Assembly: GCA_916610825.1 (NCBI GenBank)
Contig: OU744447.1
Location: forward strand, 17,569,063-17,633,062
DNA length: 64,000 bases
Origin: Haliclystus octoradiatus
Taxonomy: Eukaryota > Cnidaria > Staurozoa > Stauromedusae > Haliclystidae
Reading direction: 5' to 3'
Shown in pieces: positions 1-64,000 of this stretch. The translations under genes and the position numbers were made by a program. Under the pieces are notes generated by a model that saw nothing but the letters and a program-made list of their open reading frames with translations, did no database searches and was not told where the DNA came from. Within the stretch, counting starts at the first letter, position 1. Every line of letters begins with the position of its first letter.

Positions 1-3000
1 ATCACTGTTGACGTTAAAATTGGTACAATATGAGATGGAAATTTACTTATATTATCTGCAACACGGGTCAACATTCGAGCTCCATTGGCATGATCACCTC
101 GTTTTACATGAATTTTTACAAGAATGTAGCTATGAAGTAATAATAAGTTCTGACTCATTTCTAAAGGAATATGAATTTGACGATCTCTTAACTCTTTATA
201 CATACTGAATAAAACGTCATGCGCTGTACGATAATTACCAGATTCTTGATCATCTTTTGCAATTATAACAGCTGTTTTTGCTGCCTCTTCATACCTCTCC
301 AACGCCATATATAATTGAAATAAAAACTTTGCATCTTTAGGTAAGCCATCATCCTCACCCATAAGATAATCAATTAATGCATGTGTTAGTTGCTCGTTCT
401 TTGCATTTGCAACACATTCAATTGCTGTTTGAATCGCTAATCCATCTTCTGTAGTGGGGCATTGAAGAAGATGATTAAGGGCTTTGTTGTATTGTTCTGA
501 TTTCAAATAAAATTTACCAGCCAAATAATGATTCACATCATTTTCAAAGTACAATGCTATACTATTAAATTCTTCTTTGCTAGCGTTATCTCCTATGATT
601 TCAGCATATGTCTCCATTTGTTGATGCTGTTGAGCTAATTGGAATGCATCATGATTACAATGAGATAAAACTAAAAACTGAATAGCAGAAGTGAAATCTC
701 CAAGTCTTTGGAAAAATGAAGCCACTAACTTTGCCCCGTCTGTTGATTGTGTTTCTTTCACAACTGCAACAGCATCTTCAGGTTTATTTAAATGATCTAA
801 ACAAATTCTAATGACACTCAAATGATCATTTGCAGAACGATATGCTGTCAACGCATCTTTGTACTTCCCTTCTGTTTCTTTAGCTTTGGCATATTGTAAA
901 AGTAGTTTTGAAGAAGTCACATGCTGTAAGAGTTGACCAACCTTGTTCCAATCTTTGATTTTCATATAAACCGTGGCAGCTTTATCCCAACTTTGAGCAC
1001 TTTCATATAATGCGGCTGCTTCTGTATATTGTTTAATACCTTCCAGTAGAGCAGCACAATCTTTCTTCAATTGAACGTTATTCGATTTGTTCGCTATACC
1101 AACACCCCTAGAAATATCTCCCAGGCGGATAGCCATGCGGGCAATTCCAGCAGAACATAATTGATCATGATCTTTAAATTCTGATGAATTTGTTACGCCA
1201 TTTTCAAAATATAGTAGCGCATTTGGATAATCACCAACAAATTCTAATTGTTGGCCATATTCCCTTGAGATGAAAGGAATTTGCTGTGGGTCAAGTGTCT
1301 TAGCAAGCTCTAGCGCCTGATCCCAGTGTAAAAGATCACAGCGCATATCAAGGGTGGCTTTTGGATAATTTGACGATAAGAATAGATCCTGTGCTAAATT
1401 GTAATCACATAAAAATGTAGCAATATAACCGGAAAGGAGATTTTTATCCTCAATATGTTTTACTTTCTCAAGAGATAAAACCATAGCAACATCACCAAGT
1501 TTGCGATATACTTTAATTGCCAACGACATATCTAATTGTTTTGCAGCCGCAACAGCAAGCCTATGCCATTGAGACGGTTCATCAGCCAGAATACATGTAT
1601 TCCAGGCATCTGTGAAACGCTTGGTGACTAGTAAATTTTCAAATTGATCAACAGCATTGGTTTGATTGGCTTCTTCCACATTATTGGACGATGCAGCTGT
1701 TAACATTATTCTGGTAAGTTTTCCTGTTTGAGATTGACATGTCAGCTCCCCTTCGTATAGCATCAATGGATTATGTTCAAATGAAAGACGGTTTGTATTT
1801 GTAAGCATACACGTTGGACCATCTACTGTGTCCATAGAATATACATAAGTATAAACTTTATCATCATCATGGGCACAAAACAAACCTTTTTCAATCAACC
1901 AGTTGTCCCACAATATCTTTTTAACTGTAGGTGGAAATGATTCAATCTCCAGCGTAGAATCATTCACTGGATTATATATAAACGCGTCACTTTTATCATC
2001 TATAAATATTAATCTTGTGCCTGTTGGATCTGTATAAACCTTTTTTATTCCAACAACATGTTGAAACTCATTAACATATTTCCAATCCTCAAGAAAGAAA
2101 TAACACAATTTTCCAGAATCAGTTCCGTAAACAAGGAAATCGGTTGTGAGGCAGAAACTGTTAATAATTTGGTTCGTATCTTTATCTGGGAATAATTTTG
2201 CTTCACGTTCTTCCTCTCCCTCTCCAGTTTCACTTTCAATTAGGTGCAATTGTATTTTTCCGTCAAACATTGCTGCAGCATATTCATGGTTTAACTGAAT
2301 AGAATCAATATTTCCTAAATATTCCCTATCCCTCAGTAGTTTTGATGTGCCATCTGTTATAAGTGAAAACCACACTCTATTGTTCATACCAAAGGCTAAG
2401 TGATCAGGACCTACTCCAATAAACGATGGTTCCAAATTGGTGCTGACTGATATCAACTGTTCTTGATTGATATCATCAATTATTGATACTTCTCGTAAAG
2501 ATGTCAGGTATGCTACTTTTGTGCCACAGGCATCACCAAGTATAGGTAATTTCATCAAATAGACGTAAAGTGCTCCTTTGTCTGTGCTAACAGCAAGTAG
2601 TTGTCCATCGTCAGTCCAGGAGATTTTGTCTAATTGTCCTTCCAGATCATCAAGCTCAATAATTGATGTAATTTCAGTCATATCAGATAAATCATGAACT
2701 TTGATACTTTTATCGCCACATGATGCAGCTTTGCGAAGTGATAATGATATACTAATATCATAAAGTTCATCTTTGTGATCTCGTGTTTGGAATAGCTCTT
2801 GACCGATTTCTTTCATGTGGGTTGAAATGACAATCAAAAACCCAGCTGAGAACCCAATCATGATGTAGCCATCACCAAACCATTTGTAAGCCACAATTGT
2901 ACCATAGCGTGGTTGAAATGCCAACTCAACAGGATTGTCTGGATCATTTAAATTGAACAGTAGAAGCGTTTTCTTACCAACCAATAAACTAATGGTTGTT

Positions 3001-3596
3001 TCACCTTGACCAACCCGCTCGTCTGTTTTCATTACTGAGAATTGCATCCCTGATGGGTCTAATCTTGTACTTGTTTGACGTATTGTGTCTCCATCTGCAT
3101 TGCTGATGCTAACAACTCGATCTTCACCTCCAAGTGCCAACATATTTTCAGAATTCCAAGCACCACATGTAATTTTTTTAGAATGCTTACCAAGGATTGG
3201 TATTTTACGTGATGTTTGGTGATTGTATATCAATACATTTCCTTTCAATGTACCAATGACAAGTAAATGACCTATTCTAGACCATGCTAAAAATGTCAAA
3301 GTGTCCTTCACACCACTTTCAAGTTGTGTTGTTTTGAAACTATTTGCATCCCATAGATGAATAATCCCAGATTTATCATTGATTATTGCTAACGTATCCC
3401 CATCCTTATCCCATGACAAACCATTGCAATTACCAGGCAGTACAATTTCTTCTTTTAATTCACCATTGCGGTTATAAATCGTAACTGTTTTCTTTGATCC
3501 AGTTGAGGCAATGAAATTGCCTTGACTGTTTTGCCATGCAAATTTAACACCAGAATTTCCATGAACGCGATCAGGGATAGTAAAAACACACTTCAT
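1..3596 (-). CDS. WDR19: WDR19 / IFT144, intraflagellar transport complex A subunit (3' end beyond window)
   Basis: One open frame runs from an ATG at 3596 to the left edge: 1198 codons with no intron or stop. I checked the frame at 3596, 2051, 617 and 38. The protein starts MKCVFTIPDRV and contains hallmark WDR19 stretches such as HQTSRKIPILGKHSKKITCG, LPILGDACGTKVAYLTSL and, at the edge, ISKFPSHIVPILTST. The N-terminal half forms WD40-type beta-propellers and the C-terminal half TPR-like alpha-solenoid. Vertebrate WDR19 is about 1340 aa, so roughly 145 C-terminal residues, including the cysteine-rich end, lie outside the window. The family is a core subunit of the IFT-A complex, which drives retrograde transport and membrane-protein entry in cilia. 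The absence of introns is odd: the vertebrate gene has dozens. Identity is secure from sequence recognition; the intron-free state over 3.6 kb is directly seen. Confidence 0.96.
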   Translation of the reverse strand, partial: MKCVFTIPDRVHGNSGVKFAWQNSQGNFIASTGSKKTVTIYNRNGELKEEIVLPGNCNGLSWDKDGDTLAIINDKSGIIHLWDANSFKTTQLESGVKDTLTFLAWSRIGHLLVIGTLKGNVLIYNHQTSRKIPILGKHSKKITCGAWNSENMLALGGEDRVVSISNADGDTIRQTSTRLDPSGMQFSVMKTDERVGQGETTISLLVGKKTLLLFNLNDPDNPVELAFQPRYGTIVAYKWFGDGYIMIGFSAGFLIVISTHMKEIGQELFQTRDHKDELYDISISLSLRKAASCGDKSIKVHDLSDMTEITSIIELDDLEGQLDKISWTDDGQLLAVSTDKGALYVYLMKLPILGDACGTKVAYLTSLREVSIIDDINQEQLISVSTNLEPSFIGVGPDHLAFGMNNRVWFSLITDGTSKLLRDREYLGNIDSIQLNHEYAAAMFDGKIQLHLIESETGEGEEEREAKLFPDKDTNQIINSFCLTTDFLVYGTDSGKLCYFFLEDWKYVNEFQHVVGIKKVYTDPTGTRLIFIDDKSDAFIYNPVNDSTLEIESFPPTVKKILWDNWLIEKGLFCAHDDDKVYTYVYSMDTVDGPTCMLTNTNRLSFEHNPLMLYEGELTCQSQTGKLTRIMLTAASSNNVEEANQTNAVDQFENLLVTKRFTDAWNTCILADEPSQWHRLAVAAAKQLDMSLAIKVYRKLGDVAMVLSLEKVKHIEDKNLLSGYIATFLCDYNLAQDLFLSSNYPKATLDMRCDLLHWDQALELAKTLDPQQIPFISREYGQQLEFVGDYPNALLYFENGVTNSSEFKDHDQLCSAGIARMAIRLGDISRGVGIANKSNNVQLKKDCAALLEGIKQYTEAAALYESAQSWDKAATVYMKIKDWNKVGQLLQHVTSSKLLLQYAKAKETEGKYKDALTAYRSANDHLSVIRICLDHLNKPEDAVAVVKETQSTDGAKLVASFFQRLGDFTSAIQFLVLSHCNHDAFQLAQQHQQMETYAEIIGDNASKEEFNSIALYFENDVNHYLAGKFYLKSEQYNKALNHLLQCPTTEDGLAIQTAIECVANAKNEQLTHALIDYLMGEDDGLPKDAKFLFQLYMALERYEEAAKTAVIIAKDDQESGNYRTAHDVLFSMYKELRDRQIHIPLEMSQNLLLLHSYILVKIHVKRGDHANGARMLTRVADNISKFPSHIVPILTSTV

Positions 3597-3744
3597 CCCG
3601 TTCGAACAAGAGTATTACTAATTTACAAGATTCATGGTCAAATCAATAAAATACTGATGGATTTCTAGCACATTATAAACGTAGAGTTATCAATACCAAA
3701 CACTACAGCAGATCAAAATTTAGTAAATCTCTGTTGTTGAGGAT

Positions 3745-3758
3745 GTTGCCAAGGCCTG
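3745..3758. promoter_or_regulatory. X-box-like (RFX) motif upstream of WDR19
   Basis: GTTGCC-AA-GGCCTG lies about 150 bp upstream of the WDR19 start codon. The GTTGCC half matches the RFX X-box consensus GTNRCC exactly; the other half matches only in part. X-boxes at this distance are typical of ciliary genes, which fits an IFT subunit. The match is imperfect, so this is a suggestion. Confidence 0.4.
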
Positions 3759-3760
3759 AA

Positions 3761-3773
3761 TACGCATGCGTTA
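3761..3773. promoter_or_regulatory. NRF1-like palindrome, WDR19 promoter
   Basis: TACGCATGCGTTA sits about 165 bp upstream of the WDR19 ATG, at the centre of a longer near-palindrome (TGAATA ... TATTCA, about 3757-3778). The CGCATGCG core is that of the NRF1 site. The same core is found upstream of TMEM60 and SETD3. Confidence 0.5.
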
Positions 3774-5066
3774 TTCAGTTCACCAACTGACCAACAGGCA
3801 AGTGACAACAACAGCTAGGCAAGAGCCTCTATCCCGTGTTCCGCTCCATGAAACTGAGAGTCGCTGCACTCGGGCTAGAGGAATTTCTTACTAAAAGTTG
3901 GCCCACCATTTCAGAATTCGGAAATGCCCAATCACATGCGACCTTGAGATCACGTGGAGCTGTAAGCCTTCTTGATTGGTTGAAATCTTCCTACGTCATG
4001 AAGACTGACTCATCATTTTTTCAATAATATTAAAAATTTCAAAAGTCTGCTTCCATGCTTCGAATCATTCTACATTTTGTGACTGGATTTTAATTATAAT
4101 AGAGTTTGTTCATGAGATAATATCTGGTGTTGGGTTTTAAACTTTGATAACCCAATTCGTCAGAAGATTTCTGTTAGCAGCTGGCAGCTGCCTCGAAAAA
4201 TTGGCAGTTAAGTTTGATAAACTCAGCCTATAAAGTACAAAGCATGTTGCATTATCATTTATATATACATATGGATGAGTGGCGCTTGTATATTAGATAT
4301 TAACATTGTCATACTCTCGTTTGAATCAAGGATATGAAGCATCGTTTGTTTTTGATAATATTCCATAAATATGGGAGCGATGAACGCTAATAGTTTATGA
4401 CTTGAGAGATGAGCTTATGGCACTGTGTACAATCAGAATTATTTCGTTGATCTCACCCTTCTATGCATGATGTTGCATCGATCTAGCCTTGCTTTTTTGA
4501 GGCTCAATGATGATGTTCAAAGTGTTTCAACTCAATGACTGCACGTAATTATAGATACCTATTTCCACAAATAGAGTCTACCAAACTGTTTTCACGATCA
4601 TGGTCGGTCTTCCAATCGCATCATTCTGATAAGTGTTTTATTTTGCATAATTCACATTTGTTGGGGACAAAAATATAACAACACAGAGACAGAGTAAGGT
4701 TTGCTCAATGCCCATATCAACTTGCAGATGCTTTGAATCAAAATTATTTTGTTGTAGAACTTGTTGCAGTCTCAATCGTTATCTTTGTATTATATCTGCA
4801 AGCATATGTCTTGGAGGTGATTTCCCTTTCTTCGTGTATCACTTATTGTTTCATATGTAGGAAATTTCAATATCAACTATTGAGTAACTTTTTAGATTTC
4901 ATATAAATATTCTATAAACTTGAAAACATTCCATTTCTGACCTGCTTGAAGATGAGATAAGATAATTTGGAATTATTGCAAACCTGCCTTCCAAATTGAA
5001 AATATTGCAATTTGCGTACCTGAGATTCAATCAAGTTTAGTTAAAATCCTACGTAGGAAAGTCTGC

Positions 5067-5092
5067 TGCGCGCCTGAGATCTCAGGCGCGCA
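5067..5092. repeat. Perfect 26-bp GC-rich palindrome
   Basis: The left half TGCGCGCCTGAGA is followed directly by its exact reverse complement. A second perfect palindrome, TCCTACGTAGGA, lies 9 bp to the left at 5047-5058. GC-rich palindromes stand out in this AT-rich sequence. Confidence 0.85.
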
Positions 5093-6837
5093 CAACAAAC
5101 TTTTCAGTCTGGCCTGCCTCTGTTACAATGAGGATTATTTAAGCATGCTTAGCCTGGTGATCGAACAATGATGATCACCGTTTTCAGATAGACCCAGCTT
5201 TCTCAGCCGGTAAGAACACTATAGGTTTAGATGTTGGAATTCAAGTTTCTCCAAAATTAATTTCAGGTCTGTCCTGTTTTATGTGTTGCACGAAGGGTCA
5301 CTTGTGCCTCAAATTTCACTTCAATCTATGCAAGAGAATTAATACCCCCCAGAAAATGTGAAATAATCCTCAACAGGAAAATGTTGCTGCTATTTAGTAA
5401 CAATGTACGCCAGATGTACAAAAATACAGGATCCAGGTTCCGGCATACTAAGTACATAATACTCAAAATACATCAAATAGAGAAGTAAACAAATTAAAAC
5501 AATATATCATTCATCTTTAGCATTGTTTTGGGCAATTTCTAGGCTCATGTGTCTAAACAGGAGTAGGCCTACAATAAATGTGATTTAGGCAATTACAGGA
5601 CGCAAGCAATATAGTAAGAAATCATCTTTCTACAATAATAATAATTACACAAATCGAATCCTATGCTACAAGCTCTAATAGTTAGTTACTCTATGTTCCA
5701 GTGCGGGTGACCAGGTGAATTCTCTGTCATGTAGGACACTAAATTACATAGATGTTGATCTCTCTTTGCCCAACAGCCTATTTTTTATGCAGATAAGAAA
5801 GAAGAGACATGCTTCAAGACAAGCACACCAATTGATGAAGTTCAGGGAAATCATGCAAAGCGTCCACAGAACAAATTTTCTGCTAATCAGGCTGGCTGGC
5901 TGGCATGCTCTTAAAACAGTTTTATGAAGAGAAAATGGAACTCTACATTGTTCATGTAAACATTGAAATTCAAAATTCAATCGTCATCTTATTGGTTATT
6001 TAATAACCTTTTAGGCAATTTTGTTGGTCCTGTTACGATTGAGGCTGCATCAAAATATTTCAATATTGATTGTATATTTATCTTGAAAATGAATATTATT
6101 TATTTTAAATTTTGTAAATAAATGTTATTTTTAGCAACATAACTAATGCAATATCAGTGTCATATAACATGTTCAATGAAATATTTTGCTTACTGCAAGA
6201 CTGCAAATTATCCAAACTGTGCGCCCATGCTGAAATAACTTTAACGCCAAAATTTGATAACATTAGGTTACCTCTATTTTTAAACTTGAAGGTTTCTCAA
6301 CTAAAAATATATGCTATAAACTCCATCACCAAGAGGATGAATAAGTCCTAGGTATTGTTACAAAGTTAGTCTCCATTGGCTTCTTATTATGAAAATCATG
6401 GGATAATATAAATACTTCCTATTGTGAAAATCATGGGATTATACACCAGAAAAAGGATAACTTCTTTCTATCATAACACATTAAATAAGATTGCCTTACG
6501 ACCAATTACGCCCTTGCGATTTGTAAATGACCTAAAAAAAGGTAAAAAAAGTATGCCTATAAATAAATACCCTTAGAGTTTTAGCAATTCATGTATAGTT
6601 ATCTGATGCTGCTGTACGCCGCAAGGAGAACATTTCAACAATCATAGAAGACGGAAGACAAAGTTAGAAAGAAATCAGCGACTTAAGCATACTAAAGCAT
6701 ATATCACATATGTTGAAGTTTCAACTAATCTTGATAATGACACTCATCTGATTAAAGATATAAAAGAGATTTACAAATGATCGATTAAATTTGCTGCGTA
6801 TTGATTCACTGGATTCACATAGGATAAAATCTTACAG

Positions 6838-6985
6838 CTAGAGTTCGACAAAAGTAGGAATCAGAAGATTGGAGTAAATTCAGAAGGAAATTGATATTTT
6901 ACCATTTATTGGTCAACTCAAACATCAACAAAAAATTGAAAAGAAAATGTTTAAGTGCCTCTGGGATTCCAGAATACTCTTTAGA
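6838..6985 (-). repeat. Dispersed repeat family copy 1 (about 150 bp)
   Basis: Read on the minus strand it matches the segments at 24785-24945, 28205-28390 and 45395-45515. Shared blocks are ATCAATTT-CTTCTGAATTT and GATTCCTACTTTTGTCG, in the same order. Function unknown; most likely a short non-autonomous transposon. Confidence 0.65.
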
Positions 6986-7567
6986 TAACAACATATAAAT
7001 AATAATAATAATAATTACTAGTATGTAAAGTGTGCTGTAGTATGCTACTTGGCCTAGGTTAATCCGAAGTATTAGTAGGTTAGAAGTCCTGAAAATGTGA
7101 AAAATGAAGAGAAGAAGACAAACAAATGGGCAATTGGGCATTGGCCAGCCTAGCATAAATGAGTCAGTATATGCATATGGATTAGTAAAGTTCAACGTTA
7201 TGACAACAACAGACATAATTTTTAGTTGATCAGTTGCAGTTGATCGTATTTACTGTCTTATTGATACCAACCTGGCTAGGTTCGGACCGTCACTCTGCGT
7301 CTGCGAAGCAACCTTCTCAAATTCCAGTTTCTGGTAAAGAAAACGATTGGTTGCTTTACAATAAATTATGTTCTTACATTCAAAACACTTTGAGTTAAAT
7401 TACCATCAAGAAGAAAATGATAATAGAGAGCATTTTGAGCTTTTAGAAATGAAACAGGATAACATATGATCAAGACGTCGAACTTGGCAATGTCGAACAT
7501 TCATTTTGTTTTTACTTTTGTCATTTCAATAGCAGTCTCGGCTAGACTTTGGGTTTTAGCGAGGTTT

Positions 7568-7579
7568 TACGCATGCGCA
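7568..7579. promoter_or_regulatory. NRF1-like palindrome, TMEM60 promoter
   Basis: TACGCATGCGCA lies about 160 bp upstream of the TMEM60 ATG and closely fits the NRF1 consensus YGCGCAYGCGCR core. A similar element stands at a comparable distance from WDR19. Confidence 0.5.
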
Positions 7580-7740
7580 TTGCAAAATATGTTTCTTAGT
7601 GGGCCCGCTTTTTACCCTCATTGATGTTAGCCTGTATGAAATGGAGTTCTGACGTAATGCACACAGGCTAACGGCGTTTGACTAAACAACAGCTACATCA
7701 AAATTACTTTAATATTTTTGTTCAGTGAGCCCGCCATAAA

Positions 7741-8154
7741 ATGGCATTTGTTCACAGAGCTTGTATTACGTGGTCATTTGTCACATTATTTTTCATGTTA
7801 TGTGTATTTAGATTAGATAATGAGACATCATGGCTTTGGTTTTTGGTTTTTACCCCAATCTGGGTTTTGGATGCGGCTGCAATTTTATGTTTAACAGCAG
7901 TAACAGTTATGCATTTCCATCATGGATTAAATCCTTACAACGATTTTAATTTAGGGAAATGGAGAAAAGTATGGCTACTAATTGTGTATTTTTTACAAAT
8001 ATCTTTCTTTTTGGCATTATGTGCTAAGTTAGATAAGCTAACATCATCTTCATATTATTATATTTTTATTCCGTTATGGATGATGCTCACAATGTTGACT
8101 GTTGACGGAGTTGCTGCCTCGATCTGTTCTGCAAGAAACCCACATCGTGATTGA
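7741..8154 (+). CDS. TMEM60: TMEM60, small four-pass membrane protein
   Basis: A single-exon frame of 137 aa, close to the 133 aa of human TMEM60, which also has a single coding exon. Family signatures include TWSFVTLFFMLCVFRLD near the N-terminus, WLWFLVFTPIWVLDA (about residues 31-45), FFLALCAKLDKLTS (about 88-102) and YYYIFIPLWMML (about 104-115). Four hydrophobic segments fit four transmembrane helices. The family's biochemical role is not established. The ATG follows an in-frame-neutral leader with AAA directly before it. A polyadenylation signal AATAAA is at 8264-8269, about 110 bp past the stop. Gene and signal together suggest a compact one-exon transcription unit. Confidence 0.93.
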   Translation: MAFVHRACITWSFVTLFFMLCVFRLDNETSWLWFLVFTPIWVLDAAAILCLTAVTVMHFHHGLNPYNDFNLGKWRKVWLLIVYFLQISFFLALCAKLDKLTSSSYYYIFIPLWMMLTMLTVDGVAASICSARNPHRD

Positions 8155-8263
8155 TAAATCTATGGCCGTTGATTTAATGTTTTTAATTGATGACCCACCT
8201 TCGATTCAAAGATTTCTACTGTGAATTATTATTTATTTGTACCCCGAATTTCACCTAAATTTC

Positions 8264-8269
8264 AATAAA
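8264..8269 (+). terminator. Poly(A) signal of TMEM60
   Basis: AATAAA about 110 bp downstream of the TMEM60 stop codon, in the expected orientation and before the SETD3 promoter region. Confidence 0.6.
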
Positions 8270-8465
8270 TGGACCTAGAAGTCTGATTTGTGTATGCTTG
8301 AAAAATACCTGTTAGTTCGACTTATAAGGGGAAAGGAATTTGGCGTCGTACTTTACAACGATGATTGTAAGCGAACAAGAAAACAGTAATATACCTATTA
8401 ATTAAATGTTACTAAATTTCAAATTTACAGAGAGTCTGCAAGTAGGCTAGGATAACACTCTTCCC

Positions 8466-8477
8466 TACGCATGCGTA
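8466..8477. promoter_or_regulatory. NRF1-like perfect palindrome, SETD3 promoter
   Basis: TACGCATGCGTA is a perfect 12-bp palindrome with the NRF1 core, followed by a locally GC-richer stretch (CTGCCGCGCC). It lies about 300 bp upstream of the inferred 5' UTR donor of SETD3 at 8763/8764, marking the likely start region of that transcript. Confidence 0.5.
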
Positions 8478-8763
8478 TTGCTGCCGCGCCTCGTCTACAA
8501 TGCGTCGCCGCATTTTGGTTTGTGGATAGTAATAATTGTCATTGATTGTCTCTTGGATGTCTGGCAGACTTTGTGGAGTTTGGATTTCTTCTTTTGTTCC
8601 CAATTGCTAATTTGTCTACCGGCATTTTGGTGTATTAATACTGGCTCGTGTACCTGGAAATAATATTTGAATTTGACCTATCTTTATCGATTGAAAGCTA
8701 CATTGGCGTGAGTGTCGAAACTACGAAGTCATTCGAATAGTGAATTCTTCTCGGACAGCTGAG

Positions 8764-10332
8764 GTAAGTCTTGCTTATTAAAAATCATAGTTCTAAAAAT
8801 ATTTGATTGTCGTGTGATCATCTACAATGTTGCAGGTGTATTTAAAAAAGTTCCGTTATTTATGTTAAGCCGCAAATTACAGACACATTGTGTGGGGTGA
8901 AGCTTTACATTTCCTTCACGCGTCGCTAGCCAAAGACCTAAGGACACGACATGGATTTAAGCGATCGTTTTGGCGGTACTGTCATTCCTAACTAACGGTT
9001 CATACCGAAATTGGATGTAGATTTGCTTTGAGCAGTCGTTCCTAACTTATCTCATAATGTTTTATTGTGAACTCAGTCGTAAACTAGGTAGATAAATCAA
9101 GATGTGTTTTGAGGGAGGTGGATGTGCTATTCAGGAAATGGCATCCGATTGTCTGCTGTGATGTGTGAATGTGATTCATTAATTAATGGCATAACATTGG
9201 AGATCGCGCCTTGTGGGCTCAAAGTTTAAAAATGAATGCCATTTTATTTTTCAAGCCATAGATAGACTAATTGTAGTGAATCAGTGCATGTCCGAGAACC
9301 GAGCGCAAAGGCCACCGTTCAATTTTATGCCTTAAAAGGCAAACAATGGACCAATTGAGCCTTATATGCTCAAAGTTGAAAAGTGAATGTCATTTTTCAA
9401 AACACAAATAGTGTAGTGAATTACAGTAGTGTATCACGTAACATATTCGCAGACCAAGCGCAAAGCTCGCTGATCAATTTATGCCTTTAAGCAACCAATT
9501 TGGAGCAAATCCACACTTTGGCAAGGTCAGGAGACACAATCACCCTTCATTGAACTTCCTCCTTTTATCAAGTCAAGTACTCTTCATCAAGCTCACTGTC
9601 AATAAACTTTGTTGTTTCTTAAAATCCTGAAATTTTGAACTTATTGGATATGTTTTTCTAACAGAGAATGTAGAGTGCAGTGTGATCCAGTAACTGTTAG
9701 GGGAGAGCCCGACTGAGGGCTCAATAAAATTGGGACCACCCGTCGCAGGCACATTTTTAGAACAATTAAACTAGTGCAGGCACCTGGCACATCTATGCTG
9801 ATGTGCAACCTCGCAAATCCTATCAAGTATTTTATGATCAAGTCCTTATAAAAAGATTTTGGATGATGTAATAAAAATCATTGTCTATTTTGACTTGCAC
9901 TTGAAGGGGCAAGACAAACAGAATGCTTCTACAAGCTTAATTTTAAAAAAACGCTTAGCAAATATAATTAATTTCATTGATTGCTTCAAATTGTCAGTCA
10001 CAAAAACAATAGGCTACAAATGATAACCGCAATGTAAACACACATGCAAATCTAAGCTCATAGTCCCACCGGTCAATTTTGCCCCTATAGGGCCTAAGCA
10101 AATTTCGTAATACAACCTCCTATGCTTTTGTTAACCAACTGGACATGCAGTGTATTGGAAAAGTCAGGATCCCGTATTGAATGCAAAGTCTGAGCTTGAT
10201 TGACCAAAAATCAAAATTCATAATTTTTTTTTAAACATAAGATTTCAGAAGGTAAAACTGTCTCTTGGACCCTGTGGACAAGTGATTTATTTTTAATCTA
10301 ATGTTTGGATTGTGCTTGATTTATCTTATCAG
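8764..10332 (+). other. Inferred 5' UTR intron of SETD3
   Basis: A consensus donor GAG|GTAAGT at 8764 pairs with a strong acceptor whose AG ends at 10332, after TTATCTTATCAG. The SETD3 ATG follows 6 nt into the next exon. The intron holds two diverged tandem units (about 9197-9345 and 9349-9490) that share GCTCAAAGTT, AGCGCAAAG and TCAATTT-ATGCCTT. It also holds a fragment near 10065-10095 (CCGGTCAATTTTGCCCCT) matching the end of the piggyBac-like MITE at 21003-21209. No coding exon was seen. Splicing is inferred from signals only. Confidence 0.6.
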
Positions 10333-10338
10333 TTTGGA

Positions 10339-11772
10339 ATGGGTAAAAAAGCAAAGTCAATTCCAAAGGAGGAAATACTATTGCAAATTAGAGATCTGTT
10401 TCAATCATGCGTACTATGCTCAGCCAAAGGTAATAGTTCCCCTAAAGAAGCATGGAAAAATCATTTATTGATCAGGGAAAAGGTAGAAATTATCAAAGCC
10501 TCACAAACATCTGCGATGAAAAAAATTCAGTGGAAACCAAGAGAGCAATCAATCAAAGAGTTATTTTTACAAATGGAAAAGCAAGGAGTTGATTGTTCTA
10601 CTGTTGAATCTTGTTGTTTAAATGGTGACTATTTTGGTGTTAAAGCATCTTCTGATATTGAAGCTGGTAAATGCATCTTAGAAATACCATATGACCAAAT
10701 GATTACTAAAGACACTATTGCCAAGTCTCCAATTGGTGGAATAATACAAAGCGACCCTTTACTTTCAGAAATGCCAAATGTAGCCCTGGCTTTCTATTTA
10801 TTACATGAAATTCACAATGAAAAGTCAAAATGGATGAAATACATTAACAGTTTGCCATCATCTTATAGTAACATTCTTCATTTTGATGTTGATGATTTTG
10901 AATTATTACGTGGAACGTCGCTATTTAACAATGCTCTAAACATATGGCTTAGCATTACAAGACAGTATGCCTACTTACATAATTTGGTATTAAATCATCC
11001 TGTAATAAAAATGCAAGCCATGGCTAAACAATTTAGCTACATGGATTATATTTGGGCTGTCAGTGTAGTAATGACAAGACAGAATATGGTGCCTTGTCAA
11101 GAAGGGCCGCCGTCATTAGCATTGATACCACTGTTAGATATGTGTAATCATCATCACGAAGCAAGATCACTTCAATTCGATAACAATTCTCTATCGTGTT
11201 CATGTCATTCTACAGTTGATGTTTTATGTGGAAGCGAAATTACCATTTGTTATGGTGCAAGAACAAACACTGAATTTGTAATTCACAATGGCTTCTTTTA
11301 TGATGGCAACAGTAATGATTGTCTACTGTTAAATTTTACATTGAACCATAACGATGTGTTATTTGCAATTAGAAAAAAGTTATTGAATGACATTGGTCTC
11401 TCAGGTATGACCCAATTCGCATTAACCCATAAACCTGACCCTGTTACACCCAAACTTGTTTTATATCTATCTATACAAACTGCAACTGAAGTGGAACTGA
11501 AAACATTAGAAGAGAAATTGAACAACGCAGATTATAGGAATGTGGAAAGCTTAGTAGATATTGATAATTTACGTAGAGCTCGTGAGGGACTACTTGCAAG
11601 ATGTGATATTAGCTTAAGATGCTATCCAACAACCCTCGCAGAAAATCACGAACAGCTCAAAAGTTCAAGTTTACCTGAATGTCGTAAACTTGCCTTAAAA
11701 TTGTTAATTAACGAAAAAAACATTTTAAATCATACAATAGATTATTTAAAAACTGCTTTATCTTCCAACTAG
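10339..11772 (+). CDS. SETD3: SETD3-like actin-histidine methyltransferase (intronless CDS, 477 aa)
   Basis: The protein begins MGKKAKSIPKEEIL, like vertebrate SETD3. The open frame extends upstream, but the ATG at 10339 is chosen because a splice acceptor ends at 10332. The order is N-terminal helices, a SET domain with the LSMT-type insert (about residues 90-320), then a Rubisco-LSMT substrate-binding region (about 330-470). Recognised motifs are NVALAFYLLHEI, VMTRQNMVP, DMCNHHHEA and YGARTNTEFVIHNGFF. Human SETD3 methylates actin His73. Active-site residues N255, Y312 and R315 are kept as N249, Y305 and R308, but the position of W273 is leucine (L266, codon TTA at 11134). Human SETD3 is 594 aa; the extra length there is mostly a disordered tail. 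A coding sequence without introns could mean intron loss or an ancient retrocopy. Confidence 0.93.
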   Translation: MGKKAKSIPKEEILLQIRDLFQSCVLCSAKGNSSPKEAWKNHLLIREKVEIIKASQTSAMKKIQWKPREQSIKELFLQMEKQGVDCSTVESCCLNGDYFGVKASSDIEAGKCILEIPYDQMITKDTIAKSPIGGIIQSDPLLSEMPNVALAFYLLHEIHNEKSKWMKYINSLPSSYSNILHFDVDDFELLRGTSLFNNALNIWLSITRQYAYLHNLVLNHPVIKMQAMAKQFSYMDYIWAVSVVMTRQNMVPCQEGPPSLALIPLLDMCNHHHEARSLQFDNNSLSCSCHSTVDVLCGSEITICYGARTNTEFVIHNGFFYDGNSNDCLLLNFTLNHNDVLFAIRKKLLNDIGLSGMTQFALTHKPDPVTPKLVLYLSIQTATEVELKTLEEKLNNADYRNVESLVDIDNLRRAREGLLARCDISLRCYPTTLAENHEQLKSSSLPECRKLALKLLINEKNILNHTIDYLKTALSSN

Positions 11773-11785
11773 CCTGAAGTCAAGT

Positions 11786-11791
11786 ATTAAA
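11786..11791 (+). terminator. Possible variant poly(A) signal of SETD3
   Basis: ATTAAA 14 nt after the SETD3 stop. It is a known variant signal, but it is very close to the stop and AT-rich sequence makes chance matches common. Confidence 0.25.
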
Positions 11792-12171
11792 TTTTACTGT
11801 CAAATAGATTTTTCAATCAACCAAGGTACGCAGAAATATCAAACTACGACCGTAAAACTACAACATTTGTTTAAACTTTAATTATAAATCGATTTCTGAA
11901 TATTCAAGTTACTAAATATTAATCATTCAAACCATTTCAAGTGAATGAATTAATCTAACATGAGTCCATGATCCTTATTCGGTTTTGTAATTTGATTGTT
12001 GCACGTACATGTATTTTTATTGATTGAAAATGTCTACTTTTATGTAAATGATATAAACATCTTAATGTTATATAAATTATATAAGTCTTTGATTCATTCT
12101 TATTTCAAAGGATATAATTGATTTGTCTAATTTTAGCCTAGAGGATACATTAAAAAAAATTAATATTGTAT

Positions 12172-13858
12172 TTACAAAAAGATTGAGAAAATATTACATA
12201 TACCTAGACCAATAAATAATATAAAATATCGATTTGAATGTTGTGATTTGGCGTCAGATAAACTGGCACTTACTATATTGTCAATGTTTTCCGTTCTGTT
12301 AATAATAATTCCACCATTACTGTGATTATTGATGTAATTAATAGTCTTTTTAATGGTTGAAGGAATTGTGGTTGTTGTTGTAAGGTGTCGTACATCAACT
12401 ATGGAAATGGATACTTTTGCTCCTGGTTCACTCAAGTCATTAACTTTTGTGTCTGGATTTGTTAGTATTACAGTGCAGTTACTCTTGGTACTGCAAGTCA
12501 CATCAAGTAATGTTGTGTTGGGTCCAATCTCTAGCTCAACTGTAGCAGTGTAAGCATTGACTGAGCATCGTTGTGCTTGACATGATAGTACGCATTTCCT
12601 TGATGAGCAATACTGTCTACATTGTTTCACTGATGACGTACATTTTGCTTTTGCCATAAACTCAACAATCTCTTGGCTGCTTTCAAATTCGATTGGAGGT
12701 ACTAAACGCTGTTGGCATTCTTGAGTTGATGTGCAAATCAATGCTTCGCATCTTTTACTGCGACAGAGTTGAATGCAATTCTAAAAGAAAGTAATGTGGG
12801 AGCTAAGTGAATAACTAAGTTTACTTTTGATCCAAGACTTTTGTTCTCGATAGGCTCAACTCAACTATGTTGTGACGTTTTGCTGCAGTTTGGGGTGTAA
12901 ATCAAAAATACACTATAGTACACAATTTAATGTACAAAATCAAACAAAGCATTTTTAGTGGTAATTAATAATTGTGTTCTTATTTTAAACATATTACCAT
13001 TCAGACTATTGAGGATCTTTTTTGAAATGGGATTGTCGCAATGTAAATAGCAATTAAACCCGCACGAGTTACCAAAATATGTCTGTTTTACGGGCTGTTT
13101 TATCTTATTTTTAGCAATGCGGTTACCAATGGAATTGTCTGCAATACTAGGTCAATATAATGGTAATATGCAGTAGTCAACCGATCGAAAACCCGGCCCC
13201 CTTACTATGATCTACCGGGCGTTGGCCGTGATAAGAGCCATTTACATTAGACCTGATAACATGCCAATGATTCCGATTAAAATTTCCTATTTGATCTCAT
13301 AAATTCTGCAGCTTCAAGAAAGCTAAATTTAATTCAGGATACTCTTCGAATAAGAAACTGAATTTGGTGGAAGCTAGATAGGCTGCAGTATAAAATTCGC
13401 CTTCGCTACTAACACAACGTAGATATAGTTCATAGTTTATAGAAATACTGTCTATCATATAGCATTTTCTATAAAATGTGCACAGTATAATTATACAAGA
13501 TGATAATAATGCGAAATTAATAGCGATAGAGAGTAATCTGTATTTATCTATCATACTTAATCCATCAATCCAATTTGCTACTCACCCTCGTATTTTGACA
13601 AGTTAGTGTATCACATTTTCCATTATAACAAAATTCATAGCAGTAACTACGATTTGAACAGGCTATTGAACATGATTTATGTGTCAAACATTCCATAAAA
13701 CAACCTCTCGTTTCATTTGCTACACATTGTAAATTACACAGCCCTGTTTTGCAAGACGTTTTATCTTCATTATGATTTTCTCCTGTACACAGCTGCATTA
13801 CAAATAGAAGAATGACAATAAGAAATACAAATAACGATGGTGTATTTGATAAAGCCAT
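12172..13858 (-). CDS. Orphan cysteine-rich secreted/surface protein, two exons, possible GPI anchor
   Basis: Exon 1 is 13858-13586 and exon 2 is 12780-12172, joined in phase 0 (donor AGG|GTGAGT, acceptor CTTTTAG), giving 293 aa. The start codon is the ATG that opens a clear signal peptide (MALSNTPSLFVFLIVILLF). Two cysteine-dense regions follow: about residues 30-92 at the end of exon 1, and about 92-150 at the start of exon 2 with motifs such as CIQLCRSKRCEALIC and CRQYCSSRKCVLSC. A Thr/Asn-rich stretch with several N-x-S/T sites then leads to a C-terminal hydrophobic segment (FILFIGLGICNIFSIFL). That end fits a GPI signal or a single membrane anchor. I recognise no family. The gene is convergent with SETD3, about 400 bp apart. 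An AATAAA on the minus strand at 12016-12021 may end the transcript. Confidence 0.72.
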
Positions 13859-16800
13859 CTTAACTGCTTTCGCCTCTGTTATGAATTTGAAGATTTGTTT
13901 TCTCCACGTGCTTGGAATCAATAATCGCACCCTGCGATTGGCTCATTTACTTGTTTGAACGCACTTAGATGGTGGCTCTCTATATGGCTATAGATACGTT
14001 GATTGTGATTTATATTTAACTCAACAATTAGGCTCAGCAACCAACAGGTTTATTTTTACCACCAGTGTTTTAAAAATAACAATTAAATGCGTTGTTGTTT
14101 TTGAAACCATAGGATATAGCCGATATACAGTCGAATGAGATCGAATGCCACCTGTAGAGTCATCACGTTTTTAATCGACTGCGTCCAATAGTCTATTGTC
14201 TATTTAAACTCCTAGCTACGGAGAATTGGAAAGTAAAGAGTTCCACCAAGAAATCACCCTGTTACAGAACATATGTTTGAGCTGTTTAATCTGAATTTTT
14301 GCAGAGGATATGGTCAAATGGATACACCACGCATAGAATATTTATTTACATTATATTTACGATTGATGGGGTGTAGAGATCATAGACTTCCAACCAGATT
14401 GTACGCGATTTTGAAAGTCATAACTAGATCGACCTTCATTCGTTCATCTATTTACAATGGTACTGTACCCCCACCTCAGTGTCCCTTTCAAGGTATCACC
14501 TTCTAGATCAAGGCTGTCCAAAGATGGGAGGTATTTATTTACTCCTTCGATGCTAATCGAATATCATTTAAAAAATAACATTTGATGCTCTAAATATATA
14601 CATTTGAGGTACAGTAAAGTACTTTATATAATGAAATATGCTATTTATCTTGTCTTTATATTTATATCAATGATATTTTACCAGTTGTTAAACTCCTATC
14701 GATCTCAATTCAAATAACACCACCTGTGAAAAATATGTAACTTGCATCTGTGAACAATATGTAACTTCGAATTGTTAATACGTTGTCAATAATAAACTAC
14801 ATTGAACATAATTATTATATCCCATAATAAATTTGAATAAATTTGGGATTCTGTTTGATTATTTGCTTTGACAGTGATAATAGTCGTTGATTCTTGATCG
14901 GAAGATCACTGTCGACTTTGTCGTGTGACGGCTTCTCGAAGATCACAAGGTTGTAACTTGTTGAATCTAATTATTAACGCAGGCCAACGAGTGTTTGTTA
15001 TCTTAAATTTAAATTGCAAATCCACGTCAGCCAGTCTAGCAGATCACAATAGAAGCATTTGATTGACGTATGAATCTAGTTTTCGCATTGTTTTTTAAAT
15101 TTCGACATTTAGGTTAATGTAAATACTATCTACTTTATTTCAACGACCACATATACCAACAGAGCAAGATCCCGCACTACCACAATACATCATCAAACGT
15201 CTCATTGAGGAGCATTTACACGTAATAACATAATTTGGTCAGTGTTGAAATCAATTCCTGTCCTAAAAACTTATTTTGCAAAATGAAAAAAGTTCGAGCG
15301 CCTCAAAATTTTCATGAAAAATCATACCCTAAAATTTTTTTCTGGATTTTGAACAAGTTACCGTTTGATATCTGTTGTATCTCGTGATAATTCACACCTA
15401 TTAATAATGTAAATGCATATAATCTATTGCGCAGCAATTAATTCAGTTCACTCATGTCATTATATTACTAACGCTGTATTATTACTGTTATTATTATATC
15501 CTATCAACTGCGCCATATATTATGTTCGTATTAGAACCAATACCGAAGAGACATATAAACACACATCAATTGATAGGATTTGTTAATAAACTTAATAGGA
15601 TATCAACAATATTTGAACGTCACCTTATATCAAAAGTATGAAAGTTACCCCCGGGCCACATCAGTTCGGGCAGTTCGTAATCGGCAATATTTCAACTCGT
15701 TGCACTAGTTCTCAACTTGATCTTGACGGTATAACTATTTGAGTCATAAAATCCTAAAACAGAAATTTATAATTATGTTTGTATTAGTAGAACCCGATCT
15801 ATGTACTATTCGATACGCTGTATTGTCATTGGCTGATCAACCTCACAGACTATTTTTCGATGAACATCCATCACATCATATCATACTGATATTTGATGAA
15901 TACATGATGATGAGTTATACTTGATGTTGTTCAAGATGCGAAGGTTTTAGTAATCAGTTTGTTTGTACAATTTGTAAATTTCTATACTAAAATATTTAGA
16001 CATCTCGCCCTTAATTATATTGTCTAAAAGTGACTAAACCTTATTACCCGGGGGGGGTAACTCCACTAGGACCGCTATACGGGGACGTACCACTTTTTTT
16101 GGGTCCATATTCCAGCTGAGAAAGATGTTTTTGGGTGTGAGATTTCAAATTTTGGAGCTTTTGGGTATCCTATTTTTGACTTTTTCAAGAATTTTTGAAA
16201 CAATTTGCATCATTTTTGTGTATTTACCTAAAATTAATCAACCTGTTAGAACTTTTCGGGTAGCATCAACAAAATTTTTGGAACCTTTTGGGTACCTTAC
16301 CTTTTTCCAAAGTGGCACCTCCCCGTCCCTGAAGAGCTGGAGTTACCCCCCGGGCCTTATTAGTTAATAGTTATTTCGGAAAACTCGCTCTCGGTGTCGT
16401 ATCAAGCGTGTTAGCGTCATCACGAGTAGTACGTTCACAGCAATGTATCCCATGACTGATCTGCAATTAAAAGGAGCTTTCTTTTCTTTTCAATAATAAG
16501 GAAATACTGAATTATTGAAGGGAGTAGAAATATGAGGATATTGATTGAATAACAGCTGCCTTATTCATCGTCATTATTGCACTTAAAACTGAGTCTCACC
16601 TCACTAATAGTGCTCACCTTGAAAGTGCTCACACGTGGCATCTGTTCATCAACGGAATGTATAACAACAGTTACTCTATGGTCGGTCGATTTAGCCACAT
16701 AATTGTAAGTTTTCGCTTTGAATTGGTTGTAGACAAGCTAGCAACGGTTTCGAGACCTGAAACTAATGCATGATATGTTTTGTACACGCAATTAAACTGA

Positions 16801-17336
16801 AATTCATTTGATTTTTAAAGACTGACCGTCAATAAGATACAAATGGAATAGTAGAAAGTAAATGCATCGATGTATTCCGTTCGCTTTGGAATTCAGCCCG
16901 CTACGATTGCAAATCTTCTAATTCAATAATCTTATAGACTTATTATTTAATTCTGTAATAACTAATTATCATGCTGTCAAATTTCATATTGATTTCTATG
17001 ACCGATAGCAACAGGTGTTCATATTACCACAAAGGTGTTTGCTATGTTTTAATATTGCCGATTGCAAACCTGTTTTAGAGGTCACACCCCTACAGATTGA
17101 ATCTATTGTGCAGGTGAACACTCCAACTGAATACTGACATGGATGAATAAGATATGCAAGAGATGAATATAACCAAATTAAAATCAAAACAAATTATTAT
17201 TTAGAAAGAAGTAATAAATAAAAGTGTTATACAATATTAATCAGCATTTGATTTAAGAATTATCAGCATCTAACAAATAAATTTACAGTTTCATATTTAC
17301 AATAACAGTTCATCCATTTGTACTGTTATTAGGATA
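13859..17336. other. Gene-free interval between the cysteine-rich gene and SERINC
   Basis: No conserved coding exon was recognised. It contains the promoter side of the cysteine-rich gene, a complete MITE at 16047-16354, a fragment of the same MITE end near 15646-15660 (AGTTACCCCCGGGCC), and the 3' UTR side of SERINC near 17200-17336. Confidence 0.55.
16047..16354. mobile_element. Complete hAT-type MITE, 308 bp
   Basis: It begins CCCGGGGGGGGTAACTCCA and ends with the inverted copy TGGAGTTACCCCCCGGG. The identical 8-bp sequence CCTTATTA flanks it on both sides (16039-16046 and 16355-16362), a target-site duplication of hAT length. No coding capacity. The intact duplication suggests a fairly recent insertion. 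Confidence 0.88.
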
Positions 17337-20300
17337 TCAAAATTCCCTGTCAGGAAAGCAAAGTGGTGCAGCTAGCGTCCAAATGTACAATGCGAAGCAC
17401 ATCCAAGATGATGCCATCTTAATCCAAACAGTGGCCCAGTTGCTTGACAGTTTTGTGAAATCAGCACCTTCAGGACTGCAAAGAAAACAGAAAAGATCAC
17501 AGTCTATATCATTCATTATTATGCTCAATGTCAGAGCCACAATCCACGATTTATAAATGTTTATCCTGGTTGTCGGGCTGATCAAGAACCAGCTAACCGG
17601 AAAATCAGAACATTGTTACAATAAACCATGAAATGTATAAAATGACAAAGCTTGTTTAAAGTTTTATAAACGGTTAAAATTCTCCTATGATCGTCATTTA
17701 TTAATTCAGTGAAGGATTACCCACATTATGTAAATTAATTTTGAGAAATAATTGCAACCTATTATTTTTTGTGCAATAAAATAAATAAGAAGCTTAAATC
17801 CCATCAAATACTATAATTATTCCAAACACATGCAGTTATTAGTTGGCTTTTGTTACAGCTCAGAAATACAATTCCCCCTCTGTCATATAAAACAATAAAT
17901 CGACTATTGCTAAACTACTTTTAATAGACTAAAAATGGCGATAAAATTGAATATACAAATGTGCCTGTAGGGTTTTATGTGTGATGTTTTGCTTCTTTGT
18001 GGCATTATGGGTACATGGATTTTCCAGAAAATGTCACAACTCCATCTGATAATTCCAAGGAGATAACTACATCAAGTAGTGTACTTTACTATATTATGCA
18101 TCTTACCTGTACCAATCTGTAAGTGTCACCATAATGTATAATGAAGCCAACATGAATGTAAAATGAAAAAAAGAATAGCTGTACGCTACTTGACCACTTT
18201 CATCGTCATGGACACGTTGACCACGGATCTCAACATCATCACCATTTTCACTACCTAAACGAACAACAGAAAACAGGATCTTGAAATAAACTAGAATTGG
18301 AATTAAAAGCATAACTTAACATAAATTCACAGAAAAAAGTTTAGTAGTGAATATAAAACAGTCTGGATTCTTCTCAATTACCACATCCATTTCAATCATC
18401 TTGCGCTTTTAATTAATATTCATAGAAAAGGTGATTATATTGAGCTGTATGTAATCATTTAAATGATCATCGATTGATGGAGAATACAAACTTGCAAAAG
18501 TTGCAAGTAATAAATTAACTTCCTGTATTTTTGACCTGTCCTAGATAGGCTTCAAAGCAGATCAGGATGATAAGGTATTGTATTATATAACAATTTGTTA
18601 CTAATATAATTGTATTACCTTGGACGGTGTCTTGAAGGAGGGTTTCCTGGAAACAAATAATAAATTATGAAACATTCTTTATAACCTATTAGATGGATGC
18701 CATTATAATAATATGGTTAGTTGATTCATGGGTCCATATAAACGACATTTGCATTTACCTGATGCTATATTTTTGGATCAAAATTATTTGTAACTTTTAA
18801 AACTAATACAGTAAAACCTGTGTATGAAGGTCATCCTATAGAGCAGCCATCTGTCTATATAGTGGGTCACTTCATAATGTTACAAATTTGAACTTGTATT
18901 GAATTTAACCTCTATATAGAAACAGTTATAATACTGTAGGATAAAAACACAAAACCAATAATAATTAGATAATTTCTGTTACCTCAAAACTACCAGAGCG
19001 ACCACTCATTGAACTTAATCGTGACGATCCACTTGTTCTGATACTAAAATAAACATTAATATCATAGGGTATGTCGTTCTCACATTGTGATACGCACTTC
19101 ATTCGTATCAAACACTGAATCATGCATGACATACCTGATATACCTATATATATATATATTATAATCATAAGTTCATTTAATTAATTATCATACATAATAT
19201 AATTCATATAATTGTTAAGATCAATGGCGTGTATCATTATCACATGATATCATGGTGAATATCCTACATACACTTTTTAGAATATTTATTTTAAAAAAAC
19301 TATTCCCAGAAAGCCTTTATTAAACCTGCAGCCATGACAAAGTGGGCAATGATCTCCTGGATGACACATGTGGGACGTTTCATCTCAAGGACCTCAATAG
19401 GGAAGACTAATCCCAATGAGGTTGGCAAGTTACTATTATACATTGGATTATTATGGGCAGTTGTAAAACACAGCAATTAGTAATCAGTGTTATCATGCTT
19501 TTTAAATGGCAAACAAACCAAATTTACTATGGTCAAACCTGTTATAACGGCCACATCTATACAGCGGCCATCTTTCTGATAGTGTTCACTTTCGCAATGT
19601 CTGAAAGAGCATATTCTATTGAATCAACCCTGTATATAAAGGTCACCTGTCTGTAATGGTCAATTCATCAACCTCTTATACAGATGGTTGTTATATATAT
19701 ATATATATATGTTTCACTTTACTACTGCTACCGTAATCAATAATACAGCGATTTCTTTGCACATACCACGAGTAAACAACAGTAGCAAACAATAGCAATG
19801 CAGCCATTACTTTCTGCCAACTAAAAGAAGGCGTGGCATTACCAGCCCCAATGATACTTCCCATTGGGTTACAAGTTGAATCTGAAAGTTAAACAACAAA
19901 AACAGGATCGATAGAAGTTATAGAATGGAGGAAATATGAAATATCAATTAAATAAATAAATACATTTATTAAATAATCACCAGTGGTATTGGTATGGTAC
20001 ACTAGGCTTTCCGCCACTGAGAAAAGCCGTATTGGGAAAAGTTCATATTTCACACTTAAAATAACATGTTAATTTTACATGTGAAAATAGCACTTTAAAA
20101 CCAATCAGTGAGCTCTATTAGATTCTGTGACAACAACTTTCCTTTGTTGTTTCTATTCAAATTCAGAATGTTTTAGAGTTGCAAATTGCAAATTTGACAT
20201 GGCGAAAAGGTTTGACCCTTGTAGAGGGTTGAATTTTCTGACGAAGACAAAAGTTTAGCCGCAGCCTTAAAAGATGTTTATTCACAACATTTACTTGCTA

Positions 20301-23300
20301 AAGTGTTATAATTGGATTTTAGTGTTGGAATGATAACTGAAAATAGAATCAAATTCAAAGCTAATGTTAGTTTCTTTAACAGGAAGGTAAAATTGAAACT
20401 ACACAAGTTGATGAATTTCACTTGCCTTTAATCTCTATCAAGAGACTCAGCATGATATTTGTGTATTATGTTTTATATAATAAACAGAACAATTCATGGG
20501 AGCATGGCGATATGAATATATTTTTATTGAGTTCAAGTTGACATGTCACTTGCTCGCTCGCAGAGCCTTTTGTCTTTGCGCATAACTCAACAAAATTTTG
20601 ATTAATTCTCCACTTTGATATCTTAAACTATTTGTCTTCTCCCCGGAATCATTTTCCATTGCCTCAGTGCATCGAGTCTTGGTTAATTAAATGGAACAAA
20701 GCGAAAACTTAATTTCTGCAGAGGAGCTTTATTGTTTTTGGAACATTAAGAAAGTGGATTCCCTGTGGTAGGATTGTAAGGATATGAACATTAACAATAT
20801 TTGTTTGCTTTTATGAATGGAAGTAAGTTAAAATGTGTAGGCCATAAAGAAGCATTTTTGTTAATAAAGTTTCAGAATGTTCTATAGCGTGACCTGGCAG
20901 ATTACCACGTTGCAATTTTATAAATGTTGATAAGTTATATCATAGATACATTTTACGCAAAGGCATGAAACTTGTTACTTGCAATATAAATTAACCAATA
21001 CTTTAAAGGAGCAAAAATGACCGGCAGGCGCCACGCACTTAGGATCACGTGCACGCTTATTGTTATAACACAATGTTCATTGTTGACATGAATTTTATTA
21101 CAAGTTAGGCCTGCGTATAACAATTGTTTCAAAGCGAGACGGTTGAATTACGCTAAGCATAAATTCAACTTGTACTCGCAGGGGTCGCCGGTCAATTTTG
21201 CCCCTTTAACATGATCAAATTAAATAAAGTAAATTAGAAATAGTACAATGGAGCTAAATGGTGAAGCTGGATTTGGTTAAATAACAATTAAGATCAACAG
21301 ACTAAAGCAGCCCGCGTATGATGGAATGTTACCAGGCGTGTTGCATTTAAAATAGAAATGATGTAAATTACCTGGCTCATTGCTAAGGGCAGACCACGTC
21401 AGATAAACAGTGTATGAGCAGATGACTGCAGGCTGGAGTAGTCCTGAGGCGGGTTGTGCTGAAATCAAGAACAAGGTACATTTCAAAATCATTAGTCTGA
21501 TCAGCTTAGTCATGCCATGTAAAGCTTCTGATCAAATAATAATATACGATTCCATCATCTAGGTACAGTCGGACCGCTATAATGACTACTTTAGAAATAT
21601 TATTCTACAGACAGCTTCATGAAATTTCATCAATTAATTAGTACAACATACAAAGTTATTTACAGTATTACCTTCTTGGACGCGTGGATGTATTGCAAGT
21701 GCTGAGACAATAATACAAAACACCAAATTGATGCTGATGTAGAATTTATTCATACTGCAATCTGAGCTCTAATAAAACAAAATATAAAAGCAAGCCGAAT
21801 CATTAGAAAGATTATTTCGATCAAAGCAAATAAACATAAAATTTGCAAAAATAGTTCTCATCCATTCTGTTTCAAATTTGATTGACAACGGTTTCAGAAT
21901 ATTTATATTTTACATTAAAGGAGCTGATAAAGTTATGCTGAGATCATTCAGAACTTTGAGCCCTCAGTGCTCTTGTCAAAAGTATAATCTATACCGGGAC
22001 ATATAAATGTGAAAGTCTGTGTGTATGCAGTCCAGTTTTGAACTGTTTTCTCGGTCGGTTTTCAAGTAAATTATCTATCAAGTGAGTTATATATCATTAG
22101 AATTGCTTCTATCCAGTTGGACAGGCTTTGATTTTTATTTTGCTTTCTGTTTTGCACAACGAAAGAAAAGATACTGTTCAAACTGTAGGTCTATTTATTG
22201 TTCGGCTTTCATATTCAATATCAAATTTCATTATCGAAATTCAAGAACAATTAAACTAGGAGGGTTTTCAAGAATTAGGGGGATCCGGGGGCATGCTCTC
22301 CCGGAAAAATCTTTAGCCTTACTTTTTAAATTGGATCTCCCTGGTCATCAATTCGAGTCTCTGTATAGTTAGTTACAAGCTTTTTTCCTATTTCAAATCA
22401 AATTTTATGGCTGTTCACATTGTTAATAGAAGATTACATGACAATCACATTCAAGTATTATGGTGATTATCTTATCCCATCTCACATATATATCAGCTTG
22501 AATAAAGTTTTTGTAGAAATTGCTTACGACAATCTAATAACTTGAGTGTACAGGTATTGCAGAAAGGGTGCAACTACAAATTATCTAAATTATTCATCAT
22601 AAACCTTTTCTACTTTAACTGTAAAAGGCTTCTTTTAAATATTCTGCTTTCACCTGTTTGAGAAACATTTTCTGCGTAATGTAGTCATGGCAATTACGAA
22701 GCTATTGTTATCCTTGTGAAATGGATTCAAAGGTGTTTATGCTATTCAAATGAGATCAAGCCAAAGCCGTTGTGGGCCTGGTCGTGGGCAGACAAAATTC
22801 CGCCCTAAATTGCTTTTCTGACGATCTGGGCAGTAGACATGCATAATGTGTCCGCAACAGCATAAAACAATATCTTGTTTGGGCAGAATGTCGTTGTTCC
22901 CAGATAGAAGCAGTTATATGAGATAATGGAGCACATGATAGCACACAGATTATAAGTAAATAAAATTATCAACAAATATTCTGATCTGAGATTACCTACA
23001 TAGTGAATACTGTAAAAAATCTCACAATTATCTATCGAATAAATCTCATGTTGGCAACAATATTTTGGCATCACAGATATTTTGGAAAATATAGAATTGA
23101 GTATAATGAACTATTTGAAAAAACGTAATATAGAAAAGCAATGGCGGGGCATTGCCCAAGCTGCATTAATAGACCAGCTGCCGTTGATAAGAAATATATA
23201 ATACCAAACTCACCGTTGTGTAGAATACATAAAATAGAACAATGCCTGTTATAGCAATGGTGTACATTCCAGCAGAACAGAACACAAGACCTATAAGATA

Positions 23301-26114
23301 GAATAACAATTGAAAAGCGCCGTTCTTAATCTAGTTGCAGTTACAGTAGGCCTACAGTAAGTTCTTCATAAGTCGAAGTCTATGTGTTTGATATTCTATT
23401 CCCTTAATTTAGCATCAATCGACAAAATTTCATGACATTTTCAACAGCAGAAATTGATTATCATCAAAGCAGCCAAAGTGAAACATTTTTTCAAATGTAA
23501 AACAAAATTGGATTTTCTGAAAATGCGGTAGCAGCCAGCCTTAATGCTGGACTGTATTGTTTTTTCAAGGCTTGTCCGAACATTTCTCTAAAATTTAAGC
23601 TAGTTCGACTGTACTGTATAATACATCACTTTAATTTCAAGGGCATCAAAACTAACCAACAAACCATCTTTTATTCCCAGTTTCCTCAAATCTTTCAATC
23701 CTGAAAATAAGAACAAATAAATTATAATATGAATTAATTTTGTTACTTTCAAGAGGTGGGTCTTTTTATCTAGCCTGATGACTTACCATTTTTCTGACCA
23801 TGAATAAGCGAAATCAATCAAAAGAACAAGTTGAATGAGAATGAAAAGAAAGCCACCAGTCATTCCAATGTAAAGCCACACTGCAGAAAGCACAAAAGAA
23901 TGTCAAATGTCAATTAGAATTATCAATTTTACTCGCACAAAGGGCTTTCTGGGAATCAGGATGTTGGATAACTTTCCGCTATCAGATTTCAAAATGATAA
24001 AAACTCTGAAGAAAGTAATACCAAAGATTTTGAAATAGAACTTGGTTTGACGCATGATGTCATGAATTAAATGCAAGCTTGAGAGCCAAAAACAGTAACT
24101 TTAAAAATAAATATTATTAAAACTATCAAATAAAATGAAAGATCTGAATTTGTGGATCCCACACATATCTTCAACATTTCATAAGTTAAACATAGGATCT
24201 GTTACAGCTTTTAATTGGTATTTAAGTTTGCTGTTTGATCATTCATTGTAATTTTGATATTTTATGAGCTATATTACCGGAAGTGCAATTGAAGTTGACA
24301 ATGTATATTTGAGATTTGTTCAATCATATTGGAATGTGCTACAGCAAGTTATACATAACATATTGACTAATTCTTGCATAAACTCAATTGAGATGATGAA
24401 AATTTGGCAAGCTGATAAACTGTTTTCTCTCATCAACCCCTGTGATCAATTAATCATTCACTAGTAACTTTATGCCCATATATTTACTCTCAAATAAAAA
24501 TTGTTTTGATAATGTCTATCTATCTCTTAATCTCAATTTATGGGTATAATATATATTATGAAAGATTATCCAACCTTGTGAAAAGCTGCCTTTGGGTATA
24601 AAGAATGCAGCAACGATCAGACCAATGAATATCAGTATTTTGAAAAACCAAAACCTGAAAAGAACAGCCACAAAAGGGGGGTCAGAAGGACATTTAAATA
24701 ATTTAATATTTCAAAAACAAATTCAGCCTACACAAAATCAGTGAGTCGGAAGCCGAGCTATTGATTATGCGTAATCAGGATCTGACAAAAAGTTCAGCCT
24801 TCTGGAGTCCTAGAGGCATTCCAACATATTCTTAGCATTTTTTTTTTATGTTTGACCATTAAATTATTAAAAATATCAATTTTCTTCTGAATTTCCTTCA
24901 ACCTTACAGAATCTAGGATTCCTACTTTTGTCGGACCATGTGCTTCATGAAAGCTAGATATAAAAAGACTCCATACCACAGCTGTGTGTTAATCTGAAAT
25001 GTGAAGCTGGTGACTTACCCGTTTTGTATGTTCGCTCTTGGATCTCTAGAACTTTTCACTTTGAGTGTAGCAACAGCCATCAAAAAGAAGAATGATGTCA
25101 TACCAAAACAGACACGATAAACGGCAAGATATCCAACAACATTATCACACTTCTCAGGTGTAAGGCCTATATATGTATTATCACATAAATGAGTTGTATC
25201 TAATCTATCTTTGACGCCAGGTGATAACATAACACAGCAGACAATAAATCCAAGCAATAGAAGCAATGTGTAACAAATTCTTGATGATGTTGACCCACGG
25301 CAAGATGGACATGCCTTGCAGCACATACTACCAGCAGCAGATCCACAGCAACATGCAGCCTACAAAATGATTTACATTGAGAGGACTGTACAACAAAAAC
25401 AATATACAGGGTATAATAGGTTTTTTTAATGATACGTCATGTGCGTAGTCAACCTGACATTGAGGACTGAGAATGTGGATCTGTCAGATGGAATGTGGAT
25501 GATATTCTTAATCTGAGATTTACCATAACTATTTCGAATTTTGGTTGCTTAGGTTGGGTGTAGGGTTGGCAGAAGGACACAGCCCTAGGCTTGATCTAAA
25601 TTGTTTATTCTGACTTGGTAAATTTTGCCACTTAATACAACAATAGCCTACGTTATAAATGAAAAACAATGAACATATCATAGATCTAAGTGAACTGGAT
25701 TCAATGGTTTACAGTTTTATATAGTACAGCTGCGCTTCACTACCCAGTGTTCATTGGGCTGGACTAAATTATACAATAACAGTTAGGCCTACCCAAACTA
25801 CTATAAGTTCATTTCATACTGTGTGTGTAGCCTAATTAGTTAACAAAATAGTTTTGATTCATTTCGAATCAACCAACCACAAGGGGAAATAGGCTTCTAT
25901 ATGTATTCAGATGAACAAAGATTATCCTATAATTAGTTAGTCTAAAGCTACGACGACGTAATAGTCGGACATCATGTTACAACTACAATAACAATGTCAA
26001 TCAGGAAGGAAGGTCGTGCTTATTATGGATTACCTGTGCAGCACACATCCCTCCAAGAGAAGGTACACAACTTGCCAACGAACATCCACCTAACAAACCA
26101 AGAACAGATCCCAT
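17337..26114 (-). CDS. SERINC: SERINC family multipass membrane protein, 13 exons, 463 aa
   Basis: Exons: 26114-26034, 25359-25019, 24654-24575, 23880-23787, 23700-23657, 23290-23214, 21768-21672, 21458-21372, 19881-19767, 19043-18983, 18646-18619, 18254-18107, 17475-17337. All phases match and the sum is 1392 nt. The start [19 protein letters not shown] and cysteine-rich N-terminus are typical. Other signatures are [85 protein letters not shown] and the C-terminal [17 protein letters not shown]. Vertebrate SERINCs are about 450-470 aa with roughly ten membrane helices. They act as lipid scramblases or in phosphatidylserine and sphingolipid metabolism. Which of the vertebrate paralogues it is closest to cannot be said; an invertebrate single-copy pro-orthologue is likely. 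The exon 3 donor (GTTGGA) is weak. Introns hold several MITEs. Confidence 0.95.
18809..18936. mobile_element. TA-flanked MITE, 128 bp, in a SERINC intron
   Basis: It starts CAGTAAAACCTGTGTATGAAGG and ends in the partly inverted AACAGTTATAATACTG, with TA on both sides. The terminal sequence matches the elements near 19529-19690 and at 31398-31574. Confidence 0.6.
19529..19690. mobile_element. Second copy of the TA-type MITE family, in a SERINC intron
   Basis: Contains GGTCAAACCTGTTATAACGG followed by GGTCACCTGTCTGTAATGG, the same repeated sequence as in the 31398-31574 element. The right end is blurred by a TATATA run, so the boundary is approximate. Confidence 0.5.
20870..21000 (+). repeat. 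Dispersed repeat shared with 31815-32180
   Basis: The blocks TTCAGAATGTTC...TGGCAGATTACCACG-TTGCAA and TTTTACGC-AAGGCATGAAACTTGTTACTTG recur in the same order and strand at about 31815-32180 (GTCAGAATGTCTCGACTGGCAG, GCGTGAAACTCGTTACTTG). Probably fragments of one old transposon family. Confidence 0.45.
21003..21209. mobile_element. piggyBac-like MITE with TTAA duplication
   Basis: Flanked by TTAA at 21003-21006 and 21206-21209. Inner ends are AGGAGCAAAAATGACCGGC and, inverted, AGGGGCAAAATTGACCGGC. TTAA target duplication is the piggyBac hallmark. It lies in a SERINC intron and has no coding capacity. A related end is found in the SETD3 5' UTR intron. Confidence 0.75.
24785..24945 (+). repeat. 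Dispersed repeat family copy 2
   Basis: Contains ATCAATTTTCTTCTGAATTT and GGATTCCTACTTTTGTCGG, collinear with the copies at 6838-6985 (inverted), 28205-28390 and 45395-45515. Located in a SERINC intron. Confidence 0.65.
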
Positions 26115-27917
26115 GATTTATTATATTTTGTGTTCTTTGTGCTTCTTTCTTCGATCTAACTTAGAAGCGAATTTTAAATGACTCAAAAATGGCCGATGGT
26201 TTTCTTGTTTTGAGAATTTCATAATTTGGATGTCTTCGATGACGTCATTGAATAAGACTGGACACTAACAGAATGTAGCAGTATCCATGGAAACATCCTT
26301 GAAATCTCAACTTTCGTTTTTTAATAGTATCTCAGTTAAGTCCAAACTTGCAGTAGTGCATACATATACAATCATATGCATTATGCAATTTTTCAGCCAA
26401 GGTGTGATGCACAAATGAAGAATTAGTGAGTTTGGTGCAACGTGTGGTGCATACTAGTGTTAGCATTTGTTTCAAACATTGAGAAAGATTGCAGCTGAGC
26501 TTGAAGAGTTGATCAAGCCAGAATACTGTTAACATTACATACCAGACTTCAGAGTTTGCTGTTTGCGGCCAAGACCTTAAGCGCTGAGCAACAAGAACAT
26601 CAATAATAATATGGACCTTTTGTATTTTCTTTTGCAATTTTCTATACGTAACTAAATCCAGCCGCAGAACAGGAGAAAAGTAACAAAAACTGTGAGTCCA
26701 GCTGCACCAAAATATGATTTGAAATATAACTTGGTCACACAAATTACAAATTTTGCAGACTGGAGATTACATACAAGTAGGCTATAACTGTGGTACTGTT
26801 TATCATATTATGCAGAAAAATACCCCACAACTATAAAAAACCTTTACATTGAAAAGCCCTTATCCAAAACGAGTTTCCTCGTACAATTAATAATTTTTTC
26901 AATGTTCATTCGTAGTTCATTAGACATTATAAGCTCACAATGTGTAGTTTAGAAATTATTCAATTATGTCACAATATGGAGCAAAACATAAACAAATTAA
27001 CGGCTATATCCAGGGCCGTCCCGAGAAATTTTCTTATGGGGGGTATCGATCAATAAATTTGCCGACTTCGCCGGAGTCCGATCCGGATATGTAACCGTAA
27101 ATTGAAAGCAAGTCAAGGTGTAGTATCGGGAGTTGAATCCGCCACATAAAGGTTTGCCATGCGTTTATAATTTGTACATTGACCGAAAATCATCTTCGGA
27201 ATACTTGACGAGCGTAGTTATCAAAAAAATTTTAGGGCCATATTTTTAAGAGATCCCATCAGGCCCAACATTTCTGTCGTCTGTCCTGATCAAATACCAA
27301 AAGTTGAAGACAATATACAGTATTCATGATTTGTGTGGACATGAAAAAATGGACTATAATTAAAAGAACTCTCTTATTTCTACTCTTAGAAAGCGAACAT
27401 CACAATATTCATTTGCCGACTGGAGACATTTCAAGGAAGATTTGCCGACTGACCAAGTCGCCAGGGGGGTGTCATGCCCCCAATACCCCCATACTAGGGA
27501 TGGTCCTGGCTACATCATTTCAGCTCAGAATGCCAAAGGAATCAAACTTGGCAAGCATAATTTGAGCTCCTTTGGCAATCTATGTCAGCAGCCAGTTTAA
27601 CCATCCACATTTGTTTTTTATAAACCTAACGCCTATACATTATTTTAACGCCTATACAATATACATATTATTCCCCCTTTGCTTCTTGAATTATCGAATG
27701 TACAAGAGACTCCACATAAATAAACATGAGAAGGAAAGAAAATAATACAAAATTCTAGCAAATAGAAATACGATCTTTTAAAAATCAAAAAACAATCTCA
27801 TTGCCTAAAATAAAAACGTTTCTGTACAGATAAAGGATTTTTGCCTCCTTTGGCAGCTGAATAGAGATACAACATGTATCATTTACATCATGTGTGAAAT
27901 GTTATTTTGTTGCATAA
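26115..27917. other. Interval between SERINC start and DLG5 stop
   Basis: Both neighbours are on the minus strand, so this holds the SERINC promoter side and the DLG5 3' UTR. A 136-residue open frame at 26332-26742 has no family resemblance and looks fortuitous. A 498-bp MITE occupies 27011-27508. No other gene was seen. Confidence 0.55.
27011..27508. mobile_element. hAT-like MITE, 498 bp, with near-perfect 8-bp duplication
   Basis: It begins CAGGGCCGTCCC and ends GGGATGGTCCTG, imperfect inverted repeats of hAT type. Flanks are GCTATATC (27003-27010) and GCTACATC (27509-27516), one mismatch. Inside, ATTTGCCGACT recurs three times and a G-run (TATGGGGGG) is mirrored near the right end (CCCCCATA). 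Confidence 0.72.
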
Positions 27918-30900
27918 TCATGATATAGACGTAGATGACGGTGACGTAACCCAAAAATCTTTCTTTTGAAATTCATCAACTTGACTTGAGATTTGACTGC
28001 ATATATTTGATAGATTGTTGCCAGTTACAAAGACTAAAAAGATAATAATAACATTTGAATTAAATTAATATTGGATATAAGAATAGGATAATGCATCAAG
28101 GTGAACTTTGGAGAACTATTGGCAGAGCATGATATAATCTTACTAGGGAAAAACCTTGCTACTTTTTGAATCAAACAATCCTTTAACCAAATATCTAGAC
28201 AATAATGACATAATTAGAATTACTGGCATTCGGTGTCTGGCAAAACGTTTAGTCTATCCTGAATCCTACAACATTTCAACATTTTGTTGAGGTTTAGCGT
28301 GTAAATCACAAAAATGTCAATTTTCTGCTGAATTTCGTCTAGCCTTCTGAGATCTAGAAATCTAGAATCCCACTGAAAAAATGCACTTACATGAGTTCGC
28401 CTAAATGATGTCATTGACTTACATGATATGTATGGCTTTAATTCAGTTTCAATGGCCGCAAATGAATCAAAAGATATTTTTGCATCTTTATGATTAATCT
28501 TCTCAGGTATGTAATGACCATCTTTGAATTCCCTAAGAAGTCAAATTATATTAATAGAAGTTAAACATAATCTCATGGATACGTCTCATACACAACAAGC
28601 TTGTAATTTGGGAAATGCTATCAATTTGCAATAATTGCCACTCTGATGAAGGAGTGGTCGTCTCTATAACATGGCCAGCAACCCTTTCAGATATTTTTTT
28701 GTTCTTAAAGTTCTCATTCAACTGACATTATTGTTAAATACTGTATGTCCACATTTCTTCGAGAATCAAGTAGTAAAATTATTCTGTAGACAAGCAATTT
28801 CAAGAAAACAGTTTGATTGGATTCGAGCAATTTGAGAAAAAAGTTTGATTGGATTCGAGCAATTTGAGAAAACAGTTGGATTGCTAATGTGATTCAAAGA
28901 TAACGTAGATCATAATATTTTCTTCTACTATAAATTGCAAGAAGAAATGATGCTACATACATGTAATTCTAACGCACAAAGCTGTGATAATTATGAGGAC
29001 GTACCTTATCATTTTTGGTGATTTAAAATGTATCCATACAATAATTGGATGGAGATGAAGAGGAAGAAGGCGTTCCAAAGCAGAATGATTAACATCAAGT
29101 AAACAATGCTTAGACTGAAATAAAATAAAATAAAACCTGTGAACACTATATCTAACAATCCGCTTTACAATCTGAAAAAATAAGTGACAAATAAAAGCCC
29201 TTATGAACAAGTATAAACTCTACAAAAACGAAAGTTAATTAAATTTTCATTTTTGTGTTAAGTAAATATACATGCCACTTAATCCCTTACAATAAGTAGG
29301 AAACAACTACCTTTTGCATGACGTTTTCAATTGATTCAACAGTGATGCAAGCATAACTTGTTCTTTTGCGTGATAAATTATAATCAATATAAACACCATC
29401 GTTCATACGTTGTTCGATCACTTCCTGTGAAGTTTTCACAATTTCTGGAATAAAATAATGTAGAAATAGCATTTAATACACATCTTACAAAAATCCTGGT
29501 CAATATTTAATCACAATTGTATATTAATATGTTGCAGAGAAATAAGCTGTTACAGTCAAACTTGTTTAAAATCATAGATCTGCAAGATGATGGATCAATT
29601 TTACTGTATATCCAGGTATATCAATATATTAATTCATAGCGAGCGAGTGAGTGAGTGAAAACCTAACATGGCAAATACATGAATTCAGTACAGAAATGTT
29701 TTAGATAGCGATTAAAACATACCAGGAAGACAACGTGCAAATTTGTAAGGTTTTTCCATCACTAGTTTATCACAGATTGGTTGAGCTAATGGACCAAGTA
29801 CAACCACAGGGCGAAGAAAAGGACCTAAACAAGTATGGGAAATAAATTACATCATTGCACAAGCGATGTAATTTAAAATCACAATTATGAAATGTCAACT
29901 TTTACAGAAACTCACTTTCAAGTCGTTGAACATACTCATACGCGATATGACCCATTGCTGAAAATAGAAAAAATTGATCAGAATATTCACTGCTAAATAT
30001 TATGTCCATACAATTGACTTCAACAAATTTCAATGCTAACCAATTGGTGAACCAGGTGAACTTGGGGCTGAGTCTTCTCCTCTTGAGTCGCTGCTCTCTC
30101 TTGAATGACTGATCGCGTAACTATGAGAACCTTTCTTGCTACGACGGAAAAGACCATACCTAGATTTGGCTTTCTCTTCACTGTATGTTGAACAGCGACG
30201 TAGTAGCATTTCCTGTTCAGCCCTACACAAAAGAAATAGAAAACATGAATCACAATACATTGCAAAATTTAACACAAATAAAATAATCTGGGAATGCCAC
30301 AATACATACTTTCTTCGACTTGGTATAGCACCACGTTCTCGTTTCTGTAGTTCCGAATTATCACTCACAAGCATTGCCTTCCAGATACCTAATTGTCCAA
30401 GATGCATGGTATCTGTCACATGAAGAATATCACCACGTTTAAATGACAGTTCATCTTTTCCTTGCGGCATATGATCAAATAATGCCCTGAAAGAAAAGCA
30501 TAGAATGATATCATCAATAAGATTAATGACAAGCATATCTTCATTCAAAGCTGATATGTGATAAAAATTTTGCCAACCGCACACCAGATAAACATAATAA
30601 GATATGAATACTCATATATAAGCATTTTGTTTGCAGGTAAGCTCTGAATTGAAGGAAACGTGGCTGTCTTCGCAGGCTGTGGCAAGTCTGTTTACTGTTT
30701 TTTTTTTATTTATAACTTGAACTCGACTGGAAGTATATTTTCTGGTAGCCTTTTGAGAAACATTAATCTCCGATGTTGACATGTCGACCAAAAGCAACGT
30801 TTTATAGATACCCATAAAATTAGTGGCATTATAAAAGTATGTTATAAAATATATGCTGTTCTAGTAAAAGATGTCTTATCCAGTCTGAACCAGGGTTGAT

Positions 30901-33900
30901 TTGGTGTAAACTTAGTACAGATAGACATTGTAAAACAATTAAAAATATTCTATTGTTTCAACTAAATCCTGATGTAACCATGATTTCTGACTTGGTGTGG
31001 ATATCTCCATAGCACATACAGCGCAATGATTCTACAATTAGGCTACCATTGAAGCTAACAAAAACAAGATGTGTTTTATGTTTACTGTCATCTATTGGTG
31101 TATTACTATAAATAATTACGACCATCAATTGACTTTAAAGCCTCACAGGATGAATGTTGTTCACTAACTTATTATCACATGGAACTCTAAACTCCAAATT
31201 AATACCTGATATAGAATGAGTCACCATTTCCCTCTTGTGCTTTCTGATACCCTACAACAACAGTTAAAATAATTTGAACTCAGGGTATAAACAACAATAA
31301 TTTTAAACGTTTTTCCTATACCAACACTCAATCAGGAGTTCTAATAGAGCAAACCTAGTTTATTATTAAGATAAAAATGACAATATGTATAAAAATACAG
31401 TGAAAACCTGTAAATAACAGCCAGCCACGAGAGGTAGATAAATTGACCACTATAGACAAGTGTCCTTTATATACAGGTTTTATTCAATAGATACATTATT
31501 TTAGCAGTTGCAAGAGTGACCACTATAGACAGGTGGCCGCTGTATAGAGGAGACCGTTATAACAGGTTTGACTGTAATATATTTACCTATAGGATCATAT
31601 TCAACTGACAAAGCAACATTTGAATACGATTTTCCAAGTTCCAAAGTAGATTGTTCAGCTGTTTTATGATTGAAGTCGACATCATTGATCTACACAATGA
31701 AAACATTCACATATATTCAAATGTAATCATATCTTTCCAGTAGACACATCAATATGCTAGATGCCTGGATGACGGTTTAGACAGTTTATAGATCTGCATA
31801 GTATTGACACATTAATCCCGTCAGAATGTCTCGACTGGCAGAATATCACGCTGCAAAATTTGTTGTGAATGAGTTCTAATTTAAATATTTTTTTCATACT
31901 TAAAATGCTTGCATTTCACTATGTTTTTACAACAGATGCTAGTGCTAAGGAATGTTTTGGTATTTGTTATGGAAAATGAAATCTCTTCTTGGAATTTATA
32001 TTTTCGCAATGTTTCTACAAATTAAAAAATAGACTTTTCAAACTCAACTGTATATTTGCGACACATCCAAAATAGCGCTAATACATCGCTCCATAAATAT
32101 ATATTATACTGTACTTCAAATTACACCACCAGACTTTTTACGAGAAAGCGTGAAACTCGTTACTTGTTCTATAAATAATCAAATACGGTGTTAAACGGGT
32201 ACTGTGTGCACATAATTACGTTATATTGATTCCAATAAAGCACAACAGCAACACCAAACACCAACAAAAGATTTGTTTTATTTTATTTTATTTTATTTGA
32301 AATTTCACATCAGAACTAATTGTACAATGAATCATCAATATGAAACATTGTAAAATTAGTTTCTGATGTGAAATTCAAGATATCGTTGGTTTGTCATCAA
32401 TTCATAATACCGGTAAACTATTTTTTGATTGTCTGCATGCCAGAAACTAATGACAAAATGCCAGCTAAAGTAAGATAATTTTTTCACCAGTGAAAGTTTG
32501 GTCATATAAGGAATCTTTCATGTGAACATATAATTGATGAGGCTAGTCCGACACTTGTTTTGTCACTCGTGACAAACCTCTAATATATATTTAACTGTAA
32601 TAAGTGTCATAGCTATACTATAGCAATTATAATAACTCTGAGGGAATCATCTTTTGTCTACCTTGAGAAGGCGATCACCACATTGCACTTCAGTCCTTGC
32701 TGCTATGATGCCATCATGTTGAATTTTTGAAACAAACACGCCAACAGCGTTACCACCAATGATCTCAATTCCAAGGTTAAATGGAGCCTCGTTATGATAA
32801 CTGATTTCCCGTGATGTAAAACCTTTTGTATCTGATTCAATTGAACCTGACATAGGCGCTGCGAGGATGTCCTCATCACTAAAAATTAAAATGGATAATT
32901 TCTGTAACAATCTGTTATAGAATCAATTACAACAAAATGTAACTAACATGCTAACTATAGTTATAACTGTTATAACATATGTATTTAGAATGTTATAAAT
33001 TATCTAATTCTAGCATGTTTCATTTCTGACTCTCATTCTAACTGATATAACAAACATTTTCTTCATAAAACATCTGACAGCAAAAGTCAGTCAGAAAACT
33101 GTTGCCAATGAGTTTGCTGTCAAATTGCTATAGCATGACATTTATTTGGTTGTTAGCGCTGAAATGATTTTGTAAGAAAAAGTGGAGTTCTTATGTAGGT
33201 GGTTGTGAGTAAGCCTACTAATTAATAAGATTGCAGATATTTCATTAAATTTCCTCAAAGCTGTACAACCAGCTTTTATGATTTAAAAGCCAATTCTCCA
33301 AAAAAATTCAGAAGAAAATGATGTGTTCTAGGATTTCATAACGCTATAACTTGTGTCGCACCCTTGCAAAAGCAACTGAAATTGATCAGTTTATCCATAA
33401 TTATTCAACAGCACTGAATCTATGTATTATTATATAATAATAGAGTCAAGAAAGACACACCATTTTCGCTGTTGGTGGTAAAAATGGTGTGTCTATCTTG
33501 ACTCTATTATTATTTACCGCTCTGCTATTTACAAGCATTGAGCACTGTTCACCTGCCAACAATATTTTTAAATTTTTATTAAATTTGAAACATATTGTAT
33601 TGTATTATTATATATATATACTGTGTAGCTGCTATATCTAGGTGAGTGTAACAATGAGGGAGTTGTTTAGTTTCTAAGTGAAAGCCATCTGTATATAGTG
33701 ACAAGTGACCAATTAATTAAATTGTTCAGCTGACTATATACATACATGCCATGTTGTACATAAGAGGTATTGCTGTTTTCTTACGTAATTTCAAAGTGAA
33801 TTGGTGATCCAGGTGATAGATTAGCATCAATTGTAATCTTTGTAAGATCTGAACCATCTGATTGAAGGGAATCCATTCTGGATGGTAAATGATCACTTAC

Positions 33901-36900
33901 TGATGATGGCTCGTTGCTACGGAGATATAAATAGCAAGATTCATAATGTGGAGCAATATTGCAATGGGGGCATCAGCAAGACTGTTGTTACATATTTTGA
34001 CTGTAGACTCTTTTCTGTGAAGCAATATATAATGTAAAACGAATTGGATGACATAAGAAGTCAATGATATTATATTTTGATTTGTACTTTAAATTGTAAA
34101 ACGTACCTGCTTTGATTCTCAAGTGATGCTTCTAAAACGACAATGAAATTAAAAATATAAACTTATGTTATTGCCTGGGAAACCAATCATGCAATCTAAA
34201 TTTGTATTAAATTTATTGATTAAAATAAATTGATATGCAATTGATATGTTGCTTTGAAGGCTGTGTAGTATCTATATATGATACACTATAGAAAATGCTC
34301 GTTATTGGATATCAAGACTCCTGTTTTAAAACGTACACAAAAGAGTGTTATACAAATACACCTTCTCTAAAATTGTGAGTGTTTCAACAGAAGAAAAATA
34401 GTTATGAGGATAAAACAGGGGCAGAAGATAGCCAGAAATCCATTGGATAAAAGTAAAAATATTAACATGTTGCAGACTCTTAAACTCCTTGTAGCTAGGT
34501 TGCACATTTTCTGATGACTTTTGCAAATTTGGGAAATGTTGTTGTTCAACTTACTGGGTATGAAATGCTGCACAAGCATTGTAACAGCGGTATTTGCATC
34601 TGACGATTGCTTGAGAATCAACGCCGCTTGAGCATAATTTGCACATCGAAGATTAATACCGTTATACTAAAATAGAAAAGATGCAAAAGTGAGAAATATT
34701 AACGAAATAAATGGCATCTAAAAGTAACAACAACAATTGATAGCAGCAAACTAAGAACATCGATCATAATAAACAGAGCATTAGCTACAGAACTATCAAA
34801 TGAGAATGTTATACAACTGTTTATGTTCATGGTATATATATATGTATATTAGTACAACCGATGATGTAAATTGCCCTCGTTAAATCAATGTGGCAATGAT
34901 TTACAATACCAACAACAGTTTAACATTAAAATAAATGGAAGTAAGATGCTTTGAGTCAGTTTCATAAATTTTAATTCAATCACAGGATAATGATGACTAA
35001 CAATCTACTGTACCTCAAGAATTTGATCACCATATTGCAAGCCAGAGCGTTCGGCATTACTTCCTTCTGTAACAGCTGCTACAAAAATACCACCATTTGC
35101 TGACTGAGCAATTGAGATTCCAAGTGGATAGGCATTCTTCTCTATAACAACTTGTCTTGGTTGGCTATCACTGAAGTGTGAATAAGTGAAATGAAATCAG
35201 AAGAATACCAGCACTAATGAGTAGATAATGTTAATGTAGGCCTACAGTAATGTATGTTTGGGATTGGCATCATTTATCAGTGATAGAATAAAAAAGTTTA
35301 ATGACCTGTTTCTTATCCCAATTTTTGACTGCATCACAAGAGAGATTAACTGTATGATACGAAAGTGAAACCACGTAAGCGTTTTCCATATTTAATACAA
35401 CAGCAGAAATAAGAGCGATCTACTGCTTATGGTCAAAATAAAAATGATGGAGACATATGTCATTACATACAAACACATTGACTGTTTACCTTTCATCGCT
35501 GATGGGTTGGAAATGTGTTTCAAACATAGGAGCACTTCCTCGTAATTCATCCATTTCATCTTCCATCATATCTCCATTTTCTTCTTCATAAACTGGTTGA
35601 ATGCTGGGGTAAATAGGCTTTGACACTGGTGTTGCTCTATCTGATGATACAGATGAGTTTAAACTTCCATGTGAGCTGCTTGTTCTACCACTGACTGATC
35701 TGTTACTAGCTGGAGGGGTCGGTCTTGAAACTGTCTGAGGGAGACCTCCTGCTTGGAAATGCTCCATCAACTCTACTGCTTGAGGAGGATTGTTACGACG
35801 AATTTTACCAGGAAAAGTACCATAATACTGTTTTTCACTTTTGTAGGGATTTTCTGGCATAGGTGGAATGACCGGTGCTTCAAATGCTTGATCAAATCTT
35901 GAATATTCAGGACTAATGTTTCCAGAAGTGCTGATGGATTGATTACCTGCGCGATTGGATGATGCAGATTGCGGGCGATTCATAACATTATAAACTGGCG
36001 GATGCCTGCTTCGTTTTCCAACACCCCACGTTTGCACATAATTAGCAGATGAATGATGAGATGACGAGAAGCGGTGATCAGAATACATTGCAGTAGTCTT
36101 TTGTGATAGTGCTAGAGGATCTGATCGATTGATATTATGAGGTGATGATGGTGTGACTTTACCGCTACTATCACTTGATAGCAATGTTGAACGTCCAATC
36201 ATACCTGCACTTCCAACTGAATTACTACGAGGAACAAACAGAGCATTGTCAGATTTCATTTGTGATCTTCCAATTAAGTTTGAAGATGTTTCGAGATTAA
36301 GATGTAGATCAGTGCGATCGGCTGATGGCCTCCGTGTTAAAACTGCTGACATGTATGAATTTGATCTCATTGGAGGTGGGGGAGTGGCAGAAGATGAGCG
36401 AACTTCGTCTGTTCTTGCTTCCGCACTGACAAATAAAGTTGATGCTGTATTACTAATTGGTAACTCCAGTTGTTTAGCTTGTTTATCTTTAGTTAGCAGT
36501 TCTTTCAGGATTTTCTCCCTTTCTTCGTCAGTTAATATTCTTTCTGAGTGTGATGTTAAATGATTATCTCTATCAGTATAACTGGATGGTGTATTGACAG
36601 CAGAGCTACAACGAACATGAACAGGACCAAGAAGAGAGTTGGCCTTGACTCTATATGCCATTGAGGGGACAGGGGCTGATGGACTACGGAAATGGGCAAC
36701 AATGGGTTGTCTCTCTTCGTCAAGACTAGACGTTTGATGATCTGAGATCCCAGCAGAACCAGTCTTTTCATGATAAGCTAATAAATCTGTCAGACTACGA
36801 CGTGATGAACGACGGCTGGCATTGTCTTTGAATATTGTTAAGCTAAGGGTACTAGTTTTGAGCAAACGCTTTGCATCTTCATAAGGAAGATGGTCAACTG

Positions 36901-39900
36901 GAACTTGGTTGATCTACAAAGAATAACATTTGAAAAATTAAAATACTTTTAACAAACAACACAAAAGTCATAATGCATAACCCAGTGATAGTTACCATTA
37001 AAATTTTATCACCAATTGAAAGCAATTCGACATCTGCCGCAACACTTCCTGGTTCAATTTTACGAATATGCAAACCACTGTCAATGCTTAATCCCAAATC
37101 TGGTAATCAAATTACAATAATTTAAATCAAAACAATGTATTTTAGCACTATATTATCAATCAATCTATTTGGTTTTTAATGACAATCTTACCTCGACCAA
37201 CAGCCATTTTTAGATTGACATGCTGAATGAATGTCTTAGTGCGTGATGGGCGTTTTCGCATGAAAGTCTGTAGTAATACAAATCAGAGAATATGAATCTA
37301 TTTGAAATCAGAACAACAGTTTAGTTCAGTTAATAATTTGTTTCAATCTATGAAAACAAATACTGTACAGGTAATATAAATAAAATATTTGACTTTGATG
37401 ATTAGATGATGTGGGGTATTCTTTTGGAAAATGTTTCATATTTTTTATAAATTCATACATTTTCTAATTTATGGATAAAAATATTTGAATAGATTGTTTA
37501 ATAAATATAGTATGTTAATATTTTTAAAAAATGATACTGCTTACCACTGTCAGCATATCTTGCTCACGTAATGCTTTGTTTGCAGTATGAAAGTCAACAT
37601 TTGTAAGATCAAGACTATTGGCACGCAGGAGGCAATCGTTCACTCTGTAGATAGAACGTAAATTATGTTGGTTAACAATTAGGGTTTGGTTAAATAAGCA
37701 ATCATGCAATATGATAATGGACTAGGACATTGCAAATATGGGAGCGATGTCAAAATATCCTTCCATCTAGGGTTTCTTAAGGTTAATATACATCAGAAAA
37801 TTATGCGTAATTCAAAGCAAATCTAACACTTACAACTTAACCCAGTATGGCATTAAAAAGGTACCGGTATTGACTTCTTGGGGTCAGATGAAATGTTTTC
37901 CTTCTGCTGTCTAATTGTTTCTATAATAGCCTACATATCTTCGGGATTTTGCTTTGTAATATGTTACCGAATTGGGAACATTTTTAGTTAGAAAAGTTTG
38001 ATAAATTTCTGATTTTTCCCTCAGTTTCCTCAGCCTCCTTGAATTTTGGCTGCCAGTAATCCGGCTTTTGCCTGGCGCCGTTTACCTGAGTCTTGAAAGG
38101 TAGATACAGGCTAACTGCTGTAGCTAAAAACACAAACCTGAGTTTTCCATCAGCAGGACTGCCAGGAACAACATCAACAACAAATATTGATGAATCAGTT
38201 GGGTATAACGGCAAATCACATCCACCACCAATTGTAAATCCAAGATCGTCGCCAGTCTCCATCTGAAGAAGAGATACGCAAATTAGATCTCAAACAAGTT
38301 TTAATTGATGACAATTAGTAGCCCAGTGTATATTCCTGCCTAAGGCACACACAAAATTGTTTGCAAGGTAAAGTGTTGCATCTTTTTATAATGAAATTTC
38401 TTCTGAGAAATTAACTACTGTAATGAACAATTTATTATGTTTGTACAACCATTATTAAATATATTATTGGAAACGATATAATTGAATGAATTATGACAGA
38501 CTATGCTTATTAGATAATATTTTTAATTTCTCAGTGCGTCAGTGTTCATCATACCTTTTCTAGTGTGACAGTTTCCATATCATAATCCTATAGAATAAAA
38601 TAAATATGAAAAAGTTAAATTATCTACAGGTCATATAGGATTGTCATGATCTAGTTTTGTTATCGGTTGCATACTTTCTTCATAAGGAGGAATTATATAT
38701 GCAAATAGGGGTGGGGTCAGACAATGATTATAGGTTATATGATGAAATAACACAATTACAGTAACTATGAAAGCACCTATAAATATTCGTAAAGAAGTAC
38801 ACACATGTGTCAACTGAATTACGGACAATGCACGAGTACAGGAATCAAACAAATTCAAACCTTAATTAAAATTAAAATGTTTGGCATGCAAAGCAATTGA
38901 CCTATTTTGCATTGGTGTGTCTGAACAGTTTGATCCATCGGATTGGATTAGTATTTATATTAGGTACCAGTATCTGAATGTTAGAAACGTTTTGTGATCC
39001 GAATCAGAATGCGGTTAATCCGAGAAAAACCTGAACATTTGGATTCAGATTTGTTCATTCGATCCGATCCGACCAGATCCTATGATTTAAAATGGCAAAC
39101 ATTTTTCTGAAATAAATAGGCCTACACAAAGATTTGAACCTAAAACTGTAATTTATTGAATAAACATGGTTGGTAAATTATCAGATAGCAGTGAATCGAG
39201 GCTGATAAATAATTTTATTCAATATAATTAATCAACGAAATAATTGTCAAATAACTCAGCATCTAATATATTGAAGGATTTTAAGAAATCCAATCCAAAT
39301 TTGATCAAAAGAAAACCGATCTGATCCGACAATAAACAATCTAATCCGTATTCTAAAAAAATCTGAACAGATAGGATTTGGATTCTGGTCAGACTCGAAC
39401 AGATTTGCAGTAGTAGAACTAGTATTATCAATCTTGTTGATAGCTTCTTTGCTGCATGTGCATATTTCTTAATGGAAAATGATATGTTTTTCTCCCGAAG
39501 TGTTATGTTTATTACTGAGGTTAGCAATGTTTAATATCACTTGTTACAAAATTTATACTTGTTGAATTCAATTATATTTCTGTTAATAAATATACTGCTG
39601 AGCTTACCTGTGAGTCCGTATCGATTGCAGAGTCTACGCTTGATAGCATTTGAAGTCTCTCCTCTTGTGTTAAATTTGAATCGCAATGCTTTCTCAAATA
39701 ATGAAGATCACGTTGACATTTGTGGTATTTCTTACTTAGTATTTCACCTTCACTATGTACACTGTTCAACTCTGTTATCATATCTCCTCTTTCTTTAACA
39801 CATTGTTCATAATCATCTCTAAGCACTTGCAACTGTCTTACAATTTTATCTCTTTCGTTAAATGCCCAATCTCTTCTCATCATTGCCACTTCTGCTTCAT

Positions 39901-42711
39901 TCCATGCTTTTGTTAACTCTTGTGAAAGATTTTCAAATTGCAGCTTAAATGCACTATTGCTGTCATGACTTCCATCGTAAATGTCAAACATTTTCTGAAC
40001 TTGAAAACATTCCTTTAAGATCTTATCCCTATGTACTATAGCCTCGCTTCTTTCCTTACGTGCAGCGTTGCGTTCTTGCTTCAGCATTTCAATGTCTTGT
40101 TGTAATTCTTCAAGCCTCTTCACAGCTATTTCTCGATCTTTGAGTGCTTCATGAAGGCGTTCTCGTCTATCGAATGATTCTTTCCTTGCTTTGTCGCGAT
40201 CAGCAAGAACCAAGACAATTTCCTGTCTCAAACATTCTGTTTCTTGCTTCATTTTTTCTTTTTCATCTTTCAATAAATTGTTTTGTGATGAGAAATCATT
40301 AATCTCATCTTGTAGCCGTTCGATTTCTCTGTGAACAGAATCCCTTTCACTCATAACTAATTTGTATTCACTCAAAGCTGCATTTCGTTCCTCCTGTAAC
40401 TTCGATATATCTTTATTGAATTTAACTCTGAGTGAAAACACTTGATCACATTCTTTTAATGCTAAATCTCTTTGTTGTTCTGCCTGCACGGCATTATGTA
40501 ATGATTCATCTCGTTCTCTCAATGCTTTATCATAGCCGCGAATGGCAGCAGTGCATTGCTGCTTCAAAGCATTTCTCTCAACCTGAAGGGCATCACGTTC
40601 CGGCAATAAATTATCAAATTGCTCTTTCAATTTTGAATTTTCTTCGTCAGCTTGTTTAAGCTTATTTGTCAAATGCGAGTAGTCATTTTTCAGCTCTTCA
40701 TAATCATCTAAAATTTCTTGATTTTCACGTTGTAAGTTATCAACATCATTGTAGTTTCCAGGCCATGATTTGTCACTTTCATGATCCAACAGGTCTCTAT
40801 CGTGATCATTTGAACTAGATTTCTTTTCTTGTTCTCTCAAAAGAACAATCTCCTCGTAATCTTGTTGCAGCTTTTCCTTTGCAAAAGCTATATCATCATA
40901 CTGACATTTCAACATTTGTGCTTCTCTAACAAGATGATCACATTTAGAATGAACAACTTGATGTTGACGTCGGTAGTAATCTGCTTCTTGAACAGCCAAC
41001 TCACAACGGTTGACCATTTCATCATGCTGACGTCGCAAAATATCAACTTCATGCATGGCGCCTAAGCATCGACTTTGAATTCGTTTGTAATCAGTTTCAG
41101 AAGAAGTTGATAAATATTGATCATTTGAGTTGTTGCTAAGAGGAGAAAGTGGTGCTTGGCGAAGTTGTGCTTTGTCAAAAGATAGAGAACTGATAATGCT
41201 TCCACCGTCACTATGGTTACTACCAACTTTCTGACTCCCACTGGTCTTTTTTTGAGCTAAATGACAAATAAACGAAAGTTTAAACAATGACATGAAGGAA
41301 CTTAAATCCAGAATAAGAAGCATTGTCACGTGATGGAGAACTCAGGTCAAGAACTCATCAATGAGTAGCCACAATAAAGATTGATGACTATTTAGAACTT
41401 TTTAAATCATTTAACGGAACATAAATAATAACAAATATGACAAAATGAGGTCAAAAACAAACAGGCACATTTAAAATATATGATGAATATAATCACTCGA
41501 CAGTAAGAGCTCGTATAGTAATAACTACAGTGGGGGTAGCACAACACACAATTATTTAGCAAAAATTGTCAAAATAAAGAGAGATAGCGGTGTTTTTACA
41601 ACAATGAGATAAAACTTTTAAATAGTCTACACTACGCTCGTACATTATAGAATAATGTACCTAGAATTTAAACAGACAAAGGGAAATGTGAGAAATTGAA
41701 TCGATGTAACTATTGAAGTAACAAAACAGATTGTGATCACATGCTGACCGAATCATTCTTTTCACACCGTGAGTAATGGATTCAAACGTAAGGATGAGAA
41801 ACAGACAGAATCAGACAGATAACAATGTGATAGGAACTAAAAAATAAAACAACAAGGGAAACACTCTATCTCTCGCAAATTTTGAAAATAGATAAAACTG
41901 AACTACTGCTCATTTGCTAGCCAAGATGTAGTAGACAAACATTAACGTTTGGGAGTTTCAATGGTAAAACAAACTGTCTAAATGAAAGCGACGCGCAAAA
42001 AAGCATCTATCAAATCATTTCAAAATCAAGGATTTATTTCATGAGAAACATAGCTCACATCTTCATATCAGATCCGACAAATTAGGTTATCTGCAAATTT
42101 TAAATTTATCAGGACTTTCAGGAAGCATGATGCTAATTAACTATCTGATAATTGAGCGCCGTGAGTGTTTAATCTATTTGTTAAAAACAACACAACCACT
42201 AACGAAATTATCAAAAGAAGCAGAAAGCTCATACTTTCGGATTAAATTAAAATACACACATTGATTAGTCGTACTTATAAAACTATATTTCTCACAAAAT
42301 GATCATTATTCATTATAGTTGTGAACCTCATTAGTTTATCTGGGACATACCATAACAGGAAACAAGACAATAAAATAAGAATTAAAACACAAGCATATGA
42401 AGTCATTCGTTCTCACCTGGTGACGAACAAGGTGGCTCAACGCCAAGAAACATACAGTTCAGCATGTAGGGGTATGTCGTTTCCAAACTAACACACAGCC
42501 TTTTAAATGCTTCATATCCCTTTGATTTAACTATATCGAGTGAGACATCAATACGTTTCTCAGGGGATAAACTTTGAATTTGTAAAACATCTTCAGCAGA
42601 CAGCGCTTGTCCAACATGTAAAGCAGAAATAAGTCTATCATTTGATACGCAGCTTCTAAACTTTGCTCTACATATCTCAATAATCGATCCAAAGTCAATC
42701 TCATTTGCCAT
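27918..42711 (-). CDS. DLG5: DLG5, MAGUK scaffold protein, 23 exons, 1856 aa
   Basis: Exons: 42711-42417, 41256-39608, 38587-38555, 38262-38138, 37644-37545, 37267-37192, 37099-36996, 36913-35490, 35170-35014, 34666-34555, 34131-34107, 33916-33785, 32878-32662, 31689-31587, 31251-31206, 30486-30310, 30222-30041, 29957-29916, 29824-29723, 29444-29311, 29114-29005, 28532-28423, 28033-27918. Phases agree throughout; total 5571 nt. Domains: CARD-like (1-98), long coiled coil in one giant exon (about 125-640), PDZ1 (about 650-740, LGFTIGGG), PDZ2 (about 745-825, LGLSI), a low-complexity Ser-rich linker (about 830-1265), PDZ3 (about 1274-1358, LGISI), PDZ4 (about 1433-1518, LGIEI), SH3 (about 1528-1595) and a guanylate kinase-like domain (about 1660-1856). 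Human DLG5 is 1919 aa with this order. The family scaffolds cell junctions, polarity, Hippo and Hedgehog components. The last exon (VTGNNLSNICSQIS) matches the human C-terminus in pattern. Confidence 0.96.
28205..28390 (+). repeat. Dispersed repeat family copy 3, next to a DLG5 splice donor
   Basis: Shares GTCAATTTTCTGCTGAATTT and AGAATCC-AC with the copies at 6838-6985, 24785-24945 and 45395-45515. It lies about 30 bp inside the last DLG5 intron. If the donor at 28422 were not used, the DLG5 frame would read on through this repeat to a stop at 28220. Confidence 0.6.
28790..28882 (+). repeat. Three tandem 33-bp units in a DLG5 intron
   Basis: AGCAATTTGAGAAAACAG followed by TTTGATTGGATTCG is present in three consecutive slightly varied copies. 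No coding or regulatory role is evident. Confidence 0.75.
31398..31574. mobile_element. TA-flanked MITE, 177 bp, in a DLG5 intron
   Basis: Ends are CAGTGAAAACCTGTAAATAAC and, inverted, CAGTCAAACCTGTTATAACGG, with TA on both sides. Two internal GACCACTATAGACA repeats. The same family occurs twice in SERINC introns. Confidence 0.75.
32299..32376. repeat. Hairpin-forming inverted repeat in a DLG5 intron
   Basis: A left arm of about 30 bp (GAAATTTCACATCAGAACTA...) is mirrored by the right arm (...TAGTTTCTGATGTGAAATTC), with a loop of about 16 bp. A TTTTA microsatellite precedes it. Probably a tiny fold-back MITE. Confidence 0.7.
33434..33513. repeat. Hairpin-forming inverted repeat in a DLG5 intron
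   Basis: ATAATAGAGTCAAGAAAGAC... is mirrored by ...GTCTATCTTGACTCTATTAT, arms about 33 bp with one mismatch and a 14-bp loop. Different sequence from the 32299 hairpin. Confidence 0.75.
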
Positions 42712-45700
42712 TTTGTTAAATAAGATATACAGAGTGATGATTTACTTTTAAACAACTGTCTTTCATAATGTCAACACAATAATGTAGAAGACAAACACCC
42801 TCCGCCATGATGGAAAAACCATTGCACTGTTCGATCTGATTGAGACTTTGACAATTAAAAATAAACCGGAAGCCACTTAACTGTCTCATTGAACCAATCA
42901 CAATCGATATTCTATTGTCTCAAGAAGCTTCAAATCATGCCGACATAAATCTGCCGGCTCACTAAAACTTCATTAGCTCTATCCATATACTTATGACTAC
43001 AACTAGAGTAACTACACACAAGTGTGTGCTTAAGTTCCTATGTATTATTTGTACTTTAAGAACATCATCAGCAAAATCCAACATTTCCACTAAATGTCCA
43101 CAATTCGCCCTCAATTATGTGCAGTCTGTGTAGAAAGAGATTTTAGAATACCCAGACATGAAGGCATTTATACATATAAGAAATTGGATGTGTATAAGGC
43201 TATATTAGTACTTTCTAGACGAAACACCTTTCTTTCGTATTTTCAATCATTTCCAAAGGATGAGTCAACATGATTTAATTATTATCTTAAAATAAAATTT
43301 CAAATCATGTGGTATTCAGGGCCATTCAACGCTAATTTACTACTTTCTAATTTTATTATTCCATACTCCATCAAATAATAAATTTATGGGTACAGTTAAA
43401 ACACGAGCCGTTCGGCAATGTCAGCAATGAGAATATCTCGTAAAAGTAGGTATTAGTAATCTCTACTATGACGAAATGTATAAGCCTTTATGGGCCGTTC
43501 TGTATTATTATTATTCTACTTTAATGATATTGCAAATGCATGCACTCCGGCATCGAACTTGGAAGATCGAATTCGGAACGGCGTTTGGAACAGATAAATT
43601 CGTCTTTTATAATAGGATCGGGTTAAGAGGTTCCGAATACCTTATAACGCGTTCAGATGTCCTAAGCACTGCATGTGTGACTATTACAATATCGTGGCAT
43701 ATCATGAAATCCTCTGAAAAGCGGCAACTGAAACTATAGTATCATTCGCATAGTCGATCTCATGCGTTCTTAATCGGAATATAACTAGGATTGGTACATT
43801 GTACAAAACGGTTATAACTTTAGTACGAAAAACAATTTCTGTACAATAATCGAGTGTGTTGGAAATTAATAACACTGTAATACGTCCTATAGCGGTACGT
43901 ACATTACTAAATCAAAACAGATGACAGCACAAGTCACAGTTAACAGATACAGAACTACTGCAATGACTGATGGATATGTACTTATCTATTTATATAAACA
44001 TTGTTATGACTACAGCTACTTATATGCCCCCAAACAGACGGTAATAAACTTGATAGGAAAATTGTAATTCAGTACATATAAAAGTCCCGAAAGTATCATA
44101 GTCATACACGGGGGGGGGGGAGCAGCTGCAAGGTAGATTATATATTAGATGATATTACTCTAATCATAGAGCAGTTTTTAGAGGTGATACTATGACTGTA
44201 CTGATTGATTAATGAAAGTCCATCTTTTTCACATCAATAAAATGACCAATAGGTCATCGTTCTGTTCTTTATGCAGTACCGCAAATGTTAGGCGTCTCCA
44301 TGGCTGCTTAGTAACAGACTTTATAGAACCATGGAGACAAATAATAGATTTCAACTCATACAATCATTTCATTTTGAATTTCAATTCCGCTTTTAAAAAT
44401 TTCTCCATTATTATAGTCTTCAATGTCAACAATTACATTCTTAAATATATGCATCAATCTTGGCATCGGACAACGGTAATGTAAAAATAAAAATAAATAG
44501 ATTTTGAAGAGAGAAAACATTTAGAAAATTAGAGCATGGTATTAAAAGTTGCATCAAAGCGAATAGAAAACAAGAACTGGACATACATTCATACATACAA
44601 GCAACAGTTAAAAAATAAATTTCCCATGACTGACGAGTGATCATTCTATAGATGTGAAATAGATAGAATTTCATTGGTCTATCAATACAGTCAATACAGC
44701 ACAGAATACAGTATAGGAACTGTCTATAACGGCACCTATGGGGAACTCTTCATGAAGTATCTTACAAGTGATTATGATATACCATTGTAACCGGTAATTG
44801 ATAATGGAATTTCAAATTTGGCCAGGAATGTCAATAATTATGGTTGCCCGGTTAATAAAGAAATTTTTTCGAAACATTATATTCAAAATGTAGAGGAAAA
44901 ACCTTGAGGGCCTGTTTGCTCCTCAGCTGCCCCTGGCTATATTTAGTTTTAGAGATCGAGAATGGTGGGAGGTTAAATATAGCTTTTCTCCTTTGCCTTT
45001 GCATTTTACCCCGCATTTTGCCAGTGATTAAAACGAACGTTTTCATCCAAAAAACCACTTCCAGTGAGCGGTCAAAAGATTGTTCGAAATCAATTTTAAA
45101 GTCAACACACAACAGGGAAAGCAGTATAGGAGATATCATCACTATGCATGTTCATTGCATATCCAAACCATAAGGGTCAGAATACATGTATCGTGTTTGA
45201 ATGATTAAAATCAAAATATGGTGATGACAGGGAAATACTAATAGAAGATCAGGTATGGAAAACATTGGAATAACTTTGAACCTTTTTCAATCAAAATAAT
45301 AAGAGCAACATTTACTTCATGGTACATTAATACTCGGACTCAACGAATCAGCGTTTAGAAAAAGGTTTGGTCAGCATTTTGGAATTCATTAACTTTTATT
45401 TCTGGATTTTTTGTTGAGATTTGATCAGAAAATCAGAAAAATTTCAATTTGTTCTTGATCTGCTCTCTCCCGGGATCTCTGATTCAAGGATCCTCGTTTT
45501 TGTCGGAGCATTGACTCATTATTACCTTCAGTGGATATATGTTTTCGTAATCTGATGAGAACGATTACGTATACTGTGTAAGAATAGGTTTTAAAAATAT
45601 ATAGAAAATATATTAGCTATCGATTAGAATGCTGAAATTCATGAGCATTTATCGATGTTTCTCTACATATTTTACAAATAATAGTAAAAAAGTATTCCTT

Positions 45701-45798
45701 TACCGTACTTTAGTATTTTATATTTAGTATAAAATCCTACATATAAAATAATGTGTTTTAATCTATCCATGAAAGCCTTGAATAATTCATTTAAATTC
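42712..45798. other. Gene-free interval between DLG5 start and PARP stop
   Basis: Both neighbours are on the minus strand. No conserved exon was found. Notable pieces are a G10 run at about 44110-44120 and a dispersed repeat copy at 45395-45515. The DLG5 promoter must lie at its left end, where no clear motif was recognised. Confidence 0.5.
45395..45515 (+). repeat. Dispersed repeat family copy 4
   Basis: A diverged copy of the roughly 150-bp family, recognised by TTTCAATTTGTTCTTGATCT and CTCGTTTTTGTCGG in the conserved order. Confidence 0.5.
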
Positions 45799-52077
<6,279 letters not shown>

Positions 52078-53100
52078 TTGACTATAATTATTTACTTGGG
52101 GGAAAAAGTGACTTTGGAAGCCTTTAAAAACAGTTACAAGTTGAGATACACATGTTTATTTTGAATGAAAATTATAGATGTCTGAAGAGATGACCACCAA
52201 GCCTCAATCAGAATTATGCCTCTTTTCGAAGCTACTAACAGATTACTGCATACTTGATGTCTACCAGTCACTACTAATACGTATCTATATAGCGTCTAAC
52301 TATCCAGCCAACTAATAACTATACACAAATCATGAATTCATATAATAATCATAATGATTAGAAATTTGTCTGATGCAGCAATGGAGTATTTTAATTTTCG
52401 TACTTACAATATTTCAATTTTAAAACAAGATCAAACAGATTATGTAACAGCAATAAATGATCGTCATTATATATGAAATCTGGCCATCAACAATTTTCAA
52501 AATTCCGAAGCAGTTACAAGAAGACACGTAAACAATCATATTAGACCACAGTCTCTTTTAATTGAATAATAAAACATAGTTAAGGTATTATTTAAGTAGT
52601 TAGTAATTAAATATATTTAATAACCCTATTCTATTAATAAACTGTACAAAACGATACATGACACTGCCTGATGTTTGCATAAACGGGGTATTGAATAATG
52701 AAAATGGCATAGCAATAATCCAGTCCATGTATCTCCCTCCTTCCATGAAAATTGAAGGCGAATAAGTTTTCAAAACTATATGTGGAATTCTCCAAGGTAA
52801 ATTTTCTTATCACTGCTACACGACATAACTAAAATGATAGAGAAAAATATGCAAATCAAACAAGCGAAATAAAAGTTAAAATAAGGGTAGTAGCAACAGT
52901 TCAAAAGTGAGATTAGGCCAAATGAAAACATTAAAGGTTTCTGATCAGAAAAGTTCAATGAGGCGGGAGGTTTTATTTCTATTTTTTTCTAGAGTGCAGC
53001 AACGTGAAATTTACCATATCTATGGTGGCCCATCGTTCTCATAGCATATTTCAACAAAAAACGATAGAAACAGAATTAAAATATAAAAAATTGTGGATTA
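52078..53100. other. Gene-free stretch upstream of the PARP gene
   Basis: Holds the PARP promoter side. No conserved coding sequence was seen; one copy of the GGCCCATCGTTCTCATAG motif lies at 53027-53044. Confidence 0.5.
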
Positions 53101-53247
53101 AAAATGAAAATACAATAAAATAATGAAAAAAAAAAAAATAATAAAAAAAAAAAAAATAAAAATAAAAAATAAAAGAATATAAAATAAAAAAAATAAAAAA
53201 AAAAAATAAAAAAAAAAAAAATTAAATAAAAAAAAAAAATAAAAAAA

Positions 53248-53318
<71 letters not shown>

Positions 53319-53630
53319 AAAAATAAAATAAAATAAAAAAATAAAATAAAATAAAATAAAAAAAATAAAAAAAACAAAAAAAATAAAAAATATAAAAAAT
53401 AAAAAAATAAAAAATAAAAATAAATAAAATAAAAAAATAAAAAAATAAAATAAAAAAAAATAAAATAAAATAAAATAAAAATAAAATAAAACAAATTAAA
53501 TTAAATTAAAAAAAAAAAATAATAAAAAAAAATAAATAAAAAAAAAATAAATAAAAAAAAAATAAAATAAAATAAAATAAAAAATAAAAAAAAAATAAAA
53601 AAAATAAAATAAAAAAATAAAAAAACAGAC
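53101..53630. repeat. A/T-only low-complexity tract, about 530 bp
   Basis: Consists of A-runs broken by single T (AAAT, AAAAT and longer), with a regular AAAT block at about 53246-53318. Almost no G or C occurs. A 90-residue frame rich in Phe/Tyr through it is an artefact. Confidence 0.95.
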
Positions 53631-53639
53631 ATTGAAAAC

Positions 53640-54480
53640 CGAAACACAACTTCTGTTTTCATTTCAAAATCAAAATCGGTTTTACCACTTCACAGCCCAT
53701 CGTTCTCATAAGACTTCTGTTTTCATTTCAAAATCAAAATCGGTTTTACCACTTCACGGCCCATCGTTCTCATAAGACTTCCGTTTGATTTTGAAACTGA
53801 AACTCGCATGTGTCTTGCAGCCCATTGCTCTCATAGCCTGCGGTCACGCAAGCTGCGAACTGTGTGGCTGCGTCCGTCGAGCTTCGTCTATTACCCTCCG
53901 TGACAATTTGTGACAATATTAAGGATATGCTTCGATCATTTGACAAATACATACGTCTTTCAAGGACAGAATATATTGCCAGCTGTTGGTGAAGTGTGCC
54001 AAAGACAAACCCAGTCGTAGTCAGTAGAATATTTTAATAATATACACTCAATCGCTTTGAATGAATGGTTCACAATACTTTAAAGAATAATATCTACAAC
54101 AGTGCTCCCGATGTAAAATAGTGTCAAGGCAATGTGCATATAGAAGACGTAGTATAGGCATTATGTCACAATTTATATTATTTAAAAACATACTGATAAA
54201 CTATAATAACTATTTGGTATGCCTCGGCTATATGACCGATTGACCACACACCCACGCGTAAGGCCGTCTTGCGTGACTACGTCTACGAAGTATACCGCTG
54301 CTCTTGAGCGGCGTGCATATTATGCCGCACGCTATGAGAACGATGGGCTGCTAGCAACATTCGAAAATGAAAATGAAATGTTACTTAGCAGCCCATCGTT
54401 CTCATAGCCCGCGGTACGTTTGGTCAGCGCAAATAGCTGCTCACGGTACAGTTGCTCACGGTTTTATGCAACGTAGCTAT
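53640..54480. repeat. Repeat cluster with motif GCCCATCGTTCTCATA
   Basis: Two tandem units of about 64 bp (53648-53775) are followed by further copies of the motif at 53818-53836, 54331-54351 (inverted) and 54388-54408. The last two form a hairpin (54331-54408) with arms of about 30 bp. Sequence after the motif (GCCTGCGGT, GCCCGCGGT) is also shared. No coding sequence was recognised. Confidence 0.7.
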
Positions 54481-54481
54481 G

Positions 54482-55218
54482 CAGGGATTACTTTTGATTC
54501 GAAAGTAATTGGTTACAGTTACTTTTTGCGTTACTTTTTATGAATAAGTCCAAACACATCCAACAGAAGCAATGAGACATATATGAAGTATTCAAATAAT
54601 ATTTCTGTATTTTCATCTGTTAATTAATCAAATGCTCTTGTTGACAATATAAATACGAAAACAGATACCCGACGAATATTCACAGCGAAAGATAATCTCA
54701 AGTTACGCGCCATTAGTCCTATTCCAGGCTTGGTTGCTATGACAATTAATTGATCGAACAGACATATAAGACATGAAACCGTGAAGCGCTCGTTGAATCA
54801 CTTGAATATTATAAACTCGGAAAAACAGATTGTCAAACAGAATGTCACTTCCCTGAATGTAATTTCCTTGACATCCAAATTCATAACAGGATTTCCTGCA
54901 GTTGTAGGGAACTTTTTGTCTGTGTTTTTATTGTTCTTGGATGGTAACAATAAGAACAAAAGATTTTGACTAATTGAAACACAAAAGCGATCGAGAAGCT
55001 GCCAATTTTCAGCTATCTTTTGCAAAAAAAGTAACGGAAGAAAGCGAAAATTTTGTGAAAAAGTAGCGAATAATCGTTACTTTACATTCAATCCTAAATG
55101 TAACTAGTTACAAGTAGAAGTTACTTTTACAGAAAAGTAACTAGGGCCAAGTAGAAGTTACTAAAAATTACTATTACCAGTAACGTCGTTACTTCTGTAA
55201 TCGTTACTAACATCCCTG
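54482..55218. mobile_element. hAT-like element or terminal part of the palindrome, 737 bp
   Basis: Starts CAGGGATTACTTTTG and ends ...GTTACTAACATCCCTG, the inverse of CAGGGATGTTAGTAAC. GTTACTTTT-type motifs fill both ends. The flanking 8-mers (TAGCTATG, TCTATAAT) are not a duplication. The right edge is repeated in mirror image at 63939, so at least the inner 62 bp belong to the large inverted repeat. Confidence 0.55.
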
Positions 55219-57965
55219 TCTATAATGCATGTATGTGTTAACTTTGTTATAATTATTGAAGGCTATCATATCCGTTTTTATTATTACGAAGCCTTTTTCA
55301 CTCAAGTGGTTATCATATATGAATACACGCTATCGTATGGATTTTTATATAACATGGAACATATTATTGTTAATCAGCTTATAAATCCACACTTGTACTT
55401 AACCACGAATGAGCCAAGGAAAACAAGGTCACACCTAAAATCATATTTGCTTGAGCATTTGTGTATTATGTCTGTGAAGTTAGACGCATATTCGTCTGGA
55501 CGAATATTCAAATAGACATATATTGGAGCGCGTTAAATAACGCTTCGCACAAATGATGTGAGCACAACAGACTTATTAATGGAAGATTTACGAAGTTAAG
55601 GAACAATATAAACTGCAAAAAGTATATAATAAAGTCGATAAAGGCAATATGAATTATTTTAAAGAAAATAAATTATCAAAACATACAAAATTGCACCAAA
55701 AAATTGAATTATTCATTTGAACGCAGATAAACGCATGACTGATCAAATTAATCACGGATGTTTAGACAAAGATATGGATTAACAGTGTTTCGTATTGGAA
55801 ATCAAACAGACAAATATTCAAATTGTCACGGGTTTGATCTAAAACTTTGGACGAATATTCAAATTAATAGGGTTTCGTATGGAATAAAAAAACAGACGCA
55901 TATTCAAATCATCACGGGTTTGATCTAAACTTTGGACGAATATTCAAATTAATAGGGTTTCGTATGGAATAAAATAACAGACGCATATTCAAATTATCAC
56001 GGGTTTGATCTAAAACTTTGGACGAATATTCAAATTAATAGGGTTTCGTATGGAATAGAAAAACAGACGCATATTCAAATTATCACGGGTTTGATCCAAG
56101 ACTTTGGACGAATATTCAAATTAATAGGGTTTCGTATGGAATAAAAAAACAGACGCATATTCAAATCATCACGGGTTTGATCTAAACTTTGGACGAATAT
56201 TCAAATTAATAGGGTGTCGTATGGAATAAGATAACAGACGCATATTCAAATTATCACGGGTTTGATCTAAAACTTTGGACGAATATTCAAATTAATAGGG
56301 TGTCGTATGGAATAAAATAACAGACGCATATTCAAATTATCACGGGTATGATCTAAACTTTAGACGAATATTCAAATTAACAGTGTTTCGTATGGAATAT
56401 AAATACAGACGCATATTCAAATTATCACGGGTTTGATCTAAAACTTTGGACGAATATTCAAATTAATAGGGTTTCGTATGGAATAAAAAAACAGACGCAT
56501 ATTCAAATCATCACGGGTTTGATCTAAACTTTGGACGAATATTAAAATTATCACGGGTGTGATCTAAACTTTGGACGAATATTCAAATTAATAGGGTGTC
56601 GTATGGAATAAAATAACAGACGCATATTCAAATTACCACGGGTGTGATCTAAACTTTGGACGAATATTCAAATTAATAGGGTTTCGTATGGAATAGAAAA
56701 ACAGACGCATATTCAAATTACCACGTGTGTGATCTAAACTTTGGACGAATATTCAAATTAATAGGGTGTCGTATGGAATAAAATAACAGACGCATATTCA
56801 AATTACCACGGGTGTGATCTAAACTTTGGACGAATATTCAAATTAATAGGGTTTCGTATGGAATAGAAAAACAGACGCATATTCAAATTACCACGTGTGT
56901 GATCTAAACTTTGGACGAATATTCAAATTAATAGGGTGTCGTATGGAATAAAATAACAGACGCATATTCAAATTATCACGGGTTTGATCTAAAACTTTGG
57001 ACGAATATTCAAATTAATAGGGTGTCGTATGGAATAAAATAACAGACGCATATTCAAATTATCACGGGTATGATCTAAACTTTAGACGAATATTCAAATT
57101 AACAGTGTTTCGTATGGAATATAAATACAGACGCATATTCAAATTATCACGGGTTTGATCTAAAACTTTGGACGAATATTCAAATTAATAGGGTTTCGTA
57201 TGGAATAAAAAAACAGACGCATATTCAAATTATCACGGGTGTGATCTAAACTTTGGACGAATATTCAAATTAATAGGGTGTCGTATGGAATAAAATAACA
57301 GACGCATATTCAAATTACCACGGGTGTGATCTAAACTTTGGACGAATATTCAAATTAATAGGGTTTCGTATGGAATAAAAAAACAGACGCATATTCAAAT
57401 CATCACGGGTTTGATCTAAACTTTGGACGAATATTCAAATTATCACGGGTGTGATCTAAACTTTGGACGAATATTCAAATTAATAGGGTTTCGTATGGAA
57501 TAGAAAAACAGACGCATATTCAAATTATCACGGGTGTGATCTAAACTTTGGACGAATATTCAAATTAATAGGGTGTCGTATGGAATAAAATAACAGACGC
57601 ATATTCAAATTACCACGGGTGTGATCTAAACTTTGGACGAATATTCAAATTAATAGGGTTTCGTATGGAATAGAAAAACAGACGCATATTCAAATTACCA
57701 CGTGTGTGATCTAAACTTTGGACGAATATTCAAATTAATAGGGTGTCGTATGGAATAAAATAACAGACGCATATTCAAATTACCACGGGTGTGATCTAAA
57801 CTTTGGACGAATATTCAAATTAATAGGGTTTCGTATGGAATAGAAAAACAGACGCATATTCAAATTACCACGTGTGTGATCTAAACTTTGGACGAATATT
57901 CAAATTAATAGGGTGTCGTATGGAATAAAATAACAGACGCATATTCAAATTATCACGGGTTTGAT
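55157..57965. repeat. Left arm of a large palindrome (inverted repeat)
   Basis: Position p in this arm pairs with 119157 minus p in the right arm. The pairing checks exactly at 55157/64000, 55218/63939 and 55796/63361, so the outer 650 bp contain no net insertion or deletion. The inner part is a satellite array (55808-57965). The arm may extend further left than the window allows testing. Confidence 0.92.
55808..57965 (+). repeat. 86-bp satellite array, about 25 copies (left arm)
   Basis: Each unit of 85-86 bp carries two related halves, ACAGACGCATATTCAAATTA and GGACGAATATTCAAATTAAT. Units differ by TTTCGT or TGTCGT, CACGGGTTTG, CACGGGTGTG or CACGTGTGTG, and AAAAC or AAAC. The variants alternate as higher-order blocks: for example, about 56580-56950 reappears near 57560-57930. 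Confidence 0.93.
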
Positions 57966-58196
57966 GTAGCCATCATCAATAATCCTTAGGTGTGATAGGC
58001 ACGTCCTATAAATTGCTAATGGCAAATCTGGAAACTGCATTAATTTGAGCAGTATTGGGAAGTATGAATGGACAGGTACATTATCACTGGTTGGCATTTG
58101 TAGTAGGAATTATTCAATGTTATACTGGATAGCAACGCAGCTTTAATCCTTTAATTGTATCATTTGATATTGACTATTTCTTCGTAAAGAATAATA

Positions 58197-58992
58197 TCTA
58201 TTTTATTTATCAGCTATCAGTATAGACTGAATCATTTGGATCTAAGGAAATTGTCATTACTGCTTGACTCTTTTTTGGTATATATTAGCTGATGCAAATG
58301 ATGATATAGACAGTCACAGCGTAATCGATCCTGACCATGACGTTATTGCAGTAGCTCAGTCACCGAATTGTGAGTACTATAAAGAATTAATTAAATCTAT
58401 TTTATTTATCAGCTACCAGTATAGACTGAATCATTTGGATCTAGGGAAATTGTCATTACTGCTTTACTCTTTTTTGGTATATATTAGCTGATGCCAATGA
58501 TGATATAGACAGTCACAGCGTAATCGATCCTGACCATGACGTTGTTGCAGTAGCTCAGTCACCGAATTGTGAGTACTATAAAGAATTAATTAAATCTATT
58601 TTATTTATCAGCTACCAGTATAGACTGAATCATTTGGATCTAGGGAAATTGTCATTACTGCTTTACTCTTTTTTGGTATATATTAGCTGATGCCAATGAT
58701 GATATAGACAGTCACAGCGTAATCGATCCTGACCATGACGTTGTTGCAGTAGCTCAGTCACCGAATTGTGAGTACTATAAAGAATTAATTAAATCTATTT
58801 TATTTATCAGCTACCAGTATAGACTGAATCATTTGGATCTAGGGAAATTGTCATTACTGCTTTACTCTTTTTTGGTATATATTAGCTGATGCCAATGATG
58901 ATATAGACAGTCACAGCGTAATCGATCCTGACCATGACGTTGTTGCAGTAGCTCAGTCACCGAATTGTGAGTACTATAAAGTATTCATTAAA
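58197..58992 (+). repeat. Four tandem 199-bp units, each with one 81-nt exon
   Basis: Units start at about 58197, 58396, 58595 and 58794 and are almost identical. Each holds a polypyrimidine tract and acceptor (TATATATTAG), an 81-nt open segment and a donor (AATT|GTGAGT). A fifth, diverged unit is visible just before the exon at 59085. Confidence 0.92.
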
Positions 58993-61531
58993 CCTATATT
59001 ATTAAGCTATCAGCTACCAGTGCAGACTGAATCATTTTGATTAAGGGAAATTGCCATTACTGCTTTACTCTTTCTTTGTTGTAGATGATATCACAGATGT
59101 GGGAGTTACAAATATGAAGTCGTTACCAGATTGTAATATATACAAATTCCATCCAGTAACCCTCTTCCGTTTCTTTAGAAAATAGCGTTAGTATGATCCT
59201 GAAGGAATTCCACTTTCTGTTTTCAGTACCATGGGATGTATCTGCTACAACAGGACCTACAATTGTTTACCACAGCGATATAGAAGGAGAGTGTGATTTG
59301 CTGCCATATGGTAAGTTAACAATACACTCTTGACTCTTCTTGCTTCTGCTGACAAATATTCTAATGATGTTTTCTCTTCGAAAGTTAAACATTTTTGCAT
59401 TGTACTTAGAACTGCAATGCAAATTCATCAGAAGCAAGCCCATGAAGAAAGGTGTGACAATTGACTTCAGCGAAGAAATTAACGGTTAGTCTTTCATTGA
59501 AATTGGAAAGCATTCCTTGATTAATCCACAATGTTCAATATATACTTTATTTAACGAGAATGAAATTCAATTTCATCTTCAAAATGAGTGTTGATGATCC
59601 TCTATGTTTTTCCAGTAAGTTCCACCCCTTCTAAAACGTACTTACGTACAGTAATTATACTATATGTACCCATATGTACCAATCAAGCACTTCCAAATTC
59701 AAGAAAATTTTGGAGATTCAAGGAACCAGACCAGGGAATTTAAAAAGCCAAAATGGAAGCGTTCTCTTACATGTTCTACACCCTTCATTCCCTGATGGTT
59801 CAAATTAGTCCAAATTTACTTTGCTATTTATCCCAGATTTCCAAAAGTACGCAAATGCATGTGATCTGGAGTGTGAAACTGAATCCGACGATGAAGATCA
59901 TTTCTATCCTTCATGTAAAATTAAAGGTAAGATCAAACGTTCCTTATTCAGTTGTAGTGCAGATAATGCAGTTATGCTACACTAATCAGACAGCCCGTCA
60001 ATCAAGGTAAACTAGTTTCAACTCAACATAACAGCAGGACAGATGGTACTTTTTCAAGTTCGTAGAACTTTATCGTATTTATCGAACTTAAAAAAGCATT
60101 AAATTTGAAGACAAACGTATATATCTTTGTGAAAGATTTAAGCGTGTTGCTTTTTAAGTAACGTTTTCGATAGGTAGGTCATCTTGATAGGGAGAAATCC
60201 AGTCAACGTATTTGGGAAGGTAGCCCTCGGGTCTCGGGTGTACGCGATATCCACTCAATAAGCACAATGACTCGATCCTGACACGAATGCCCTCGTGGCA
60301 GTTTAGTTAAATAAACCGTATAAGAAAGTCTGAAATTAACCAATCTGAATTATTTTCAGAAAGTAAAAGATCTGAAACCCTATTCGAGGTTTTGTAACTT
60401 GTTCTTGAAACATCGAGGTTGTAGTGGTTTGATCTGAAAATGTGTCTGATTCGGATTTCATGCATGACGAAGCACTGCTAATTCGAATATATACTTGATC
60501 TAATGGGTTATTTTATTCTTCAATAGATAATCCAATTTATGATGTCGTCCAGGACTATAAAGGTCAATCAATACATAATTATACAGGTAAAAAGATGTCA
60601 ATTGTCCTATTTTCCATTGATAACAATACAACAAGTGAAACTACAAGCCTATCTGATGGTTGATACGATCGAGTAGAGAGTTTTAGTGTCATCTGCTTGA
60701 CAAATATATGAAAATTCTTATCCAAGAAATGCAGTCTCATTTTATATGGGGGCGCTGAGGTTAGGTATGACAAAGAGAATGTTTGATAAGATCTTTTACA
60801 ATAACACCACCCTGTTATTTTGAGATTAAATCTGTAACATGCAGTTGGGTCCAGTTGGTGCCTCATGACGAAAAGCTAATATTTACATGAACAAATTGAA
60901 ACTATAATCTCTGACGACATCATTAATTATTTTCTCCTCAGACATGGCCTTCAAATTAAATGAAGAAGAAAAGGATTCCATCAGTAGAGGAGCATGGTTG
61001 TCTGATAACCATCTATATTTCGCCACACAGCAATTGAAGAGTCAGTTTCCAGAAATTGCTGGGCTTGAATGCATCCACCTTTACCAATCCGAAAGAGGAT
61101 TTTCCGTGGATGGAGACATTACAAAACTATGGGTACAGCCCATGTACAACGGACGTCAGCATTGGGTTACCTTGGTTCGTCTACCAAACTATAAAACTAT
61201 ATATTTAATGGATAGTTTGATACAGTCATATCCATTTGGCATGTTCTTCACTTCGAATTTGACGCCTGTGCTGAAGAGATCTTTGAAAAATATTTATAGG
61301 CACTGGGATCACCCGATCAAAGTGGTAACACTGGATGTTGGTCAACAGCCAAACTGCTTGGATTGCGGCCTCTACGCAATAGCATTTGCTGTGGAAGTCT
61401 GCCACAGCAAAAATTTAAATGAAAAGATGGTTTATGCCAATACCTACATGAGGAAACATTTCTATAATTCAGTAGAAAATGGATTAATGGCAAAATTTCC
61501 GAAGAATGAAAAAAAAAGTATACATATATAA
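58289..61531 (+). CDS. ULP1-like (C48) cysteine protease gene inside the palindrome, at least 10 exons, 5' end unresolved
   Basis: Exons: 58289-58369, 58488-58568, 58687-58767, 58886-58966, 59085-59132, 59227-59310, 59410-59484, 59837-59926, 60527-60586, 60942-61531. Every intron is phase 1. The first four exons each encode the same acidic 27-residue repeat (DANDDIDSHSVIDPDHDVVA core). Later exons are acidic with scattered Cys (DLECETESDDEDH). The last exon encodes a ULP1/SENP-like domain: WLSDNHLYFATQQL, then catalytic H (QHWVTL), D (YLMDSL), Q (DVGQQPN) and C (DCGLYAIAFA); counted from the exon's first Met, H73, D90, Q134/135 and C141. The C-terminal MRKHF...FP is typical of transposon-linked ULP domains in animals. 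Such proteases accompany several DNA transposon superfamilies (KDZ, some MULEs). No transposase was seen. The N-terminal exon and start codon were not found. Confidence 0.75.
60942..61531 (+). CDS. Terminal exon: ULP1-like protease domain
   Basis: The acceptor TTTTCTCCTCAG ends at 60941 and the frame runs to a stop at 61529-61531. The H-D-Q-C arrangement of the C48 peptidase family is complete, so the enzyme may be active on ubiquitin-like proteins or their precursors. Read alone it could be mistaken for a 195-residue protein starting at 60944, but the acceptor and the preceding phase-1 exons argue that it is the last exon of a longer gene. An AT-rich TTATTC/CATATT repeat follows at about 61600-61690. 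Confidence 0.85.
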
Positions 61532-61692
61532 GAATAGAAAAAATAGAATAGTAATTGCAAAATTAGGATTACTTCTACATAAATTAAATAAAAAACAATT
61601 CAAATTCATATTATTCTTATTGTTCATATTATTCTTATTATTCATATTATATTCGTATTAATCATATTATTCTTATTATATTTAATTATTTT

Positions 61693-63349
61693 TATATTCC
61701 ATACAAAACACTATCAATTGGAGTATTCGTCCAAAGTTTAGATCAAACCCGTGATAATTTGAATATGCGTCTGCTTTTATAATCCATACGAAACACTGTT
61801 AATTTGAATATTCGTCCAAAGTTTAGATCACACCCGTGATAATTTGAATATGCGTCTGTTTTTTTATTCCATACGAAACCCTATTAATTTGAATATTCGT
61901 CCAAAGTTTTAGATCAAACCCGTGATAATTTGAATATGCGTCTGTATTTATATTCCATACGAAACACTGTTAATTTGAATATTCGTCTAAAGTTTAGATC
62001 ATACCCGTGATAATTTGAATATGCGTCTGTTATTTTATTCCATACGACACCCTATTAATTTGAATATTCGTCCAAAGTTTTAGATCAAACCCGTGATAAT
62101 TTGAATATGCGTCTGTTATTTTATTCCATACGACACCCTATTAATTTGAATATTCGTCCAAAGTTTAGATCACACACGTGGTAATTTGAATATGCGTCTG
62201 TTTTTCTATTCCATACGAAACCCTATTAATTTGAATATTCGTCCAAAGTTTAGATCACACCCGTGGTAATTTGAATATGCGTCTGTTATTTTATTCCATA
62301 CGACACCCTATTAATTTGAATATTCGTCCAAAGTTTAGATCACACACGTGGTAATTTGAATATGCGTCTGTTTTTCTATTCCATACGAAACCCTATTAAT
62401 TTGAATATTCGTCCAAAGTTTAGATCACACCCGTGGTAATTTGAATATGCGTCTGTTATTTTATTCCATACGACACCCTATTAATTTGAATATTCGTCCA
62501 AAGTTTAGATCACACCCGTGATAATTTGAATATGCGTCTGTTTTTCTATTCCATACGAAACCCTATTAATTTGAATATTCGTCCAAAGTTTAGATCACAC
62601 CCGTGATAATTTTAATATTCGTCCAAAGTTTAGATCAAACCCGTGATGATTTGAATATGCGTCTGTTTTTTTATTCCATACGAAACCCTATTAATTTGAA
62701 TATTCGTCCAAAGTTTTAGATCAAACCCGTGATAATTTGAATATGCGTCTGTATTTATATTCCATACGAAACACTGTTAATTTGAATATTCGTCTAAAGT
62801 TTAGATCATACCCGTGATAATTTGAATATGCGTCTGTTATTTTATTCCATACGACACCCTATTAATTTGAATATTCGTCCAAAGTTTTAGATCAAACCCG
62901 TGATAATTTGAATATGCGTCTGTTATCTTATGCCATACGACACCCTATTAATTTGAATATTCGTCCAAAGTTTAGATCAAACCCGTGATGATTTGAATAT
63001 GCGTCTGTTTTTTTATTCCATACGAAACCCTATTAATTTGAATATTCGTCCAAAGTCTTGGATCAAACCCGTGATAATTTGAATATGCGTCTGTTTTTCT
63101 ATTCCATACGAAACCCTATTAATTTGAATATTCGTCCAAAGTTTTAGATCAAACCCGTGATAATTTGAATATGCGTCTGTTATTTTATTCCATACGAAAC
63201 CCTATTAATTTGAATATTCGTCCAAAGTTTAGATCAAACCCGTGATGATTTGAATATGCGTCTGTTTTTTTATTCCATACGAAACCCTATTAATTTGAAT
63301 ATTCGTCCAAAGTTTTAGATCAAACCCGTGACAATTTGAATATTTGTCT
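61693..63349 (-). repeat. 86-bp satellite array, about 19 copies (right arm)
   Basis: The same unit as the left array in inverted orientation, with the same variant forms. Array length is 1.66 kb against 2.16 kb on the left. Confidence 0.93.
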
Positions 63350-64000
63350 GTTTGATTTCCAATACGAAACACTGTTAATCCATATCTTTGTCTAAACATC
63401 CGTGATTAATTTGATCAGTCATGCGTTTATCTGCGTTCAAATGAATAATTCAATTTTTTGGTGCAATTTTGTATGTTTTGATAATTTATTTTCTTTAAAA
63501 TAATTCATATTGCCTTTATCGACTTTATTATATACTTTTTGCAGTTTATATTGTTCCTTAACTTCGTAAATCTTCCATTAATAAGTCTGTTGTGCTCACA
63601 TCATTTGTGCGAAGCGTTATTTAACGCGCTCCAATATATGTCTATTTGAATATTCGTCCAGACGAATATGCGTCTAACTTCACAGACATAATACACAAAT
63701 GCTCAAGCAAATATGATTTTAGGTGTGACCTTGTTTTCCTTGGCTCATTCGTGGTTAAGTACAAGTGTGGATTTATAAGCTGATTAACAATAATATGTTC
63801 CATGTTATATAAAAATCCATACGATAGCGTGTATTCATATATGATAACCACTTGAGTGAAAAAGGCTTCGTAATAATAAAAACGGATATGATAGCCTTCA
63901 ATAATTATAACAAAGTTAACACATACATGCATTATAGACAGGGATGTTAGTAACGATTACAGAAGTAACGACGTTACTGGTAATAGTAATTTTTAGTAAC
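61693..64000. repeat. Right arm of the large palindrome (continues past the window)
   Basis: Inverted copy of 55157-57965. The outer part matches base for base in length; the array part is about 500 bp shorter than in the left arm. The same 96-residue open frame seen at 55225-55515 reappears here inverted at 63642-63932, identical in translation. Confidence 0.92.

Follow-up and report, generated by a model that had tools for sequence, protein, structure and literature searches.

The window analysed here is a stretch of 64,000 nucleotides from Haliclystus octoradiatus (contig OU744447.1), and towards its right end lie two inverted arms (55157–56993 versus 62164–64000; 1,837 nt, 99% complementary) in which two fold-back families had been merged by the sequence-only reading into one single element. 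The inner of these, element B (55468–63689, 8,222 bp), consists of inverted satellite arms flanking a ~3.7 kb core (57966–61688), and on either side it is bordered by the arm of element A, present in two inverted copies. Element A belongs to a separate fold-back family of DNA transposons, with the tip TATGGTGGCCCAT. The left A arm (53021–55467, forward strand) is interrupted by B, while the opposite arm (63690–64000, reverse strand) is an inverted copy of 55157–55467 that runs on into unseen sequence; past 64000 the genome sequence used reads 5,000 N, which hide the rest of the outer palindrome. The palindrome is real, and the inverted arms around a 3.7 kb core stand as first described, but the boundary had been misplaced: position 54482, the former left limit, is no element boundary, because B lies between inverted A arms and starts at 55468. 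The matching "outer 650 bp" of the arms were likewise seen again, but about half is B end and about half (55157–55467 and 63690–64000) is A arm. A single 9.5-kb element as first drawn is ruled out, as the two families have different ends and TSD lengths.

Each arm of B starts with a non-satellite outer part of the TIR (left 55468–55777, forward; right 63380–63689, reverse), the outermost ~43 bp on the left carrying two GACGMATATTC motifs and the right part having the ends common to other B copies. Inward of these lie the left satellite arm (55778–57965, forward; 85-bp unit, motif spacing mostly 45/40) and the inverted right satellite arm (61689–63379, reverse; 85/86-bp unit), in agreement with the fold-back architecture of tandem repeats within inverted ends suggested earlier. 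The satellite consists of GACGMATATTC repeated periodically, a motif also found twice at each B tip, with 51 forward and 0 reverse copies in the left arm, 0 forward and 38 reverse copies in the right arm, one copy in A, and none in the B core or in positions 1–53020 of the window. By eye, the 85-bp unit looks like a degenerate dimer of ~43 bp with the motif in each half. The inner end of the left arm (57966–58195, forward) is 99–100% conserved in five other B copies.

Within the core, a 199-bp tandem repeat of 4.4 copies (58196–59078, forward), each unit of which could encode an acidic stretch, is followed by conserved exon-like segments with open frames (59177–60663, forward) upstream in the ULP gene. 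These segments (~59177–59329, 59384–59485, 59807–59980 and 60509–60600, approximate positions converted from the C10 copy of B) aligned collinearly, in translation, to relatives at C7:3.58 Mb and C2:36.09 Mb. The intact protease exon (60944–61531, forward) matched PF02902 with an E-value of 1.8e-9 (38.2 bits, cut-off 20.7) and aligned to yeast Ulp1 (1euv_A, E 0.00036), with His73, Asp90, Gln135 and Cys141 placed in the Ulp1 motifs HW, MDS, QQPN and DCG. Based on this above-cut-off match and the His-Asp-Gln-Cys residues in place we assign the product to the Ulp1/C48 cysteine proteases, and the exon-split, ULP1-like protease gene of the sequence-only reading is thereby upheld. Between the window and C7 copies dN was 0.245 and dS 1.896 (dN/dS ~0.13, with dS near saturation), and identity was 0.50 at third codon positions vs 0.76 at first and 0.83 at second positions; the protease evolves under constraint.

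B is a dispersed family with fixed ends (ATGTCTGTGAAGTTAGACGCATATTCG...), which were matched at 40/40 scored places (152 candidates), and a perfect 9-bp TSD flanks seven of the nine copies for which both ends are visible (L012, L013, L014, L016, L018, L019 and C10). Since these ends are met again across the genome and the other copies are flanked by different 9-bp TSDs, a chance origin of the palindrome can be dismissed. The two copies lacking the duplication are L020, whose right tip is truncated, and the window copy, where the 9 bp immediately left of B (TTGTGTATT, 55459–55467, forward) meet AATACACAA on the right (63690–63698), i.e., the left 9 bp inverted and no direct repeat. Shorter, internally deleted copies exist, the window copy among them. 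All 11 listed satellite clusters that were fetched carry at least one B end (39 of 1170 candidates scored), and in the seven B copies scanned for it (C10 and six others) the sequenced flanks lack the motif; both findings speak against a free-standing satellite and, as far as seen, against the earlier reservation that the arms might be ordinary satellite with no fixed core, though, with 39 of 1170 candidates scored, isolated arrays may occur elsewhere. Motif counts of the two arms are unequal within individual copies; the arms of the long C10 copy hold 116 and 109, over two hundred in all, about four helical turns apart. When the outer 1000 bp of each arm were compared, within-copy differences averaged 30.75 (n=8; 1, 48, 62, 27, 2, 11, 35, 60) versus 45.8 between copies (112 pairs), with 11 of 20,000 random pairings as low as the within-copy value; arm homogenisation is thus real on average, and strong in three copies alone (window, L014, L016).

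We inspected eight loci matching the A part alone (L021–L028). The four palindromic copies examined (L021–L023, L027) all have a 6-bp TSD, the arm extends past the B junction point in the four other A copies shown, and L021 has a ~690 bp centre that is absent from the window copy. One explanation is that B inserted in one A arm and was copied with its duplication to the opposite arm by conversion, after which B x B recombination deleted the A centre; a variant invokes a template switch inside the B palindrome. Both predict the observed A–B junction, where the left flank ends in TTGTGTATT and the right flank starts with AATACACAA at the mirror position, and both fit the continuation of the arm beyond that point in other A copies, but intermediates were not observed and masked sequence covers the right end of A; jointly we would give them an even chance. 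That the palindrome is an assembly artefact of chimeric or unresolved reads strikes us as very improbable. The outer flanks of B in the window (55157–55467 and 63690–64000) are perfect inverted copies (310/310 compared bases), the A centre is missing and N follow position 64000, all as such an artefact might leave them; however, the ends recur at seven other loci, where the 9-bp TSDs differ, the two arms of individual copies differ in motif count, and near-identical arms are usual for A (0, 0 and 1 differences in L021, L022 and L023). The B family itself is beyond doubt, and the artefact question touches the outer A flank alone.

The core of the C10 copy of B (20,723 bp, TSD CTATGTAGG) holds transposase-like exons and, 3′ of these on one strand with them, the ULP exons. 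The segment bearing the transposase-like exons is missing from the window copy (deletion junction between 58195 and 58337), which is an internal-deletion derivative and non-autonomous. This agrees with one option of the sequence-only reading, a non-autonomous element; its idea of an element type without transposase is contradicted by C10. The 5′ exon A is present in five B copies (complete in C6, C8 and C10; partial in C1:0.72 and C11), the C6 copy has exon B in one frame with the beginning of exon C, and the 3′ transposase-like exon is present in C10 and C5. A frameshift disrupts the transposase-like exons of C10 and stops interrupt its ULP frame, so that an autonomous copy in intact form was not found. 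Exon A and ULP are kept in two relatives (C1:9.28 and C7:3.58 Mb), which have no D-D exon in the parts read, an absence that our model does not explain. On one strand of C10 we recognized by eye, against the D-D-(CxxH)-E pattern of MULE transposases, HLDATG, VVIDW, CACH and NAAVES in order. Pfam searches of the transposase-like exons (E up to 5, and up to 10) gave no match above cut-off to any family, MULE included, and returned unrelated weak matches (E 0.05–0.23); a search of exon C against PDB chains (E up to 10) found no match, viral contigs gave 15 pattern matches and no relatives, and the C10 exons are not among the genome's 85 PF10551 matches. Pairwise comparison with a same-genome MULE did not reach significance (303 and 202 of 1000 shuffles scored equally well), mismatched control pairs giving 93 (better than the test pairs) and 530 of 1000. 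Mutator membership is not established, because these exons match no Pfam family above cut-off.

ULP exons lie 3′ of transposase-like exons at collinear positions in both C10 and C5. Genome-wide, among 85 MULE and 111 ULP matches, 12 pairs within 10 kb show the order MULE then ULP on one strand, vs 1 pair in any other arrangement, and the one MULE–ULP element that was read has MULE exons, then a ULP exon. Elsewhere in the genome ULP also adjoins another transposase type (ISL2EU-like by eye, 917-aa ORF). Since the protease is constrained and the MULE-then-ULP order recurs, it probably belongs to the transposition machinery; it looks like a part of the element kept under constraint, not like a cargo picked up by chance. 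The alternative, that ULP is accidental cargo (Pack-type capture) of a non-autonomous element mobilised by an unrelated transposase, would suit both the ISL2EU-like neighbour and the presence of ULP in the window, C10 and C5 copies alone among the B copies read, but we hold it to be improbable given the collinear placement in C10 and C5, the constraint (dN/dS ~0.13) on ULP relatives and the recurrent gene order.

Structurally, B belongs with fold-back (FB-like) elements, having long inverted arms of variable length with tandem repeats and dispersed insertions with 9-bp TSDs (7/9 copies). The 9-bp TSD (8–10 bp, mostly 9, being expected) and long TIR are also Mutator/MULE traits; the PF10551 transposase was absent in Pfam scans of exon pieces. 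KDZ transposons have a KDZ transposase domain in Pfam and an 8-bp TSD; the exon scans gave no KDZ Pfam match, and the TSD of B is 9 bp. Nor did these scans match the THAP domain or P-type transposase that mark Galileo and the P superfamily; Galileo differs in its THAP/P-type transposase and is not known to carry ULP. Like B, Galileo of Drosophila has very long TIRs with internal repeats, and in Galileo these tandem repeats include sites bound by the transposase (PMC3688188). Tm1, a Mutator/Foldback family of root-knot nematodes, shares composite, variable-length TIRs with tandem repeats, 9-bp TSDs and both MITE-like and transposase-encoding groups, but has 14-bp repeats and a recognisable MULE-domain transposase; the words protease and SUMO are absent from its text (PMC3169594). 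Muta1 and other Aedes MULEs similarly share 8–9-bp TSDs, long TIRs, subterminal tandem repeats and many deleted derivatives, but have 12-bp repeats and a recognised MULE transposase, and the word protease is absent from its text (PMC5225508). Tetris of Drosophila virilis has arms composed, like those of B, of an outermost flanking domain, tandem repeats and an inner domain, its repeat sharing a 37-bp stretch with the flanking domain, but its repeats are 220 bp and also form long satellite arrays, and no autonomous copy was found (PMC4079207). Mutator-type transposons with an Ulp1 domain encoded with the transposase, as in B, are described from hydra, lancelet and plants (PMC2836005), including plant KAONASHI and grapevine MULEs (PMC2528002), with satellite fold-back arms unmentioned in the portions available; plant KI-MULEs carry their ULP in reverse orientation (PMC2528002), whereas in B it is on the same strand as the transposase-like exons. 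In the available portions of the open-licence literature we found no single element joining satellite fold-back arms and ULP.

We consider it likely that B is a family of DNA transposons of the cut-and-paste type, with fold-back ends, that works as follows. GACGMATATTC would be the binding site of the transposase, by analogy with the Galileo arm repeats, and the N-terminal part of the transposase (exon A) may be what reads it. By gathering many transposase molecules, the motif arrays may help the two distant ends to find and pair with each other, as has been suggested for Galileo. The exons would encode a transposase of the DDE type, with the residue order D...D...CxxH...E known from MULE transposases; it would cut at the tips and insert the element at staggered 9-bp target cuts. 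During transposition, the ULP protease may strip SUMO or a similar modifier from the transposase or from repair factors. The window copy, having lost its likely transposase by internal deletion, would need one in trans. More speculatively, and in our view doubtful, B may represent an undescribed DDE transposase lineage outside the Pfam profiles that pairs an end-binding array with ULP, SUMO removal and multi-site end recognition being two halves of one mechanism moving a 20-kb palindrome.

The long C10 copy illustrates that a coding element behind fold-back arms can be found, which for Tetris it was not (PMC4079207). B joins three features usually described apart, namely fold-back arms, an end-motif satellite and a transposon-encoded SUMO-type protease under selection, and its motif array offers a ready test of fold-back arms as transposase landing arrays.

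The sequence-only reading had described a palindrome at the right end of the window (C2:17569063–17633062 in the 262 Mb genome assembly, followed on the right by N), and a large palindrome was indeed found there. The single element that this reading had begun at 54482, however, separated into two families: in a genome search with 54482–56482 as query the matches divided at ~55475, the left and right halves matched different sets of places, and the duplications of the two families are 6 bp and 9 bp long, respectively. The left arm of the first, a fold-back family we call A, lies at 53021–55467 and is interrupted by the second, element B, at 55468–63689. Palindromic A copies (3.7–7.2 kb, beginning TATGGTGGCCCAT, tip TATGG) had 6-bp target-site duplications in all four cases examined at both ends (L021, L022, L023 and L027), a length we take to be IS3EU-like. 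B copies, whose edges the same reading had advised aligning, have shared ends (ATGTCTGTGAAG), with 9-bp duplications in seven of the nine copies seen at both ends. The flanks of B in the window mirror each other (TTGTGTATT on the left, AATACACAA on the right) and both match the A arm; B is placed symmetrically between two A arms, and the centre of A is gone. Conversion between the A arms, then recombination between two B copies, may have produced this junction; a template switch would predict the same one. Elsewhere in the window, there are frames resembling an animal scaffold gene (DLG5-like), a 1.2 kb TAT microsatellite (46151–47397), and, at 47413–49250 on the minus strand, frames similar to a reverse transcriptase that close with a GIY-YIG-like part and by eye resemble a Penelope-like element. 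The DLG5-like and Penelope-like frames may point to an animal source.

A query with the 318-bp B end matched each of the 40 places scored among 152 candidates, at 97–100% identity; we counted 29 loci, of which 11 are facing pairs 2.1–8.2 kb across. This suggests recent activity of the family and a large number of short copies. Several repeated, diverged matches (about 75–85%) to the B core and its ULP protease exon were also seen on one strand of C2:30052387–30063395. The 195-aa ULP exon matches PF02902 and yeast Ulp1 with His73, Asp90, Gln135 and Cys141 all in place, as expected of the ULP1-like cysteine protease previously proposed. It aligns gap-free with relatives on contigs C7 (dN 0.245, dS 1.896 by NG86) and C1 (0.274 and 1.549 by NG86; 0.275 and 2.124 by YN00), giving dN/dS ratios that are only rough because dS is high, and the differences show a clear third-position excess. 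Exon-like segments upstream of ULP are conserved and collinear with C7. A 199-bp tandem repeat at 58196–59078 could be a repeated acidic exon; in the C7 relative (L034/L038), a comparable position upstream of ULP is taken by a 203-bp repeat that differs in sequence but is likewise acidic.

In a long B copy, on contig C10, the TIRs enclose 20,723 bp (duplication CTATGTAGG), with arms of ~5.6–5.8 kb and a core of ~9.4 kb. About 6 kb of this copy (C10 reverse positions 7882–13931) is missing from that of the window, where the junction falls between 58195 and 58337. In C10 this segment has open exons on the ULP strand that are transposase-like, so the earlier statement that the element has no transposase would not extend to this copy. 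All of the N-terminal exon of the series (exon A) is present in the C6, C8 and C10 copies, and part of it in those of C1 and C11; further open exons in C10 carry HLDATG...VVIDW, CACH and NAAVES, one in each, an order that by eye resembles the D-D-CxxH-E of MULE-type transposases. The C10 copy is damaged, with a frameshift within the transposase-like exons and stops in the ULP frame; that of C6 retains the first exons and has lost the rest, and that of C5 retains the last transposase-like exon and ULP, with a 6.3 kb interruption. In the C1 and C7 relatives exon A and ULP are kept, and the stretches read, which exclude ~5 kb in C7, show no D-D exon. Profile searches with the transposase-like exons gave no family assignment, and in pairwise comparison with MULE a mismatched control pair outscored the true pairs. 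We do not class B as a MULE, since its transposase-like exons did not match the MULE domain.

Two copies of the motif GACGMATATTC lie within the outermost 43 bp of B, and further copies follow across the satellite, mostly in alternating 45/40-bp steps. In the window there are 51 forward occurrences in the left arm and 38 reverse in the right, one in A, and none in the B core or the first 53,020 bases; the C10 arms hold 116 and 109. All these counts describe the pattern and are no test of it, as the motif was picked after inspecting the tip and repeat. Six other B copies carry forward motifs on their left side and reverse ones on their right, and their flanks are free of the motif. Arms are on average more alike within than between copies, owing to three of the eight copies. 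Published work reports that Galileo arm repeats include sites for the THAP domain of its transposase (PMC3688188) and that Tetris repeats have sequence in common with the flanking domain (PMC4079207). By analogy with Galileo, our best inference is that the B arm repeats contain transposase sites.

Across the genome, MULE and ULP matches ≤10 kb apart were arranged with ULP downstream on the same strand in 12 pairs and otherwise in one, both lists comprising scored candidates only; seven of the 12 have a spacing of 6.7–7.0 kb in common and appear to be copies of a single family. This pairing agrees with PMC2836005, which states that Mutator transposons of hydra, lancelet and plants include Ulp1. 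We also observed a repeated MULE element at L041 (C4:1385300–1393299), with a MULE exon, a SWIM-like segment (by eye) and a downstream ULP exon. By eye, one strand of L033 (C11:233000–237000) encodes an ISL2EU/Harbinger-like transposase, and the opposite strand holds a long ORF that has PHD-like as well as ULP-like parts; the ULP match of its 917-aa frame recurs with the same score at 11 places. B is a new family uniting known designs, namely fold-back arms, MULE-like 9-bp duplications and a transposon ULP protease, and by analogy would work like a MULE/Galileo-type fold-back element.
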